The notes beneath the pieces were generated by a model. It did no database searches. It worked only from the letters and a program-made list of their open reading frames with translations, and had not been told where the DNA came from. A DNA stretch of 48,921 nt from Comamonadaceae bacterium (GTDB taxonomy: Bacteria > Pseudomonadota > Gammaproteobacteria > Burkholderiales > Burkholderiaceae_C). Where the stretch lies: contig VIKI01000083.1 of NCBI GenBank assembly GCA_008080595.1, positions 1 to 48,921 of the forward strand. Direction: 5' to 3'. Each line of letters begins with the position of its first letter. The first letter of the stretch is position 1. The translations under genes and the position numbers were made by a program. Positions 1-48,921 of the stretch are shown here, in pieces.

Positions 1-449
1 CTTTGATGAGCCGCACCGAGGACACGGCGAGCTCCTTGATTTCGTCCTTGCTCATGCCAAACACGATCTCACGAAACGCGGGTGAGGTGGCGTTGTAGAC
101 GTGCACGATGGCGCGGCGTGCGCCTTTGAGTGATTCGAGGGTGCGGCGGATCAGGTGTTCGCGTGACTGGGTCAGCACCTCGATGGTCACATCGTCGGGG
201 ATGTTGCCGCCTTCGATCAGGGCGCGCACAAAGTCAAACTCGGTTTGCGAGGCGCTGGGGAAGGCGACTTCAATCTCTTTGAACCCGACCTGGCACAGGG
301 TGCGAAACATGCGCATCTTGCGCTCCACGTTCATCGGCTCAAACAGCGACTGGTTGCCATCACGCAGATCAGAGCTCATCCAGATCGGGGCTGCGGTGAT
401 GCTGCGTGAGGGCCATTGGCGGTTGGGCAAGTCGATGCTGGGGAAGGCC
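1..449 (-). CDS. leuA: 2-isopropylmalate synthase, N-terminal part (truncated by window edge)
   Basis: Reverse-strand reading gives ...[81 protein letters not shown]..., typical of long-type LeuA. The first in-frame ATG is at about 379, but homology-like sequence extends upstream to about 449 without a clear start. Confidence 0.85.
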
Positions 450-682
450 TCTGGAAGCGATAAGGGACAGTGAGGGTTATCTTAGGCTTGGAGGCGGGGT
501 GGATGATTGCGTTTTTGCTCTTTAATTCAATAATTTAGACAAACTATTGCTGAGTTTTATCTATTCTGGCAATTTTCAATAACTCAATGAGATTCATTGG
601 ATGTTGGTCTGCTTGCGGGTGGAGTCGGCGTAGTGCTGTGGTGGTCGGTCGGATTTTTAAATCCTGGCATCCGCGCATCGCT

Positions 683-1720
683 CTACCATCTAGGACGCGT
701 CCCTAGTCCCTTGATCCATATAGCTGGATGATCCTCGCCGGGTGGTGATCCAATACCGACATCTACACGAGGCAGCCATATAGTCCCCGTCAAGTTAAGC
801 GGCTCCGTTGTCTTTCGCAGCAGGTCTGCACGGCTGCCGATTACATAGCGGCAACAGTCGGCCGCAATCGTTGCGTTTAATCGCTTCACTTGTTCTTTTC
901 TTGCGTCCGTATGCCTTGTGCGTCGTCCGTTGCCGTTCATGACAAGCGCTGCATTGCTTGACAGCGGAAAAAGGACATGCGCGTGAAGCGATCCGTAACC
1001 CAGCGGGAGGTCTTCTGTGCCCAACAAGGGGGACAACACGACAGGCGAATCAGAGGTAATGTATTCAACGCCATCTCCTGGCGCGTGAACGATTGTCCAG
1101 TCTCTGTCAAAAAGCGTCGCCGCTATCGTCGACCATGTCTTGAGAGACGTTGCACGTGCCATTTCGTCAGGGATGTTGATGCGGAAATGTTCACCGCTGA
1201 CCATTTCAAGCATCTGCTCCGCGAGTCTGCGAAGCTCTGCCTCAGACGTGTTGGCTGGCTTCGATTTTTTGACCAACTTGTATGCAGCTTCTTCATTCGG
1301 CACGGCCAGCTTCAGTTTGGTTCGCTCAGCCTTCTCACGCACGCTACGGGACTCCGCAAGGGCGGCAGGTGTTCGTATCGCGTGCATCGCGACGAACAGC
1401 GCAAGGTATTCCCGATCCTCGTCGCTGAGTGGCATCTTGGAAACTGCGGACTTCAAAGCCGATCCTGCTCGACTTTCAACAATTCCGAATAGCGCTTCGA
1501 GTTCGAATCGCTGTCTATCGCTGCCGTCGATGAAGGTGTAGATGTGCTCTTGGACGACTGCCTTCTTCGGGGGCAACGAAAAAAGGCTACCGTTCGTTCG
1601 GTCGTAAACCGCTACGCGCTTATTCTCGGCGAAACCATTGAGATAAAACCTTGACACGTAGTGCTGCTGAGCCGGTCCATGAGTGATTGGTTTCGCGAAG
1701 AGACGATCAAATGCGTTCAT
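683..1720 (-). CDS. DUF4238-like protein (HYVSRFYL motif)
   Basis: 345-aa ORF with N-terminal QQHYVSRFYLNGF, resembling the DUF4238 family start. Confidence 0.6.
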   Translation of the reverse strand: MNAFDRLFAKPITHGPAQQHYVSRFYLNGFAENKRVAVYDRTNGSLFSLPPKKAVVQEHIYTFIDGSDRQRFELEALFGIVESRAGSALKSAVSKMPLSDEDREYLALFVAMHAIRTPAALAESRSVREKAERTKLKLAVPNEEAAYKLVKKSKPANTSEAELRRLAEQMLEMVSGEHFRINIPDEMARATSLKTWSTIAATLFDRDWTIVHAPGDGVEYITSDSPVVLSPLLGTEDLPLGYGSLHAHVLFPLSSNAALVMNGNGRRTRHTDARKEQVKRLNATIAADCCRYVIGSRADLLRKTTEPLNLTGTIWLPRVDVGIGSPPGEDHPAIWIKGLGTRPRW

Positions 1721-2467
1721 AACCGCAAAGGTATGTCAAAACAGAAGCGAACGCAATACGTAGCGGTTAAAGCTCTGGTGGGGTCACTCTCAGATCGGAT
1801 TCTGGTAGATGAGTGATCCGCCAAATGGGCGAAGCGTCCTAGTGTCAGTGTCTGGTTTTCGCCCATGACTTTGAGGCTGCGGGCATCCGGTATAGCGAGA
1901 ACCGGCACAGCGTTCAGTCCGATGACTCTGGCTGTCAAGTAGACGAAGGAAACCAACAAGGTAAACCAAATCGTGGTGCGCGTTGTGTTGCCCGATAAGA
2001 GCGCATTCAAAAAAGAACACGCGGACTCAATTACAAATTGCTCTTCAGTTTTTATGAATATTGCGCAAGCAGCAATTTAAAAAAACAGGAAACCCAAACC
2101 TGCAAGACTCATGATGTCGCTTGAATCCGTGCGATGTGTTTTGATGCGCACCATCTTGAACCGTCCCAACGAGACCTTCCGCCAACTCAAGACATAGCCC
2201 GAGCACAACGGTGTCAAGCTCAAAGAATCACTCACCCAACTGAAGCAGCCCAGTGTTCAAGTCAGTAGCCGAAGCAGCAATATGACCGATAGGTCATTTC
2301 CACCCCCAGCTCCATCCCAACCCACCCCAAAATGACCGAACGGTAAGTACCAGGGCAAATCATGGACGAAAGCAGCAAAATCATCCCGAGCGGTCATTTT
2401 TTGACATCCACCGGCAAGGTAATCCAGACCACCGCCGAACTCGGCCAGCTCCTCGTCCAACCCAGTT

Positions 2468-3199
2468 TCAAACTGGCGCATAAGCCCCTGTGCCGCCAGG
2501 CCAAGATGTCAGCACCTCATACCCTGAAGGCGTGACAGCCACCATGTGTTCAAACTGGGCGGACAGAGACCTGTCCTTGGTCACAACCGTCCACTTGTCG
2601 GGTAGTTGCTTGGTTTCGCGTTGGCCTGCGTTAAGCATCGGCTCGATGGTGAAAACCATCCCGGCCTCCAGCTTGACCCCTTGCCCGCAGTATTCGCGCA
2701 CCACGCTGAAACGCGCCGCCTGAGCGACTGACTGGATGGCGTGGCCAATATCTCCCAGCGTCGCGCCCGGCTTGACTTGCCGGATGCCGGCCAACAATGC
2801 TTCGTAAGTCGTCTCAACCAAACGCCGGGCCAACACGCTGGGGGTGCCGACGAAAAACATGCGGCTGGTGTCGCCAAACCAGCCATCCTTGAGGACGGCC
2901 ACATCGATGTTGACGATGTCTCCTTTCTTCAGAATCTTGGTCGCAGAGGGGATGCCGTGGCACACCACTTGGTTGACGGAGGTGAGGATGGTTTTGGGAT
3001 ATCCGTGATAACCCAGGTTTGCCGGAATGGCATCCTGGACATTCACGATGTGGTCGTGGCAGATTTGGTCAAGCGTCTGCGTGCTCACCCCCGGCACGAC
3101 ATGCGCCTCGATCATGCCGAGTACTTCTGCGGCAAGCCTGCCGGCCCGCCGCGCCATCTCGAGTTCGTCGGCGCAGTGGATGGGAACGCCGTGCGACAT
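2468..3199 (-). CDS. map: Type I methionine aminopeptidase, apparently with an internal in-frame loss including the CGHGIG region
   Basis: 243 aa; GDIVNIDVAVLKDGWFGDTSRMF, FTIEPML and SLSAQFEHMV motifs of MetAP. VVREYCGQGVKLEAGM lacks the usual HGIG...EEPQVLHYGRPG segment. Confidence 0.85.
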   Translation of the reverse strand: MSHGVPIHCADELEMARRAGRLAAEVLGMIEAHVVPGVSTQTLDQICHDHIVNVQDAIPANLGYHGYPKTILTSVNQVVCHGIPSATKILKKGDIVNIDVAVLKDGWFGDTSRMFFVGTPSVLARRLVETTYEALLAGIRQVKPGATLGDIGHAIQSVAQAARFSVVREYCGQGVKLEAGMVFTIEPMLNAGQRETKQLPDKWTVVTKDRSLSAQFEHMVAVTPSGYEVLTSWPGGTGAYAPV

Positions 3200-3453
3200 C
3201 AGTTTTCTCCAACTGAGGATGCGCCGGACTTGCCAAGTTGGCCTGAGGCAGCCATGGTGATGTCCAGCCCCCCCGCGAGTTCAGCCTGTATCAACAGTTG
3301 GCAGATTTCCCGGTAGTCCAACTCCGGGTGCATCTCCGTCAGCATGCCAACACGCATCCAGTGCTCAGCCTGAGCATTGATAGACCGGCTCAAGGCACTC
3401 CCTGCCACGCGCAGGTTCTCGTGCATCTGGTCTGAAATTTTGACAATACCCAT
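3199..3453 (-). CDS. ParD-like antitoxin-family protein
   Basis: 84 aa, MGIVKISDQMHENLRVAGSALSRSINAQAEHWMRVGML...; its stop overlaps the map start codon (ATGA) at 3197-3201. Confidence 0.65.
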   Translation of the reverse strand: MGIVKISDQMHENLRVAGSALSRSINAQAEHWMRVGMLTEMHPELDYREICQLLIQAELAGGLDITMAASGQLGKSGASSVGEN

Positions 3454-3464
3454 CAGCCACCTAT

Positions 3465-3499
3465 ATATGAAACATATATAAATTGTATATGTTTCATAT
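3465..3499. promoter_or_regulatory. Operator-like perfect inverted repeat upstream of the parD-like/map pair
   Basis: ATATGAAACATATA (3465-3478), 7-nt spacer, TATATGTTTCATAT (3486-3499). Each arm also contains an ATATG-N3-CATAT palindrome. Confidence 0.7.
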
Positions 3500-3552
3500 G
3501 GTTTTTAAGGAAACCATTCCCGCAAAGCCTGGGGATGATCTGTTTTATTGAT

Positions 3553-3610
3553 GAAAATCAGGCTGTAGCCCTTATGGATATTGCGTAAACAGCTATCATT
3601 TTTATATCAA
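3553..3610 (+). repeat. Dispersed repeat copy (AATCAGGCTGTAGCCCTTATGGATATTGCGTAAACAGCTATCATTTTTATATC)
   Basis: Shares GGCTGTAGCCCTTNTGNATATTGCGNAANCAGCTAT with the copy at 28044-28095. Confidence 0.75.
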
Positions 3611-3627
3611 AATACAGAAGCACACCT

Positions 3628-4101
3628 TCAACCCACCGGAAGTTCAACCCGCTGAACCACACTCTCCTGGGCAGCAATGAACGCATCAAGGGTAGTGAAC
3701 AGGTTTTCAAGCATGTCCTTGCCCAGCGCCTGTTGCAACAACAAATACTGCGCATCAATGAGCGGTGCCATTTGGCTGATCAACTGGTCGCCCTGGGCTG
3801 CCAGACGCACCGAAACCCGCCGCAGATCACCTTCAACGCGGCTGCGCTGAATCAGCCCCAGGTCTTCCATGCGGGCCAGCATGCCGGCCATGCTGGCGCT
3901 GTGGAACTGGCACTGGTCACAAATCTCACGGGGCTCAAGCTGCCCATACTCATCCAGCAGCCGCAAGATTCGCCACTGCTGCTCGGTCAGCCCAAAGTGA
4001 TTCAGGATCGGCCGAAAGTGGCCCATGAGACATTCGCGGGCCTTTAACAGGTGTTGCGGCAAATTGTGGTGGCTAACCCGCGGCTTTGGTTGGGAGGTCA
4101 T
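3628..4101 (-). CDS. MarR-family transcriptional regulator (HpaR-like)
   Basis: 157 aa with winged-helix signature LTEQQWRILRLLDEYGQLEPREICDQCQFHSASMAGMLARMEDLGLIQR. Confidence 0.8.
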   Translation of the reverse strand: MTSQPKPRVSHHNLPQHLLKARECLMGHFRPILNHFGLTEQQWRILRLLDEYGQLEPREICDQCQFHSASMAGMLARMEDLGLIQRSRVEGDLRRVSVRLAAQGDQLISQMAPLIDAQYLLLQQALGKDMLENLFTTLDAFIAAQESVVQRVELPVG

Positions 4102-4115
4102 GGCGTGCCCGATGA

Positions 4116-4154
4116 CACTAATATATTAGTGATTAAAATAACTAGCATGTTAGT
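4116..4154. promoter_or_regulatory. Probable MarR operator pair in divergent intergenic region
   Basis: Perfect palindrome CACTAATATATTAGTG (4116-4131) plus imperfect palindrome ACTAGCATGTTAGT (4141-4154), about 24 bp centre to centre. Confidence 0.6.
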
Positions 4155-4187
4155 AATTAAAACGACAATTCCAAGAGAGCATCCGAG

Positions 4188-5129
4188 ATGATCGTCCGAG
4201 ACCGTCCTTCTGGACTCAAGATGTTCCTGCTTTTGCGGGGTTCCATCCTGCCAAAGATTTTGCCATCCCTGGTAGCCACCACCCTCATTGCCGTCCTGGT
4301 GACGGTATCCCATGGTGATCTGTTTGCCCTCAAGATCACCTTGACCACGATTCCCTTCAGTTTGATCGGGTTGCCGATTGCCATTTTTCTGGGGTTCCGC
4401 AACACGGCGGCTTACGACCGGTTTTGGGAAGGCCGCAAGCTGTGGGGCGAGTTGGTGCTGCGCACACGCAATTTGTCACGTCAATGCTGCAGCCTGATCG
4501 CAGATAAGCAGCCCGCCACGGCCCCGCTTGGCCTGGCCGATGTCCGGGTGCGCATGGTTTTCCGTGCCATTGCGTTCGCACACGCCCTGCGCTTGCTGTT
4601 GCGCGACGAAGCAGAAGTGCATGAATTTGAGGGACTGCTGGTCGCAGCTGAGCTGGCGGGCATTCGTCAGGCAAGCAATCCACCCGACTACTTGATGAAA
4701 AAAATGGGCGAAGACTTGGCCCTTTGCCTGCGGGAAAAGCGAATTGACTCTTGCCTGGCCAGCAACGTGGATGCCACGCTGTCTGGCATGTGCGCCGCAG
4801 CCGCCAGCTGTGAGCGCATCAAAAGCACGCCCATTCCCTTCTCGTACACCTTGCTGTTGCACCGCACGGCCTACTTGTATTGCTTTCTGCTGCCTTTCGG
4901 CTTGGTGGACTCGGTTGGCTTCATGACCCCTTTTGTCGTCGCCATCGTGGCCTACACCTTCTTTGGCCTGGATGCCTTGGGTGATGAAATTGAAGAACCG
5001 TTTGGCGTGGATGCCAACGATCTGCCCCTCAATGCCATTTGCCGCGCCATCGAGATCAATCTGCGGGAGTCCCTGGGAGACGTGAACCTGCCCAAGCCGC
5101 TGACAGCTAGCAACTATTGCCTGACCTGA
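4188..5129 (+). CDS. Bestrophin-like (YneE/UPF0187) membrane protein
   Basis: 313 aa; GFRNTAAYDRFWEGRKLWGELV and FVVAIVAYTFFGLDALGDEIEEPFG motifs. Confidence 0.85.
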   Translation: MIVRDRPSGLKMFLLLRGSILPKILPSLVATTLIAVLVTVSHGDLFALKITLTTIPFSLIGLPIAIFLGFRNTAAYDRFWEGRKLWGELVLRTRNLSRQCCSLIADKQPATAPLGLADVRVRMVFRAIAFAHALRLLLRDEAEVHEFEGLLVAAELAGIRQASNPPDYLMKKMGEDLALCLREKRIDSCLASNVDATLSGMCAAAASCERIKSTPIPFSYTLLLHRTAYLYCFLLPFGLVDSVGFMTPFVVAIVAYTFFGLDALGDEIEEPFGVDANDLPLNAICRAIEINLRESLGDVNLPKPLTASNYCLT

Positions 5130-5158
5130 AACCACCACCCACCGAAAGCAAGCCAACG

Positions 5159-6685
5159 ATGCAGAACCCACTTCAAGACCGAATCCGACTCCCCGCACTG
5201 CGTGAGCGTGTGACCACTGCCGAGGCCGCCGCGCAGTGGATTCAAGATGGCATGACCATTGGCATGAGTGGCTTCACCCGTGCCGGTGATGCCAAAGTCG
5301 TCCCCATGGCCCTGGCCAAACGGGCCAGCACCGAAGACCTTAAGATCACCCTGATGACCGGGGCCTCGCTGGGCAGTGATGTCGACAAGACCCTGACCGA
5401 GGCCGGTGTGCTGGCGCGCCGCCTGCCTTTTCAAGCCGACCCGGTGCTGCGTGCGGCCATCAACCGTGGCGACGTGATGTTTGTCGACCAACACCTGTCC
5501 GAGACGGTGGAGCTGCTGCGCACCCGGCAAATGGCGCCGATTGACATTGCCGTCATTGAAGCGGTGGCCATCACCGAAACCGGGGCACTCATTCCCACCA
5601 CCTCGGTGGGCAACAGCGCCAGCTTTGCGATTCTGGCCGACAAGGTGATTGTGGAGATCAACCTGACCCAGTCGCTGGAGTTGGAAGGCCTGCACGACAT
5701 TTTTATCCCCAAACACCGCCCGCAACGCGAACCGATGCCGCTGATGTCGGTGCAGGATCGCATTGGCAGCAGCGTGATCGAGATTCCCCCTGAAAAGATC
5801 GTGGCCATCGTCATCACCGAAAAGCTCGACAGCGCCTCCAACATCCTCCCGGCCGATGCCGAAACCGCCGCCATTGCTGCGCACCTGGTGGAGTTTTTCA
5901 AAGGCGAAGTGGCGCAAGGCCGTTTGAGCAAGAGCCTGCTGCCGATGCAAGCCGGTATTGGCACCATTGCCAACGCCGTCATGCAAGGCTTTATTGACAG
6001 CCCGTTCGAGCACCTGAGCATGTATTCCGAGGTGTTGCAGGATTCCACCTTTGACCTGTTTGATGCCGGCAAGCTCGACTTTGCCTCTGGCTCATCCATC
6101 ACCCTGTCACCCCAGAAAAGCCGGGAAGTGTTTGGCAACATCGGCAAGTACAAAGACCGCCTGGTGCTGCGCCCGCAAGAGGTCAGCAACCACCCAGAAC
6201 TGATCCGCCGCCTGGGCATCATTGCCATCAACACCGCACTGGAAGCCGACATCTACGGCAACGTCAACTCCACCCATGTGCTGGGCACTCACATGATGAA
6301 CGGCATTGGCGGCTCAGGCGACTTTGCACGCAATGCCTACCTTTCGGTGTTTGCCACCAAAGCCACCGCCAAAAACGGCCTGATCTCCAGCATCGTCCCC
6401 ATGGTCTCGCACGTGGATCACACCGAGCACGACGTGGACATCATCGTCACCGAAGTGGGCCTGGCCGATTTGCGCGGCCTGGCCCCACGCGAGCGTGCCC
6501 AAGTCATCATCAACCGCTGCGTGGCCGAGCCCTACCGCGCCATGCTGAATGACTATGTGGCGCGCGCCAACCAAGGCGGCGGACAAACACCCCATGTACT
6601 GCAAGAGGCGTTTGCCTGGCATCAGAATTTCAGCCAAACCGGGTCGATGTTGCCAGTGAATGCCCCTGTGCCCGGGCAACCCTGA
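5159..6685 (+). CDS. Acetyl-CoA hydrolase/succinyl-CoA:acetate (propionate) CoA-transferase family
   Basis: Long ORF; GMSGFTRAGDAKVVPMALAKR, NVNSTHVLGTHMMNGIGGSGDFARNAYLSVF and HDVDIIVTEVGLADLRGLAPRERA motifs. Confidence 0.9.
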   Translation: MQNPLQDRIRLPALRERVTTAEAAAQWIQDGMTIGMSGFTRAGDAKVVPMALAKRASTEDLKITLMTGASLGSDVDKTLTEAGVLARRLPFQADPVLRAAINRGDVMFVDQHLSETVELLRTRQMAPIDIAVIEAVAITETGALIPTTSVGNSASFAILADKVIVEINLTQSLELEGLHDIFIPKHRPQREPMPLMSVQDRIGSSVIEIPPEKIVAIVITEKLDSASNILPADAETAAIAAHLVEFFKGEVAQGRLSKSLLPMQAGIGTIANAVMQGFIDSPFEHLSMYSEVLQDSTFDLFDAGKLDFASGSSITLSPQKSREVFGNIGKYKDRLVLRPQEVSNHPELIRRLGIIAINTALEADIYGNVNSTHVLGTHMMNGIGGSGDFARNAYLSVFATKATAKNGLISSIVPMVSHVDHTEHDVDIIVTEVGLADLRGLAPRERAQVIINRCVAEPYRAMLNDYVARANQGGGQTPHVLQEAFAWHQNFSQTGSMLPVNAPVPGQP

Positions 6686-6920
6686 ATCCAGGCGCATCGC
6701 CGCTGGACGGATTTCGGTCTTGAACAGAATTGCGCAGATCGAAGCAAGTTTCTTCGGAATAAGGCTGTTCTTGGGGGGGATGCCACGGAACTTGCCCCTG
6801 CCGCAGCTTTCAGTGGCTGTCCCGTGACAGCGCTGGTGCTTGTCTGAGGCATCACCAATGCTGGGACAATGATCTTTTTGTAGGCGGCTAATTGGTTTTT
6901 ACGGCTACGAAGGAGACCCT

Positions 6921-8864
6921 ATGAGTACCCCAAGTCCACCCCCTGAAAAATCAGCCACCTCATTGACGGCCCGCGCCCTGCGCCTTGCCTTGTTTCGCAT
7001 CGGGCTGGTATCGGTGTGCGCTGGCCTGGTTTCGTATTACGTCAATCAAATGTCGATTGAAGACGATGTACGCAAGCGGCTGGTGCTGTCGGTGGAGCAA
7101 ACCTTGCAGCGTGAATCCCTGCCGTTTCAAGAGATCATGGACGCGCAACGCAATTTTCTGGCCGAGTTCAAGGACATCTATGCCCAGCCGGATGAAAAGC
7201 AAGCACTGGTGCGCGATTTCGATCACATCTTTTATCGCCACGAAGATGGCTCCTACACCCAGCGCCCAGGTTTGTTTGAAGGCCAGGCGCTGCCAGATGG
7301 GCGGCGCTTCAAGGAAATGTCGGCCACCTATGCCCCCGACATGGCACCCACCGACGACACCAAGGCGCGATTTGCCCTGTCTTACATCCTGTCTCACAAA
7401 TACGGCAGCAGCGCCAAGGGGCGTTTGTTCAATTTCTATGGCGTGGTGCCTGAGAAGGGTTTCCCGATCTTTCAGGCGCAGGACATTGCCAAGGTGTTTA
7501 CCTACTCCGGCCCGGACGCACTCAAGCTCGAGACCTTCGAGTTTTACCAACGGGGTTTTGCTTCCGCCAGCCATGACCCTTTTTTTACGCTGATGTATTG
7601 GGATCCGTCCAACAAAGCCTGGATGACGACCATCGCCACACCGGATGTGGCCGATGCGTCTGGCCAACACAAAATAATGGCCTGTGTGGATGTGCTGTTG
7701 GACGAGTTGATGACTCGCACTGCCAAACCGTATCTGCCGGGCGCACATAGCACCCTGTTTCTGGCAGATGCCGACGGAACACTGATCTATCACCCGCAGT
7801 TTCTGGAATCCATCAAAAGCACGGAAGGCAAGGCCTCCATCAAGTCGCTCAACATCACCAACGACTATCCCCTGCTCCAAGCGGCCCGAGACCTGTCACC
7901 AGGCAAAGCCAGACTGGTTGAAACACACGACGACATCATGGCCATGGGGCTGATTCCCGGCACACCCTGGGTGCTGGCCGTGCACTACCCCAGGGCCTTG
8001 ATGATCCCCTCGATCATTGAGAATTTGGTGATTCTGGCCGCGCTTGGCCTGGTCACCTTGCTGGTTGAAATCTTTGTACTGCGCTCAATTCTCCAGAACC
8101 AGGTGGCGCTACCCCTGTCTCGCCTGATCCAGGCCACACGCACGGTCAGGCTGTTCAAGGAACGCCTGAACCACGATGTCCTGCCCATTCAATCCGCCGA
8201 TGAAATTGGCGAACTTGCACGGGAGTTTTCTCAAATGGCAGATCACATCTACGAAGCGCACGAGCAATTGGAGAGCAAGGTTCAGGAGCGCACCGCCGAA
8301 CTTGAAGCGGCGAACCGTCAACTGCAGGCACTGTCCAGCACCGATGGCTTGACCGGTATTGCCAACCGCCGCCGTTTCGATGAGGTGCTGGAGACGGAAT
8401 GGCAACGTGCTCAGCGTGCCGGTGGTTTTTTGTCGCTGGCCATCGCTGATGTGGATTGGTTCAAAAGGTATAACGACCACTACGGCCATCAGGCGGGCGA
8501 TGATTGCCTGCGCAGTGTGGTCAACGCGCTGCAATCGAATGTCCTGCGGGCTGGCGACTTGGTGGCCCGGTATGGAGGAGAGGAGTTTGCCGTGATCAGC
8601 ACATCGGTGGACAGAGCGCATGCGCTGGAATTTGCCCAAAGGCTGTGTAGCGCCGTACAAGCCAGGGCTTTGCCACACACAGCCTCGCCGCTGGGGTATG
8701 TCAGCATAAGCATCGGCATGGCCGTGACCCAACCGGTGCATGGCAGTGATGCAGCAGGCTTGTTGAAAAAAGCGGATGAGGCACTCTACCGAGCCAAGGC
8801 ACAAGGGCGAAATCAGGCGGTTCTGGCCGAGGATGAACAAAACCCTGAGGGAAATCAGTCTTGA
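6921..8864 (+). CDS. Membrane sensor diguanylate cyclase (periplasmic sensor + HAMP-like + GGDEF)
   Basis: 647 aa; C-terminal RAGDLVARYGGEEFAVIS shows an intact GGEEF active site and an RxxD (RAGD) I-site; N-terminal TM segment. Confidence 0.88.
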   Translation: MSTPSPPPEKSATSLTARALRLALFRIGLVSVCAGLVSYYVNQMSIEDDVRKRLVLSVEQTLQRESLPFQEIMDAQRNFLAEFKDIYAQPDEKQALVRDFDHIFYRHEDGSYTQRPGLFEGQALPDGRRFKEMSATYAPDMAPTDDTKARFALSYILSHKYGSSAKGRLFNFYGVVPEKGFPIFQAQDIAKVFTYSGPDALKLETFEFYQRGFASASHDPFFTLMYWDPSNKAWMTTIATPDVADASGQHKIMACVDVLLDELMTRTAKPYLPGAHSTLFLADADGTLIYHPQFLESIKSTEGKASIKSLNITNDYPLLQAARDLSPGKARLVETHDDIMAMGLIPGTPWVLAVHYPRALMIPSIIENLVILAALGLVTLLVEIFVLRSILQNQVALPLSRLIQATRTVRLFKERLNHDVLPIQSADEIGELAREFSQMADHIYEAHEQLESKVQERTAELEAANRQLQALSSTDGLTGIANRRRFDEVLETEWQRAQRAGGFLSLAIADVDWFKRYNDHYGHQAGDDCLRSVVNALQSNVLRAGDLVARYGGEEFAVISTSVDRAHALEFAQRLCSAVQARALPHTASPLGYVSISIGMAVTQPVHGSDAAGLLKKADEALYRAKAQGRNQAVLAEDEQNPEGNQS

Positions 8865-8893
8865 AGAAACTTGCCAGATAGTCGCTCGCCCGT

Positions 8894-9178
8894 TCAAACC
8901 GTTCGGGTTCGGTGTGCCCAGGCCACCACATGTGACAACAGGTCAGATGCGGGGATCCGTGTGGTCTGCACCGGTGAGTGGTTCCTCAATTCGGCATGGC
9001 TCATGTACCACTGCCCCCAATAGGCATCAAAGTATTTGAACCAACACTCGTTTCTGTCATTTTGGGTCAGGTACACGCCGGATTTCGACGGGTTCGCATC
9101 GGGGGCTGTATTCCACTGCACCCGATAGATGCCGAGGTACGAATCACTCAATGAGCTAGTGTGGCTTGTGTTCGTCAT
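8894..9178 (-). CDS. Hypothetical protein
   Basis: ORF from ATG 9178 (MTNTSHTSSLSDSYLGIYRVQWNTAPD...); no family recognised. Confidence 0.4.
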   Translation of the reverse strand: MTNTSHTSSLSDSYLGIYRVQWNTAPDANPSKSGVYLTQNDRNECWFKYFDAYWGQWYMSHAELRNHSPVQTTRIPASDLLSHVVAWAHRTRTV

Positions 9179-9231
9179 GGTGAGTCTCCACTTTGGGGGT
9201 TCGAGCTGCGTAGGCAACGATGTCTTGCCAA

Positions 9232-10900
9232 CTAAAAACTTTCCCAGTCATCGGTGCCCGTCTTGCTTGTCGCACCGATGGCGATTTGTCTGGGCTTTTG
9301 TGGCACCGCTGATTTGGCTTGTATCCGGGCGACATTGGTGGCGCGATTCGGGCCTCTGCGCTCCCCGCCGGATGCGGTCTTTTGGCTGTCTCCAGCCATA
9401 CGGCTTGCGTGTCTTTCGAGCGCTCTGTCAGCTTGTGAATGCCCTGCAGGCAACATGAAAACGCTCACCGCCCGAACCAATTGCTGCGCCTGAGTCTTGA
9501 GACTGTCGGCGGCGGCGGCACTTTCCTCCACCAAGGCTGCGTTTTGTTGGGTGACCTGATCCATCTGCATGACGGCTTCACCCACTTGTGTGACACCGGC
9601 ACTTTGCTCGGTACTGGCGGCACTGATTTCGCCCATCAAATCGGTCACACGCCGGATGCTGGTGACCACCTCGGTCATGGTGGCACCCGCCTGGTTTACC
9701 AGTGTGCTGCCCTGTTCCACTCGCTCGACGCTGGCACCGATCAGGTTTTTGATCTCTTTGGCCGCCTCGGCACTGCGCCCTGCCAGACTTCTCACTTCGG
9801 TTGCCACCACCGCAAAACCACGACCCTGCTCACCGGCCCGGGCCGCTTCCACCGCGGCGTTGAGCGCAAGAATATTGGTTTGAAAGGCAATGCCATCTAT
9901 GACTTGAATGATGTCGGCAATCCGCTTGCTTGAATCGTTGATGCCTTTCATGGTGCTCACCACCTGGGCCACCACGTCGCCGCCCTGCACGGCCACGGTG
10001 GAGGCACTTTGCGCCAGCTGGTTGGCCTGGCGGGCGTTGTCGGCGTTTTGTTTGACGGTGGCGCTGAGCTGCTCCATGCTGGCGGCGGTTTGCTCCAGCG
10101 CACTGGCCTGCTCTTCCGTGCGGCCAGACAAATCGTTGTTGCCTTGCGAAATTTGCATGCTGGCCGTGGCCACACTCTCCGAGCCTTCGCGTACCTGCGC
10201 AACAACCTTTGCCAGGCTGTCACGCATATCCTTCATGGTGGCAAGCAGGCTGCTGTTGTCTCCGGCCCGCAGTTGCATCTCTACGGCCAGGTTGCCAGCG
10301 GCGATCTCGCGGGCCACGTTGGACGCGTAATCGGGTTCACCTCCCAGCTGGCGGGTGATGGAACGGCTTACGGCCATGGCAATCAAAGCACCCAGCACAG
10401 CGCAGTTCGTTCAGCGACTTGAAGTACGCCGCCTGCAACGGCCGGTTTTCCTTGATCAGCACATCACGGGCCTCTTCGTCCTTGTTAGCCAGGCTCAGCG
10501 CAACGGCCTTGTCAGTTGCGGCTCCATAAGGGCCACGGACCTCGGCGATATCTTTCAGAATGACACGACCTTTGTCGCTCTGGATCATCGGGTCAAGTTT
10601 TTTGAGCAGTTCAGCGTTGCTCGCGCGTGCTTCGTCAATCCGCTGTTTTTCTGCCTGCATGGCATCCACGTTGTTAAGCAGCGCAATGTTGCGCACGGCG
10701 CGGGCAGTGACATTCAAATTTTCCTTGATCTGATTGGCCAGCTCGACCTTGACCATACGGTCATCCACCAGATTCGTGACTTCTGTATTGACCTCTGCCA
10801 GTTGCAGGCTGCCAAAAATGGCCACCGCCAGACCCGCGAGAATGACCACGACAAAACCCAAGCCCAGACGGACTCCGACTTTCATGTTGACAAAATTCAT
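9232..10900 (-). pseudogene. Methyl-accepting chemotaxis protein, split by an apparent deletion/frameshift near 10398-10407
   Basis: N-terminal ORF 10337-10900 (MNFVNMKVGVRLGLGFVVVIL...[16 protein letters not shown]) continues out of frame into ORF 9232-10398 ([25 protein letters not shown]...signalling domain...TDDWESF). Confidence 0.85.
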
Positions 10901-11370
10901 GGTGCTTTTCCTTGGTTAATTTGTTTATTGAAGCGTTTGGCTGATCAGGCCCATCCCAGGACTGGGCAGCAGTTTTTCGATGGCCAGCAGGTGGTCGATG
11001 GCGGAAGAATAACGCATCGAAACGATCGTGTCAATCGATTTAATCGAATTTATGCTTTACATCGAATTTAACCTCGAAAGAAGCAGTTACTGGCGTTCTG
11101 GCCCCATCTTCGTTTTGAAATGTTGTGCCAGTGCCAATGGCATAGTGCACTCATGGCTTGAGTTGCATTGCGTCAACTGCGGCCTGATGTCTGTCGAGAT
11201 TGCCAAGTTCACCCACATTGCCCACAGGGTGCGTGTAAACCCCAGCTGTCTTATCGGAGCCAATTCTTCCTATACTGACGTAGGCGGCTCAGTTCCCATG
11301 TTGAATTGCCGCTTTACTTTAAGCAGCACGATTCATTCCCCGCAATTCGATTGACACCAAGGAAGGTTCA

Positions 11371-12186
11371 GTGACTACTTCACCGATCAGTTTTTCCCCA
11401 GCCCAGCCAGCACCATCCATGCGCTCATGGCTATGGCGACAGTTGTGGGTGATGGGGCTGGCCATCTGCGGGCTATTGAGTGGTGGGCTGGCGTTGGCCA
11501 CACCACCCGAGAGGTTTGTTCTGGGTGCCGATGCCGACCCCAGTGCTTATGGCAGCCGCTGGACCGTGCTGGGCTATACCGAGGCTTTCCGGCGTCTGGG
11601 TATTCCTTTGCAGATCAACCACTATCCGCTGGCGCGTCGGACGGCACTGGGCGATACCGGTGAGATCGACGGTGATGCGGGTCGAATCTATGAGTATGGT
11701 GCAGCCCATCCCAACCTGGTGCGGGTGGAGGAGGCTTTCACCGAGCACAGTTTCGCGCTGTATTCGGCATTGCCAGAGTCGCGTTTGCGTGGTCTGGAAG
11801 ACCTGCGCTCATCCAACCTAACCGTCGAATTCCGGCGTGGCATCTTTTTCTGTGAAAACACGCTCAAACGCTGGGTGCCAGCGGAGCGGTTGTCAGATAT
11901 TTCCAGCGAAGAACAGGGCTTGAGCAAGCTTCTTGCCGGACGCACCGATTTGTATTGCGAACTCGAATATCCGGTGCGCACGGTACTGAATTCACCGCCC
12001 TTCAAGGGCGAGACGCGCATTCGACCCGTGCTTAACCTGGGCACCATCAAGACCTATCCCTATCTGCATCGCAAACACGCCGACTTGGCACCACGCCTGG
12101 CAGCCGTGCTCAAGCAGATGAAAGCCGAAGGTCTGATCGAAGCCTATCGCCTGCAGGTTGAAAAAGAACTGGGTTGGACACGCTAA
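11371..12186 (+). CDS. Periplasmic substrate-binding (SBP_bac_3-like) protein
   Basis: 271 aa, hydrophobic N-terminal segment followed by a SBP3-like domain. Confidence 0.6.
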   Translation: MTTSPISFSPAQPAPSMRSWLWRQLWVMGLAICGLLSGGLALATPPERFVLGADADPSAYGSRWTVLGYTEAFRRLGIPLQINHYPLARRTALGDTGEIDGDAGRIYEYGAAHPNLVRVEEAFTEHSFALYSALPESRLRGLEDLRSSNLTVEFRRGIFFCENTLKRWVPAERLSDISSEEQGLSKLLAGRTDLYCELEYPVRTVLNSPPFKGETRIRPVLNLGTIKTYPYLHRKHADLAPRLAAVLKQMKAEGLIEAYRLQVEKELGWTR

Positions 12187-12310
12187 CGCACAGGTTCTGC
12201 GCACTGGTCTGTCCTTCGCCACGGGGTGGCTCTGTGTGGCCGCCACGCGCTGTTTGAAGGCACGCTGGAAATGGCCTGATTTTTTTGGTTACAGGCTGTT
12301 TTTAGAAATT

Positions 12311-12964
12311 TCAATGGGCGATGTGCAGGCCACTCCACCCCGTCCACCCCGCCGCCAGCATCAGCAACACCCCTACGCCGCGCCCGATGGCGACTTGCGC
12401 TGCCGGGTTGCGGCGCAGCCACTGCTGGAGGCTGCCCGCACCCCAGGCAAAGCTGCCGTAAATCAGGATTTGTGTGCTGGCGATGATCAGGCCCATCAGC
12501 ACCGCTTGCGCCCCCAGCGGGCCGTAGTCGGGCCGCACAAACTGCGGGAACACCGCCACCATGAACACATAGGCTTTCGGGTTCATCAGGCAAGACATGG
12601 CCCCGCGCCAGACGGTTTGCCGCACCGTCAGCCGCGGCACTGCACCCACCTCACCCAGCGCCGCCGCCCCACGCCACAGGCTCCAGCCGATCCAGGCAAT
12701 GTAGAGCGAACCTGCCAGCAACAGCACGGTAAATGCCAGCGGGTACAGCGTCAGCAGCAGACCCAGGCCCAGCGTGGCCATGACCACATGCAGCATGCCG
12801 CCGCCCACAATACCGGCCACCGCCGCCAGCCCCAGTTTGCGCCCACCCGCCAGCGCACTGGCCACCACATAAGCCATGTCCATGCCGGGCACGGCGATGA
12901 TGCCCAGCACCATCAGGGTAAACAGCCAGAGGTGGCTGGTGTGGGTCAAAAGCAAGTTGTCCAT
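12311..12964 (-). CDS. LysE/RhtB-family exporter
   Basis: 217 aa, hydrophobic, MVLGIIAVPGMDMAYVVASALAGGRKLGLAAVAGIVGG and CLMNPKAYVFMVAVFPQF motifs. Confidence 0.85.
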   Translation of the reverse strand: MDNLLLTHTSHLWLFTLMVLGIIAVPGMDMAYVVASALAGGRKLGLAAVAGIVGGGMLHVVMATLGLGLLLTLYPLAFTVLLLAGSLYIAWIGWSLWRGAAALGEVGAVPRLTVRQTVWRGAMSCLMNPKAYVFMVAVFPQFVRPDYGPLGAQAVLMGLIIASTQILIYGSFAWGAGSLQQWLRRNPAAQVAIGRGVGVLLMLAAGWTGWSGLHIAH

Positions 12965-13074
12965 GGGTCAAGTCCTTGATGGCCGCCAGAGGTGGCGGTA
13001 TGAAATGAACTTTAGGCGGGCATGCGGACAGAATTTGCCCTGATGAGGCGCAGTCAGGTTTTAAACTGATTCCC

Positions 13075-14070
13075 ATGTCATCCCCCACCAACCGCGTGCT
13101 GGCTCTGCTGGAGCTGTTACAAAACGCCGACGAACTCCCAGGCCCGGAACTGGCGCACCAGTTGGGGGTGGATGGCCGCACGCTGCGCCGCTACATCACC
13201 AGGCTGCAAGACATGGGCGTGCCGGTGCAGTCGGTGCGCGGGCGCTATGGTGCTTACCGCCTGCTGCCGGGCAGCAAGCTGCCGCCTTTGATGCTGACCG
13301 ACCAGGAAGCGGTGGCCATGTCGGTAGGCTTGTTGTTTGCCCGGCAGTTGGGGCTGGCCGACACAGTGGCCGGGGCCCACAGCGCCCAGGCCAAGCTGGA
13401 GCGGGTGATGCCACCCGTGTTGCGTGACAAGCTGCGGGCGGTGTCGAGTACGGTGCAACTGGAGCTGTCGCAGCCCGTAGCCACCCTGCACAGCGAATCG
13501 CTGCTGGAAATGAGTGCCGCAGCCCAGGGGCGCTACCGGGTGCGCCTGCACTACCAGGCCGCCAATCAGGAGCTGAGCGAGCGCGAGTTTGACTGCTACG
13601 GTCTGGCTTGGCGCAGCGGCCGTTGGTACGCGGTGGGCTATTGCCACCTGCGCAGCGGCTTGCGCTCGTTCCGGCTGGATCGCATCCTGTCCGTCACGCC
13701 GCTGAGCGTCAGCTTTTTGGCTCCGTTTGACTTTGATGCGGTTCGCCACCTGGCGCTGGGCCTGGCCACGATGCCGCGCAAACATGCCATTGTGGTACGG
13801 CTCAAGACCAGCCTGGCCACGGCGCAGCTTGAGTTGTTTGAGGCCATTGGCGTGTTCCGCCCGGTAGAAGATGCCGTCATGCTGTACAGCCAGGCCGATG
13901 ATTTGCCCTGGTTTGCCCGGCAATTGGCACGGGTGTCGTTTGACTTTGAGGTGCTTGAGCCCCCTGTGCTGCTGGAGGCCATCACAGCCTGTGCCCGGCG
14001 TTTGCTGGCGCAGGCGAAACCAGCCACAGAACAGGCTGTGTCCGAACGGGCAGATACAAGCACCGCATAA
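13075..14070 (+). CDS. YafY-type HTH/WYL-domain transcriptional regulator
   Basis: 331 aa; N-terminal HTH (RVLALLELLQ...LAHQLGVDGRTLRRYITRLQDMGVPVQSVRGRYGAYRLLPG) and WYL-like region (WRSGRWYAVGYCHLRSGLRSFRLDRI). Confidence 0.85.
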   Translation: MSSPTNRVLALLELLQNADELPGPELAHQLGVDGRTLRRYITRLQDMGVPVQSVRGRYGAYRLLPGSKLPPLMLTDQEAVAMSVGLLFARQLGLADTVAGAHSAQAKLERVMPPVLRDKLRAVSSTVQLELSQPVATLHSESLLEMSAAAQGRYRVRLHYQAANQELSEREFDCYGLAWRSGRWYAVGYCHLRSGLRSFRLDRILSVTPLSVSFLAPFDFDAVRHLALGLATMPRKHAIVVRLKTSLATAQLELFEAIGVFRPVEDAVMLYSQADDLPWFARQLARVSFDFEVLEPPVLLEAITACARRLLAQAKPATEQAVSERADTSTA

Positions 14071-14165
14071 AGCCATGAAAAGAGTTCCGACGACTGGTCG
14101 GGGCCAGATGCTCGAAAGTGTCTGCGACATGATCTTGACATGAATCAAAACCATGATTCATCGAT

Positions 14166-14777
14166 TTGAAACAAAGCGATAGTCAAATTGCCCCACATGT
14201 TGGATGGATGGCGATCATGAAACTTCAAAAAACCGATAAAGCACGTTTGGAACTACAACCGGGTGTACGCACCCTGGGGCAGCGTGAGCGTGCGCTCCTG
14301 CTGCTGTCTGATGGTCAAAAAACAATCCGTGATGTGAAGCCGTTTTTTGATGCTCAGCTGGAGCAGATGGTCACGCATCTGGTGAGTGAAGGCTATCTTG
14401 AACGTATTGAGCCAGAACGTCCTGCCGGTTCGGGCATTCGCCCAATCGCCAGCAAGCCAACTGCCAACAATACGGCGGGCAGCGTCGAGCCCATACCGGA
14501 GCCGGTCACGCCCAAGGTGTCCGCCGACCAGTTCGACGGCAAGCGTTCCTTGGCCACCACCCGGATGTTTTTGTTTGACATGAGTGAACGCATGTTTGCC
14601 CGGCGCGATCCTGTGATGGCGGATGAATTTCGCGAAGCCTTGCGTCATGCCAAAGACCGCGAATCGATGTTGGAGGTGAGTCGAAACATGATCACCGAAA
14701 TTGAAAGAGTCGCGGGCCACGAACGTGCCGACTCCATCAGTGAGCGCATAGCCATGCTGCTGCCTGTGGCTGCCTGA
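14166..14777 (+). CDS. Hypothetical protein
   Basis: 203-aa ORF; possible start at the internal ATG near 14217 (MKLQKTDKARLEL). Confidence 0.5.
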   Translation: MKQSDSQIAPHVGWMAIMKLQKTDKARLELQPGVRTLGQRERALLLLSDGQKTIRDVKPFFDAQLEQMVTHLVSEGYLERIEPERPAGSGIRPIASKPTANNTAGSVEPIPEPVTPKVSADQFDGKRSLATTRMFLFDMSERMFARRDPVMADEFREALRHAKDRESMLEVSRNMITEIERVAGHERADSISERIAMLLPVAA

Positions 14778-14892
14778 GGGTCACCAGGCCGCAAACCTGG
14801 GCGGCATGGGGGCTGCCTGTGCTTGTGCACGCCCCACATTTGCGCACAACGTTTGCCGGAGCTGGTGAAATCACAAGCAGAATACACGGCTT

Positions 14893-16494
14893 ATGACCCA
14901 CACCGCCCCACGCATCATTCTGGCCACACTGAACGCCCGCTACATTCACGCCTCGCTGGGCCTGCGCTACTTGCTGGCCAATCTGGATCGGCATGGTGGT
15001 GCGGGGCTGCGGGCCCAAACCGTGCTGCGTGAATACACCATCAGCCGTGCGCCGCAGGAAGTGGTGGCGGATTTGATCACCACGCTGGGAGCCGCGTCCG
15101 GCGAGGTACAGATCATCGGCTTTGGGGTTTACATCTGGAACGTGACACAAACCCTTGAGGTGATCCGCCTGCTCAAAGCCGCCCGGCCCGATGCCCGGCT
15201 GGTACTGGGTGGGCCAGAGGTCAGCCACGAGGTGGATCAGCAGCCCATCACCCAGCTGGCCGACCATGTCATCACCGGCTGGGGTGATGTGAGCTTTGCC
15301 AAGCTGTGCCGTGCGCTGCTCGACGGCCCGCAACCGCTGATGAAAGTGATCTCCGGCGAGCAGCCCGCGCTGACCGAGATTGCGCTGCCCTATACCGAGT
15401 ACAGCGATGCGGATCTGGCGCACCGCCTGCTGTACGTGGAAGCCTCGCGTGGTTGCCCGTTCAAATGCGAGTTTTGCCTGAGCTCACTGGACAAGACTGC
15501 CTGGGGCTTTGAACTTGATCGGGTGCTGCTGGCATTGGATGGCCTGTACCGGCGCGGTGCCCGCAACTTCAAGTTTGTGGATCGCACCTTCAACCTGAAG
15601 ATGGATCATTCGGTGCGTATCTTGCAGTTTTTTCTGGATCGGCTGCCCGCTGCTGATGCTCCCCAAAGTGAGCCGCTGTCCCTGCATTTTGAAGTTATCC
15701 CAGACCATTTGCCAGAGCGTCTGCGCACGATGCTGGCCCAGTTCCCCCCTGGGGTGTTGCAACTGGAGGTGGGGGTGCAGAGTTTTAATCCGACCGTGCA
15801 GCACACCATCTCGCGCCGCCAGGACAATACCGCGACCGAGGCCAACCTGCGCTGGTTGCTGGACCACAGCCACGCGCACCTGCATGCCGACCTGATCTTT
15901 GGCCTGCCGGGCGAGACGCTTCAGAGTTTTGCCGATGGTTTTGACCGCTTGCTGGCCCTTGACCCGCACGAGATTCAGTTAGGCATTTTGAAGCGTCTGC
16001 GTGGTACACCCATTGCCCGGCACACCGAAGCCCATGGCATGGTGTACGCCACCGAGCCGCCTTACACCGTACAGCACACCGCTGTGGTCGATGCGGCCAC
16101 GCTCCAGCGCTTTGCCCGTTTCGCGCGGTATTGGGACTTGCTGGCCAACTCCGGGCGCTTTGCCCACACGCTGGTGCTGTTGCTGCAGCACATGCCGCAA
16201 GCCTCGGCCTTCTGGCGATTCATGGCCTTGTCTGACTGGCTGTGGCAGCACCTGGATGCCACCCACAAGCTGACCCCCGAGGTGCTGGTGGATGCCTTGT
16301 TTGAACACTTGAGCGCCCATATGCCGCCAGACACGGTGCGCCAGGCCTTGCTGGCCGACTACATGGCCAGCGGTGCGCGGGCCAACCCGAAAACCTTGCA
16401 GGGCTTGTTGCCACGGCAAGCTCCGGCCAGCCCCAGGTCGGCGAGAACGCTGGCGCTCAGACAAGATCGGCATCGTCAAGCGTCATTGGTCTGA
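14893..16494 (+). CDS. B12-binding-domain radical SAM protein (DUF4080-like)
   Basis: 533 aa; N-terminal Rossmann-like B12-binding-type region, YVEASRGCPFKCEFCLSS (CxxxCxxC) radical SAM motif. Confidence 0.9.
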   Translation: MTHTAPRIILATLNARYIHASLGLRYLLANLDRHGGAGLRAQTVLREYTISRAPQEVVADLITTLGAASGEVQIIGFGVYIWNVTQTLEVIRLLKAARPDARLVLGGPEVSHEVDQQPITQLADHVITGWGDVSFAKLCRALLDGPQPLMKVISGEQPALTEIALPYTEYSDADLAHRLLYVEASRGCPFKCEFCLSSLDKTAWGFELDRVLLALDGLYRRGARNFKFVDRTFNLKMDHSVRILQFFLDRLPAADAPQSEPLSLHFEVIPDHLPERLRTMLAQFPPGVLQLEVGVQSFNPTVQHTISRRQDNTATEANLRWLLDHSHAHLHADLIFGLPGETLQSFADGFDRLLALDPHEIQLGILKRLRGTPIARHTEAHGMVYATEPPYTVQHTAVVDAATLQRFARFARYWDLLANSGRFAHTLVLLLQHMPQASAFWRFMALSDWLWQHLDATHKLTPEVLVDALFEHLSAHMPPDTVRQALLADYMASGARANPKTLQGLLPRQAPASPRSARTLALRQDRHRQASLV

Positions 16495-16602
16495 AAGTTT
16501 TTAAGACCATAATCGCCAAAGGTCTATTCACCCGGGTTGGACTCTGAGCAGGGTCAGAGGAGAAATTTCGGGGCCAATCACATTGTTGAAGGAAATGAAG
16601 CT

Positions 16603-17733
16603 ATGCGAATCATTCGGAAACTTCTTGCAGCGGTACTTTCATTGTCCGGTGTGCTGGCTATGGCGCAAACCGGTGTCACCGACAAGGAAATCCTGATTGG
16701 CCAGTTCGCCGCCATGAGCGGCCCGGCCGCACAGTTGGGTCAACGTATGCAGGTCGGCATGCAAGCGTATTTTGCGGCGGTGAATGCGCAGGGCGGTATC
16801 CATGGCCGCGCCATCAAACTGGTCACGCGCGACGATGGCTACGAGCCCGAAAAAGCCGTTGCTGCGGTGAAAGCACTGATTCAGGAAGACAAGGTGTTTG
16901 CCCTGGCCAGCGCGGTGGGTACCCCCACCGGGCTGGCGGCCTTGCCCATCGTGACCGAGCAGCAAGTGCCGCTGGTGGGCATGTTCACTGGCGCACAGGC
17001 CTTGCGTGAGCCGTTTCACAGGGAGATTTTTCATGTGCGGGCCAGTTATTTTGATGAAACCGAGCGCATCGTGCAGTACCTGACCACACTCGGAATCAAG
17101 AGAATTGCCGTGTTTTACCAAAACGACTCGTATGGCAAAGCCGGCCTGGAAGGTGTGGAACGCGCCATGACCAAACGCCAGCTCAAACCTGTCGCACTCG
17201 GTACGGTGGAGCGCAACAGCGTGGATGTGACCCAGGCCATGGCCAACATTTTGAAAGTGGAACCTGAAGCCATTGTGCAAATCAGTGCCTACAAATCCTG
17301 TGCCGCCTTCATCAAACAGGCCCGTGGCAAAGGGTTTAACGGACAGTTTTTTAATGTGAGTTTTGTCGGCTCCAGTGCGTTGGCACAAGAGCTGGGTGAT
17401 GCCGGTCAGGGCGTGGTGATCTCACAAGTGGTGCCGTTCCCGTTTGGTGCCAAAACGCCGATTGCGCGAGAGTACCAACAGCACATGCAGGCGGCGGGGC
17501 AAAAAGACTTTGACTTTTCCAGCATGGAGGGTTATCTGACAGCCCGTGTGCTGTCGGAAGGCCTGCGCCGTGCGGGCAAAACCCTGACCCGCGAAAGCCT
17601 GATCACCGGCCTGGAAAGTATGAACGATGTGAGCTTGGGCGGATTTACTGTCCACTACAGCGCCAAAGACCACCAGGGCTCCAATTACACGGATCTGACC
17701 TTCATTGGGCGCGGTGGCAAGTTCATGCATTAA
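16603..17733 (+). CDS. ABC transporter substrate-binding protein (branched-chain amino-acid/Peripla_BP_6 type)
   Basis: Signal peptide MRIIRKLLAAVLSLSGVLAMAQ, then GVTDKEILIGQFAAMSGPAAQLG and the LivJ-like fold sequence. Confidence 0.88.
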   Translation: MRIIRKLLAAVLSLSGVLAMAQTGVTDKEILIGQFAAMSGPAAQLGQRMQVGMQAYFAAVNAQGGIHGRAIKLVTRDDGYEPEKAVAAVKALIQEDKVFALASAVGTPTGLAALPIVTEQQVPLVGMFTGAQALREPFHREIFHVRASYFDETERIVQYLTTLGIKRIAVFYQNDSYGKAGLEGVERAMTKRQLKPVALGTVERNSVDVTQAMANILKVEPEAIVQISAYKSCAAFIKQARGKGFNGQFFNVSFVGSSALAQELGDAGQGVVISQVVPFPFGAKTPIAREYQQHMQAAGQKDFDFSSMEGYLTARVLSEGLRRAGKTLTRESLITGLESMNDVSLGGFTVHYSAKDHQGSNYTDLTFIGRGGKFMH

Positions 17734-17791
17734 ATGCTATTTATTTTATAGCTGTTACCGCTTTGTTAACGGGCTCTACAACCTTATTTTC

Positions 17792-19120
17792 CTAAGAATT
17801 TGAGAGAATGCGACGCACCATCACCGGCATCGGTGTGCAGGCTGCATCACCGATCTGAAGACTGACCAGCAGCGCTAGCCGGGCGCGTTCGGCGCTGGCT
17901 GCATCGGCCGCGTGTACCAGCGCCAGCACGTCACCGGTGTGCACTGGCTGGCCAATCTGGGCAAACTGGGTCAAGCCCACTCGGGCATCGATGGCATCAC
18001 TGGCCTTGCGCCGCCCACCACCGAGCTCCACCACGGCCAGGCCAATGTCGCGGGTCGCCATGCCACTAACCCAGCCGCTGCGTGGTGCGGTTACCGGCAG
18101 TTGCACCGGCGCTTGCGGCAGGTAGTGGCCCGGGCGGTCGGCAAAATCAGCCGGGCCACCCAGCCCGGCTACCATGCGAGAAAAATGCTCCAGCGCCCGT
18201 CCACTGGTCACAGCCTGCTCTGCTTTCTGTAAAGCCTCCGCCTCGGTGACGGCCAGGCTACCCATCAGCAACAGCTCGGCGCTCAGGCCCAGGGTGACTT
18301 GGCTCAGGCGTGGGTCTGCGTTGCCTTTGGCTTTCAAAAAGTCGACCGCCTCCAACACTTCCAGCGCATTGCCACAGGTGTGTCCCAGCACCTGGTTCAT
18401 GTCGGTCAGCCAGGCGCGGGTGGGCAGGCCGGCACCGTTGGCAACTTGCACCAAAGATTCGGCCAGGGTGCTGGCCATGTCCATCGAGTCGGCAAACGCA
18501 CCGTTGCCGACTTTCACATCCATCACCAGGCCTTGTAGCCCGGCGGCGAGTTTTTTGGACAGGATGCTGGCGGTGATCAGCGGCACCGATTCCACGGTGG
18601 CGGTCACGTCACGAATCGCGTACAGCCTGCCGTCTGCGGGGGCCAGATCAGCAGTTTGGCCAATGATGGCGCAACCGGCGGTCTTCAGTACCCGAAACAA
18701 GTTGGCCACGTGAGGCGTGCACTGGTAGCCAGGAATACTGCCGAGCTTGTCCAGCGTGCCGCCGGTGTGGCCCAGGCCGCGGCCCGAGATCATCGGGACG
18801 ATGCCACCACACGCCGCCACGATCGGGGCCAGCATCAGGCTGACCTTGTCGCCCACGCCCCCGGTGGAGTGTTTGTCCAGAACTGGGCCGCGCAGGTCTG
18901 CAGATGTCCAGTCCATCACCAGGCCAGAGTGGGTCATGGCTTGGGTCAGGGCCACGGTTTCATCACGGCTCATGCCTTTGATGAGCATGGCCATGGCCAG
19001 CGCGGCGATCTGGCCCTCGCTCCAGGTGCCGTTGACCAGACCACGGACGAAGTGTTCGATGTGGGTGCGTAACAGCGTGTGGCCGTCGCGTTTGAGGCGG
19101 ATGATTTCCTGGGCCAGCAT
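17792..19120 (-). CDS. deoA: Thymidine phosphorylase
   Basis: 442 aa; VLDKHSTGGVGDKVSLMLAPIVAACGGIVPMISGRGLGHTGGTLDKLGSIPGY. Confidence 0.95.
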   Translation of the reverse strand: MLAQEIIRLKRDGHTLLRTHIEHFVRGLVNGTWSEGQIAALAMAMLIKGMSRDETVALTQAMTHSGLVMDWTSADLRGPVLDKHSTGGVGDKVSLMLAPIVAACGGIVPMISGRGLGHTGGTLDKLGSIPGYQCTPHVANLFRVLKTAGCAIIGQTADLAPADGRLYAIRDVTATVESVPLITASILSKKLAAGLQGLVMDVKVGNGAFADSMDMASTLAESLVQVANGAGLPTRAWLTDMNQVLGHTCGNALEVLEAVDFLKAKGNADPRLSQVTLGLSAELLLMGSLAVTEAEALQKAEQAVTSGRALEHFSRMVAGLGGPADFADRPGHYLPQAPVQLPVTAPRSGWVSGMATRDIGLAVVELGGGRRKASDAIDARVGLTQFAQIGQPVHTGDVLALVHAADAASAERARLALLVSLQIGDAACTPMPVMVRRILSNS

Positions 19121-19122
19121 GG

Positions 19123-19920
19123 TCAGTAGCCGCTTGAGATGTTGGGTGTTGTACCACTATCGCCACTCAGCACGGCTTCAATGTTGTTGAGCAGGCTGCT
19201 GGCCCCGATGCGAAAACGCTTGGCGGTCAGGGCCTCTGCACCCAGGTAGTGTTGTGTCAACGCTTCAAAAACAATAGCTTCTTGCGCAGTCTTGATGCCG
19301 CCTGAGGCCTTAAAACCTGCATGATTTTGGGCGCAGGAGTGGTTCGCGATGCATTCCAGCATCACCCGCGCCGCCTCGGGCGTGGCGTTCACCGGGGTTT
19401 TGCCGGTGCTGGTTTTCAGGAAGTCGGCCCCAGCGTCCAGCGCCAGTTGGCTGGCGCGAGAGATCAGCTCGGGCGTTTGGAGTTCGCCGGTTTCCAGAAT
19501 CACTTTCAGTACCCGGCCGGGGCAGGCTTGGCGCACTGCGCTCAGCAGGCGGGTCACAGAAGCTTCATCTCCGGCCATCAGTGCCTTGTAGGGCAGCACC
19601 ACGTCCACCTCTTGGGCTCCGGCTTGCACGATCTGCTGGGTGTCACGCACTGCCGCATCCACATCAGTGTTGCCATGCGGAAAATTGGCCACGGCGGCCA
19701 CGGCAATGTGGGGTGGCAGTTGAGCGCGGGCAAAGGCGGCCAGCCGGGGCCAGACACAGACGGCGGCGGTAGGGCCAAACGGGCTTTGGGCACGTTGGCA
19801 GAGTTTGGCAATGTCGTCTTCGGTGTCAGCGTCGTTCAGGCTGGTGAGATCCAGGCAGGCCAGGGCGATGCGGGCGCTGCTGGAGAGGTCATGTGAGCAG
19901 GTGGGGGGTGTTGTGGTCAT
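19123..19920 (-). CDS. deoC: Deoxyribose-phosphate aldolase
   Basis: 265 aa; DVVLPYKALMAGDE, GADFLKTSTGKTPVNATPEAARVM and FKASGGIKTAQEA motifs. Confidence 0.93.
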   Translation of the reverse strand: MTTTPPTCSHDLSSSARIALACLDLTSLNDADTEDDIAKLCQRAQSPFGPTAAVCVWPRLAAFARAQLPPHIAVAAVANFPHGNTDVDAAVRDTQQIVQAGAQEVDVVLPYKALMAGDEASVTRLLSAVRQACPGRVLKVILETGELQTPELISRASQLALDAGADFLKTSTGKTPVNATPEAARVMLECIANHSCAQNHAGFKASGGIKTAQEAIVFEALTQHYLGAEALTAKRFRIGASSLLNNIEAVLSGDSGTTPNISSGY

Positions 19921-19977
19921 GATGGGTTTGAAGATACGTTGTGGTTTTTACCCGCACAGCGGCAGTCTTTGGCGACT

Positions 19978-20147
19978 TCCTCATACTGGGGTACCAGAAA
20001 TCGTCAGCCGCCAAAGCCAGCCACTGCGCTGGCGTTCTTGATCATTCAAAAATCGAATCAATGGGTTTGATAAACGCTCGCCCGTCCAATATCTTGCGTG
20101 GCAACTGGTATGGGCGGCCCCCGATTTCTGGTACCCCAGTATGAGGA
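19978..20147. repeat. Inverted pair of a 26-bp identical core with different hairpin arms
   Basis: TCCTCATACTGGGGTACCAGAAATCG (19978-20003) and its exact reverse complement (20122-20147). Flanking self-complementary arms: CTTTGGCG/CGCCAAAG around the first, GGTATGGGCGGC/GCCGCCCATACC around the second. Confidence 0.9.
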
Positions 20148-20207
20148 GGCCGCCCATACCGGTTGCCGCGCACGGCGACCCGAAACAAGAGGAACCAGCA
20201 GGCAGCC

Positions 20208-20902
20208 TCAGCATGGCAACTGACCAATGATGTCCGCCAGCAAGCGGCTGGCTTTGGCGCTACCTTCCTGCGCCTGGCTCAAGGTATGGGCATGGCTCAG
20301 GTGCTCTGCCGACAGGCCCGCCCCCAGGTTGGTGATGAACGACAGCGCCAGCACGCGCAGCCCCAGGTAACGCGCCAGAATCGTCTCGGGCACGGTACTC
20401 ATGCCCACCGCATCCGCGCCCAGCAGCCGGGCCATGCGGATTTCCGCCGGGGTCTCAAACTGCGGGCCCAGGAACCAGGCATACACACCTTCAAAAAGCA
20501 TAGCGCCTTGCGCTTGCGCCACCTGCGCTGCAAGGCGTTTTAACTCTGGATCATAGGCATCCACCATGTTGACAAAACGTTCCGACCCGGTGCGGCCCAC
20601 CAAGGGAGAGCGCTGCGGCAGGTTCAGGTGGTCGCTGATCAGCATCAGGCTTTGTGGCGGCATGTCGGTGCGCAAGCTGCCGGCGGCATTGGTTTGCACC
20701 AGCGTGTGGCAGCCCAGGGCGGAAAACCCGGCAGCTCGCTGTAGGGAATCTGGATGGCCCCGGTGAGGTGATCGGTCAAACCGCCCCAGCCCGAGCCCAG
20801 CACCACCGCAATGCGGGCTTGCAGATGAGGTGCGCGTTGGCGGATGGTGTGAATCGCATCAAGGGGGGTGTTCATGGGGCGTGATTCCTGTGGCGTTGTC
20901 AT
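20208..20902 (-). pseudogene. Purine nucleoside phosphorylase, apparently disrupted by an internal deletion/frameshift near 20715-20724
   Basis: N-part MNTPLDAIHTIRQRAPHLQARIAVVLGSGWGGLTDHLTGAIQIPYSELPGFP; C-part in another frame: HTLVQTNAAGSLRTDMPPQSLMLISDHLNL...FETPAEIRMARLLGADAVGMSTVPE. The phosphate/purine-site region between them is missing. Confidence 0.85.
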
Positions 20903-21336
20903 GTATTGCCCAGATGTTCCGGCCCAAAACTCTCGGGCAACAGGGCACTCAAGGTGTGGCGCGGCCCCTGCGCAGTGTCGTTGGCGCTCAGGATCGGCAT
21001 GCTTGGCGCACCAAACTCGCGTAATTTTTGGCGGCAGCCGCCGCAGGGCATCGTCCAGGCGCTGTTGTTTTTACCGCCTGGGCCGACCACCAGCACCGCC
21101 ATGGCGCGGATGCTGCCGGCCAGCACCATGGCGGCCAAGGCCGCGGCTTCGGCACACAGGCCCTCCGGGTAGGCGGCGTTTTCGACATTACACCCGGCGT
21201 GGATGCGGCCTTGGTCGTCCAGCACGGCTGCGCCAACCGGGTAGCGGGAATAGGGCGCGTAGGCCTGGCGCTGGGCATGGCGGGCGGCATCCAGCAAGGC
21301 TTGTTGCTGGGTTTCGGTGAGGGTAAAGCGGCTCAT
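20899..21336 (-). CDS. cdd: Cytidine deaminase
   Basis: 145 aa; GCNVENAAYPEGLCAEAAAL and TMPCGGCRQKLREF zinc motifs; stop overlaps the downstream punA-like start. Confidence 0.92.
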   Translation of the reverse strand: MSRFTLTETQQQALLDAARHAQRQAYAPYSRYPVGAAVLDDQGRIHAGCNVENAAYPEGLCAEAAALAAMVLAGSIRAMAVLVVGPGGKNNSAWTMPCGGCRQKLREFGAPSMPILSANDTAQGPRHTLSALLPESFGPEHLGNT

Positions 21337-21424
21337 GGCTGCACTTTACCGCGAAGCCGATTCTGATCTTTGATATCGTTCCATCTGCACGCTCACAGGT
21401 GGCGTGATTTAACAGGAGCAAACA

Positions 21425-22240
21425 ATGGCAATGGATGTGGTTGATTACGAGATTTTTGGCACCGACATGCAGTACATCGAGGTCGAGCTTGACCCCGGCG
21501 AAGCCGCCGTGGGTGAGGCGGGAGCCATGATGTACATGCAGGCGGGGATTCAAATGGACACGGTTTTTGGCGACGGCTCGCAGCAGGGCGGCTTCTTTGG
21601 CAAGCTCATGGGCGCAGGCAAGCGCCTGATGACGGGTGAAAACATGTTCACCACCGTTTTTCAGAACGCCGGATCAAGCAAGCAGCGGGTGGCTTTTGCC
21701 GCACCCTACCCCGGCAAGATCATCCCGATGGATTTGAGCACCCTGGGCGGCACACTGCTGTGTCAGAAAGATTCGTTTTTGTGTGCCGCCAAAGGGGTGT
21801 CACTGGGCATTGCCTTTCAGAAAAAGCTGGGCGTGGGTTTGTTTGGTGGTGAGGGCTTCATCATGCAAAAGCTCGAAGGTGATGGCCTGGCCTTTGTTCA
21901 CGCCGGTGGCACGCTGATGGAGCGCACGCTGGCCCCTGGCGAGGTCTTGCGTGTGGACACCGGCTGCGTGGTGGCCTACCAGCCCAGTGTGGACTTTGAC
22001 ATTCAGTACGTGGGCAAGATCAAGTCGGCCTTGTTTGGCGGCGAAGGGCTGTTTTTTGCCACCCTGAGCGGCCCTGGCAAGGTCTGGTTGCAGTCGCTGC
22101 CACTGTCGCGCCTGGCCAATCGCATCATCTTGTCCGCACCTGCTGCGGGTGGCCGTTCTGCCGAACAGGGCTCATTGCTCGGCGGCGGGGTGCTGGGCGG
22201 CAGCTTGTTGGGGGGGCTGGTGGGGGGGAATGACGACTGA
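21425..22240 (+). CDS. AIM24/TIGR00266-family protein
   Basis: 271 aa; [37 protein letters not shown] and Gly-rich C-terminus. Confidence 0.85.
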
Positions 22241-22242
22241 TG

Positions 22243-22286
22243 AGTTTGGAGTTTGACTACCAACTACCAACTCAACACTCCAAACT
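22243..22286. terminator. Hairpin, possible terminator after the AIM24-like gene
   Basis: AGTTTGGAGT ... ACTCCAAACT, 10-bp perfect stem with a 24-nt loop; no U-tract, so weak. Confidence 0.35.
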
Positions 22287-22444
22287 AATGAGCGGGCAAT
22301 TTGTTTTCGTCGAATGATCAAACGGCAGCTTGACCAGACTGTGCTGACCACACCAGCCATACAGGTTCGGTCATCGACGGGGTAACTGTATCGGTATCGG
22401 GCAAATTTGTCCGATACATTCATACGCATCTACCCGAGCTGCCC

Positions 22445-23128
22445 ATGAACGATTTCACCAGACCTCAAAAAACACCCATCACACCACCGGTTGAAGCTCA
22501 TGCCAACGGGCTGCACATTTGGGGGCGCTTAAGCTCCATCAACGTGCGCAAAGTGGTATGGGCTGCGCAAGAAGTAGGGGTGCCGTTTGTGCGCACCGAC
22601 GCGGGTGCAGGGTTTGGCCTGGTCAACACGCCTGCCTATTTGCAGATGAACCCCAACGCCATGGTGCCGGTGCTGCAAGACGGCCCATTGACGCTGTGGG
22701 AGTCCAACACCATCGTGCGTTACCTGTGCGCCAAATACGCCCCAGGCACGCTCTACCCCGAGGCGCTGGCGGATCGTTTTGATGCCGAACGTTGGATGGA
22801 CTGGCAGCAAACTGCGCTCAACCCTGCAGGTCGGCATGCGTTTTTGCAGTTGATCCGCACACCGGTTGAACAGCGCAAGCCTGATGTGATCCAGACATCC
22901 AACCAGGAAACTGAGGCCTTGTTGAGCATCCTGGATACACAACTGGGCCAACACGCATTTGTCGCTGGCCCGCAGTTCACCATGGCGGACATTCCCGTGG
23001 CCTGCGAGCTTCATCGCTGGTTGGGCCTGCCCCAAAACCGTTTGCCACATCATCACATCGAACGCTGGTATCACACGCTATTACAACGCCCAGCCAGCCG
23101 TGGCGTGCTTGACCTCGCATTGAGCTGA
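22445..23128 (+). CDS. Glutathione S-transferase family protein
   Basis: 227 aa; NVRKVVWAAQEVGVPF, NPNAMVPVLQDGPLTLWESNTIVRYL. Confidence 0.9.
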   Translation: MNDFTRPQKTPITPPVEAHANGLHIWGRLSSINVRKVVWAAQEVGVPFVRTDAGAGFGLVNTPAYLQMNPNAMVPVLQDGPLTLWESNTIVRYLCAKYAPGTLYPEALADRFDAERWMDWQQTALNPAGRHAFLQLIRTPVEQRKPDVIQTSNQETEALLSILDTQLGQHAFVAGPQFTMADIPVACELHRWLGLPQNRLPHHHIERWYHTLLQRPASRGVLDLALS

Positions 23129-23187
23129 CAGACCCGTCCCCCTGCCCCGCTCTTTCAAACGCCAAAAATCAACGGAACCGTGAACCT

Positions 23188-24147
23188 ATGAATCTGCACC
23201 TGCCCACCCTCCAGGACATCGAAGCCGCCGCCCAGGTGGTGTACCGCGAATTCCAGGCCACGCCGCAATACCGCTGGGCGCTGTTGAGCCAGCGCCTGGG
23301 CGCTGACTGCTGGGTCAAGCACGAGAACCACACCCCGGTAGGTGCCTTCAAGCTGCGCGGTGGACTGACCTACTTTGACCAGCTCAAGCAGCGCGGCGAA
23401 CTGCCCCGCGCCGTTATCAGCGCCACGCGGGGCAACCACGGCCAGAGCATCGGCTGGGCCGCACGGGCACACGGCGTGCCTTGCAGCATCGTGGTGCCAC
23501 AGGGTAACTCGCTGGAGAAAAATGCCGCCATGCGGGCCCTGGGCGTGACCCTGATCGAGGCGGGCGAAGACTTTCAGGAAAGCCGTGAGCACGCCATGCG
23601 GCTTGCCGGGCAAACCGGTGCCCACATGGTGCCCAGCTTTCACCCAGACTTGCTGCGCGGGGTCAGCACCTACTGGTGGGAGTTTTTCAAGGCCGTGCCA
23701 CAGCTCGACGTGGTTTATGTGCCCATCGGCCAGGGCTCGGGCGCGTGTTCAGCCATTGCCGCCAAGCTGGCGCTGGGACACCGCGCAAAAATCGTCGGCG
23801 TGGTGAGCGCCCATGCCACCACCTATGCCGACTCGCTGGCCGCAGGCCATGTGGTGCCCGCCCAGGTCAGCACCCTGCTGGCCGACGGCATGGCCTGCCG
23901 CGTGGCGGATCAGGCGGCGCTTGATGTGCTGGCCCCGCAGCTGGATCACATCGTCAAAGTAAGCGATGCCGAAGTGGCGCAAGCCATGCGCGACCTCTTC
24001 ACCGACACCCACAACGTGGCCGAAGGGGCCGGTGCTGCCAGCTTTGCCGCCGCCATGCAGGAGCGCCACCTGCTGGCAGGTCAGTGTGTGGGCACCACCC
24101 TGAGTGGGGGCAATGTGGATGCCAGCGTGTTTGTCAAAACGCTATAA
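23188..24147 (+). CDS. PLP-dependent threonine dehydratase-like protein
   Basis: 319 aa; HENHTPVGAFKLRGG (PLP lysine), SATRGNHGQSIGWAAR, GQGSGACSAI. Confidence 0.88.
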   Translation: MNLHLPTLQDIEAAAQVVYREFQATPQYRWALLSQRLGADCWVKHENHTPVGAFKLRGGLTYFDQLKQRGELPRAVISATRGNHGQSIGWAARAHGVPCSIVVPQGNSLEKNAAMRALGVTLIEAGEDFQESREHAMRLAGQTGAHMVPSFHPDLLRGVSTYWWEFFKAVPQLDVVYVPIGQGSGACSAIAAKLALGHRAKIVGVVSAHATTYADSLAAGHVVPAQVSTLLADGMACRVADQAALDVLAPQLDHIVKVSDAEVAQAMRDLFTDTHNVAEGAGAASFAAAMQERHLLAGQCVGTTLSGGNVDASVFVKTL

Positions 24148-24307
24148 CTTTTGTAGTGCCTTGCGCATTATTGACGGAGGCTACATGGCAATTTGATGGA
24201 AATGTATGGGGTGCGTCGGCTAATGGGAATGGCTCAATACAAGACCTGCCCCTGAAACTCGCTTTCAGACATTAAGATTTCAGCCCCACCTCATTCTGTC
24301 ATTCCCC

Positions 24308-26183
24308 ATGCACGCCACCCTGCAGCGCGTTTTCGGCTACCCCCAATTTCGCCCCGGTCAAGAGACGGTCATGTCGGCCGTGCTGGCGGGGCGCTCGGCG
24401 GTGGCGATTTTCCCGACCGGTGCGGGCAAATCGCTGTGTTACCAGCTGCCGGCGCTGCTGCTGCCGCACCTGACCCTGGTGGTATCGCCACTGTTGGCCT
24501 TGATGCAAGACCAGCTCATCGCCATGCAGCGTCTGGGCATTGCGGCCGAGCGCATCGACTCGACCCAAAGCCGCGAACAAACCCAGGCGGTGATGGCACA
24601 AGCGCGCTCAGGGGCGCTGAAAATTTTGATGATCTCGGTGGAGCGGCTCAACAACGAGCGCTTTCGCAACTTCATCGCCCAGGTGCCGATCTCCCTGCTG
24701 GTGGTGGACGAGGCGCATTGCATCTCGGAGTGGGGGCATAACTTTCGCCCGGACTACCTGAAACTGCCCCGCTACCAGCAGCAATTGGCGATACCGCAAA
24801 CCCTGCTGCTCACTGCCACGGCGACTCCCCCGGTGGTGACCGACATGCAAGCCAAGTTTGGTATTGCGACCCCCGATGTGGTGTGCACCGGCTTTTACCG
24901 CCCCAACCTGAACCTGACGGTGGAGCCAGTCAGCAGCCAGCACAAACTGCCGCGCCTGCTGGCATGGTTGGCGCAGCGCCCACAGCAGCCCAGCATCGTC
25001 TACGTCACGCTGCAACACACGGCGGAACAGGTGGCCGAGCACCTCAGCCGCTACGGCGTGGCGGCCCAGGCCTACCACGCCGGACTGGGCAACGAACAAC
25101 GCGTGGCGATCCAGCAGCAGTTCATGGAAGGCCAGGTCAACTGCGTGGTGGCGACCATTGCGTTTGGCATGGGCATCGACAAAAGCAATATCCGCAACGT
25201 GGTGCATTTTGATTTGCCCAAGTCGATTGAAGGCTACAGCCAGGAAATTGGCCGGGCCGGGCGCGATGGGCTGCCGTCGGACTGCCTGGTACTGGCCAAC
25301 CGCGACAGCTTGCAGGTGCTGGAAAACTTTGTCTACGGCGACACGCCCGAACCGGCGGGCATCCTTGTCCAACCGCAGCAACATTCGCCTGCTGCCGCTG
25401 AAAACCCTGCTGGTGCAACTGGAGCTGCGCGGCATCATTGAATCGCGCTACGCCTATTTTGCCGAGTACCGGTTCCAGTACCGGGCAGAGCCCCAGGCCA
25501 TCCTGGCGCACTTCAGCGGTGAGCGTTTGCAGTTTTTGCAAGCGCTTCTGCACGCCGCGCCACGCGCCAAAACCTGGTGCACGCTGGACTTTGAGGCCTT
25601 GCACCAGAGCTACCCGGCCGAGCACAGCCGTGTCGTCAAGGCACTGGATTACCTGGCCGAGCAAGGCTGGATTGAGCTGGAAGCCAAGCAGATGACCGAG
25701 GTCTACGCGGTGCTGCAGCCGCACGTTGATGCCGAGGCGCTCGGCGCTGAACTGAGCCACTATTTCAAAACCAAAGAAGCCAGCGAAGTGGCCCGCATCC
25801 AGGGCGTGCTGGACTTGTTTGCCAGTGAATCATGCCTGAGCCAGCGCCTGGCGACGTATTTTGGTGACCAGGATGCACCCCAACAGTGCGGACACTGCTC
25901 GGTGTGCCTGGGGCAAACTGCATCCTGGCCAGAGCCGGACAAGCGGCCACCCCTGGCGGGCTTGGGGTTTTCAGCGCTGTGCGCTGAGCTGATGGCGCGA
26001 CACCAGTCGGTTCAGGGAAACGCGCCAAGTGCCGAGCTGTTGACCCGCTTTTTGTGCGGCATCAGCGCCCCGCTGCTCACCCGGCTGAAAGCCCGCAGCC
26101 TGAGCGGTTTTGCCGCGCTGGAGGACTACCCCTACGCGCAGGTGAGGGCCTGGGTACAAGACAGCATCAAGGCAGCCAATTAG
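24308..26183 (+). pseudogene. recQ: RecQ-type ATP-dependent DNA helicase, split by an apparent deletion/frameshift near 25361-25368
   Basis: ORF 24308-25441 carries the helicase motifs (PTGAGKSLCYQLPAL, VVDEAHCISEWGHNFRPDY, IGRAGRDG). ORF 25158-26183 continues from SNRSNIRLLPLKTLLVQLELRGI with the zinc/winged-helix region (QQCGHCSVCLG). Confidence 0.85.
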
Positions 26184-26244
26184 CTATCAATTAAGTAGCT
26201 GTTTGTGCATGTTTTACAAGCGTTACAGCCTGTTTTTATCAATA
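26183..26244 (-). repeat. Dispersed repeat copy, inverted, between recQ and eutR
   Basis: Reverse complement TTGATAAAAACAGGCTGTAACGCTTGTAAAACATGCACAAACAGCTACTTAATTGATAGCTA aligns to the 3553 copy. Confidence 0.65.
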
Positions 26245-26335
26245 AAGCCATCCGTGCTTTTGTCCCCTGCATGGCATTGCCCCATCAGGGCGACTCTCTA
26301 TTGACAGCGGCTGCTTCACTGCAAAGAATGCGCAT

Positions 26336-27382
26336 TTGCCCAACATCGGCATAAAAACTGCTTCAAGCAACCCACCCCCATTTCAACCCGAGCAGCTTCC
26401 TTTGGCCTCCACGCAAACCCCGTTGACGCAACCCGCCCCCCAGTGGCGGGCCACGCATTCTGCGGGCGTGGATCAGTTGGCGCAAAGTATTTCCGGCTGG
26501 GATCAGGTCTATGACCAAACCTCGCCGGGGCAGTTTCATGGGGCGCTGACCGAGCTGATGCTGGGCCAAGTGCAGTTGTTCATCGAATCGTCCAGCCACG
26601 CGCTGGTGCAAACCTGCAAGACCTGGGCCGGGGCCACCTGGTTTGGCATTCCGGTGCAACACCGGCCGATGGTGCGGGTCGATGGCACAGGGCTTGCGCC
26701 CGGCATGCTGGCACTGCATTCGGGCCAAGATGACTTTCAGTTGACCACGCCCGATGATTTTGGTTTTCTGGGCATCGTGGTGCAAACCGAATGGCTGCGC
26801 CAGTACGCCGCCAGCGAACACAGCGAGCTGCCGCCAGCGCTGCTGACCCAACGGGTGCTGCAACTGCCTGACGCTGCGCTGGAGGCCTTTCGCCACTGGC
26901 TGTGCCAACTGCTGATCGCGCAGCCCGCGCAGGTTCAGGGGCTCACGTCGCAGGGGCAGCAACTGCTGCTGGATGAGGCGGTGTCGGGCCTGGTACAACT
27001 GCTGACCCATGGCCAGCACGGCCCGCGCGAAAACGTGTCGGCGCAACATGCCCGGCGCATGCTGCGCCGCACCCGGGACTACCTGCAAGCCCATACCGAC
27101 CGCTGCGTCACGGTGCACGAGCTGTGTGAACAACTCGGCTCCAGCCCACGCGCCTTGCAGGACTGTTTTCGCAAGCACCTGGGTTTGTCACCCAAAACCT
27201 ACCTGAAAGCCCAGAAGCTCAACGAGGCCCGCCGGGAACTGCGCCGTGCCGATTCAAGCTGCGCCAGCGTCAGTGATGTGGCGGTGCGCTACGGCTTCTG
27301 GCATTTGAGTCAATTTGCCGCCGACTACCGCTGGCTGTTTGGCGAGCTGCCCTCGGAAACCTTGCGCAAGCGCAACGCTTGA
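26336..27382 (+). CDS. eutR: AraC-family regulator, EutR-like
   Basis: 348 aa (TTG start). QSISGWDQVYDQTSPGQFHGALTELML and C-terminal HTH ending YGFWHLSQFAADYRWLFGELPSETLRKR resemble EutR; located immediately upstream of the eut operon. Confidence 0.85.
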   Translation: MPNIGIKTASSNPPPFQPEQLPLASTQTPLTQPAPQWRATHSAGVDQLAQSISGWDQVYDQTSPGQFHGALTELMLGQVQLFIESSSHALVQTCKTWAGATWFGIPVQHRPMVRVDGTGLAPGMLALHSGQDDFQLTTPDDFGFLGIVVQTEWLRQYAASEHSELPPALLTQRVLQLPDAALEAFRHWLCQLLIAQPAQVQGLTSQGQQLLLDEAVSGLVQLLTHGQHGPRENVSAQHARRMLRRTRDYLQAHTDRCVTVHELCEQLGSSPRALQDCFRKHLGLSPKTYLKAQKLNEARRELRRADSSCASVSDVAVRYGFWHLSQFAADYRWLFGELPSETLRKRNA

Positions 27383-27517
27383 GCGTCGAGATCAGAGGCT
27401 CCAAGCCTCCTCTTGCCGATATAACGGTGTACCGGATGCATGTACCCCAGCCCAACTCTGCTCCTGTTTGCCGGTTTCATACCCCTTGCCTATAATTTTG
27501 ATCAGGAGTGCCACCTT

Positions 27518-27739
27518 ATGAATACCACTGCCACCCAAACCATTGAACTGCCCGAAGAACTGGCATCCATGCTGCATGCAGAGGCCAGGCGCAGCCGCAA
27601 AACCATTGCGCAGTACGTGGCCCAGTTGCTGGAGGATCAAGCCGATGGACGTGAAGCCGCCAAGGTCATGAAGCGCATCAAAGAAGGCAAGGAAAAGGTT
27701 TACCCGGCTTCTGAAGTCTGGGCAAAGCATGGCATTTGA
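27518..27739 (+). CDS. RelB-like antitoxin
   Basis: MNTTATQTIELPEELASMLHAEARRSRKTIAQYVAQLLEDQADGREAAKVMKRIKEG..., with TATAAT box upstream (about 27491) and coupled to the next ORF. Confidence 0.75.
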   Translation: MNTTATQTIELPEELASMLHAEARRSRKTIAQYVAQLLEDQADGREAAKVMKRIKEGKEKVYPASEVWAKHGI

Positions 27740-27999
27740 TGGTGTGGCATCTCCATATTTCAGAAACCGCAGAAAAGCAGCTCTCGAAGCTCGACAAGGG
27801 CATTGAACGCAAAATCAGGAAGTACCTTGAAGAGGTTTGTGAGCTGGCAGACCCTGCCGACCGGGGCCATGCCCTCACCGGGCCATGGGCTGGGTTCCAC
27901 CGCTATCGGGTGGGACAGATCCGCATCATCACCCACATTGAGCGCCAGATCGTGACTGTGACCGTGGTCACCGTTGACCGCCGCGACTCGATTTATTAA
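27739..27999 (+). CDS. RelE/ParE-family toxin
   Basis: MVWHLHISETAEKQLSKLDKGIERKIRKYLEE...GPWAGFHRYRVGQIRIITHIERQIVTVTVVTVDRRDSIY; TGATG overlap with the antitoxin stop. Confidence 0.85.
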   Translation: MVWHLHISETAEKQLSKLDKGIERKIRKYLEEVCELADPADRGHALTGPWAGFHRYRVGQIRIITHIERQIVTVTVVTVDRRDSIY

Positions 28000-28043
28000 G
28001 CCACGTTCCAGCCAACCTGCTGGCAAAGCACATTTTTATATGC

Positions 28044-28095
28044 TTTTGGGGCTTGTAGCCCTTGTGTACATTGCGCAAGCAGCTATGTATTTTTC
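28044..28095 (+). repeat. Dispersed repeat copy between relE and eutS
   Basis: TTTTGGGGCTTGTAGCCCTTGTGTACATTGCGCAAGCAGCTATGTATTTTT. Confidence 0.75.
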
Positions 28096-28212
28096 GGTGA
28101 ATCAAATTACGCCGATTTTTGCTAACGCTCACACCCCCTGTCTTCTCACAATCCGGCCAAGGGACTGGTGTGCGGGTGCACGCCAGCCCATCACTCACCC
28201 GAATCGAGCCAG

Positions 28213-28566
28213 ATGAACCGCCAGGACGTTGTGACCAAGGAAAGAATCATCCAGGAATTTGTGCCTGGTAAACAGGTCACGCTCGCCCATTGCATTGCCA
28301 ACCCAACTCCCGAGCTGTGCAAAAAAATTGGGGTGCCTGGGGCCGAGGCGATTGGCATCATGACCCTGACACCGGGCGAAACCGCCATGATTGCGGGTGA
28401 CATTGCCACCAAGGCGGCCAATGTCGAGATCGGCTTCTTAGACCGCTTCAGCGGGGCGCTGGTGATTTGTGGCTCGGTGGCCTCGGTGGACGAGTCCTTG
28501 CAGCAAGTCATCAACACCTTGCGCCGGCAAATGAATTACTCGGTTTGCGAGATTTCACGCACATGA
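28213..28566 (+). CDS. eutS: Ethanolamine microcompartment shell protein EutS
   Basis: 117 aa from ATG 28213: [41 protein letters not shown]...; ATGA overlap with eutP. Confidence 0.93.
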
Positions 28567-29042
28567 GCCAGGCCGTCAAAGTGGGACGCTTCATGCTGAT
28601 TGGCCCCATTGGGGCGGGCAAGACCACGCTGTTCAACCGCCTGTTTGGCAAGGATGAAGTGGCCCGCAAAACCCAGGCGATGGAGTTTGAGGGCGATAGC
28701 GGCATTGACACCCCGGGCGAGTATTTCAGCCACCCGCGCCTGTACCACGCGCTGATCACCATGGCGGCCGATGTGGACCGGCTGGTCTATGTGCACCCGG
28801 CCGATGGGCTGGATTGCCGCCTGCCCTATGGCCTGCTGGAGGTGTATGCCGGCAAAACCATTGATGCCATCGTCACCAAGATGGACTTGCCCGAGGCGGA
28901 TCTGCGGCGCGTGACGCAGCTGCTGCGGGATGCGGGGGTGTCGGGGCAGATTTTCCCGGTGTCGATCCATGACCCTGCGGCGATCAAGCACCTGCGTGGT
29001 CACCTGCTGGGCCTTGAGCACAACCTGATGGAGCAAGCATGA
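28563..29042 (+). CDS. eutP: EutP-like P-loop protein
   Basis: [29 protein letters not shown]...[16 protein letters not shown]-loop GPIGAGKTT. Confidence 0.93.
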
Positions 29043-29689
29043 GCAAAAAACAGTTGGTGGCGGCCGTCGATGTGCAAGCCGCAGCCAAAGCCGGTGTGAA
29101 AGTGATCCACCTGCACAGCCCGAATGCCCTGGTGACGGACGAGGCCCGCAGTCTGGCCAAAGAGCTGGGCGTGGCGCTGACCTTGACCCCGGCAACACCC
29201 GCCGCCAGCCCCGCGCCCACAGCGGATGCCACAGACCGGGAGGCGGTGCGCCGGGTCATTGAGGCGCAAACGCATGGCCCCGCCAGTGAGGCGATGCTGG
29301 CCGAGGTGCTGCGCCGCATTGCCCAGGAGCGCAGCCAGAGCGGCGCAGCAGCACAAGAGCTGAGCATCCGCAAACTCACCTCGCTGTGCCCCAGCCCGCA
29401 AACCAGCCCGAGCAGCGTCAACATGAGCCAGCTTGACCTGGCCTCGCTGGGCACCACCACCGCCACCCCGTGTGCCTGCGGCTTCATGGGTTGGTCGAAA
29501 AATGAGTTTCCCTTTACCCGCACCAGTGACGAAATCAACCTGGTGCTGGAAGGTGAGCTGCAATACCAGGTGGGTCAGACCCTCATCAGCGCCAAACCGG
29601 GCGACGTGATGTGGGTGCCCAAGGGGACGCAGGGCAAGATCGGTACGCCGACTTCCGTGCGCTATTTTTATCTGAGCTACCCGGTGTGA
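29039..29689 (+). CDS. eutQ: EutQ (cupin/acetate-kinase-like family)
   Basis: 216 aa; C-terminal cupin FTRTSDEINLVLEGELQYQVGQTLISAKPGDVMWVPKGT. Confidence 0.92.
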   Translation: MSKKQLVAAVDVQAAAKAGVKVIHLHSPNALVTDEARSLAKELGVALTLTPATPAASPAPTADATDREAVRRVIEAQTHGPASEAMLAEVLRRIAQERSQSGAAAQELSIRKLTSLCPSPQTSPSSVNMSQLDLASLGTTTATPCACGFMGWSKNEFPFTRTSDEINLVLEGELQYQVGQTLISAKPGDVMWVPKGTQGKIGTPTSVRYFYLSYPV

Positions 29690-29691
29690 CG

Positions 29692-30738
29692 GTGGGCCTG
29701 ATCCAATCCTGTGAAGACTGGGCCCGGGCGCATCCGGCCCGCGTGGTGTTCCCGGATGCCCTGGATCAGCGCGTGATCGAGGCCGCCTGCCACTTGAACC
29801 GCTGCGGCTGGGCGCGTCCCACCCTGCTGGCCAACCCGATGGCTTTGCGCGACCATTGCACCACCCATGGCATTGGTTACGGCGGGCTGCGGGTGGTGGA
29901 TCCGGCCAACGCGCCCAAGCTGGACGTGTACGCCGCCAGCCTGCGCGAGCGCCGCCCCGAGATGAGCGACGAGGATGCCAGAGCCAAGCTGGCCGACCCG
30001 CTGTGGCATGCCGCGATGATGCTGGTCAATGGCGACACCGACTACTGCATTGCCGGTAATTTGTCGTCCACCGCGTCGGTATTGCGGGCGGCGCTGCGGG
30101 TGATTGGCCTGAGCGCGGGCAACAAAACCCTGTCGTCAATGTTTTTCATGCTGCCGCCAGACCGCTCCCATGTGTTTGGTTTTGCCGATTGCGGTGTCGT
30201 GCCCAAGCCGACGGTGGAGCAACTGGCCGACATTGCCATCAGCACCGCCGAGACTTTTGCCAACGTCACCGGTGAGCAGCCGCGTGTGGCCATGCTGTCG
30301 TTCTCCACCCTGGGCAGTGCCCAGCATGCCTCGGCTGAGCTGGTGGCGCAGGCCACGGCCTTGGCCCAAAGCCGCCGGCCTGATCTGCTGATTGACGGCG
30401 AGCTGCAATTTGACGCGGCCTTTGTGCCAGCTGTTGCAGCCCGCAAAGCGCCGGACAGCCCGGTGGCCGGCAAGGCCAATGTATTCATTTTTCCGTCCCT
30501 GTCTGAAGGCAATATCGCCTACAAGATTGCCGAGCGCCTGGGGGGCTATACCGCCCTGGGGCCGATGATCCAGGGCTTGCGCCTGCCGATGCACGACTTG
30601 TCGCGCGGCTGTAGCGCCAATGACATTGTGCAGGTGAGTTTGCTGGCCATGAAGATGAGCCCCCAACCTCACCCGCCCCCCGCCACTGCCGTCAAGGCCA
30701 GTGAGACAGGCCGCACCAAGCGGCTCCTGTCCGTCTGA
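29692..30738 (+). CDS. eutD: Phosphotransacetylase EutD
   Basis: GTG start 3 bp after the eutQ stop; ARVVFPDALDQRVIEAA, GNLSSTASVLRAALRVIGL, FPSLSEGNIAYKIAERLGGYTALGPMIQGL. Confidence 0.92.
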   Translation: MGLIQSCEDWARAHPARVVFPDALDQRVIEAACHLNRCGWARPTLLANPMALRDHCTTHGIGYGGLRVVDPANAPKLDVYAASLRERRPEMSDEDARAKLADPLWHAAMMLVNGDTDYCIAGNLSSTASVLRAALRVIGLSAGNKTLSSMFFMLPPDRSHVFGFADCGVVPKPTVEQLADIAISTAETFANVTGEQPRVAMLSFSTLGSAQHASAELVAQATALAQSRRPDLLIDGELQFDAAFVPAVAARKAPDSPVAGKANVFIFPSLSEGNIAYKIAERLGGYTALGPMIQGLRLPMHDLSRGCSANDIVQVSLLAMKMSPQPHPPPATAVKASETGRTKRLLSV

Positions 30739-30774
30739 TTTTTATCGTTCCCACCTCACTTAAGGAGAAAGCAA

Positions 30775-31065
30775 ATGGAAGCACTTGGCATGATTGAAAC
30801 AAAGGGCATGGTTGCACTGATCGAGGCCAGCGATGCGATGGTCAAGGCGGCGCGTGTCAAGCTGGTCGGTTTCCAGCAAATTGGCGGCGGCCTGGTCACC
30901 GCCATGGTGCGCGGCGATGTGGCCGCCTGCAAGGCCGCCACCGATGCCGGTGCAGCTGCCGCCCAGCGCGTGGGCGAACTGGTCTCGGTGCATGTGATCC
31001 CGCGCCCACATGGCGACCTCGAATCCATCTTCCCGATCAAGGGTGACGGCAAGCCGATGGATTAA
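30775..31065 (+). CDS. eutM: BMC hexameric shell protein EutM
   Basis: [75 protein letters not shown]. Confidence 0.95.
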
Positions 31066-31085
31066 GCCCTAGACAGGAGCCCTCT

Positions 31086-31370
31086 ATGCAACTCGCAGTT
31101 GTGGTGGGGCAGGTGGTGTCCACCGTTCGTTGTGACGGACTGGGGAAAGACCGCCTGCTTCTGGTTGACTTCATCGATGCCAATGGCAAACCTTCGGGCC
31201 TGCGCCATGTGGCCGCCGACAGCGTGGGCGCGGGCAACGGTGAATGGGTGCTGGTGGTCACCGGCAGCTCGGCGCGCAAAGCCAATGGCGGTGATTTGCC
31301 GATTGACCTCAGTGTCATCGGCATCGTCGATCAAGTGGTCACCGAAGACCAGGTGACTTATCGAAAATAG
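31086..31370 (+). CDS. eutN: BMC pentameric vertex protein EutN
   Basis: MQLAVVVGQVVSTVRCDGLGKDRLLLVDFID...DLSVIGIVDQVV, EutN/CcmL family. Confidence 0.94.
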   Translation: MQLAVVVGQVVSTVRCDGLGKDRLLLVDFIDANGKPSGLRHVAADSVGAGNGEWVLVVTGSSARKANGGDLPIDLSVIGIVDQVVTEDQVTYRK

Positions 31371-31379
31371 CAGCAGGAG

Positions 31380-32777
31380 ATGCTCGTGAATATTGCGAAT
31401 GCAGACATTGAGCGCATCGTCCGGGCGGTGGTGCAGTCGATGGATCAGAGTCACCAGCCCGCGCTGACACCCGCCAGGGCGGCCAGCGCTGCACCTCTGC
31501 CGATGGGGGTGTTTGCCAGCCTGGATGATGCTGTGGCCGAGGCTGACAAGGCCTACCGACAGATGCGCAGTGTCGCCATGCGCAGCCTGGCAGTCGCCGC
31601 CATTCGCCAAGCCGGTGAGAAACACGCCCAGGAACTGGCCGAACTGGCGGTGGCCGAGACCGGCATGGGCCGGGTGGCGGACAAATTCACCAAAAACGTG
31701 GCGCAAGCCCGCCACACGCCTGGCGTGGAATGCCTGGTGCCGACCGTGCTCTCAGGCGACCATGGCTTGACGCTGATGGAAAACGCCGCCTGGGGCGTGA
31801 TTGCCTCGGTGACCCCGTCTACCAACCCGGCGGCCACGGTGATCAACAACGCCATCAGCATGATCGCCGCAGGCAACACCGTGGTGTTCGCGCCGCACCC
31901 TGCGGCCAAAGGCGTGTCGCAACGGGCGGTCACCTTGATCAATGAGGCTGTGGTGGCTGCGATTGCCACCGCGCAGCAACTGTTCAGCTACCCCGGCATC
32001 AACTTGCTGACCGTCACCGGCGGCGAAGCGGTGGTGGAAGAGGCTCGCAAACACACCGACAAACGGCTGATTGCGGCCGGTGCGGGCAACCCGCCGGTGG
32101 TGGTGGATGAAACCGCCAACATCGAAAAAGCCGGGCGCGACATTGTCTGGGGCGCCTCGTTTGACAACAACATCATCTGCGCCGACGAGAAAGAGGTGAT
32201 TGTGGTCGACTCGGTGGCCGACCGCCTCAAACAAGAGATGGCCAAACACAAGGCCGTGGAGTTGTCACAAGACCAGGCCAAGCAGCTGGTCGATCTGGTG
32301 CTGGGCAAGATTGGCCTGGACAACAAAGGCACGGTGAAACGCGAATGGGTCGGGCGGGATGCCGCCAAGATTGCCGCCGCCATTGGCCTGAACGTGCCGT
32401 CAGACACCAAGCTGCTGTTTGTCGAGACCGCAGCCAATCACCCGTTTGCGGTGACCGAGTTGATGATGCCTATTTTGCCGATCATCCGCGTCGCCAATGT
32501 CGACGACGCGATTGCCATGGCAGTCAAACTGGAGGGCGGCTGCAAACACACCGCCGCCATGCACTCGCGCAATCTGGACAACCTGGATCGCATGGCCAAT
32601 GAAATCAACACCAGCATTTTTGTCAAAAACGGGCCCTGCCTGGCGGGCCTGGGTTTTGGCGGCGAAGGCTGGACCAGCATGACCATCACCACCCCCACTG
32701 GCGAGGGCGTGACCTCGGCCCGCACCTTTGTGCGGCTGCGCCGCTGCGTGCTGGTGGACAACTTCAGGATTGTCTGA
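31380..32777 (+). CDS. eutE: CoA-acylating acetaldehyde dehydrogenase EutE, with apparent in-frame internal loss near 31957-31964
   Basis: 465 aa; RQAGEKHAQELAELAVAETGMGRV, SVTPSTNPAATVINNAISMIAAGNTVVFAPHP, FVKNGPCLAGLGFGGEGWTSMTITTPTGEGVTSARTFVRLRRC; N-terminal encapsulation-like helix. Confidence 0.93.
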   Translation: MLVNIANADIERIVRAVVQSMDQSHQPALTPARAASAAPLPMGVFASLDDAVAEADKAYRQMRSVAMRSLAVAAIRQAGEKHAQELAELAVAETGMGRVADKFTKNVAQARHTPGVECLVPTVLSGDHGLTLMENAAWGVIASVTPSTNPAATVINNAISMIAAGNTVVFAPHPAAKGVSQRAVTLINEAVVAAIATAQQLFSYPGINLLTVTGGEAVVEEARKHTDKRLIAAGAGNPPVVVDETANIEKAGRDIVWGASFDNNIICADEKEVIVVDSVADRLKQEMAKHKAVELSQDQAKQLVDLVLGKIGLDNKGTVKREWVGRDAAKIAAAIGLNVPSDTKLLFVETAANHPFAVTELMMPILPIIRVANVDDAIAMAVKLEGGCKHTAAMHSRNLDNLDRMANEINTSIFVKNGPCLAGLGFGGEGWTSMTITTPTGEGVTSARTFVRLRRCVLVDNFRIV

Positions 32778-32782
32778 ACACC

Positions 32783-32971
32783 ATGGCGTGTAATGCGTGT
32801 CACAGCAGCTGCGGGGATTGCGCTGAGGGCGGCATCACCTTCAAGCGTGTGCGGCGCGCACCCGTGGCGGATCGCCCGCCACAGCCTTTGGTGCTGAGCG
32901 AAGAGCGACAAACGCTATTGTTTTCAGAGCTTCCTGCGCAAGTAAAACAAGCGCCAGAGGCACAAAAATGA
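32783..32971 (+). CDS. 62-aa Cys-rich small protein of unknown function
   Basis: MACNACHSSCGDCAEGGITFKRVRRAPVADRPPQPLVLSEERQTLLFSELPAQVKQAPEAQK; CX2CX3CX2C; stop overlaps the eutA start as ATGA; C-terminal codons lie in a dispersed-repeat copy. Confidence 0.6.
   Translation: MACNACHSSCGDCAEGGITFKRVRRAPVADRPPQPLVLSEERQTLLFSELPAQVKQAPEAQK
32909..32968 (+). repeat. Related dispersed repeat copy inside the 62-aa ORF
   Basis: ACGCTATTGTTTTCAGAGCTTCCTGCGCAAGTAAAACAAGCGCCAGAGGCACAAAAA; GCTATT...TGCGCAAG...AAGCGCCAGAGGC layout. Confidence 0.55.
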
Positions 32972-34369
32972 CTAAAAAGTGCTTGCGCAGCATCGGCATA
33001 GACCTGGGCACGACCACGTCGCAGGTGATTTTTTCCGAACTGGAAATTGTCAATACCGCCGGGCCGACCAGCGTGCCGCACTACGAGTTCTCCCGGCGCG
33101 ACATTGTGTATGTCAGCCCGGTGATCTTCACGCCGTTTGTGGCCGATGGCAATGTGGATGTGGCGGCGCTGGAGGCGTTTATTCGCCAGCAATACGCGCT
33201 GGCCGGGTTGTCGATACAAGAGGTGGAGTCAGGCGCGATCATCATCACCGGTGAAACCTCCAAGGTGCGCAACGCGCGGGATGCCGTGATGTCGCTGGCC
33301 GCTGGCCTGGGGGACTTTGTGGTGGCCACGGCCGGGCCGCATCTGGAGTCGGTGATCGCAGGGCGCGGCTCTGGGGCGGGTGCCTATTCCGAGAAAAATG
33401 CCGCCCGTGTGCTCAACATCGATGTGGGTGGCGGTACCTCAAACTACGCGGTGTTTGAGGGTGGCCGGGTGCTCGATACCGCGTGTCTGAACGTGGGCGG
33501 GCATTTGCTGCAAACCGACGCTACGGGGCGCGTCAGCACCGTGCATGCGCCAGCCGCCCTCATCTTGCGCGAGTTGCTGGGGGCGGATCGCGCCGCCTCA
33601 ACGCTGTCCACCCAGGACTTGCAACAGGTGGCCGAGCGCATGGCAGCGCTGATTCTTGAAGTGATGCAGGCGCGGCCTTCCCCACTGGCGCAGCAGCTGC
33701 TGATGACCGATGCGTTGCGGGAGGCTTATCGGTTTGACGCGGTTTTTATCTCTGGCGGGGTGGGCGAATGTATGCAGCGCCCAAGCGCGGAGTCGCCCTA
33801 CCGCTTTGGTGACATTGGCCCGCTGCTGGCGCAAGCGTTTCCCGGTACGTGCACCAGCGCAAACCCTGCGGGCCACGGTGATTGGTGCCGGAGCCCACAC
33901 CTTGACGCTGTCGGGCAGCACGGTCTGGAACAAGTACCAGGGCGTGCCGCTGCGCAATGTGCCGGTGCTGCACCCACGCCTGCGCTGGCGCGAGTTTCGC
34001 CCCGGCGCACTGTCTGCGGCCTGGCAAGAAGCGGTCAAAGGCCATGACCTGGATGCAGTGGGTGATGTGTACGCGCTGGCCCTGCCGGACGATCTTCCGG
34101 TGACCTGCCAGACGGTCTGGCAAGCCGCGCTGGAATTGCAAAGTTTTGCGCGGGCCAAGCCCGGCAGCACGCATCCGCTGGTGGCGGTGACCTCGCAGGA
34201 TGTCGGCAAGGCGCTCGGTATGGAGCTGTTTCGGCTGGTGCCTGGGCGAGAGCTGCTGATCATCGACGAGGTGCACACCCGCGCTGGCGACTATCTTGAC
34301 ATTGGCAAGAGCTACTTCAACGGCGGCACGATTCCGATCACCGTCAAGTCGCTCGCTTTTCCTCATTGA
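32968..34369 (+). pseudogene. eutA: EutA, ethanolamine ammonia-lyase reactivase, frame-disrupted near 33838-33845
   Basis: ORF 32968-34047 (SIGIDLGTTTSQVIFSELEI...YRFGDIGPLLAQAF) continues in the other frame in ORF 33710-34369 (PVRAPAQTLRATVIGAGAHTLTLSGSTVW...GGTIPITVKSLAFPH). Confidence 0.9.
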
Positions 34370-34381
34370 AGGATTCACAAC

Positions 34382-35755
34382 ATGATGCTTTCCACCCGAT
34401 TGTTTGGACACGGCTACACCTTCAAAAGTGTCAAGGACGTGCTGGCCAAAGCCAACGAGGCCCGCTCTGGCGACCGGCTGGCCGGTATTGCGGCGCAGGA
34501 TGCCCGCGAACGGGTGGCGGCCAAGCAGGTGCTCTCGGAGCTGCGGCTGTCCGACCTGCGCAACAACCCGGTCGTGCCCTATGAAGAAGACTGTGTCACG
34601 CGCCTGATACAGGACAACGTGAACGAGGCGGTGTACCGGCGCATCCAGAACTGGAGCGTGGGTGAACTGCGCGAATATGTGCTGAGCGACACCGCCACGC
34701 TGGAAGAGTTGGAGGTGCTGCGCAAGGGTTTGACCTCGGAGATGACCTCGGAGATGGTGGCAGCAGTGGCCAAGATTTGCTCCAACGGTGACCTGATCTA
34801 CGGTGCCAAATTGTTGCCGGTGGTGACCAAGGCCAACACCACCCTGGGCCTGTCCGGGCGCTTCAGCAGCCGCTTGCAGCCCAATGACACGCGCGACGAC
34901 ATCCGCAGCATTTCGGCGCAGATTTATGAGGGCCTGTCTTACGGCTCGGGCGATGCGCTGATTGGGGTGAATCCGGTGACCGACAACGTCGAGTCGGTCA
35001 CGCGCATCCTGAATCAAATTTATGAAGTGATTGAGAAATACCAGATTCCGACCCAGGGTTGTGTGCTGGCGCACATCAGCACCCAGATGGAGGCGGTGCG
35101 CAAGGGGGCGCCGATTGGCTTGCTGTTCCAGAGCATTTGCGGCAGCGAAAAAGGCTTGAAAGAATTTGGCATTTCTCTGGAGATGCTTGACGAAGCCGCT
35201 GAAGTGGGGCGGCATTATTCCCGGGTGGCTGGGGGCAACTGCTTGTATTTTGAGACCGGCCAGGGCTCGGCCTTGTCGGCCAACGCCCACCATGGGGCGG
35301 ATCAGGTCACGATGGAGGCCCGCAACTACGGCCTGGCGCGGCATTACTCGCCGTTCATCGTCAACACGGTGGTCGGTTTTATTGGCCCCGAATACCTCTA
35401 CAACAGCTGCGAGATTTTGCGTGCTGGGCTGGAAGATCACTTCATGGGCAAGCTCTCGGGCATCTCGATGGGCTGTGACTGCTGCTACACCAACCACGCC
35501 GATGCGGATCAAAACTCGAACGAAAGCCTGCTGATGCTGATGGCCACGGCCGGCTGCAACTTTGTCATTGCCATGCCGATGGGTGATGACATCATGCTCA
35601 ATTACCAGACCTGCTCGTTCCACGACATTGCCACGGTGCGGCAAACGCTGGGCTTGCGCCCGGCCCCGGAGTTTGAACACTGGCTCGAAGCCCGTGGCTT
35701 GATGCGCCAGGGGAAGTTGACCCGGGCCGCCGGTGACGCATCCTTGTTTTTCTGA
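34382..35755 (+). CDS. eutB: Ethanolamine ammonia-lyase large subunit
   Basis: 457 aa; [84 protein letters not shown]. Confidence 0.97.
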
Positions 35756-35766
35756 TCGGAGCAACC

Positions 35767-36639
35767 ATGAACGAAGCCCAAATTGCCGAGATTGTTCGCG
35801 CCGTGATGCGTGAGCTGGAACAAACATCCACCACGGTGGCCCAGCCAGAAACACCTGTGCCAGGCGAGTTGCCTGATTTGGGCAGCGATGAAGCCCGTCT
35901 CTGGGTCGGGGTTGCCGAGCCCAAGAGCGCGGATGTGCTGACCGAGCTGCGGCGCAGCACCCGCGCCCGGGTCTGCGCCGGGCGCAGCGGCCCACGCCCA
36001 CGCACCCAGTCACTGCTGCGCTTTCTGGCCGATCATTCGCGTTCCAAGGAAACCGTGTTGAGTGAAATTCCGCCAGAGTGGGTGCAACGCGCTGGCTTGC
36101 TGGAAGTGCAGACGGAAATCACCGAGAAAGGCCAGTACCTGACCCGGCCTGACCTGGGCCGCACGCTCAGTGCCAAGGGGCTGGAGATTGTCAAAACCCA
36201 GTGCATCCAGGCCCCCGATGTGCAACTGCTGATCTCGGACGGCTTGTCCACCGAAGCCACCACGGCCAATTTTGATGACATCGTGCCGCCGCTGATCCGT
36301 GGGCTGGAGTCTTTGCAGCTCAAGGCCGGCACGCCTTTGTTTGTGCGCTTTGGTCGGGTCAAGGTGGAAGACCAGATTGGCGAGCTGTTGCAGGCCAAGG
36401 TGGTGATTTTGTTGATTGGTGAACGCCCCGGACTGGGGCAGTCTGAAAGCCTGTCGTGCTACATGGTCTACAAACCCACCAGCCAGACGGTGGAGGCCGA
36501 GCGCACCTGCATTTCCAACATTCACCGGGGTGGCACACCGCCGGTGGAGGCAGCTGCCGTGATTGCCGAGCTGGCCGCCCGCATGCTCAAGGAGCAGGCC
36601 AGCGGCATTGCCCTGGGCAAGAAAATGGCGGGGAGTTGA
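35767..36639 (+). CDS. eutC: Ethanolamine ammonia-lyase small subunit
   Basis: 290 aa; [57 protein letters not shown]-terminal encapsulation-like helix. Confidence 0.96.
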
Positions 36640-36641
36640 AC

Positions 36642-37298
36642 ATGTCGACCTTCGAGAAAATCCCGGTGTCGGTCTGCGCCGTGCGCTTGATCTCATCGCT
36701 GCAAGAAGATTTCAAAAAAGAACTCCAGCTCGATGACAGCGTGTTCAGCCTGGGGCTGTTCACCGCCGACTCCGATGACGTGGCCTACATTGCCGCTGAC
36801 GAGGCCACCAAGCAGGCCAATGTGCGCGTGGTCTATGGCAACTCGTTTTATGCCGGGGCCAAACACGGGCCATCGAGTACCGCTGGTGAAGTGATTCTGA
36901 TGCTGGCCGGGCCATCCCCGGCCGAGGTGCGCTCAGGCCTGGATGCGGCGCTGGCCCATGTGCGTGACGGAGCGGCGTTCCAGTGGGCCAATGAGGCGCA
37001 CACGGTGGCCTTTTTGTCGCATGTGGTGTCGCGCTGTGGCTCCTATCTGGCCGAGGTGGCCGGGGTTAAGGAAGGCTATTCGCTGGCTTACCTGGTGGCC
37101 CCGCCGCTGGAAGCCGCCGTGGGGCTGGATGCCGCCCTCAAGGCCGCCGAGGTGCGGCTGGCGGGCTATGTGCGCCCGCCCTCTCCGACCAATTATTCCG
37201 GGGCGTATCTGCAAGGCTCACAGGCAGCCTGTCGCGCCGCCTGTGATGCGTTTGCCCGCACCGTGGCCGACATTGCGGCCCAGCCGCTGGTGTATTGA
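36642..37298 (+). CDS. eutL: BMC shell protein EutL (tandem/trimer)
   Basis: From ATG 36642: [61 protein letters not shown]... Confidence 0.94.
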
Positions 37299-37310
37299 GC
37301 TGAGGTAGAA

Positions 37311-37601
37311 ATGTTGATGTCCTACGGTTTTCTGGAGGTACGGGGCCTGGTCTGTGGCATTGAGGCTGCGGATGCCATGCTCAAGTCGGCCAGTGTGCGC
37401 CTGGTCAAGCAGATCACCACCAACCCAGGGTTGATCACGCTGGTGGTGGAAGGTGACATCGGCTCCTGTCGGGCCGCCGTCGATGCCGGGCGCAGGGTGG
37501 CCGAGCGTTTGGAAGCCATGGTCAGCGAGAAGGTGATCGGCCGCCCGGAGCCTGACCTGGCGGTGTTTTTGAGCCCACCGGGCCAGAGGAAAAAACCGTG
37601 A
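37311..37601 (+). CDS. Single-domain BMC hexamer (EutK/EutM-like, no C-terminal extension domain)
   Basis: MLMSYGFLEVRGLVCGIEAADAMLKSASVRLVKQITTNPGLITLVVEGDIGSCRAAVDAGRRVAERL. Confidence 0.9.
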   Translation: MLMSYGFLEVRGLVCGIEAADAMLKSASVRLVKQITTNPGLITLVVEGDIGSCRAAVDAGRRVAERLEAMVSEKVIGRPEPDLAVFLSPPGQRKKP

Positions 37602-38911
37602 ACGAGATTGCGAACAAGGCCCGCGCGGCGGGTGTGGTGGGTGCGGGCGGGGCGGGCTTTCCGACCCATGTCAAGCTCATGAGCGCAGCCGAGATTTATT
37701 TGGTCAACGGTGCGGAATGCGAGCCTCTGCTCAAGGTAGACCAGCAATTGGCGGTCAAGTATGCGCCGCAGTTGGTGCGTGGCTTGCAACTGGCGATGCA
37801 GGCGGTGGGTGCGCGTGAGGGCATCATTGCCTTCAAAGCCAAGTATGTGGAGGCGATTGCCGCCGTGCAGCCGCTGCTGGCATCCAACATGCGCATCCAC
37901 ATCCTCAAAGACATTTATCCGGCGGGGGATGAGGTGATCACCATCTGGCTGGCGACCGGTCGGCGCGTGCCCCCTGCGGCACTGCCCAAGGATGTGGGTG
38001 TGGCGGTCAACAACGTGCTGACGCTGATCAACCTGGCGCGTGCGGTGGACGATAACGCACCGGTGGTCGACCGCACGCTGACCATCTCGGGCGCGGTGTC
38101 TGACCCGATCACGGTGACGGTGCCGATTGGTACATCGTTGCGCGAGGTGATGGCCAGGGCCGGCAGCATCACGGTGGCCAAACCTTATTTCATCAACGGT
38201 GGCCCGATGATGGGCAAGCTGCTGGACTCGATTGATCAACCCGTCACCAAAACCACTGGGGGCATCATCGTGTTGCCCGAAGACCATGTGGTGGTTCGCC
38301 GCCATCGGCAACCGATGCAGGATGTGCTGGCCATTGCCCGTGCGGTGTGTGAACAATGCAACCTGTGCACCGAGTTATGCCCGCGCCATTTGATCGGCCA
38401 TGAGCTGCATCCCGCGCTGATTGTTCGATCAGCCAATTACCGTGACATGGGCAAGCCCTCGGTGCTGTTATCGGCACTGACCTGCTCCGAGTGTGCGATT
38501 TGCGAGCAATGGGCTTGTCCGGTGAATATTTCGCCGATGCGCATCAATGTGGCGCTGAAAGCCCAATTTCGTGCCGAGGGGGCACGTTATGTGGGCGATT
38601 TGCGACCGCTGGACCCGATGGCCGAGCATCGCCTGGTGCCCACCTCCCGACTGGTCACGCGGCTGGGCATTGCGGCCTACAACAAAAAAGCGCCGCTGGA
38701 CGAGTCAAGCTACAGCCCGGCCAAGGTCGTGCTGAACCTGCGCCAGCATGTGGGGGTAGCTGCCGTGCCGGTGGTGCAGGTCGGTGACCCGGTGCAGCGC
38801 GGCCAGTTGCTGGCTGACATTCCTGCGGATGCCTTGGGCGCACGCCTTCACGCCAGCATCAGCGGCCGCGTGGCCGAGGTGACTGCGCAATCGATCACTC
38901 TTACTGCCTGA
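37598..38911 (+). CDS. PduS-like RnfC-related flavo/iron-sulfur protein (SLBB, two Fe-S motifs)
   Basis: GVVGAGGAGFPTHVKL NAD/FMN-type motif; VNGAECEPLLKVD; Cys clusters CEQCNLCTELCP and CSECAICEQWACP. Confidence 0.9.
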   Translation: MNEIANKARAAGVVGAGGAGFPTHVKLMSAAEIYLVNGAECEPLLKVDQQLAVKYAPQLVRGLQLAMQAVGAREGIIAFKAKYVEAIAAVQPLLASNMRIHILKDIYPAGDEVITIWLATGRRVPPAALPKDVGVAVNNVLTLINLARAVDDNAPVVDRTLTISGAVSDPITVTVPIGTSLREVMARAGSITVAKPYFINGGPMMGKLLDSIDQPVTKTTGGIIVLPEDHVVVRRHRQPMQDVLAIARAVCEQCNLCTELCPRHLIGHELHPALIVRSANYRDMGKPSVLLSALTCSECAICEQWACPVNISPMRINVALKAQFRAEGARYVGDLRPLDPMAEHRLVPTSRLVTRLGIAAYNKKAPLDESSYSPAKVVLNLRQHVGVAAVPVVQVGDPVQRGQLLADIPADALGARLHASISGRVAEVTAQSITLTA

Positions 38912-38920
38912 AAGAAACCT

Positions 38921-39472
38921 ATGAGCCATCATGCCATCGGATTGGTTGAATTCACCAGCATCGCCCAAGGCATTGGCGCAGCCGATGCCATGGCGAAAAC
39001 CGCCAACGTTGAAATCCTGATTGCCAAGAGCATCTGCCCAGGCAAATACATCGTCATGGTGGGGGGCGATGTGGCTGCGGTGAATCAGTCGGTGGGCGCA
39101 GGCACAGAGCTGTGCCCGGATGTGGTGGTGGACAGCTTTGTCATTCCCAACATTCACCCCTCGGTGTTGCCGGCCATCAGTGGCGGCACCCACATCGAGA
39201 ACGTGCGGGCCATCAGCGTCATCGAAACCTATTCGGTGGCCGCCACCATTGAGGCCACGGATGCCGCAGTGAAGGCGGCATCGGTCGAGCCGATTCGCAT
39301 GCACCTGGCCTTTGGCATTGGGGGCAAGAGTTATGTGGTGCTGACAGGTGAGGTGGCCGATGTGAATGCCGCCACCGATGCCGGTGCGGCGATTGCCAGC
39401 GACAAAGGATTTCTGGTTTCCAAGGTGGTGATTCCTCGCCCCAGCAGGCAGCTCATCGACCAACTGCTTTGA
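38921..39472 (+). CDS. PduT-like tandem-BMC shell protein with candidate Fe-S pore cysteine
   Basis: 183 aa, two BMC domains (AIGLVEFTSIAQGIGAADAMAKTANVEIL... and AISVIETYSVAATIEATDAAVKAASVEPI...); ICPGKYIVMVGGDVAAV at the PduT Cys position. Confidence 0.88.
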   Translation: MSHHAIGLVEFTSIAQGIGAADAMAKTANVEILIAKSICPGKYIVMVGGDVAAVNQSVGAGTELCPDVVVDSFVIPNIHPSVLPAISGGTHIENVRAISVIETYSVAATIEATDAAVKAASVEPIRMHLAFGIGGKSYVVLTGEVADVNAATDAGAAIASDKGFLVSKVVIPRPSRQLIDQLL

Positions 39473-39595
39473 AGCGGCACAAATAGGCATCGTTTGTGCT
39501 TCTTTGATCGCGTGCTGGTGCAACCCACTGGCGCACTCCCAACCCGCTGGGCAAAACCTGGCGGATCACTCACTTAGTCAAAAGGAATTTTGAAT

Positions 39596-40951
39596 ATGAA
39601 TCCACAACAAAACCCCGGTTTGAGCAAGTCGCTGGGAACACTTGAGCTCTGGGGCATTGCCGTTGGTCTCGTCATCTCAGGCGAATATTTTGGATGGAGT
39701 TACGGATGGGCCTCGGCCGGCACCATGGGTTTTCTGGTCACCACCGCGTTTGTGGCCTTGATGTACACCACGTTTATTTTCAGTTTTACCGAGTTGACGA
39801 CCTCCATCCCGCATGCGGGCGGGCCGTTTGAATACAGCCGCCGCGCCTTTGGTCCTACCGGGGGCTACATTGCGGGTTTTGCCACCCTGGTTGAATTCGT
39901 CTTTGCGCCGCCTGCCATTGCGCTGGCGATTGGGGCCTATGTCAACGTCCAGTTCCCGGCACTTGACCCGAAACTGGTGGCGGTGGGGGCTTATGTGATT
40001 TTCATGGCGCTCAACATCATGGGCGTGCACATTGCGGCCATGTTTGAGCTGGGGGTCACACTGCTGGCGATTTTTGAATTGCTGGTGTTCATGGGTGTGG
40101 TAGCCCCAGGCTTCTCGATCACCAACTTTGTCAAAGGCGGCTGGGCTGGGCAAGACGGCTTCAGCATGGGGGCGGTGTCGGGCATTTTTGCGGCGATTCC
40201 CTTTGCGATCTGGTTCTTTCTGGCGATTGAAGGGGTGGCCATGGCCGCTGAAGAAGCCAAGACCCCGAAACGCTCGATCCCGATTGCCTACATTGGCGGC
40301 ATTCTGACCCTGGTGGTGCTTGCCACGGGGGTCATGGTGTTTGCCGGTGGTGCGGGCGACTGGACCAAATTGTCCAACATCAATGACCCTCTGCCACAGG
40401 CCATGAAACTCATTGTGGGTGAAAACAGTGGCTGGTTACACATGCTGGTGTGGTTGGGCCTGTTTGGGCTGATTGCCTCTTTCCACGGCATCATTCTGGG
40501 CTATTCACGCCAGATTTTTGCCTTGTCACGGGCTGGCTTTTTGCCGCAAGCGCTGATGCGGGTTCACCCAACCCGTCACACGCCTTACGTGGCCATTTTG
40601 GCCGGTGGTGTGGTGGGTATTGCCGCCATCTTCAGTGACTCTTTGATTACTCTGGGCGGCCAGTCCCTGACGGCCAATATCGTGACCATGTCGGTGTTTG
40701 GTGCGATTGTGATGTACATCATGAGCATGGCCAGCTTGTTCAAACTGCGTGCTGCTGAGCCCAAACTGGAGCGCTCATTCCGCGCCCCGATGTACCCCTG
40801 GTTCCCGGCGATTGCCTTGGCCGGTGCGGTGGTGTGCCTGGGGACTATGGTCTACTACAACACCTTGGTGGCTGGTTTGTTTGTCGGATTCATGGCCGTT
40901 GGGTATGCGTACTTTTTGACCACCCATACCCGCCAAATTTGCGGTGTTTGA
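39596..40951 (+). CDS. APC-family ethanolamine permease (Eat-like)
   Basis: Multi-TM; SLGTLELWGIAVGLVISGEYFGWSYGW, FEYSRRAFGPTGGYIAGFATLVEFVFAPPAIALAIG. Last five residues QICGV appear to derive from the ackA sequence. Confidence 0.9.
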   Translation: MNPQQNPGLSKSLGTLELWGIAVGLVISGEYFGWSYGWASAGTMGFLVTTAFVALMYTTFIFSFTELTTSIPHAGGPFEYSRRAFGPTGGYIAGFATLVEFVFAPPAIALAIGAYVNVQFPALDPKLVAVGAYVIFMALNIMGVHIAAMFELGVTLLAIFELLVFMGVVAPGFSITNFVKGGWAGQDGFSMGAVSGIFAAIPFAIWFFLAIEGVAMAAEEAKTPKRSIPIAYIGGILTLVVLATGVMVFAGGAGDWTKLSNINDPLPQAMKLIVGENSGWLHMLVWLGLFGLIASFHGIILGYSRQIFALSRAGFLPQALMRVHPTRHTPYVAILAGGVVGIAAIFSDSLITLGGQSLTANIVTMSVFGAIVMYIMSMASLFKLRAAEPKLERSFRAPMYPWFPAIALAGAVVCLGTMVYYNTLVAGLFVGFMAVGYAYFLTTHTRQICGV

Positions 40952-42101
40952 CTTTGCCAAATCACAAGCGCCGGTGTACAACGGCCTGATCGAGAAAATT
41001 GGCACACCCTCCAAGGTCAGCATTTCATTCAATGACCGCACACAACGGCAGCATTTCGAGATTGCGCCCTGTGCCCATCGGCAAGCCATTGAGTGGCTGA
41101 TTGCCAAATTTGGTGAGCTGGGTATTACCGCCACTCTGGATGGGGTGGGTCATCGGTTTGTGCATGGTGGCGAGCGCTTCAAGACCAGCACGCTGATCAC
41201 GCCTGAGCTGATGACCGCACTCAAAGCGTGTCTGGATCTGGCCCCACTGCACAACCCGGCCAATTACGAAGGGGTTGAGCTGATGCAAAAAGCGTTACCG
41301 CAGTTGCCCCAGTGTGTGGTGTTTGACACCGCCTTTCACGCCACCCTGCCAGACTATGCCTACCGCTATGCCTTGCCCGAGAAATACTATCTGGAGCACC
41401 AGATTCGGCGCTATGGCTTTCACGGCACCTCGCACAGCTTTATCGCCCAGAAAGCCGGGCAGGTCTTGGCGCAACAGAGTTTGCCGTCCAGCGGGTTGAT
41501 CAGCTTGCACTTGGGCAATGGTTGCTCAAGCTGTGCCATTTGGGATGGGAAAAGTGTCGATACCAGCATGGGGTTCACCCCGCTTGAGGGGCTGGTCATG
41601 GGCACCCGATCTGGAGACATTGATCCAGGGGTGTGCATTTATCTGGCGGAAAAATGCCAGATGACAGCGCAGGAAATGTCTGATCTGTTGAACAAAAAAA
41701 GTGGCTTGCTCGGTGTTTCCGGGGTCTCCAACGACCTGCGGACGCTGCTTGAGAAAGAACAAGAGGGGCATCGCCCCAGCCTGCTGGCGCTGAATATGTT
41801 CGCCTACAAAGTGGCGCAAAGCGTCGGGAAAATGATGGTCGCCCTGGCGCGACTCGACGCGATTATTTTCACCGGCGGCATTGGCGAAAACTCGGCGCTG
41901 ATGCGTGCGCGGATCGTGCACCATCTTCAGTGCTTTGGTCTGACGCTGGATGATGCGGCCAACGCAAGCCATGGCAAAACGGCAGACGGTTTGATTCAAG
42001 GCCCCAACTCACGGGCGAAAATTTTGGTGATCCCGACGCAAGAAGAATGGCTGATTGCGCAGGAAACGGCCAAGCTCATTGGTGTGGCCCAACCGGCTTG
42101 A
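40944..42101 (+). CDS. ackA: Acetate kinase lacking the N-terminal NxGSSSLK phosphate motif
   Basis: GTG start; GHRFVHGGERF, VFDTAFHATLPDYAYRYALP, RRYGFHGTSHSF, DTSMGFTPLEGLVMGTRSGDIDPGV, IFTGGIGENSA. In-frame stop at 40917-40919 precludes an upstream start. Confidence 0.9.
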   Translation: MFDFAKSQAPVYNGLIEKIGTPSKVSISFNDRTQRQHFEIAPCAHRQAIEWLIAKFGELGITATLDGVGHRFVHGGERFKTSTLITPELMTALKACLDLAPLHNPANYEGVELMQKALPQLPQCVVFDTAFHATLPDYAYRYALPEKYYLEHQIRRYGFHGTSHSFIAQKAGQVLAQQSLPSSGLISLHLGNGCSSCAIWDGKSVDTSMGFTPLEGLVMGTRSGDIDPGVCIYLAEKCQMTAQEMSDLLNKKSGLLGVSGVSNDLRTLLEKEQEGHRPSLLALNMFAYKVAQSVGKMMVALARLDAIIFTGGIGENSALMRARIVHHLQCFGLTLDDAANASHGKTADGLIQGPNSRAKILVIPTQEEWLIAQETAKLIGVAQPA

Positions 42102-42135
42102 ATGTTGAGTTGGTAGTTGAACTCACAACGCACAA

Positions 42136-42222
42136 CTATTCCGGCTCGTCCGGCGTAGGTTTTGACACGGTGAGGTCACTGGTGGTCAGTTTGCGCACAG
42201 CCTCTAAAGTGGCTTGACTCAT
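42136..42222 (-). CDS. 28-aa small ORF overlapping the antitoxin stop
   Basis: ATGA overlap at 42219-42222; MSQATLEAVRKLTTSDLTVSKPTPDEPE*. Confidence 0.25.
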   Translation of the reverse strand: MSQATLEAVRKLTTSDLTVSKPTPDEPE

Positions 42223-42497
42223 CCAAGCAAGCCGGGCGCGTTGAGCAATTTGGCCAGTTGGGGTTTGGCTCGCACCGGTCGGTCTAGCGCCTGCTGAAAC
42301 TCATCCCTCTGCGCCGGTGACAACTCAAACCGCAGACGATCCGCCAGCGTCTGGTTGGCAGCGTTGATGCCAGCCTCAAGCAAAAATTCGCTGACATTTT
42401 TTTGCACCACTCTCTCCGCAGCCTGCAACAACTGCTTGACGGGTGCGCTGGCGCACACATCAATGCGCTCGGACTTGGTCTGAAGGGCTGCGGTCAT
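42219..42497 (-). CDS. DUF1778/TacA-like antitoxin
   Basis: MTAALQTKSERIDVCASAPVKQLLQAAERVVQKNVSEFLLEAGINAANQTLADRLRFELSPAQRDEFQQALDRP; no GNAT toxin ORF adjacent. Confidence 0.75.
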   Translation of the reverse strand: MTAALQTKSERIDVCASAPVKQLLQAAERVVQKNVSEFLLEAGINAANQTLADRLRFELSPAQRDEFQQALDRPVRAKPQLAKLLNAPGLLG

Positions 42498-42635
42498 GGG
42501 AATTCTTTGAATGAAGTGGCATCGTATCGTTCGGATGATGCCCTGACAACACCGATTCACTTATTCCGATGGTGGCTTGGTTTTGAGTACGCCATGGCAT
42601 TGATTTGGCTCAAGAAAAATAGCGCATTCGCACAA

Positions 42636-42674
42636 AATCCCCCAAATGGGGGATGCCGCAATGCGGAATCAAAC
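42636..42674. promoter_or_regulatory. Two adjacent palindromes upstream of the lipoprotein gene
   Basis: ATCCCCCAAATGGGGGAT followed by CCGCAATGCGG. Confidence 0.4.
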
Positions 42675-42846
42675 TGCGACAATCTGACCCGTTTGACTGG
42701 TGTTCGTGACAAGAGACAATCAATTTAAACAATTGATTAAACTTTGTTCGGCATAGTCAAATCATTACCTGGGATAGCATTTTTGCGTTCTCAGGTGGTT
42801 TCAATATCGCAATAAAGCGTTCATCAAGAATTCAAAAAGGAAATTT

Positions 42847-43290
42847 GTGCATAACTTTAAATTAACAATTTTGGGAACGCTCATCGTACTTACTACAGGT
42901 TGTGCTTCGATAACTGGAAGTGAAATGCAACAACTGTCTCTCACCGCGAAAGGTGAAGATGCAAAGAATGTCGAAGGTGTGAAATGCAAGCTTCAAAATG
43001 ACAAAGGAACTTGGGAGGCCGTAACTCCGAGTTTTATCAATGTCCGTCGCTCATCTGAAGACTTGACGGTTGAATGCAAAAAAGACGGAGAAAAAGATGG
43101 TTTACTCAAGGCCATTTCCAGAGCTGCAGGTAGCATGTGGGGCAACATTGTCTTTGGGGGTGGTATTGGGGCCATCATTGATCATAACAAAGGTACCGGC
43201 TACAACTATCCAGATGCTTTGCCAGTGCAAATGGGCAGCTCAGTGATCATTGATCGGAAAGCACAAGAGACCACCACGGCATCCAAGTAG
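42847..43290 (+). CDS. Putative lipoprotein
   Basis: GTG start; MHNFKLTILGTLIVLTTGCASITG (lipobox LTTGC). Confidence 0.8.
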   Translation: MHNFKLTILGTLIVLTTGCASITGSEMQQLSLTAKGEDAKNVEGVKCKLQNDKGTWEAVTPSFINVRRSSEDLTVECKKDGEKDGLLKAISRAAGSMWGNIVFGGGIGAIIDHNKGTGYNYPDALPVQMGSSVIIDRKAQETTTASK

Positions 43291-43346
43291 CTTGTTTCAA
43301 TACCGCAGGTTCCACTCCCAACCTTCAGGCAGTGAGTTCATCACAC

Positions 43347-44219
43347 TCAGTCTGAAGTGTCAGACACTTTGGACTTGGAACCCCGCATCATGGTCAGCGC
43401 CAGCACGGCGGATGCCACCATCAACAGCAGGCTCACCGCGTTGAGCACCGGGGTGGCTCCTTCGCGCATGCGGCCATACATCATGACCGTGAGGGGGGCA
43501 TCTGAGCCGACCAGCATCAGTGTGGTGTTGAAGTTCTCAAAACTCATCAGGAACGAGATGGCGGCCGAGCCGATCAGTGCGGGTTTCAGGTAGGGCAGGG
43601 TGATGGTCCACAACACGGCGGTACGCGAGGCTCCCAGGTTGTAGGCGGCTTCTTCCAATGTGATGTCAAAGCGCTTCAGGCGGGCGGTGATGGTCAGCGT
43701 GGCAATCGACACGATGTACGAGAACTGCCCCAGCACCACCAGCGGCAAACCGGGGCGCAAAAACTCCAGCTCCACCCCCCACAGGTCGTCCGCCAGGTTG
43801 GCAATGCGGCTGGCAAAGGCCAGGATCGAGATGCCCAGAATCACCCCAGGGATCACCAGCGGGGCCAGCATCAGCATGCTCAGGGCCTGCTTGCCGCGAA
43901 ACTGGGTGCGTTCGATCAGAAATGCATTGGCGGTGCCGACCAGTACCGACAGCAGCGTGACCCAGCAGGCCACGATGACGCTGGTCCAAAGGCTGCCCAG
44001 CATGACACTGTCGGCAAACAAGCCGGTGCGACCCGTGCCGTCATGGCCGACAAACCAGTCCAACGTGAAACCGCGCCAGGGTGGGGCCGGGTAAGGTGCG
44101 TCGTTGAAGGCAAACACCGCTACGATGAGCAGCGGCAGGAACAGGAACGCAAAAAAAGCCACGGCGTAAACCACTGTGCTGGTGCGTAACCACAGCGGGC
44201 GGGGCAGCGAGGCAATCAT
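43347..44219 (-). CDS. Polyamine-type ABC transporter permease (PotC/PotI-like)
   Basis: 290 aa; multi-TM, ABC permease EAA-like loop LEEAAYNLGASRTAVLWTITLPYLKPALIG. Confidence 0.88.
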   Translation of the reverse strand: MIASLPRPLWLRTSTVVYAVAFFAFLFLPLLIVAVFAFNDAPYPAPPWRGFTLDWFVGHDGTGRTGLFADSVMLGSLWTSVIVACWVTLLSVLVGTANAFLIERTQFRGKQALSMLMLAPLVIPGVILGISILAFASRIANLADDLWGVELEFLRPGLPLVVLGQFSYIVSIATLTITARLKRFDITLEEAAYNLGASRTAVLWTITLPYLKPALIGSAAISFLMSFENFNTTLMLVGSDAPLTVMMYGRMREGATPVLNAVSLLLMVASAVLALTMMRGSKSKVSDTSD

Positions 44220-44250
44220 GCAGCACCCTTGTCTGTTTTCAAGACAAATT

Positions 44251-44298
44251 GACCTCTAGCCCAATAAATACATGCGAAAGCAGCTATTAATTCAATAG
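44251..44298 (+). repeat. Dispersed repeat copy between the two permease genes
   Basis: GACCTCTAGCCCAATAAATACATGCGAAAGCAGCTATTAATTCAATAG. Confidence 0.55.
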
Positions 44299-44313
44299 TA
44301 ATTGAAGGTATCT

Positions 44314-45177
44314 TCATGATCGTTGCATCACTTCACCAAATTTTTGACCGCTTAAGCGAAGGCCGGCCCAGACGATGGCGGTGCTCAAGCCCAGCAGCAA
44401 GAAACCAAACGCCGCGCCCTGCTCCCAGTTGAAGCGGGTGATGAACTGGGTGTAGATCTGCTCGGTGAACCACTGCGAGTTTTTGCCACCCAAGAGCGTG
44501 GGTGTGAGGTAGTTGCCCAGTGTCAGCATGAACACCACAATACAGCCCGCCACGATGCCGGGAGCGGCGTGTGGAATGACGATCTGGCGCAGGATCGACC
44601 AGCCGTTGCCACCCAGGTCGTAGGCGGCTTCAATCAGCGAGTCGTCCAGGCTTTCCAGGGCGCTGATCAGCGGGATCACCATGAACAGCATCGAGGTGTA
44701 GACCAGCCCGACCAGGATGGTGGCATCGTGGTAGAGCATTTCCACCGGCGCGGGCGTGACCCCCAGCCAGACCAGAAAGGCGGGCAACACACCGGATTCG
44801 CGCAGCAAAATCATCCAGCCCAGGGTGCGCACGGTTTCACTCACCCAGAACGGGATCAGGCACATCACAAACAGCATGGATTTGGACTTACCCTTGACCA
44901 GTTTGGCAATCGTCCAGGCGATGGGAAAGGCCATCAGCAGCGTGATGGCGGTGGCCAGGATCGACATCAGCGCGGTGCGCATGAAGGTGTGCCAGTACAG
45001 CGGCTCTTCATAAAACGTGCGGAATTGCGCAAAGCTGGGCTCATACACGCGGGGGGCGACACGTTCGCGCAGCGACAAGATGCTCAGTTCCACATGCGGC
45101 AACACAATCAGGCCAATAAGCCACAGCAGCGCCGGAGCCAGCAGCAACAAAAGCATCAAGCGAGCCTGTGTTTTCAT
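44314..45177 (-). CDS. Polyamine-type ABC transporter permease (PotB/PotH-like)
   Basis: From MKTQARLML; LIEAAYDLGGNGWSILRQIVIPHAAPGIVAG loop. Confidence 0.88.
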   Translation of the reverse strand: MKTQARLMLLLLLAPALLWLIGLIVLPHVELSILSLRERVAPRVYEPSFAQFRTFYEEPLYWHTFMRTALMSILATAITLLMAFPIAWTIAKLVKGKSKSMLFVMCLIPFWVSETVRTLGWMILLRESGVLPAFLVWLGVTPAPVEMLYHDATILVGLVYTSMLFMVIPLISALESLDDSLIEAAYDLGGNGWSILRQIVIPHAAPGIVAGCIVVFMLTLGNYLTPTLLGGKNSQWFTEQIYTQFITRFNWEQGAAFGFLLLGLSTAIVWAGLRLSGQKFGEVMQRS

Positions 45178-46253
45178 GCTTGGGCGGCAAAACACACGGC
45201 GCGTTGCGGATCAAATCCAAACGCCACCGTTTCACCCACCGCGAGGTCGGCAAACTCGCCGGTTTGTGGCAAAGCAATGCGGAATTCGGTGCGGGACTGT
45301 GCCTCGTTCAAGAGCACCGCAGAGTTGGCACCGTCAAACAGCAAGCTGGCGACCGTGGCTTGCCAGTGTGGCAGGCCGGCATGGGCAAACACCGTAGCGC
45401 TGCGTGCCAGTCGCGCCACTTCGGGGCGCATGGCGCGTGCCGGAAGCACCAAACCTTGTGCACTGGTGACAGTGACCAGGCCGTCATGGATCTCAGTGGC
45501 GTGGCCTGCGATGCGGTTGTTGGCCCCGACAAAACCCGCCACAAACGGGGTTTGGGGTTCGTAATACAAAGCTTGAGGGGTGCCGACTTGCTCAAAGTGG
45601 CCATGGTTCATCACCGCCACATGGTCAGACAGCACCAAGGCCTCCGACTGGTCGTGGGTGATGTAAACAAAGGTGGTGCCAAAGGCGGCTTGCAATTGCT
45701 TGAGCTCGATCTTCATGTGCTCACGCAGCTTCAGGTCGAGGGCACCCAGCGGTTCGTCCAGCAGCAGCAAGGTGGGCTCCAGCACCAGGCTGCGGGCAAT
45801 CGCCACACGCTGTTTTTGCCCGCCAGAGAGTTGGTCTACCCGCTTGTTTTGGGCTCCGGGCAGGCTGACACGCTCCAGCATCTCGCCGACACGGCGCTGA
45901 ATTTCGTCTTTGGCAATGCCCCGACGCGCCAGGCCGTAGCCGACGTTGTCGCCGACACTCATCATCGGGAACAGGGCCAGGTGTTGAAACACCATGTTCA
46001 CCGGTCGCCGATTCGGTGGCACGCCGTTCATGGGCTTACCACCAATCAGAATGTCGCCAGAGTCGGGGCTTAAAAAGCCCGCAATCATGCGCAACAGGGT
46101 GGTCTTGCCGCAGCCCGACGGCCCCAGAATGGAAAAGAAACTGCCGCGTGCCACCGAGAACGACAAGTCGTCCACCGCGTGAAACGCGCCGTAGTGTTTG
46201 GCCACGCGTGTGGCTTGCAGGTCAGGCTGCGCAGCAGAAGGTGTTGAATTCAA
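45174..46253 (-). CDS. Polyamine-type ABC transporter ATPase (PotA/PotG-like)
   Basis: Walker A GPSGCGKTT, signature LSGGQKQRVAIAR, Walker B LLLLDEPLGALD. Confidence 0.93.
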   Translation of the reverse strand: MNSTPSAAQPDLQATRVAKHYGAFHAVDDLSFSVARGSFFSILGPSGCGKTTLLRMIAGFLSPDSGDILIGGKPMNGVPPNRRPVNMVFQHLALFPMMSVGDNVGYGLARRGIAKDEIQRRVGEMLERVSLPGAQNKRVDQLSGGQKQRVAIARSLVLEPTLLLLDEPLGALDLKLREHMKIELKQLQAAFGTTFVYITHDQSEALVLSDHVAVMNHGHFEQVGTPQALYYEPQTPFVAGFVGANNRIAGHATEIHDGLVTVTSAQGLVLPARAMRPEVARLARSATVFAHAGLPHWQATVASLLFDGANSAVLLNEAQSRTEFRIALPQTGEFADLAVGETVAFGFDPQRAVCFAAQA

Positions 46254-46271
46254 GTGATGTCTTGTGTAAGA

Positions 46272-46325
46272 GCCCAGTTCGCTGGGCCGTTGGATGGGTA
46301 GGAGCCCAGTGGGCTGGGCTCCTAC
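46272..46325. repeat. Two related hairpins between the SBP and ATPase genes
   Basis: GCCCAG-TTCG-CTGGGC (46272-46287) and GTAGGAGCCCAG-TGGG-CTGGGCTCCTAC (46298-46325), perfect stems of 6 and 12 bp. Confidence 0.85.
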
Positions 46326-46345
46326 GGTGTCATCCCGATCAAACC

Positions 46346-47413
46346 TTAATTGGCTGCCTTGATGCGATCCAGCACGCGGCCTTCGATGTCCTCAATGCCA
46401 GCGGGCACAGCGGGGTACCACTTGACGTTTTTCAGCGCAGCTTCAGGGAAGCTGGCGGCAAACTGGGCCTTCAGCTTGGCATCGGCCAATTGATCGGCCC
46501 CTTTGGAGGCGGTGAAGTTGCCTGCCTTGGCCCCTACGCGGGCAGCGATTTCAGGGCGCATGTTGAAGTTGATCCAGGCGTAGGCTGCGGCATCGTTCTT
46601 GCCTTTGGCGGGAATGGCAAAAGTGTCGATCCAGCCGAGTGCGCCGGATTTGGGCGCGATGAACTGGATTTCAGCCTTTTCGCCATTGAGCTTCCAGCCG
46701 CCGGTGTCCCACATCATGGCCCCGACAATTTCGCCAGAACGCATGCCGTTGAGCAATTGGTCTTTGTTGTCCCAGAAGAGTTTCAGATTGCCCTTGCAAG
46801 CAATCATGGTCTTGCCGACTTCATCCATCAGCGCACCGTAGGCTTTGGCATCGCTGTACAGCGCAAATGGGTCTTTGCCAGCCGCAAATGCGAAGGCCAG
46901 CAAGGTTGGGCGTTTCAGGCGCACAGCGGTTTTGCCTTTGACATCGGCACGGCACAGGTCGGGGTAATCAGCCATTTTGGTCAGGCTGGTGTTGACCACC
47001 AAGCCGTCCGTACCCCAGATGTGGGGCAGACCGTAGACCTTGCCAGCCAGCGTGGTGTTTTTCTTGGTGGCTTCCAGCATGGAGGGGATGAACAGTTCGG
47101 CCTTGAGTTTGCTCAGATCCATCGGTTTGTAGATGCCGAACTCTTGCTGTGGGCCGGTGATGCGGTCTTGCGAGGGCTGGGCCAGATCGAAACCGGCACC
47201 GCCGGTGGCACGCAGCTTGGAAATCATTTCTTCGTTGTTGGACAGGGTGATTTCAACTTTGTAGCCACTTTCTTTCTCAAACTGCGCCACCACGTCAGCA
47301 GGTGCATAGTCGGCCCAGGTGAGCAGGCGCAGGGTTTTCTCTTGTGCGCAGGCTGTGCCAACGGTGCCCAGGGCAACGATACCAGCAGCAATCAGTGAGT
47401 AGCGAATTTTCAT
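46346..47413 (-). CDS. Polyamine-type ABC transporter substrate-binding protein (PotD/PotF-like)
   Basis: From ATG 47413: MKIRYSLIAAGIVALGTVGTACAQEKTLRLLTWADYAPADVVAQFEKESGYKVEIT. Confidence 0.9.
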   Translation of the reverse strand: MKIRYSLIAAGIVALGTVGTACAQEKTLRLLTWADYAPADVVAQFEKESGYKVEITLSNNEEMISKLRATGGAGFDLAQPSQDRITGPQQEFGIYKPMDLSKLKAELFIPSMLEATKKNTTLAGKVYGLPHIWGTDGLVVNTSLTKMADYPDLCRADVKGKTAVRLKRPTLLAFAFAAGKDPFALYSDAKAYGALMDEVGKTMIACKGNLKLFWDNKDQLLNGMRSGEIVGAMMWDTGGWKLNGEKAEIQFIAPKSGALGWIDTFAIPAKGKNDAAAYAWINFNMRPEIAARVGAKAGNFTASKGADQLADAKLKAQFAASFPEAALKNVKWYPAVPAGIEDIEGRVLDRIKAAN

Positions 47414-47604
47414 GTTGAATGTCCTTGGATGAAGTGGAGTGACAGCAATAGGCTGCATCAGGCTCAGACGGCCTGAAGTCAGCATGTCAGTGCAAGATGG
47501 GGCGATGTGCTGGGTACTGGTATGCTGGGCGGAAATGACTGAGCACCCGCCGTGCCCGTCGGCATGTCCATCGGCGTTTTTCACTTGTATACAAGGAGTC
47601 CATC

Positions 47605-48231
47605 ATGCAGCTTGTTGTTGTTGCCAATCCGAAAGGTGGGGTGGGAAAGTCCACTTTGGCGACCCAGATCGCGGGGTACTTTGCCAGCCAAAAGCATGCG
47701 GTGATGTTGGGTGATGCGGATCGGCAGCAGTCCAGCAAGCTGTGGCTGTCATTGCGGCCCGACACCGCCCGGCCGATTGCCAGTTGGGAGATTGACCGAG
47801 ACAACATCGCCAAGCCACCCAAAGGCACGACCCATGTGGTGCTGGATACGCCCGCCGGGCTGCACGGCAAGCGATTGAAGGACATTCTGAAACAGGCGCA
47901 CCAGGTGGTGGTGCCGCTGCAACCCAGTGTGTTCGACATCTTTGCGACCCAGGATTTTCTCGATGAGCTGGCACAGAGCAGCCAGGCCGCCAAAACGCAG
48001 ATCGGCATTGTCGGCATGCGGGTCGATGAGCGCACCCGCGCGGCCGAGCAACTGCGCACTTTTGTCGAATCCACCGGGCTACCGGTGCTGAGCCACCTGC
48101 GCCCTACGCAAAACTACATCCAGCTCGCCGCCCGCGGCCTGACCTTGTTTGACCTGCCGCCCGAGCGGGTTCAGCGTGATTTGGCGCAGTGGCAGCCGAT
48201 TTGCAACTGGCTCGATACTCAAAAAAAGTAG
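47605..48231 (+). CDS. ParA/MinD-family ATPase (orphan)
   Basis: Deviant Walker A NPKGGVGKSTLATQIAGYFA, VVLDTPAGLHG. Confidence 0.88.
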   Translation: MQLVVVANPKGGVGKSTLATQIAGYFASQKHAVMLGDADRQQSSKLWLSLRPDTARPIASWEIDRDNIAKPPKGTTHVVLDTPAGLHGKRLKDILKQAHQVVVPLQPSVFDIFATQDFLDELAQSSQAAKTQIGIVGMRVDERTRAAEQLRTFVESTGLPVLSHLRPTQNYIQLAARGLTLFDLPPERVQRDLAQWQPICNWLDTQKK

Positions 48232-48288
48232 CCCTTATCGCTTTGTCTTGGCAATGTCTGCGGTTCGATGCCCGCCTCTTGAGCCCCT

Positions 48289-48717
48289 CTACAGAACCAC
48301 CAGATTGTGCGGTTTGGCATGTTGCACAGCACTTAAGGGAATACGCTGATCAAAACTAACCAGACAAGCCTGATTTTTGACAGCCAGTCCCAGCAGATAC
48401 AAGTCGGTTAACTGGCGCGAACTGTGGATGTGTGTTTGATTAAACGTTGAGTCATTAATCAGGCTGATATCGTCTGGCCAAAATTGATGGAACAGAGTTT
48501 GCGTTGAACTTTGTAGCATCTGAAGCAACAGGGAAAGGGGCTGCGGATTGTTGTAGCCGTTTTGGCTCATGATGCGCAAAAAACCGTTTTGCGTGAGTGG
48601 GCAACTGGCCCAACCTTGTGCGCTGTGCGCCTCAAACCACTCTGCGGCACGGGTGTGATGCACGTGGTCACAGTCATGCAAGGCAATCAGAACGTTGATG
48701 TCAAGCAAAGCACGCAT
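48289..48717 (-). CDS. PIN-domain (VapC-type) toxin
   Basis: MRALLDINVLIALHDCDHVHHTRAAEWFEAH...; canonical LLDINVLIALHD PIN start. Confidence 0.85.
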   Translation of the reverse strand: MRALLDINVLIALHDCDHVHHTRAAEWFEAHSAQGWASCPLTQNGFLRIMSQNGYNNPQPLSLLLQMLQSSTQTLFHQFWPDDISLINDSTFNQTHIHSSRQLTDLYLLGLAVKNQACLVSFDQRIPLSAVQHAKPHNLVVL

Positions 48718-48920
48718 CAGATGCCTTCAGCGTCACGAAGTCGATCAATCAACTCATTGCTGACGATGCCGCCGCGTTTGGGCAGCGGATGGATGCCAAA
48801 GTTGGCCAAACGTTCGGACATCTGGGGCTCAGCCATGGCTACACCTGCCGGATAAGCGCTGGCAGGGTTGGCAAAAGCGCGCCTGGCCAGCTCAGTGATG
48901 ACTTGCCCCAGTGATTTTTT
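48717..48920 (-). CDS. VapB-type antitoxin, 5' end beyond the window
   Basis: Partial reading KKSLGQVITELARRAFANPASAYPAGVAMAEPQMSERLANFGIHPLPKRGGIVSNELIDRLRDAEGI*; TGA overlaps the VapC ATG. Confidence 0.65.
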   Translation of the reverse strand, partial: KKSLGQVITELARRAFANPASAYPAGVAMAEPQMSERLANFGIHPLPKRGGIVSNELIDRLRDAEGI

Positions 48921-48921
48921 C

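Follow-up and report, generated by a model that had tools for sequence, protein, structure and literature searches.

A cysteine-rich microprotein encoded between eutE and eutA, a candidate appendage of the EutA reactivase

Introduction

In most proteobacterial eut operons the eutE gene is followed by eutJ. Cysteine-based metal sites are found in B12-linked microcompartment proteins, and the Cys-rich motif of EutT reads HX11CCX2C. A different arrangement, CX2CX3CXnC with the fourth cysteine about 27 positions on, forms the N-terminal [4Fe-4S] motif of Mo/W-bisPGD enzymes. The ASKHA-type Fe-S activators (2-hydroxyglutaryl-CoA dehydratase component A and the RACE/RamA corrinoid activators) join an ASKHA ATPase to a Cys-rich element whose spacing is other than CX2CX3CX2C, and act on the cofactor of another enzyme. 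EutA exchanges the damaged cofactor, cobalamin, on ethanolamine ammonia-lyase (PMC9426561), and PduS and PduT are Fe-S proteins of microcompartments (PMC4207490). The literature we searched describes no Cys-rich part of EutA. Here we analyze a small Cys-rich open reading frame (ORF) lying between eutE and eutA in a 48,921-nucleotide stretch of DNA from a Comamonadaceae bacterium, referred to below as the window.

Results

Family matches place the small ORF in the middle of a eut operon. The operon starts with an AraC-type regulator, a ParE-like toxin gene, eutP, eutQ and a Pta-type phosphotransacetylase, continues with a BMC shell gene, eutN, eutE, the small ORF, eutA, eutB and eutC, and ends with a eutL-like shell gene, a BMC gene, pduS-like and pduT-like genes, an ethanolamine permease and acetate kinase. 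A gene of the cobalamin adenosyltransferase family (PF01923) is located elsewhere in the source genome, outside the operon, and no Rfam elements were detected in the operon region. The ParE-type toxin gene (27736-27999, within the interval 27440-27999) sits between the AraC-type regulator and eutP; a 99-aa ORF that precedes and overlaps it is possibly its antitoxin. The coordinates of the small ORF, its parts and its neighbors are collected in Table 1.

Table 1. Position of the small ORF, its segments and the adjacent genes in the window.
Feature	Position	Strand	Evidence
Small Cys-rich ORF, 62 aa + stop	32783..32971	+	Translation; same-position orthologues
CX2CX3CX2C motif, Cys codons at 32789, 32798, 32810, 32819	32789..32821	+	Invariant C3, C6, C10, D12, C13, G17, F20
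Conserved N-terminal microdomain (N22), codons 1-22, MxCxxCxxxCxDCxxxGxxF	32783..32848	+	Omega 0.143; EutA fusion in L065, L067
Variable tail, codons 23-62	32849..32968	+	Omega 0.67, indistinguishable from neutral
ATGA, small-ORF stop overlapping eutA start	32968..32971	+	Overlap in all 8 separate-ORF loci
eutE, acetaldehyde dehydrogenase, upstream neighbor	31380..32777	+	NF011927, 652 bits vs cut-off 403
eutA, EAL reactivase, two frames in window	32968..34369	+	PF06277, matched as 3-291 and 298-474

The small ORF encodes the sequence MACNACHSSCGDCAEGGITFKRVRRAPVADRPPQPLVLSEERQTLLFSELPAQVKQAPEAQK*. Its cysteines occupy residues 3, 6, 10 and 13, confirming the predicted CX2CX3CX2C spacing, and an Asp lying between the third and fourth of them is invariant. 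The motif occurs a single time in all six frames of the window, and we found no second copy of the small ORF in the source genome. The placement given in the original prediction also agrees with the DNA: five bases (acacc) separate the eutE TGA, which ends at 32777, from the small-ORF ATG, and the small-ORF TGA (32969-32971) overlaps the eutA ATG (32968-32970). The sequence AGAGG at 32956-32960, inside the tail of the small ORF, is able to serve as the ribosome-binding site of eutA. The eutA gene itself is broken in the window: compared with loci L059, L060 and L061, a 26-base deletion at 33833-33842, near 33840, splits it into two frames. This may be a real pseudogene or an assembly error, and because of the frameshift the pair of small ORF and EutA may not work in this genome.

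The 62-aa protein matches no Pfam or NCBIfam family, in line with the view that it is not a standard Eut protein. Relaxed searches of these libraries with relatives of the small ORF gave nothing meaningful, including a TIGR03290 match of one relative at E 0.12. No relatives were found by sequence in the PDB, and plasmid and phage sequences gave no match. Three known types of protein were considered and rejected. Bacterial 4Fe-4S ferredoxins have the spacing CX2CX2CX3C(P), unlike the small ORF, which also lacks a match in Pfam and NCBIfam. The CXXCH of c-type cytochromes is mimicked by CNACH in the window, but the orthologues read CQTCR, CNSCR and CVACR, so that the His is not conserved. A remnant of EutJ is not indicated either, as the small-ORF region has no EutJ match; EutJ follows eutE in L068, L070, L074-L097 and L127 and does not do so in the ORF-bearing clade.

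The loci of relatives were found by a eutE scan of genome contigs. The same scan with the 62-aa protein returned no matches; the likely reason is that the variable tail contributes half of its peptide patterns. The proposed search for a conserved ORF between eutE and eutA of related loci was successful: an intact orthologue occupies this position in a further six eut loci, five from Rhodoferax or Burkholderiales metagenome-assembled genomes (MAGs) and one from a MAG labelled Limnohabitans (L066, 76 aa), which makes seven with the window. In all seven the gap to eutE is 5 bp. Within the genus of the window, EutA is encoded in 9 of 90 genomes, seven of which have a microcompartment-type locus. 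The small ORF is intact in six of these seven (the window included) and reduced in the seventh, L064 (= G102), to a 21-aa remnant, MACDTCRSAGGNGSDRPRPLA, in which the third and fourth cysteines are lost. Since eutA is intact in L064, the motif is dispensable there. In all eight separate-ORF loci, the decayed one included, the small-ORF stop and the eutA start overlap by four bases (ATGA, GTGA or TTGA), which makes the predicted coupling to eutA probable.

In two further MAGs the motif is not a separate ORF: it is fused in frame to the N-terminus of EutA (MGCVACRSHCEDCSDNGLSFGGRARRTPARRLHSIGIDLGTTTSQ). The fused ORF of L065 has 501 aa, of which residues 1-22 are the motif and the remainder is EutA; that of L067 is alike but is cut by the contig end. 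The two MAGs come from different projects and their DNA differs by about 7%, which makes it very improbable that both carry the same assembly error. The fused genes have no in-frame alternative ATG or GTG before the EutA core, and just a TTG two codons ahead of it. When the N22 profile built from the separate ORFs is aligned with the fused EutA, it matches residues 1-22 with an hhalign probability of 96%, and M1, C3, C6, C10, D12, C13, G17 and F20 are invariant over eight sequences. The fusion suggests a physical partnership of the peptide with EutA. What looks like a fusion of EutA with EutB in L061 (about 8680-8777) is artefactual, produced by a run of Ns in the contig.

A tree of EutE, EutB and EutA unites all ORF-bearing loci, which are few and all come from MAGs, in one clade (support 100), and groups the fused pair L065 and L067 with the unfused L066 (support 100). 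As read from these sequences, the simplest history would be an ancestral separate ORF followed by one fusion; a fused ancestor with two splits would be less simple.

The coding sequence of the small ORF is constrained unevenly. For codons 1-22 of nine sequences, omega is 0.143, with lnL of -375.85 against -402.25 at omega = 1. Both fits left branch lengths free; the first also left kappa free, whereas the second set it to 2.0, so the resulting difference (2 x delta lnL of about 53) is approximate but large. The four closest sequences alone yield omega 0.23 for the same codons (lnL -192.98 vs -198.54 at omega 1). The tail of these four gives 0.67 (lnL -551.79 vs -552.95), which is not distinguishable from 1; for comparison, omega of eutE is 0.06. 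Protein-level purifying selection thus acts only on the first ~22 residues, and the other 40 look neutral: the expectation of a non-neutral substitution pattern holds for the head of the protein and fails for its tail. Together with the position conserved in other loci, the strong selection on codons 1-22 shows, in agreement with the original prediction, that the small ORF is a real gene and not a chance ORF.

The tails of L062 and L063 each contain an inserted repeat element, and the ORF is still open up to the overlap with eutA. This points to two constraints, one on residues 1-22 as protein and the other on the openness of the tail, which is probably kept for coupling to eutA. The contig of L062, analyzed also as L024, has this repeat element with its AATTGGGNTCNGANCCCAATT palindromes at three places (12037-12331, 16223-16517 and 17632-17712): within the tail of the small ORF, in the interval from eutC to eutL, and behind the second BMC gene.

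The openness of the neutral tail in every locus, even after the repeat insertion, could also mean that the small ORF is a translational coupler only, feeding ribosomes into the overlapping eutA start by a sequence that is itself immaterial. The decayed ORF of L064, which retains the 5-bp gap and the ATGA overlap, agrees with this. However, such a coupler explains the tail and not the motif: it is already contradicted for residues 1-22 by their strong protein-level selection, and the fused EutA, for which coupling is unneeded, still has the motif. As an account of the whole ORF we give it little credence.

Among the loci and genomes covered, the motif is restricted to the one clade. When all 80 EUT loci were scanned in six frames, it turned up in no other plausible coding context, and neither the EutA proteins of the other EUT loci nor the products of non-BMC EutA-like genes have it at their N-termini. 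Most other EUT loci have eutJ after eutE. The EutA loci of the order, family and phylum samples provided no further cases. Three weak profile matches outside the clade among 369 genomes of the class (E 2e-4 to 8e-3) were rejected as chance, because their contexts are unrelated and their frames short or interrupted; a match in L006 (E 1e-3), located among unrelated genes and interrupted by a stop in its frame, was also rejected. Loci L073 and L112 have the same gene layout as the window, including pduS, and no motif: eutA directly follows eutE. Therefore, pduS does not track with the motif.

These two loci bear on the role that had been proposed for the protein, a free ferredoxin-like or general cargo protein in the setting of PduS and PduT. 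A free-standing small compartment protein with a redox or metal-handling function, such as a carrier of electrons or metal that works with PduS/PduT or with a cobalamin reductase, would fit the four closely spaced cysteines, the presence of both pduS and pduT in the operon and the separate ORF of most loci, and the EutA fusion would then be incidental, arising from adjacency. Yet the fusion is retained in two diverged genomes, the Cys segment has no similarity to any ferredoxin family, and L073 and L112 do without the motif. We regard such a role as unlikely, and as less probable than a partnership with EutA.

The body of EutA is predicted by AlphaFold2 to adopt an ASKHA-type ATPase fold (mean pLDDT 84). 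The modelled fold matches those of PPX/GppA, MreB, EutJ and 2-hydroxyglutaryl-CoA dehydratase component A (1hux). Sequence comparison with solved structures links EutA only to MreB, and weakly. The N-terminus of the modelled body is flexible and could carry an appendage. The peptide alone gave no confident structure (pLDDT 58), and residues 1-23 of the fused EutA have pLDDT below 50. The alignment was shallow and a bound metal was not modelled, so the low confidence of the Cys segment is no evidence against a metal site.

Residues 1-22 might instead act as a tag for cargo or assembly, bringing EutA or the small protein into the shell in the manner of an encapsulation peptide. Their N-terminal place on the fused EutA is suggestive of this, as is the targeting of EutC and EutE by short N-terminal peptides (PMC12487888). 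As a separate ORF, however, the peptide cannot tag EutA in cis. For residues 1-28 AlphaFold2 predicts no helix, albeit at low confidence, whereas known encapsulation tags are amphipathic helices, of which four invariant cysteines are not a feature. We regard a tag as quite improbable.

Discussion

The small ORF is, in our somewhat favored reading, a lineage-specific Cys4 microdomain of the EutA reactivase, encoded as a separate subunit in most genomes of the clade. It would be a detachable element, carrying a metal or thiols, of the machinery that reactivates a B12 enzyme. The overlap of its stop with the eutA start makes it probable that the two products are made together, and in two genomes the microdomain is the covalent N-terminus of EutA. 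A conserved Cys4 element found in some genomes as the N-terminus of EutA and in others as the product of an overlapping upstream gene is best read as part of the reactivase. Residues 1-22 would fold around a metal ion or a small Fe-S cluster held by the four cysteines and dock on EutA, or on a complex of EutBC and EutA, supporting cobalamin exchange. The ~40-residue tail would serve as a linker; the one constraint seen on it is that its frame remains open as far as the overlapping eutA start. The spacing of the cysteines is compatible with the predicted metal or Fe-S binding; their invariance suggests a bound metal ion or cluster, which may be Zn(Cys)4 or [4Fe-4S], and neither has a clear lead.

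Compared with described systems, the closest relation is to EutA (PF06277) itself, of which the motif is the N-terminus in L065 and L067, while elsewhere it is encoded directly upstream, overlapping eutA; the separate ORF of the window is related to EutA by adjacency and overlap only. The other EutA proteins that we fetched differ in starting a few residues before the SVGIDIGTTT core, without the Cys4 segment. In three loci (L035, L036 and L044) EutA-like proteins have long N-terminal extensions. Some of these contain many His and Asp residues, as does HTHDGMEADHDHDHFDGG in L044, and they may represent a second metal-binding appendage in the EutA family. EutT and PduS/PduT differ from the small ORF in spacing, length and neighbors, and the Pfam and NCBIfam searches link it to neither. 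The Mo/W-bisPGD motif shares the CX2CX3C spacing of the first three cysteines, but the fourth cysteine of the small ORF follows three positions on and not ~27, and we found no other similarity.

The ASKHA-type Fe-S activators resemble the pair of EutA and peptide in combining an ASKHA ATPase with a Cys-rich element and in acting on the cofactor of another enzyme. They differ in that no sequence relation of the Cys segment was found and in that the cluster here is putative. It is conceivable, though we would put it as a long shot, that the four cysteines hold an Fe-S cluster and that EutA with the peptide, in addition to its exchange of damaged cobalamin, works as a reductive reactivator driven by ATP. 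Electrons, perhaps from PduS, would then be passed to cob(II)alamin inside the compartment, and the principle of RACE would have been built independently on the EutA ATPase.

Read as an appendage of EutA, the small ORF is a microprotein with a constrained part of just ~22 residues, of a kind missed by annotation libraries. The conserved Cys4 element occurs apart from EutA in some genomes and joined to it in others, which points directly to its partner and makes it an easily tested handle on how B12 enzymes may be revived inside microcompartments.
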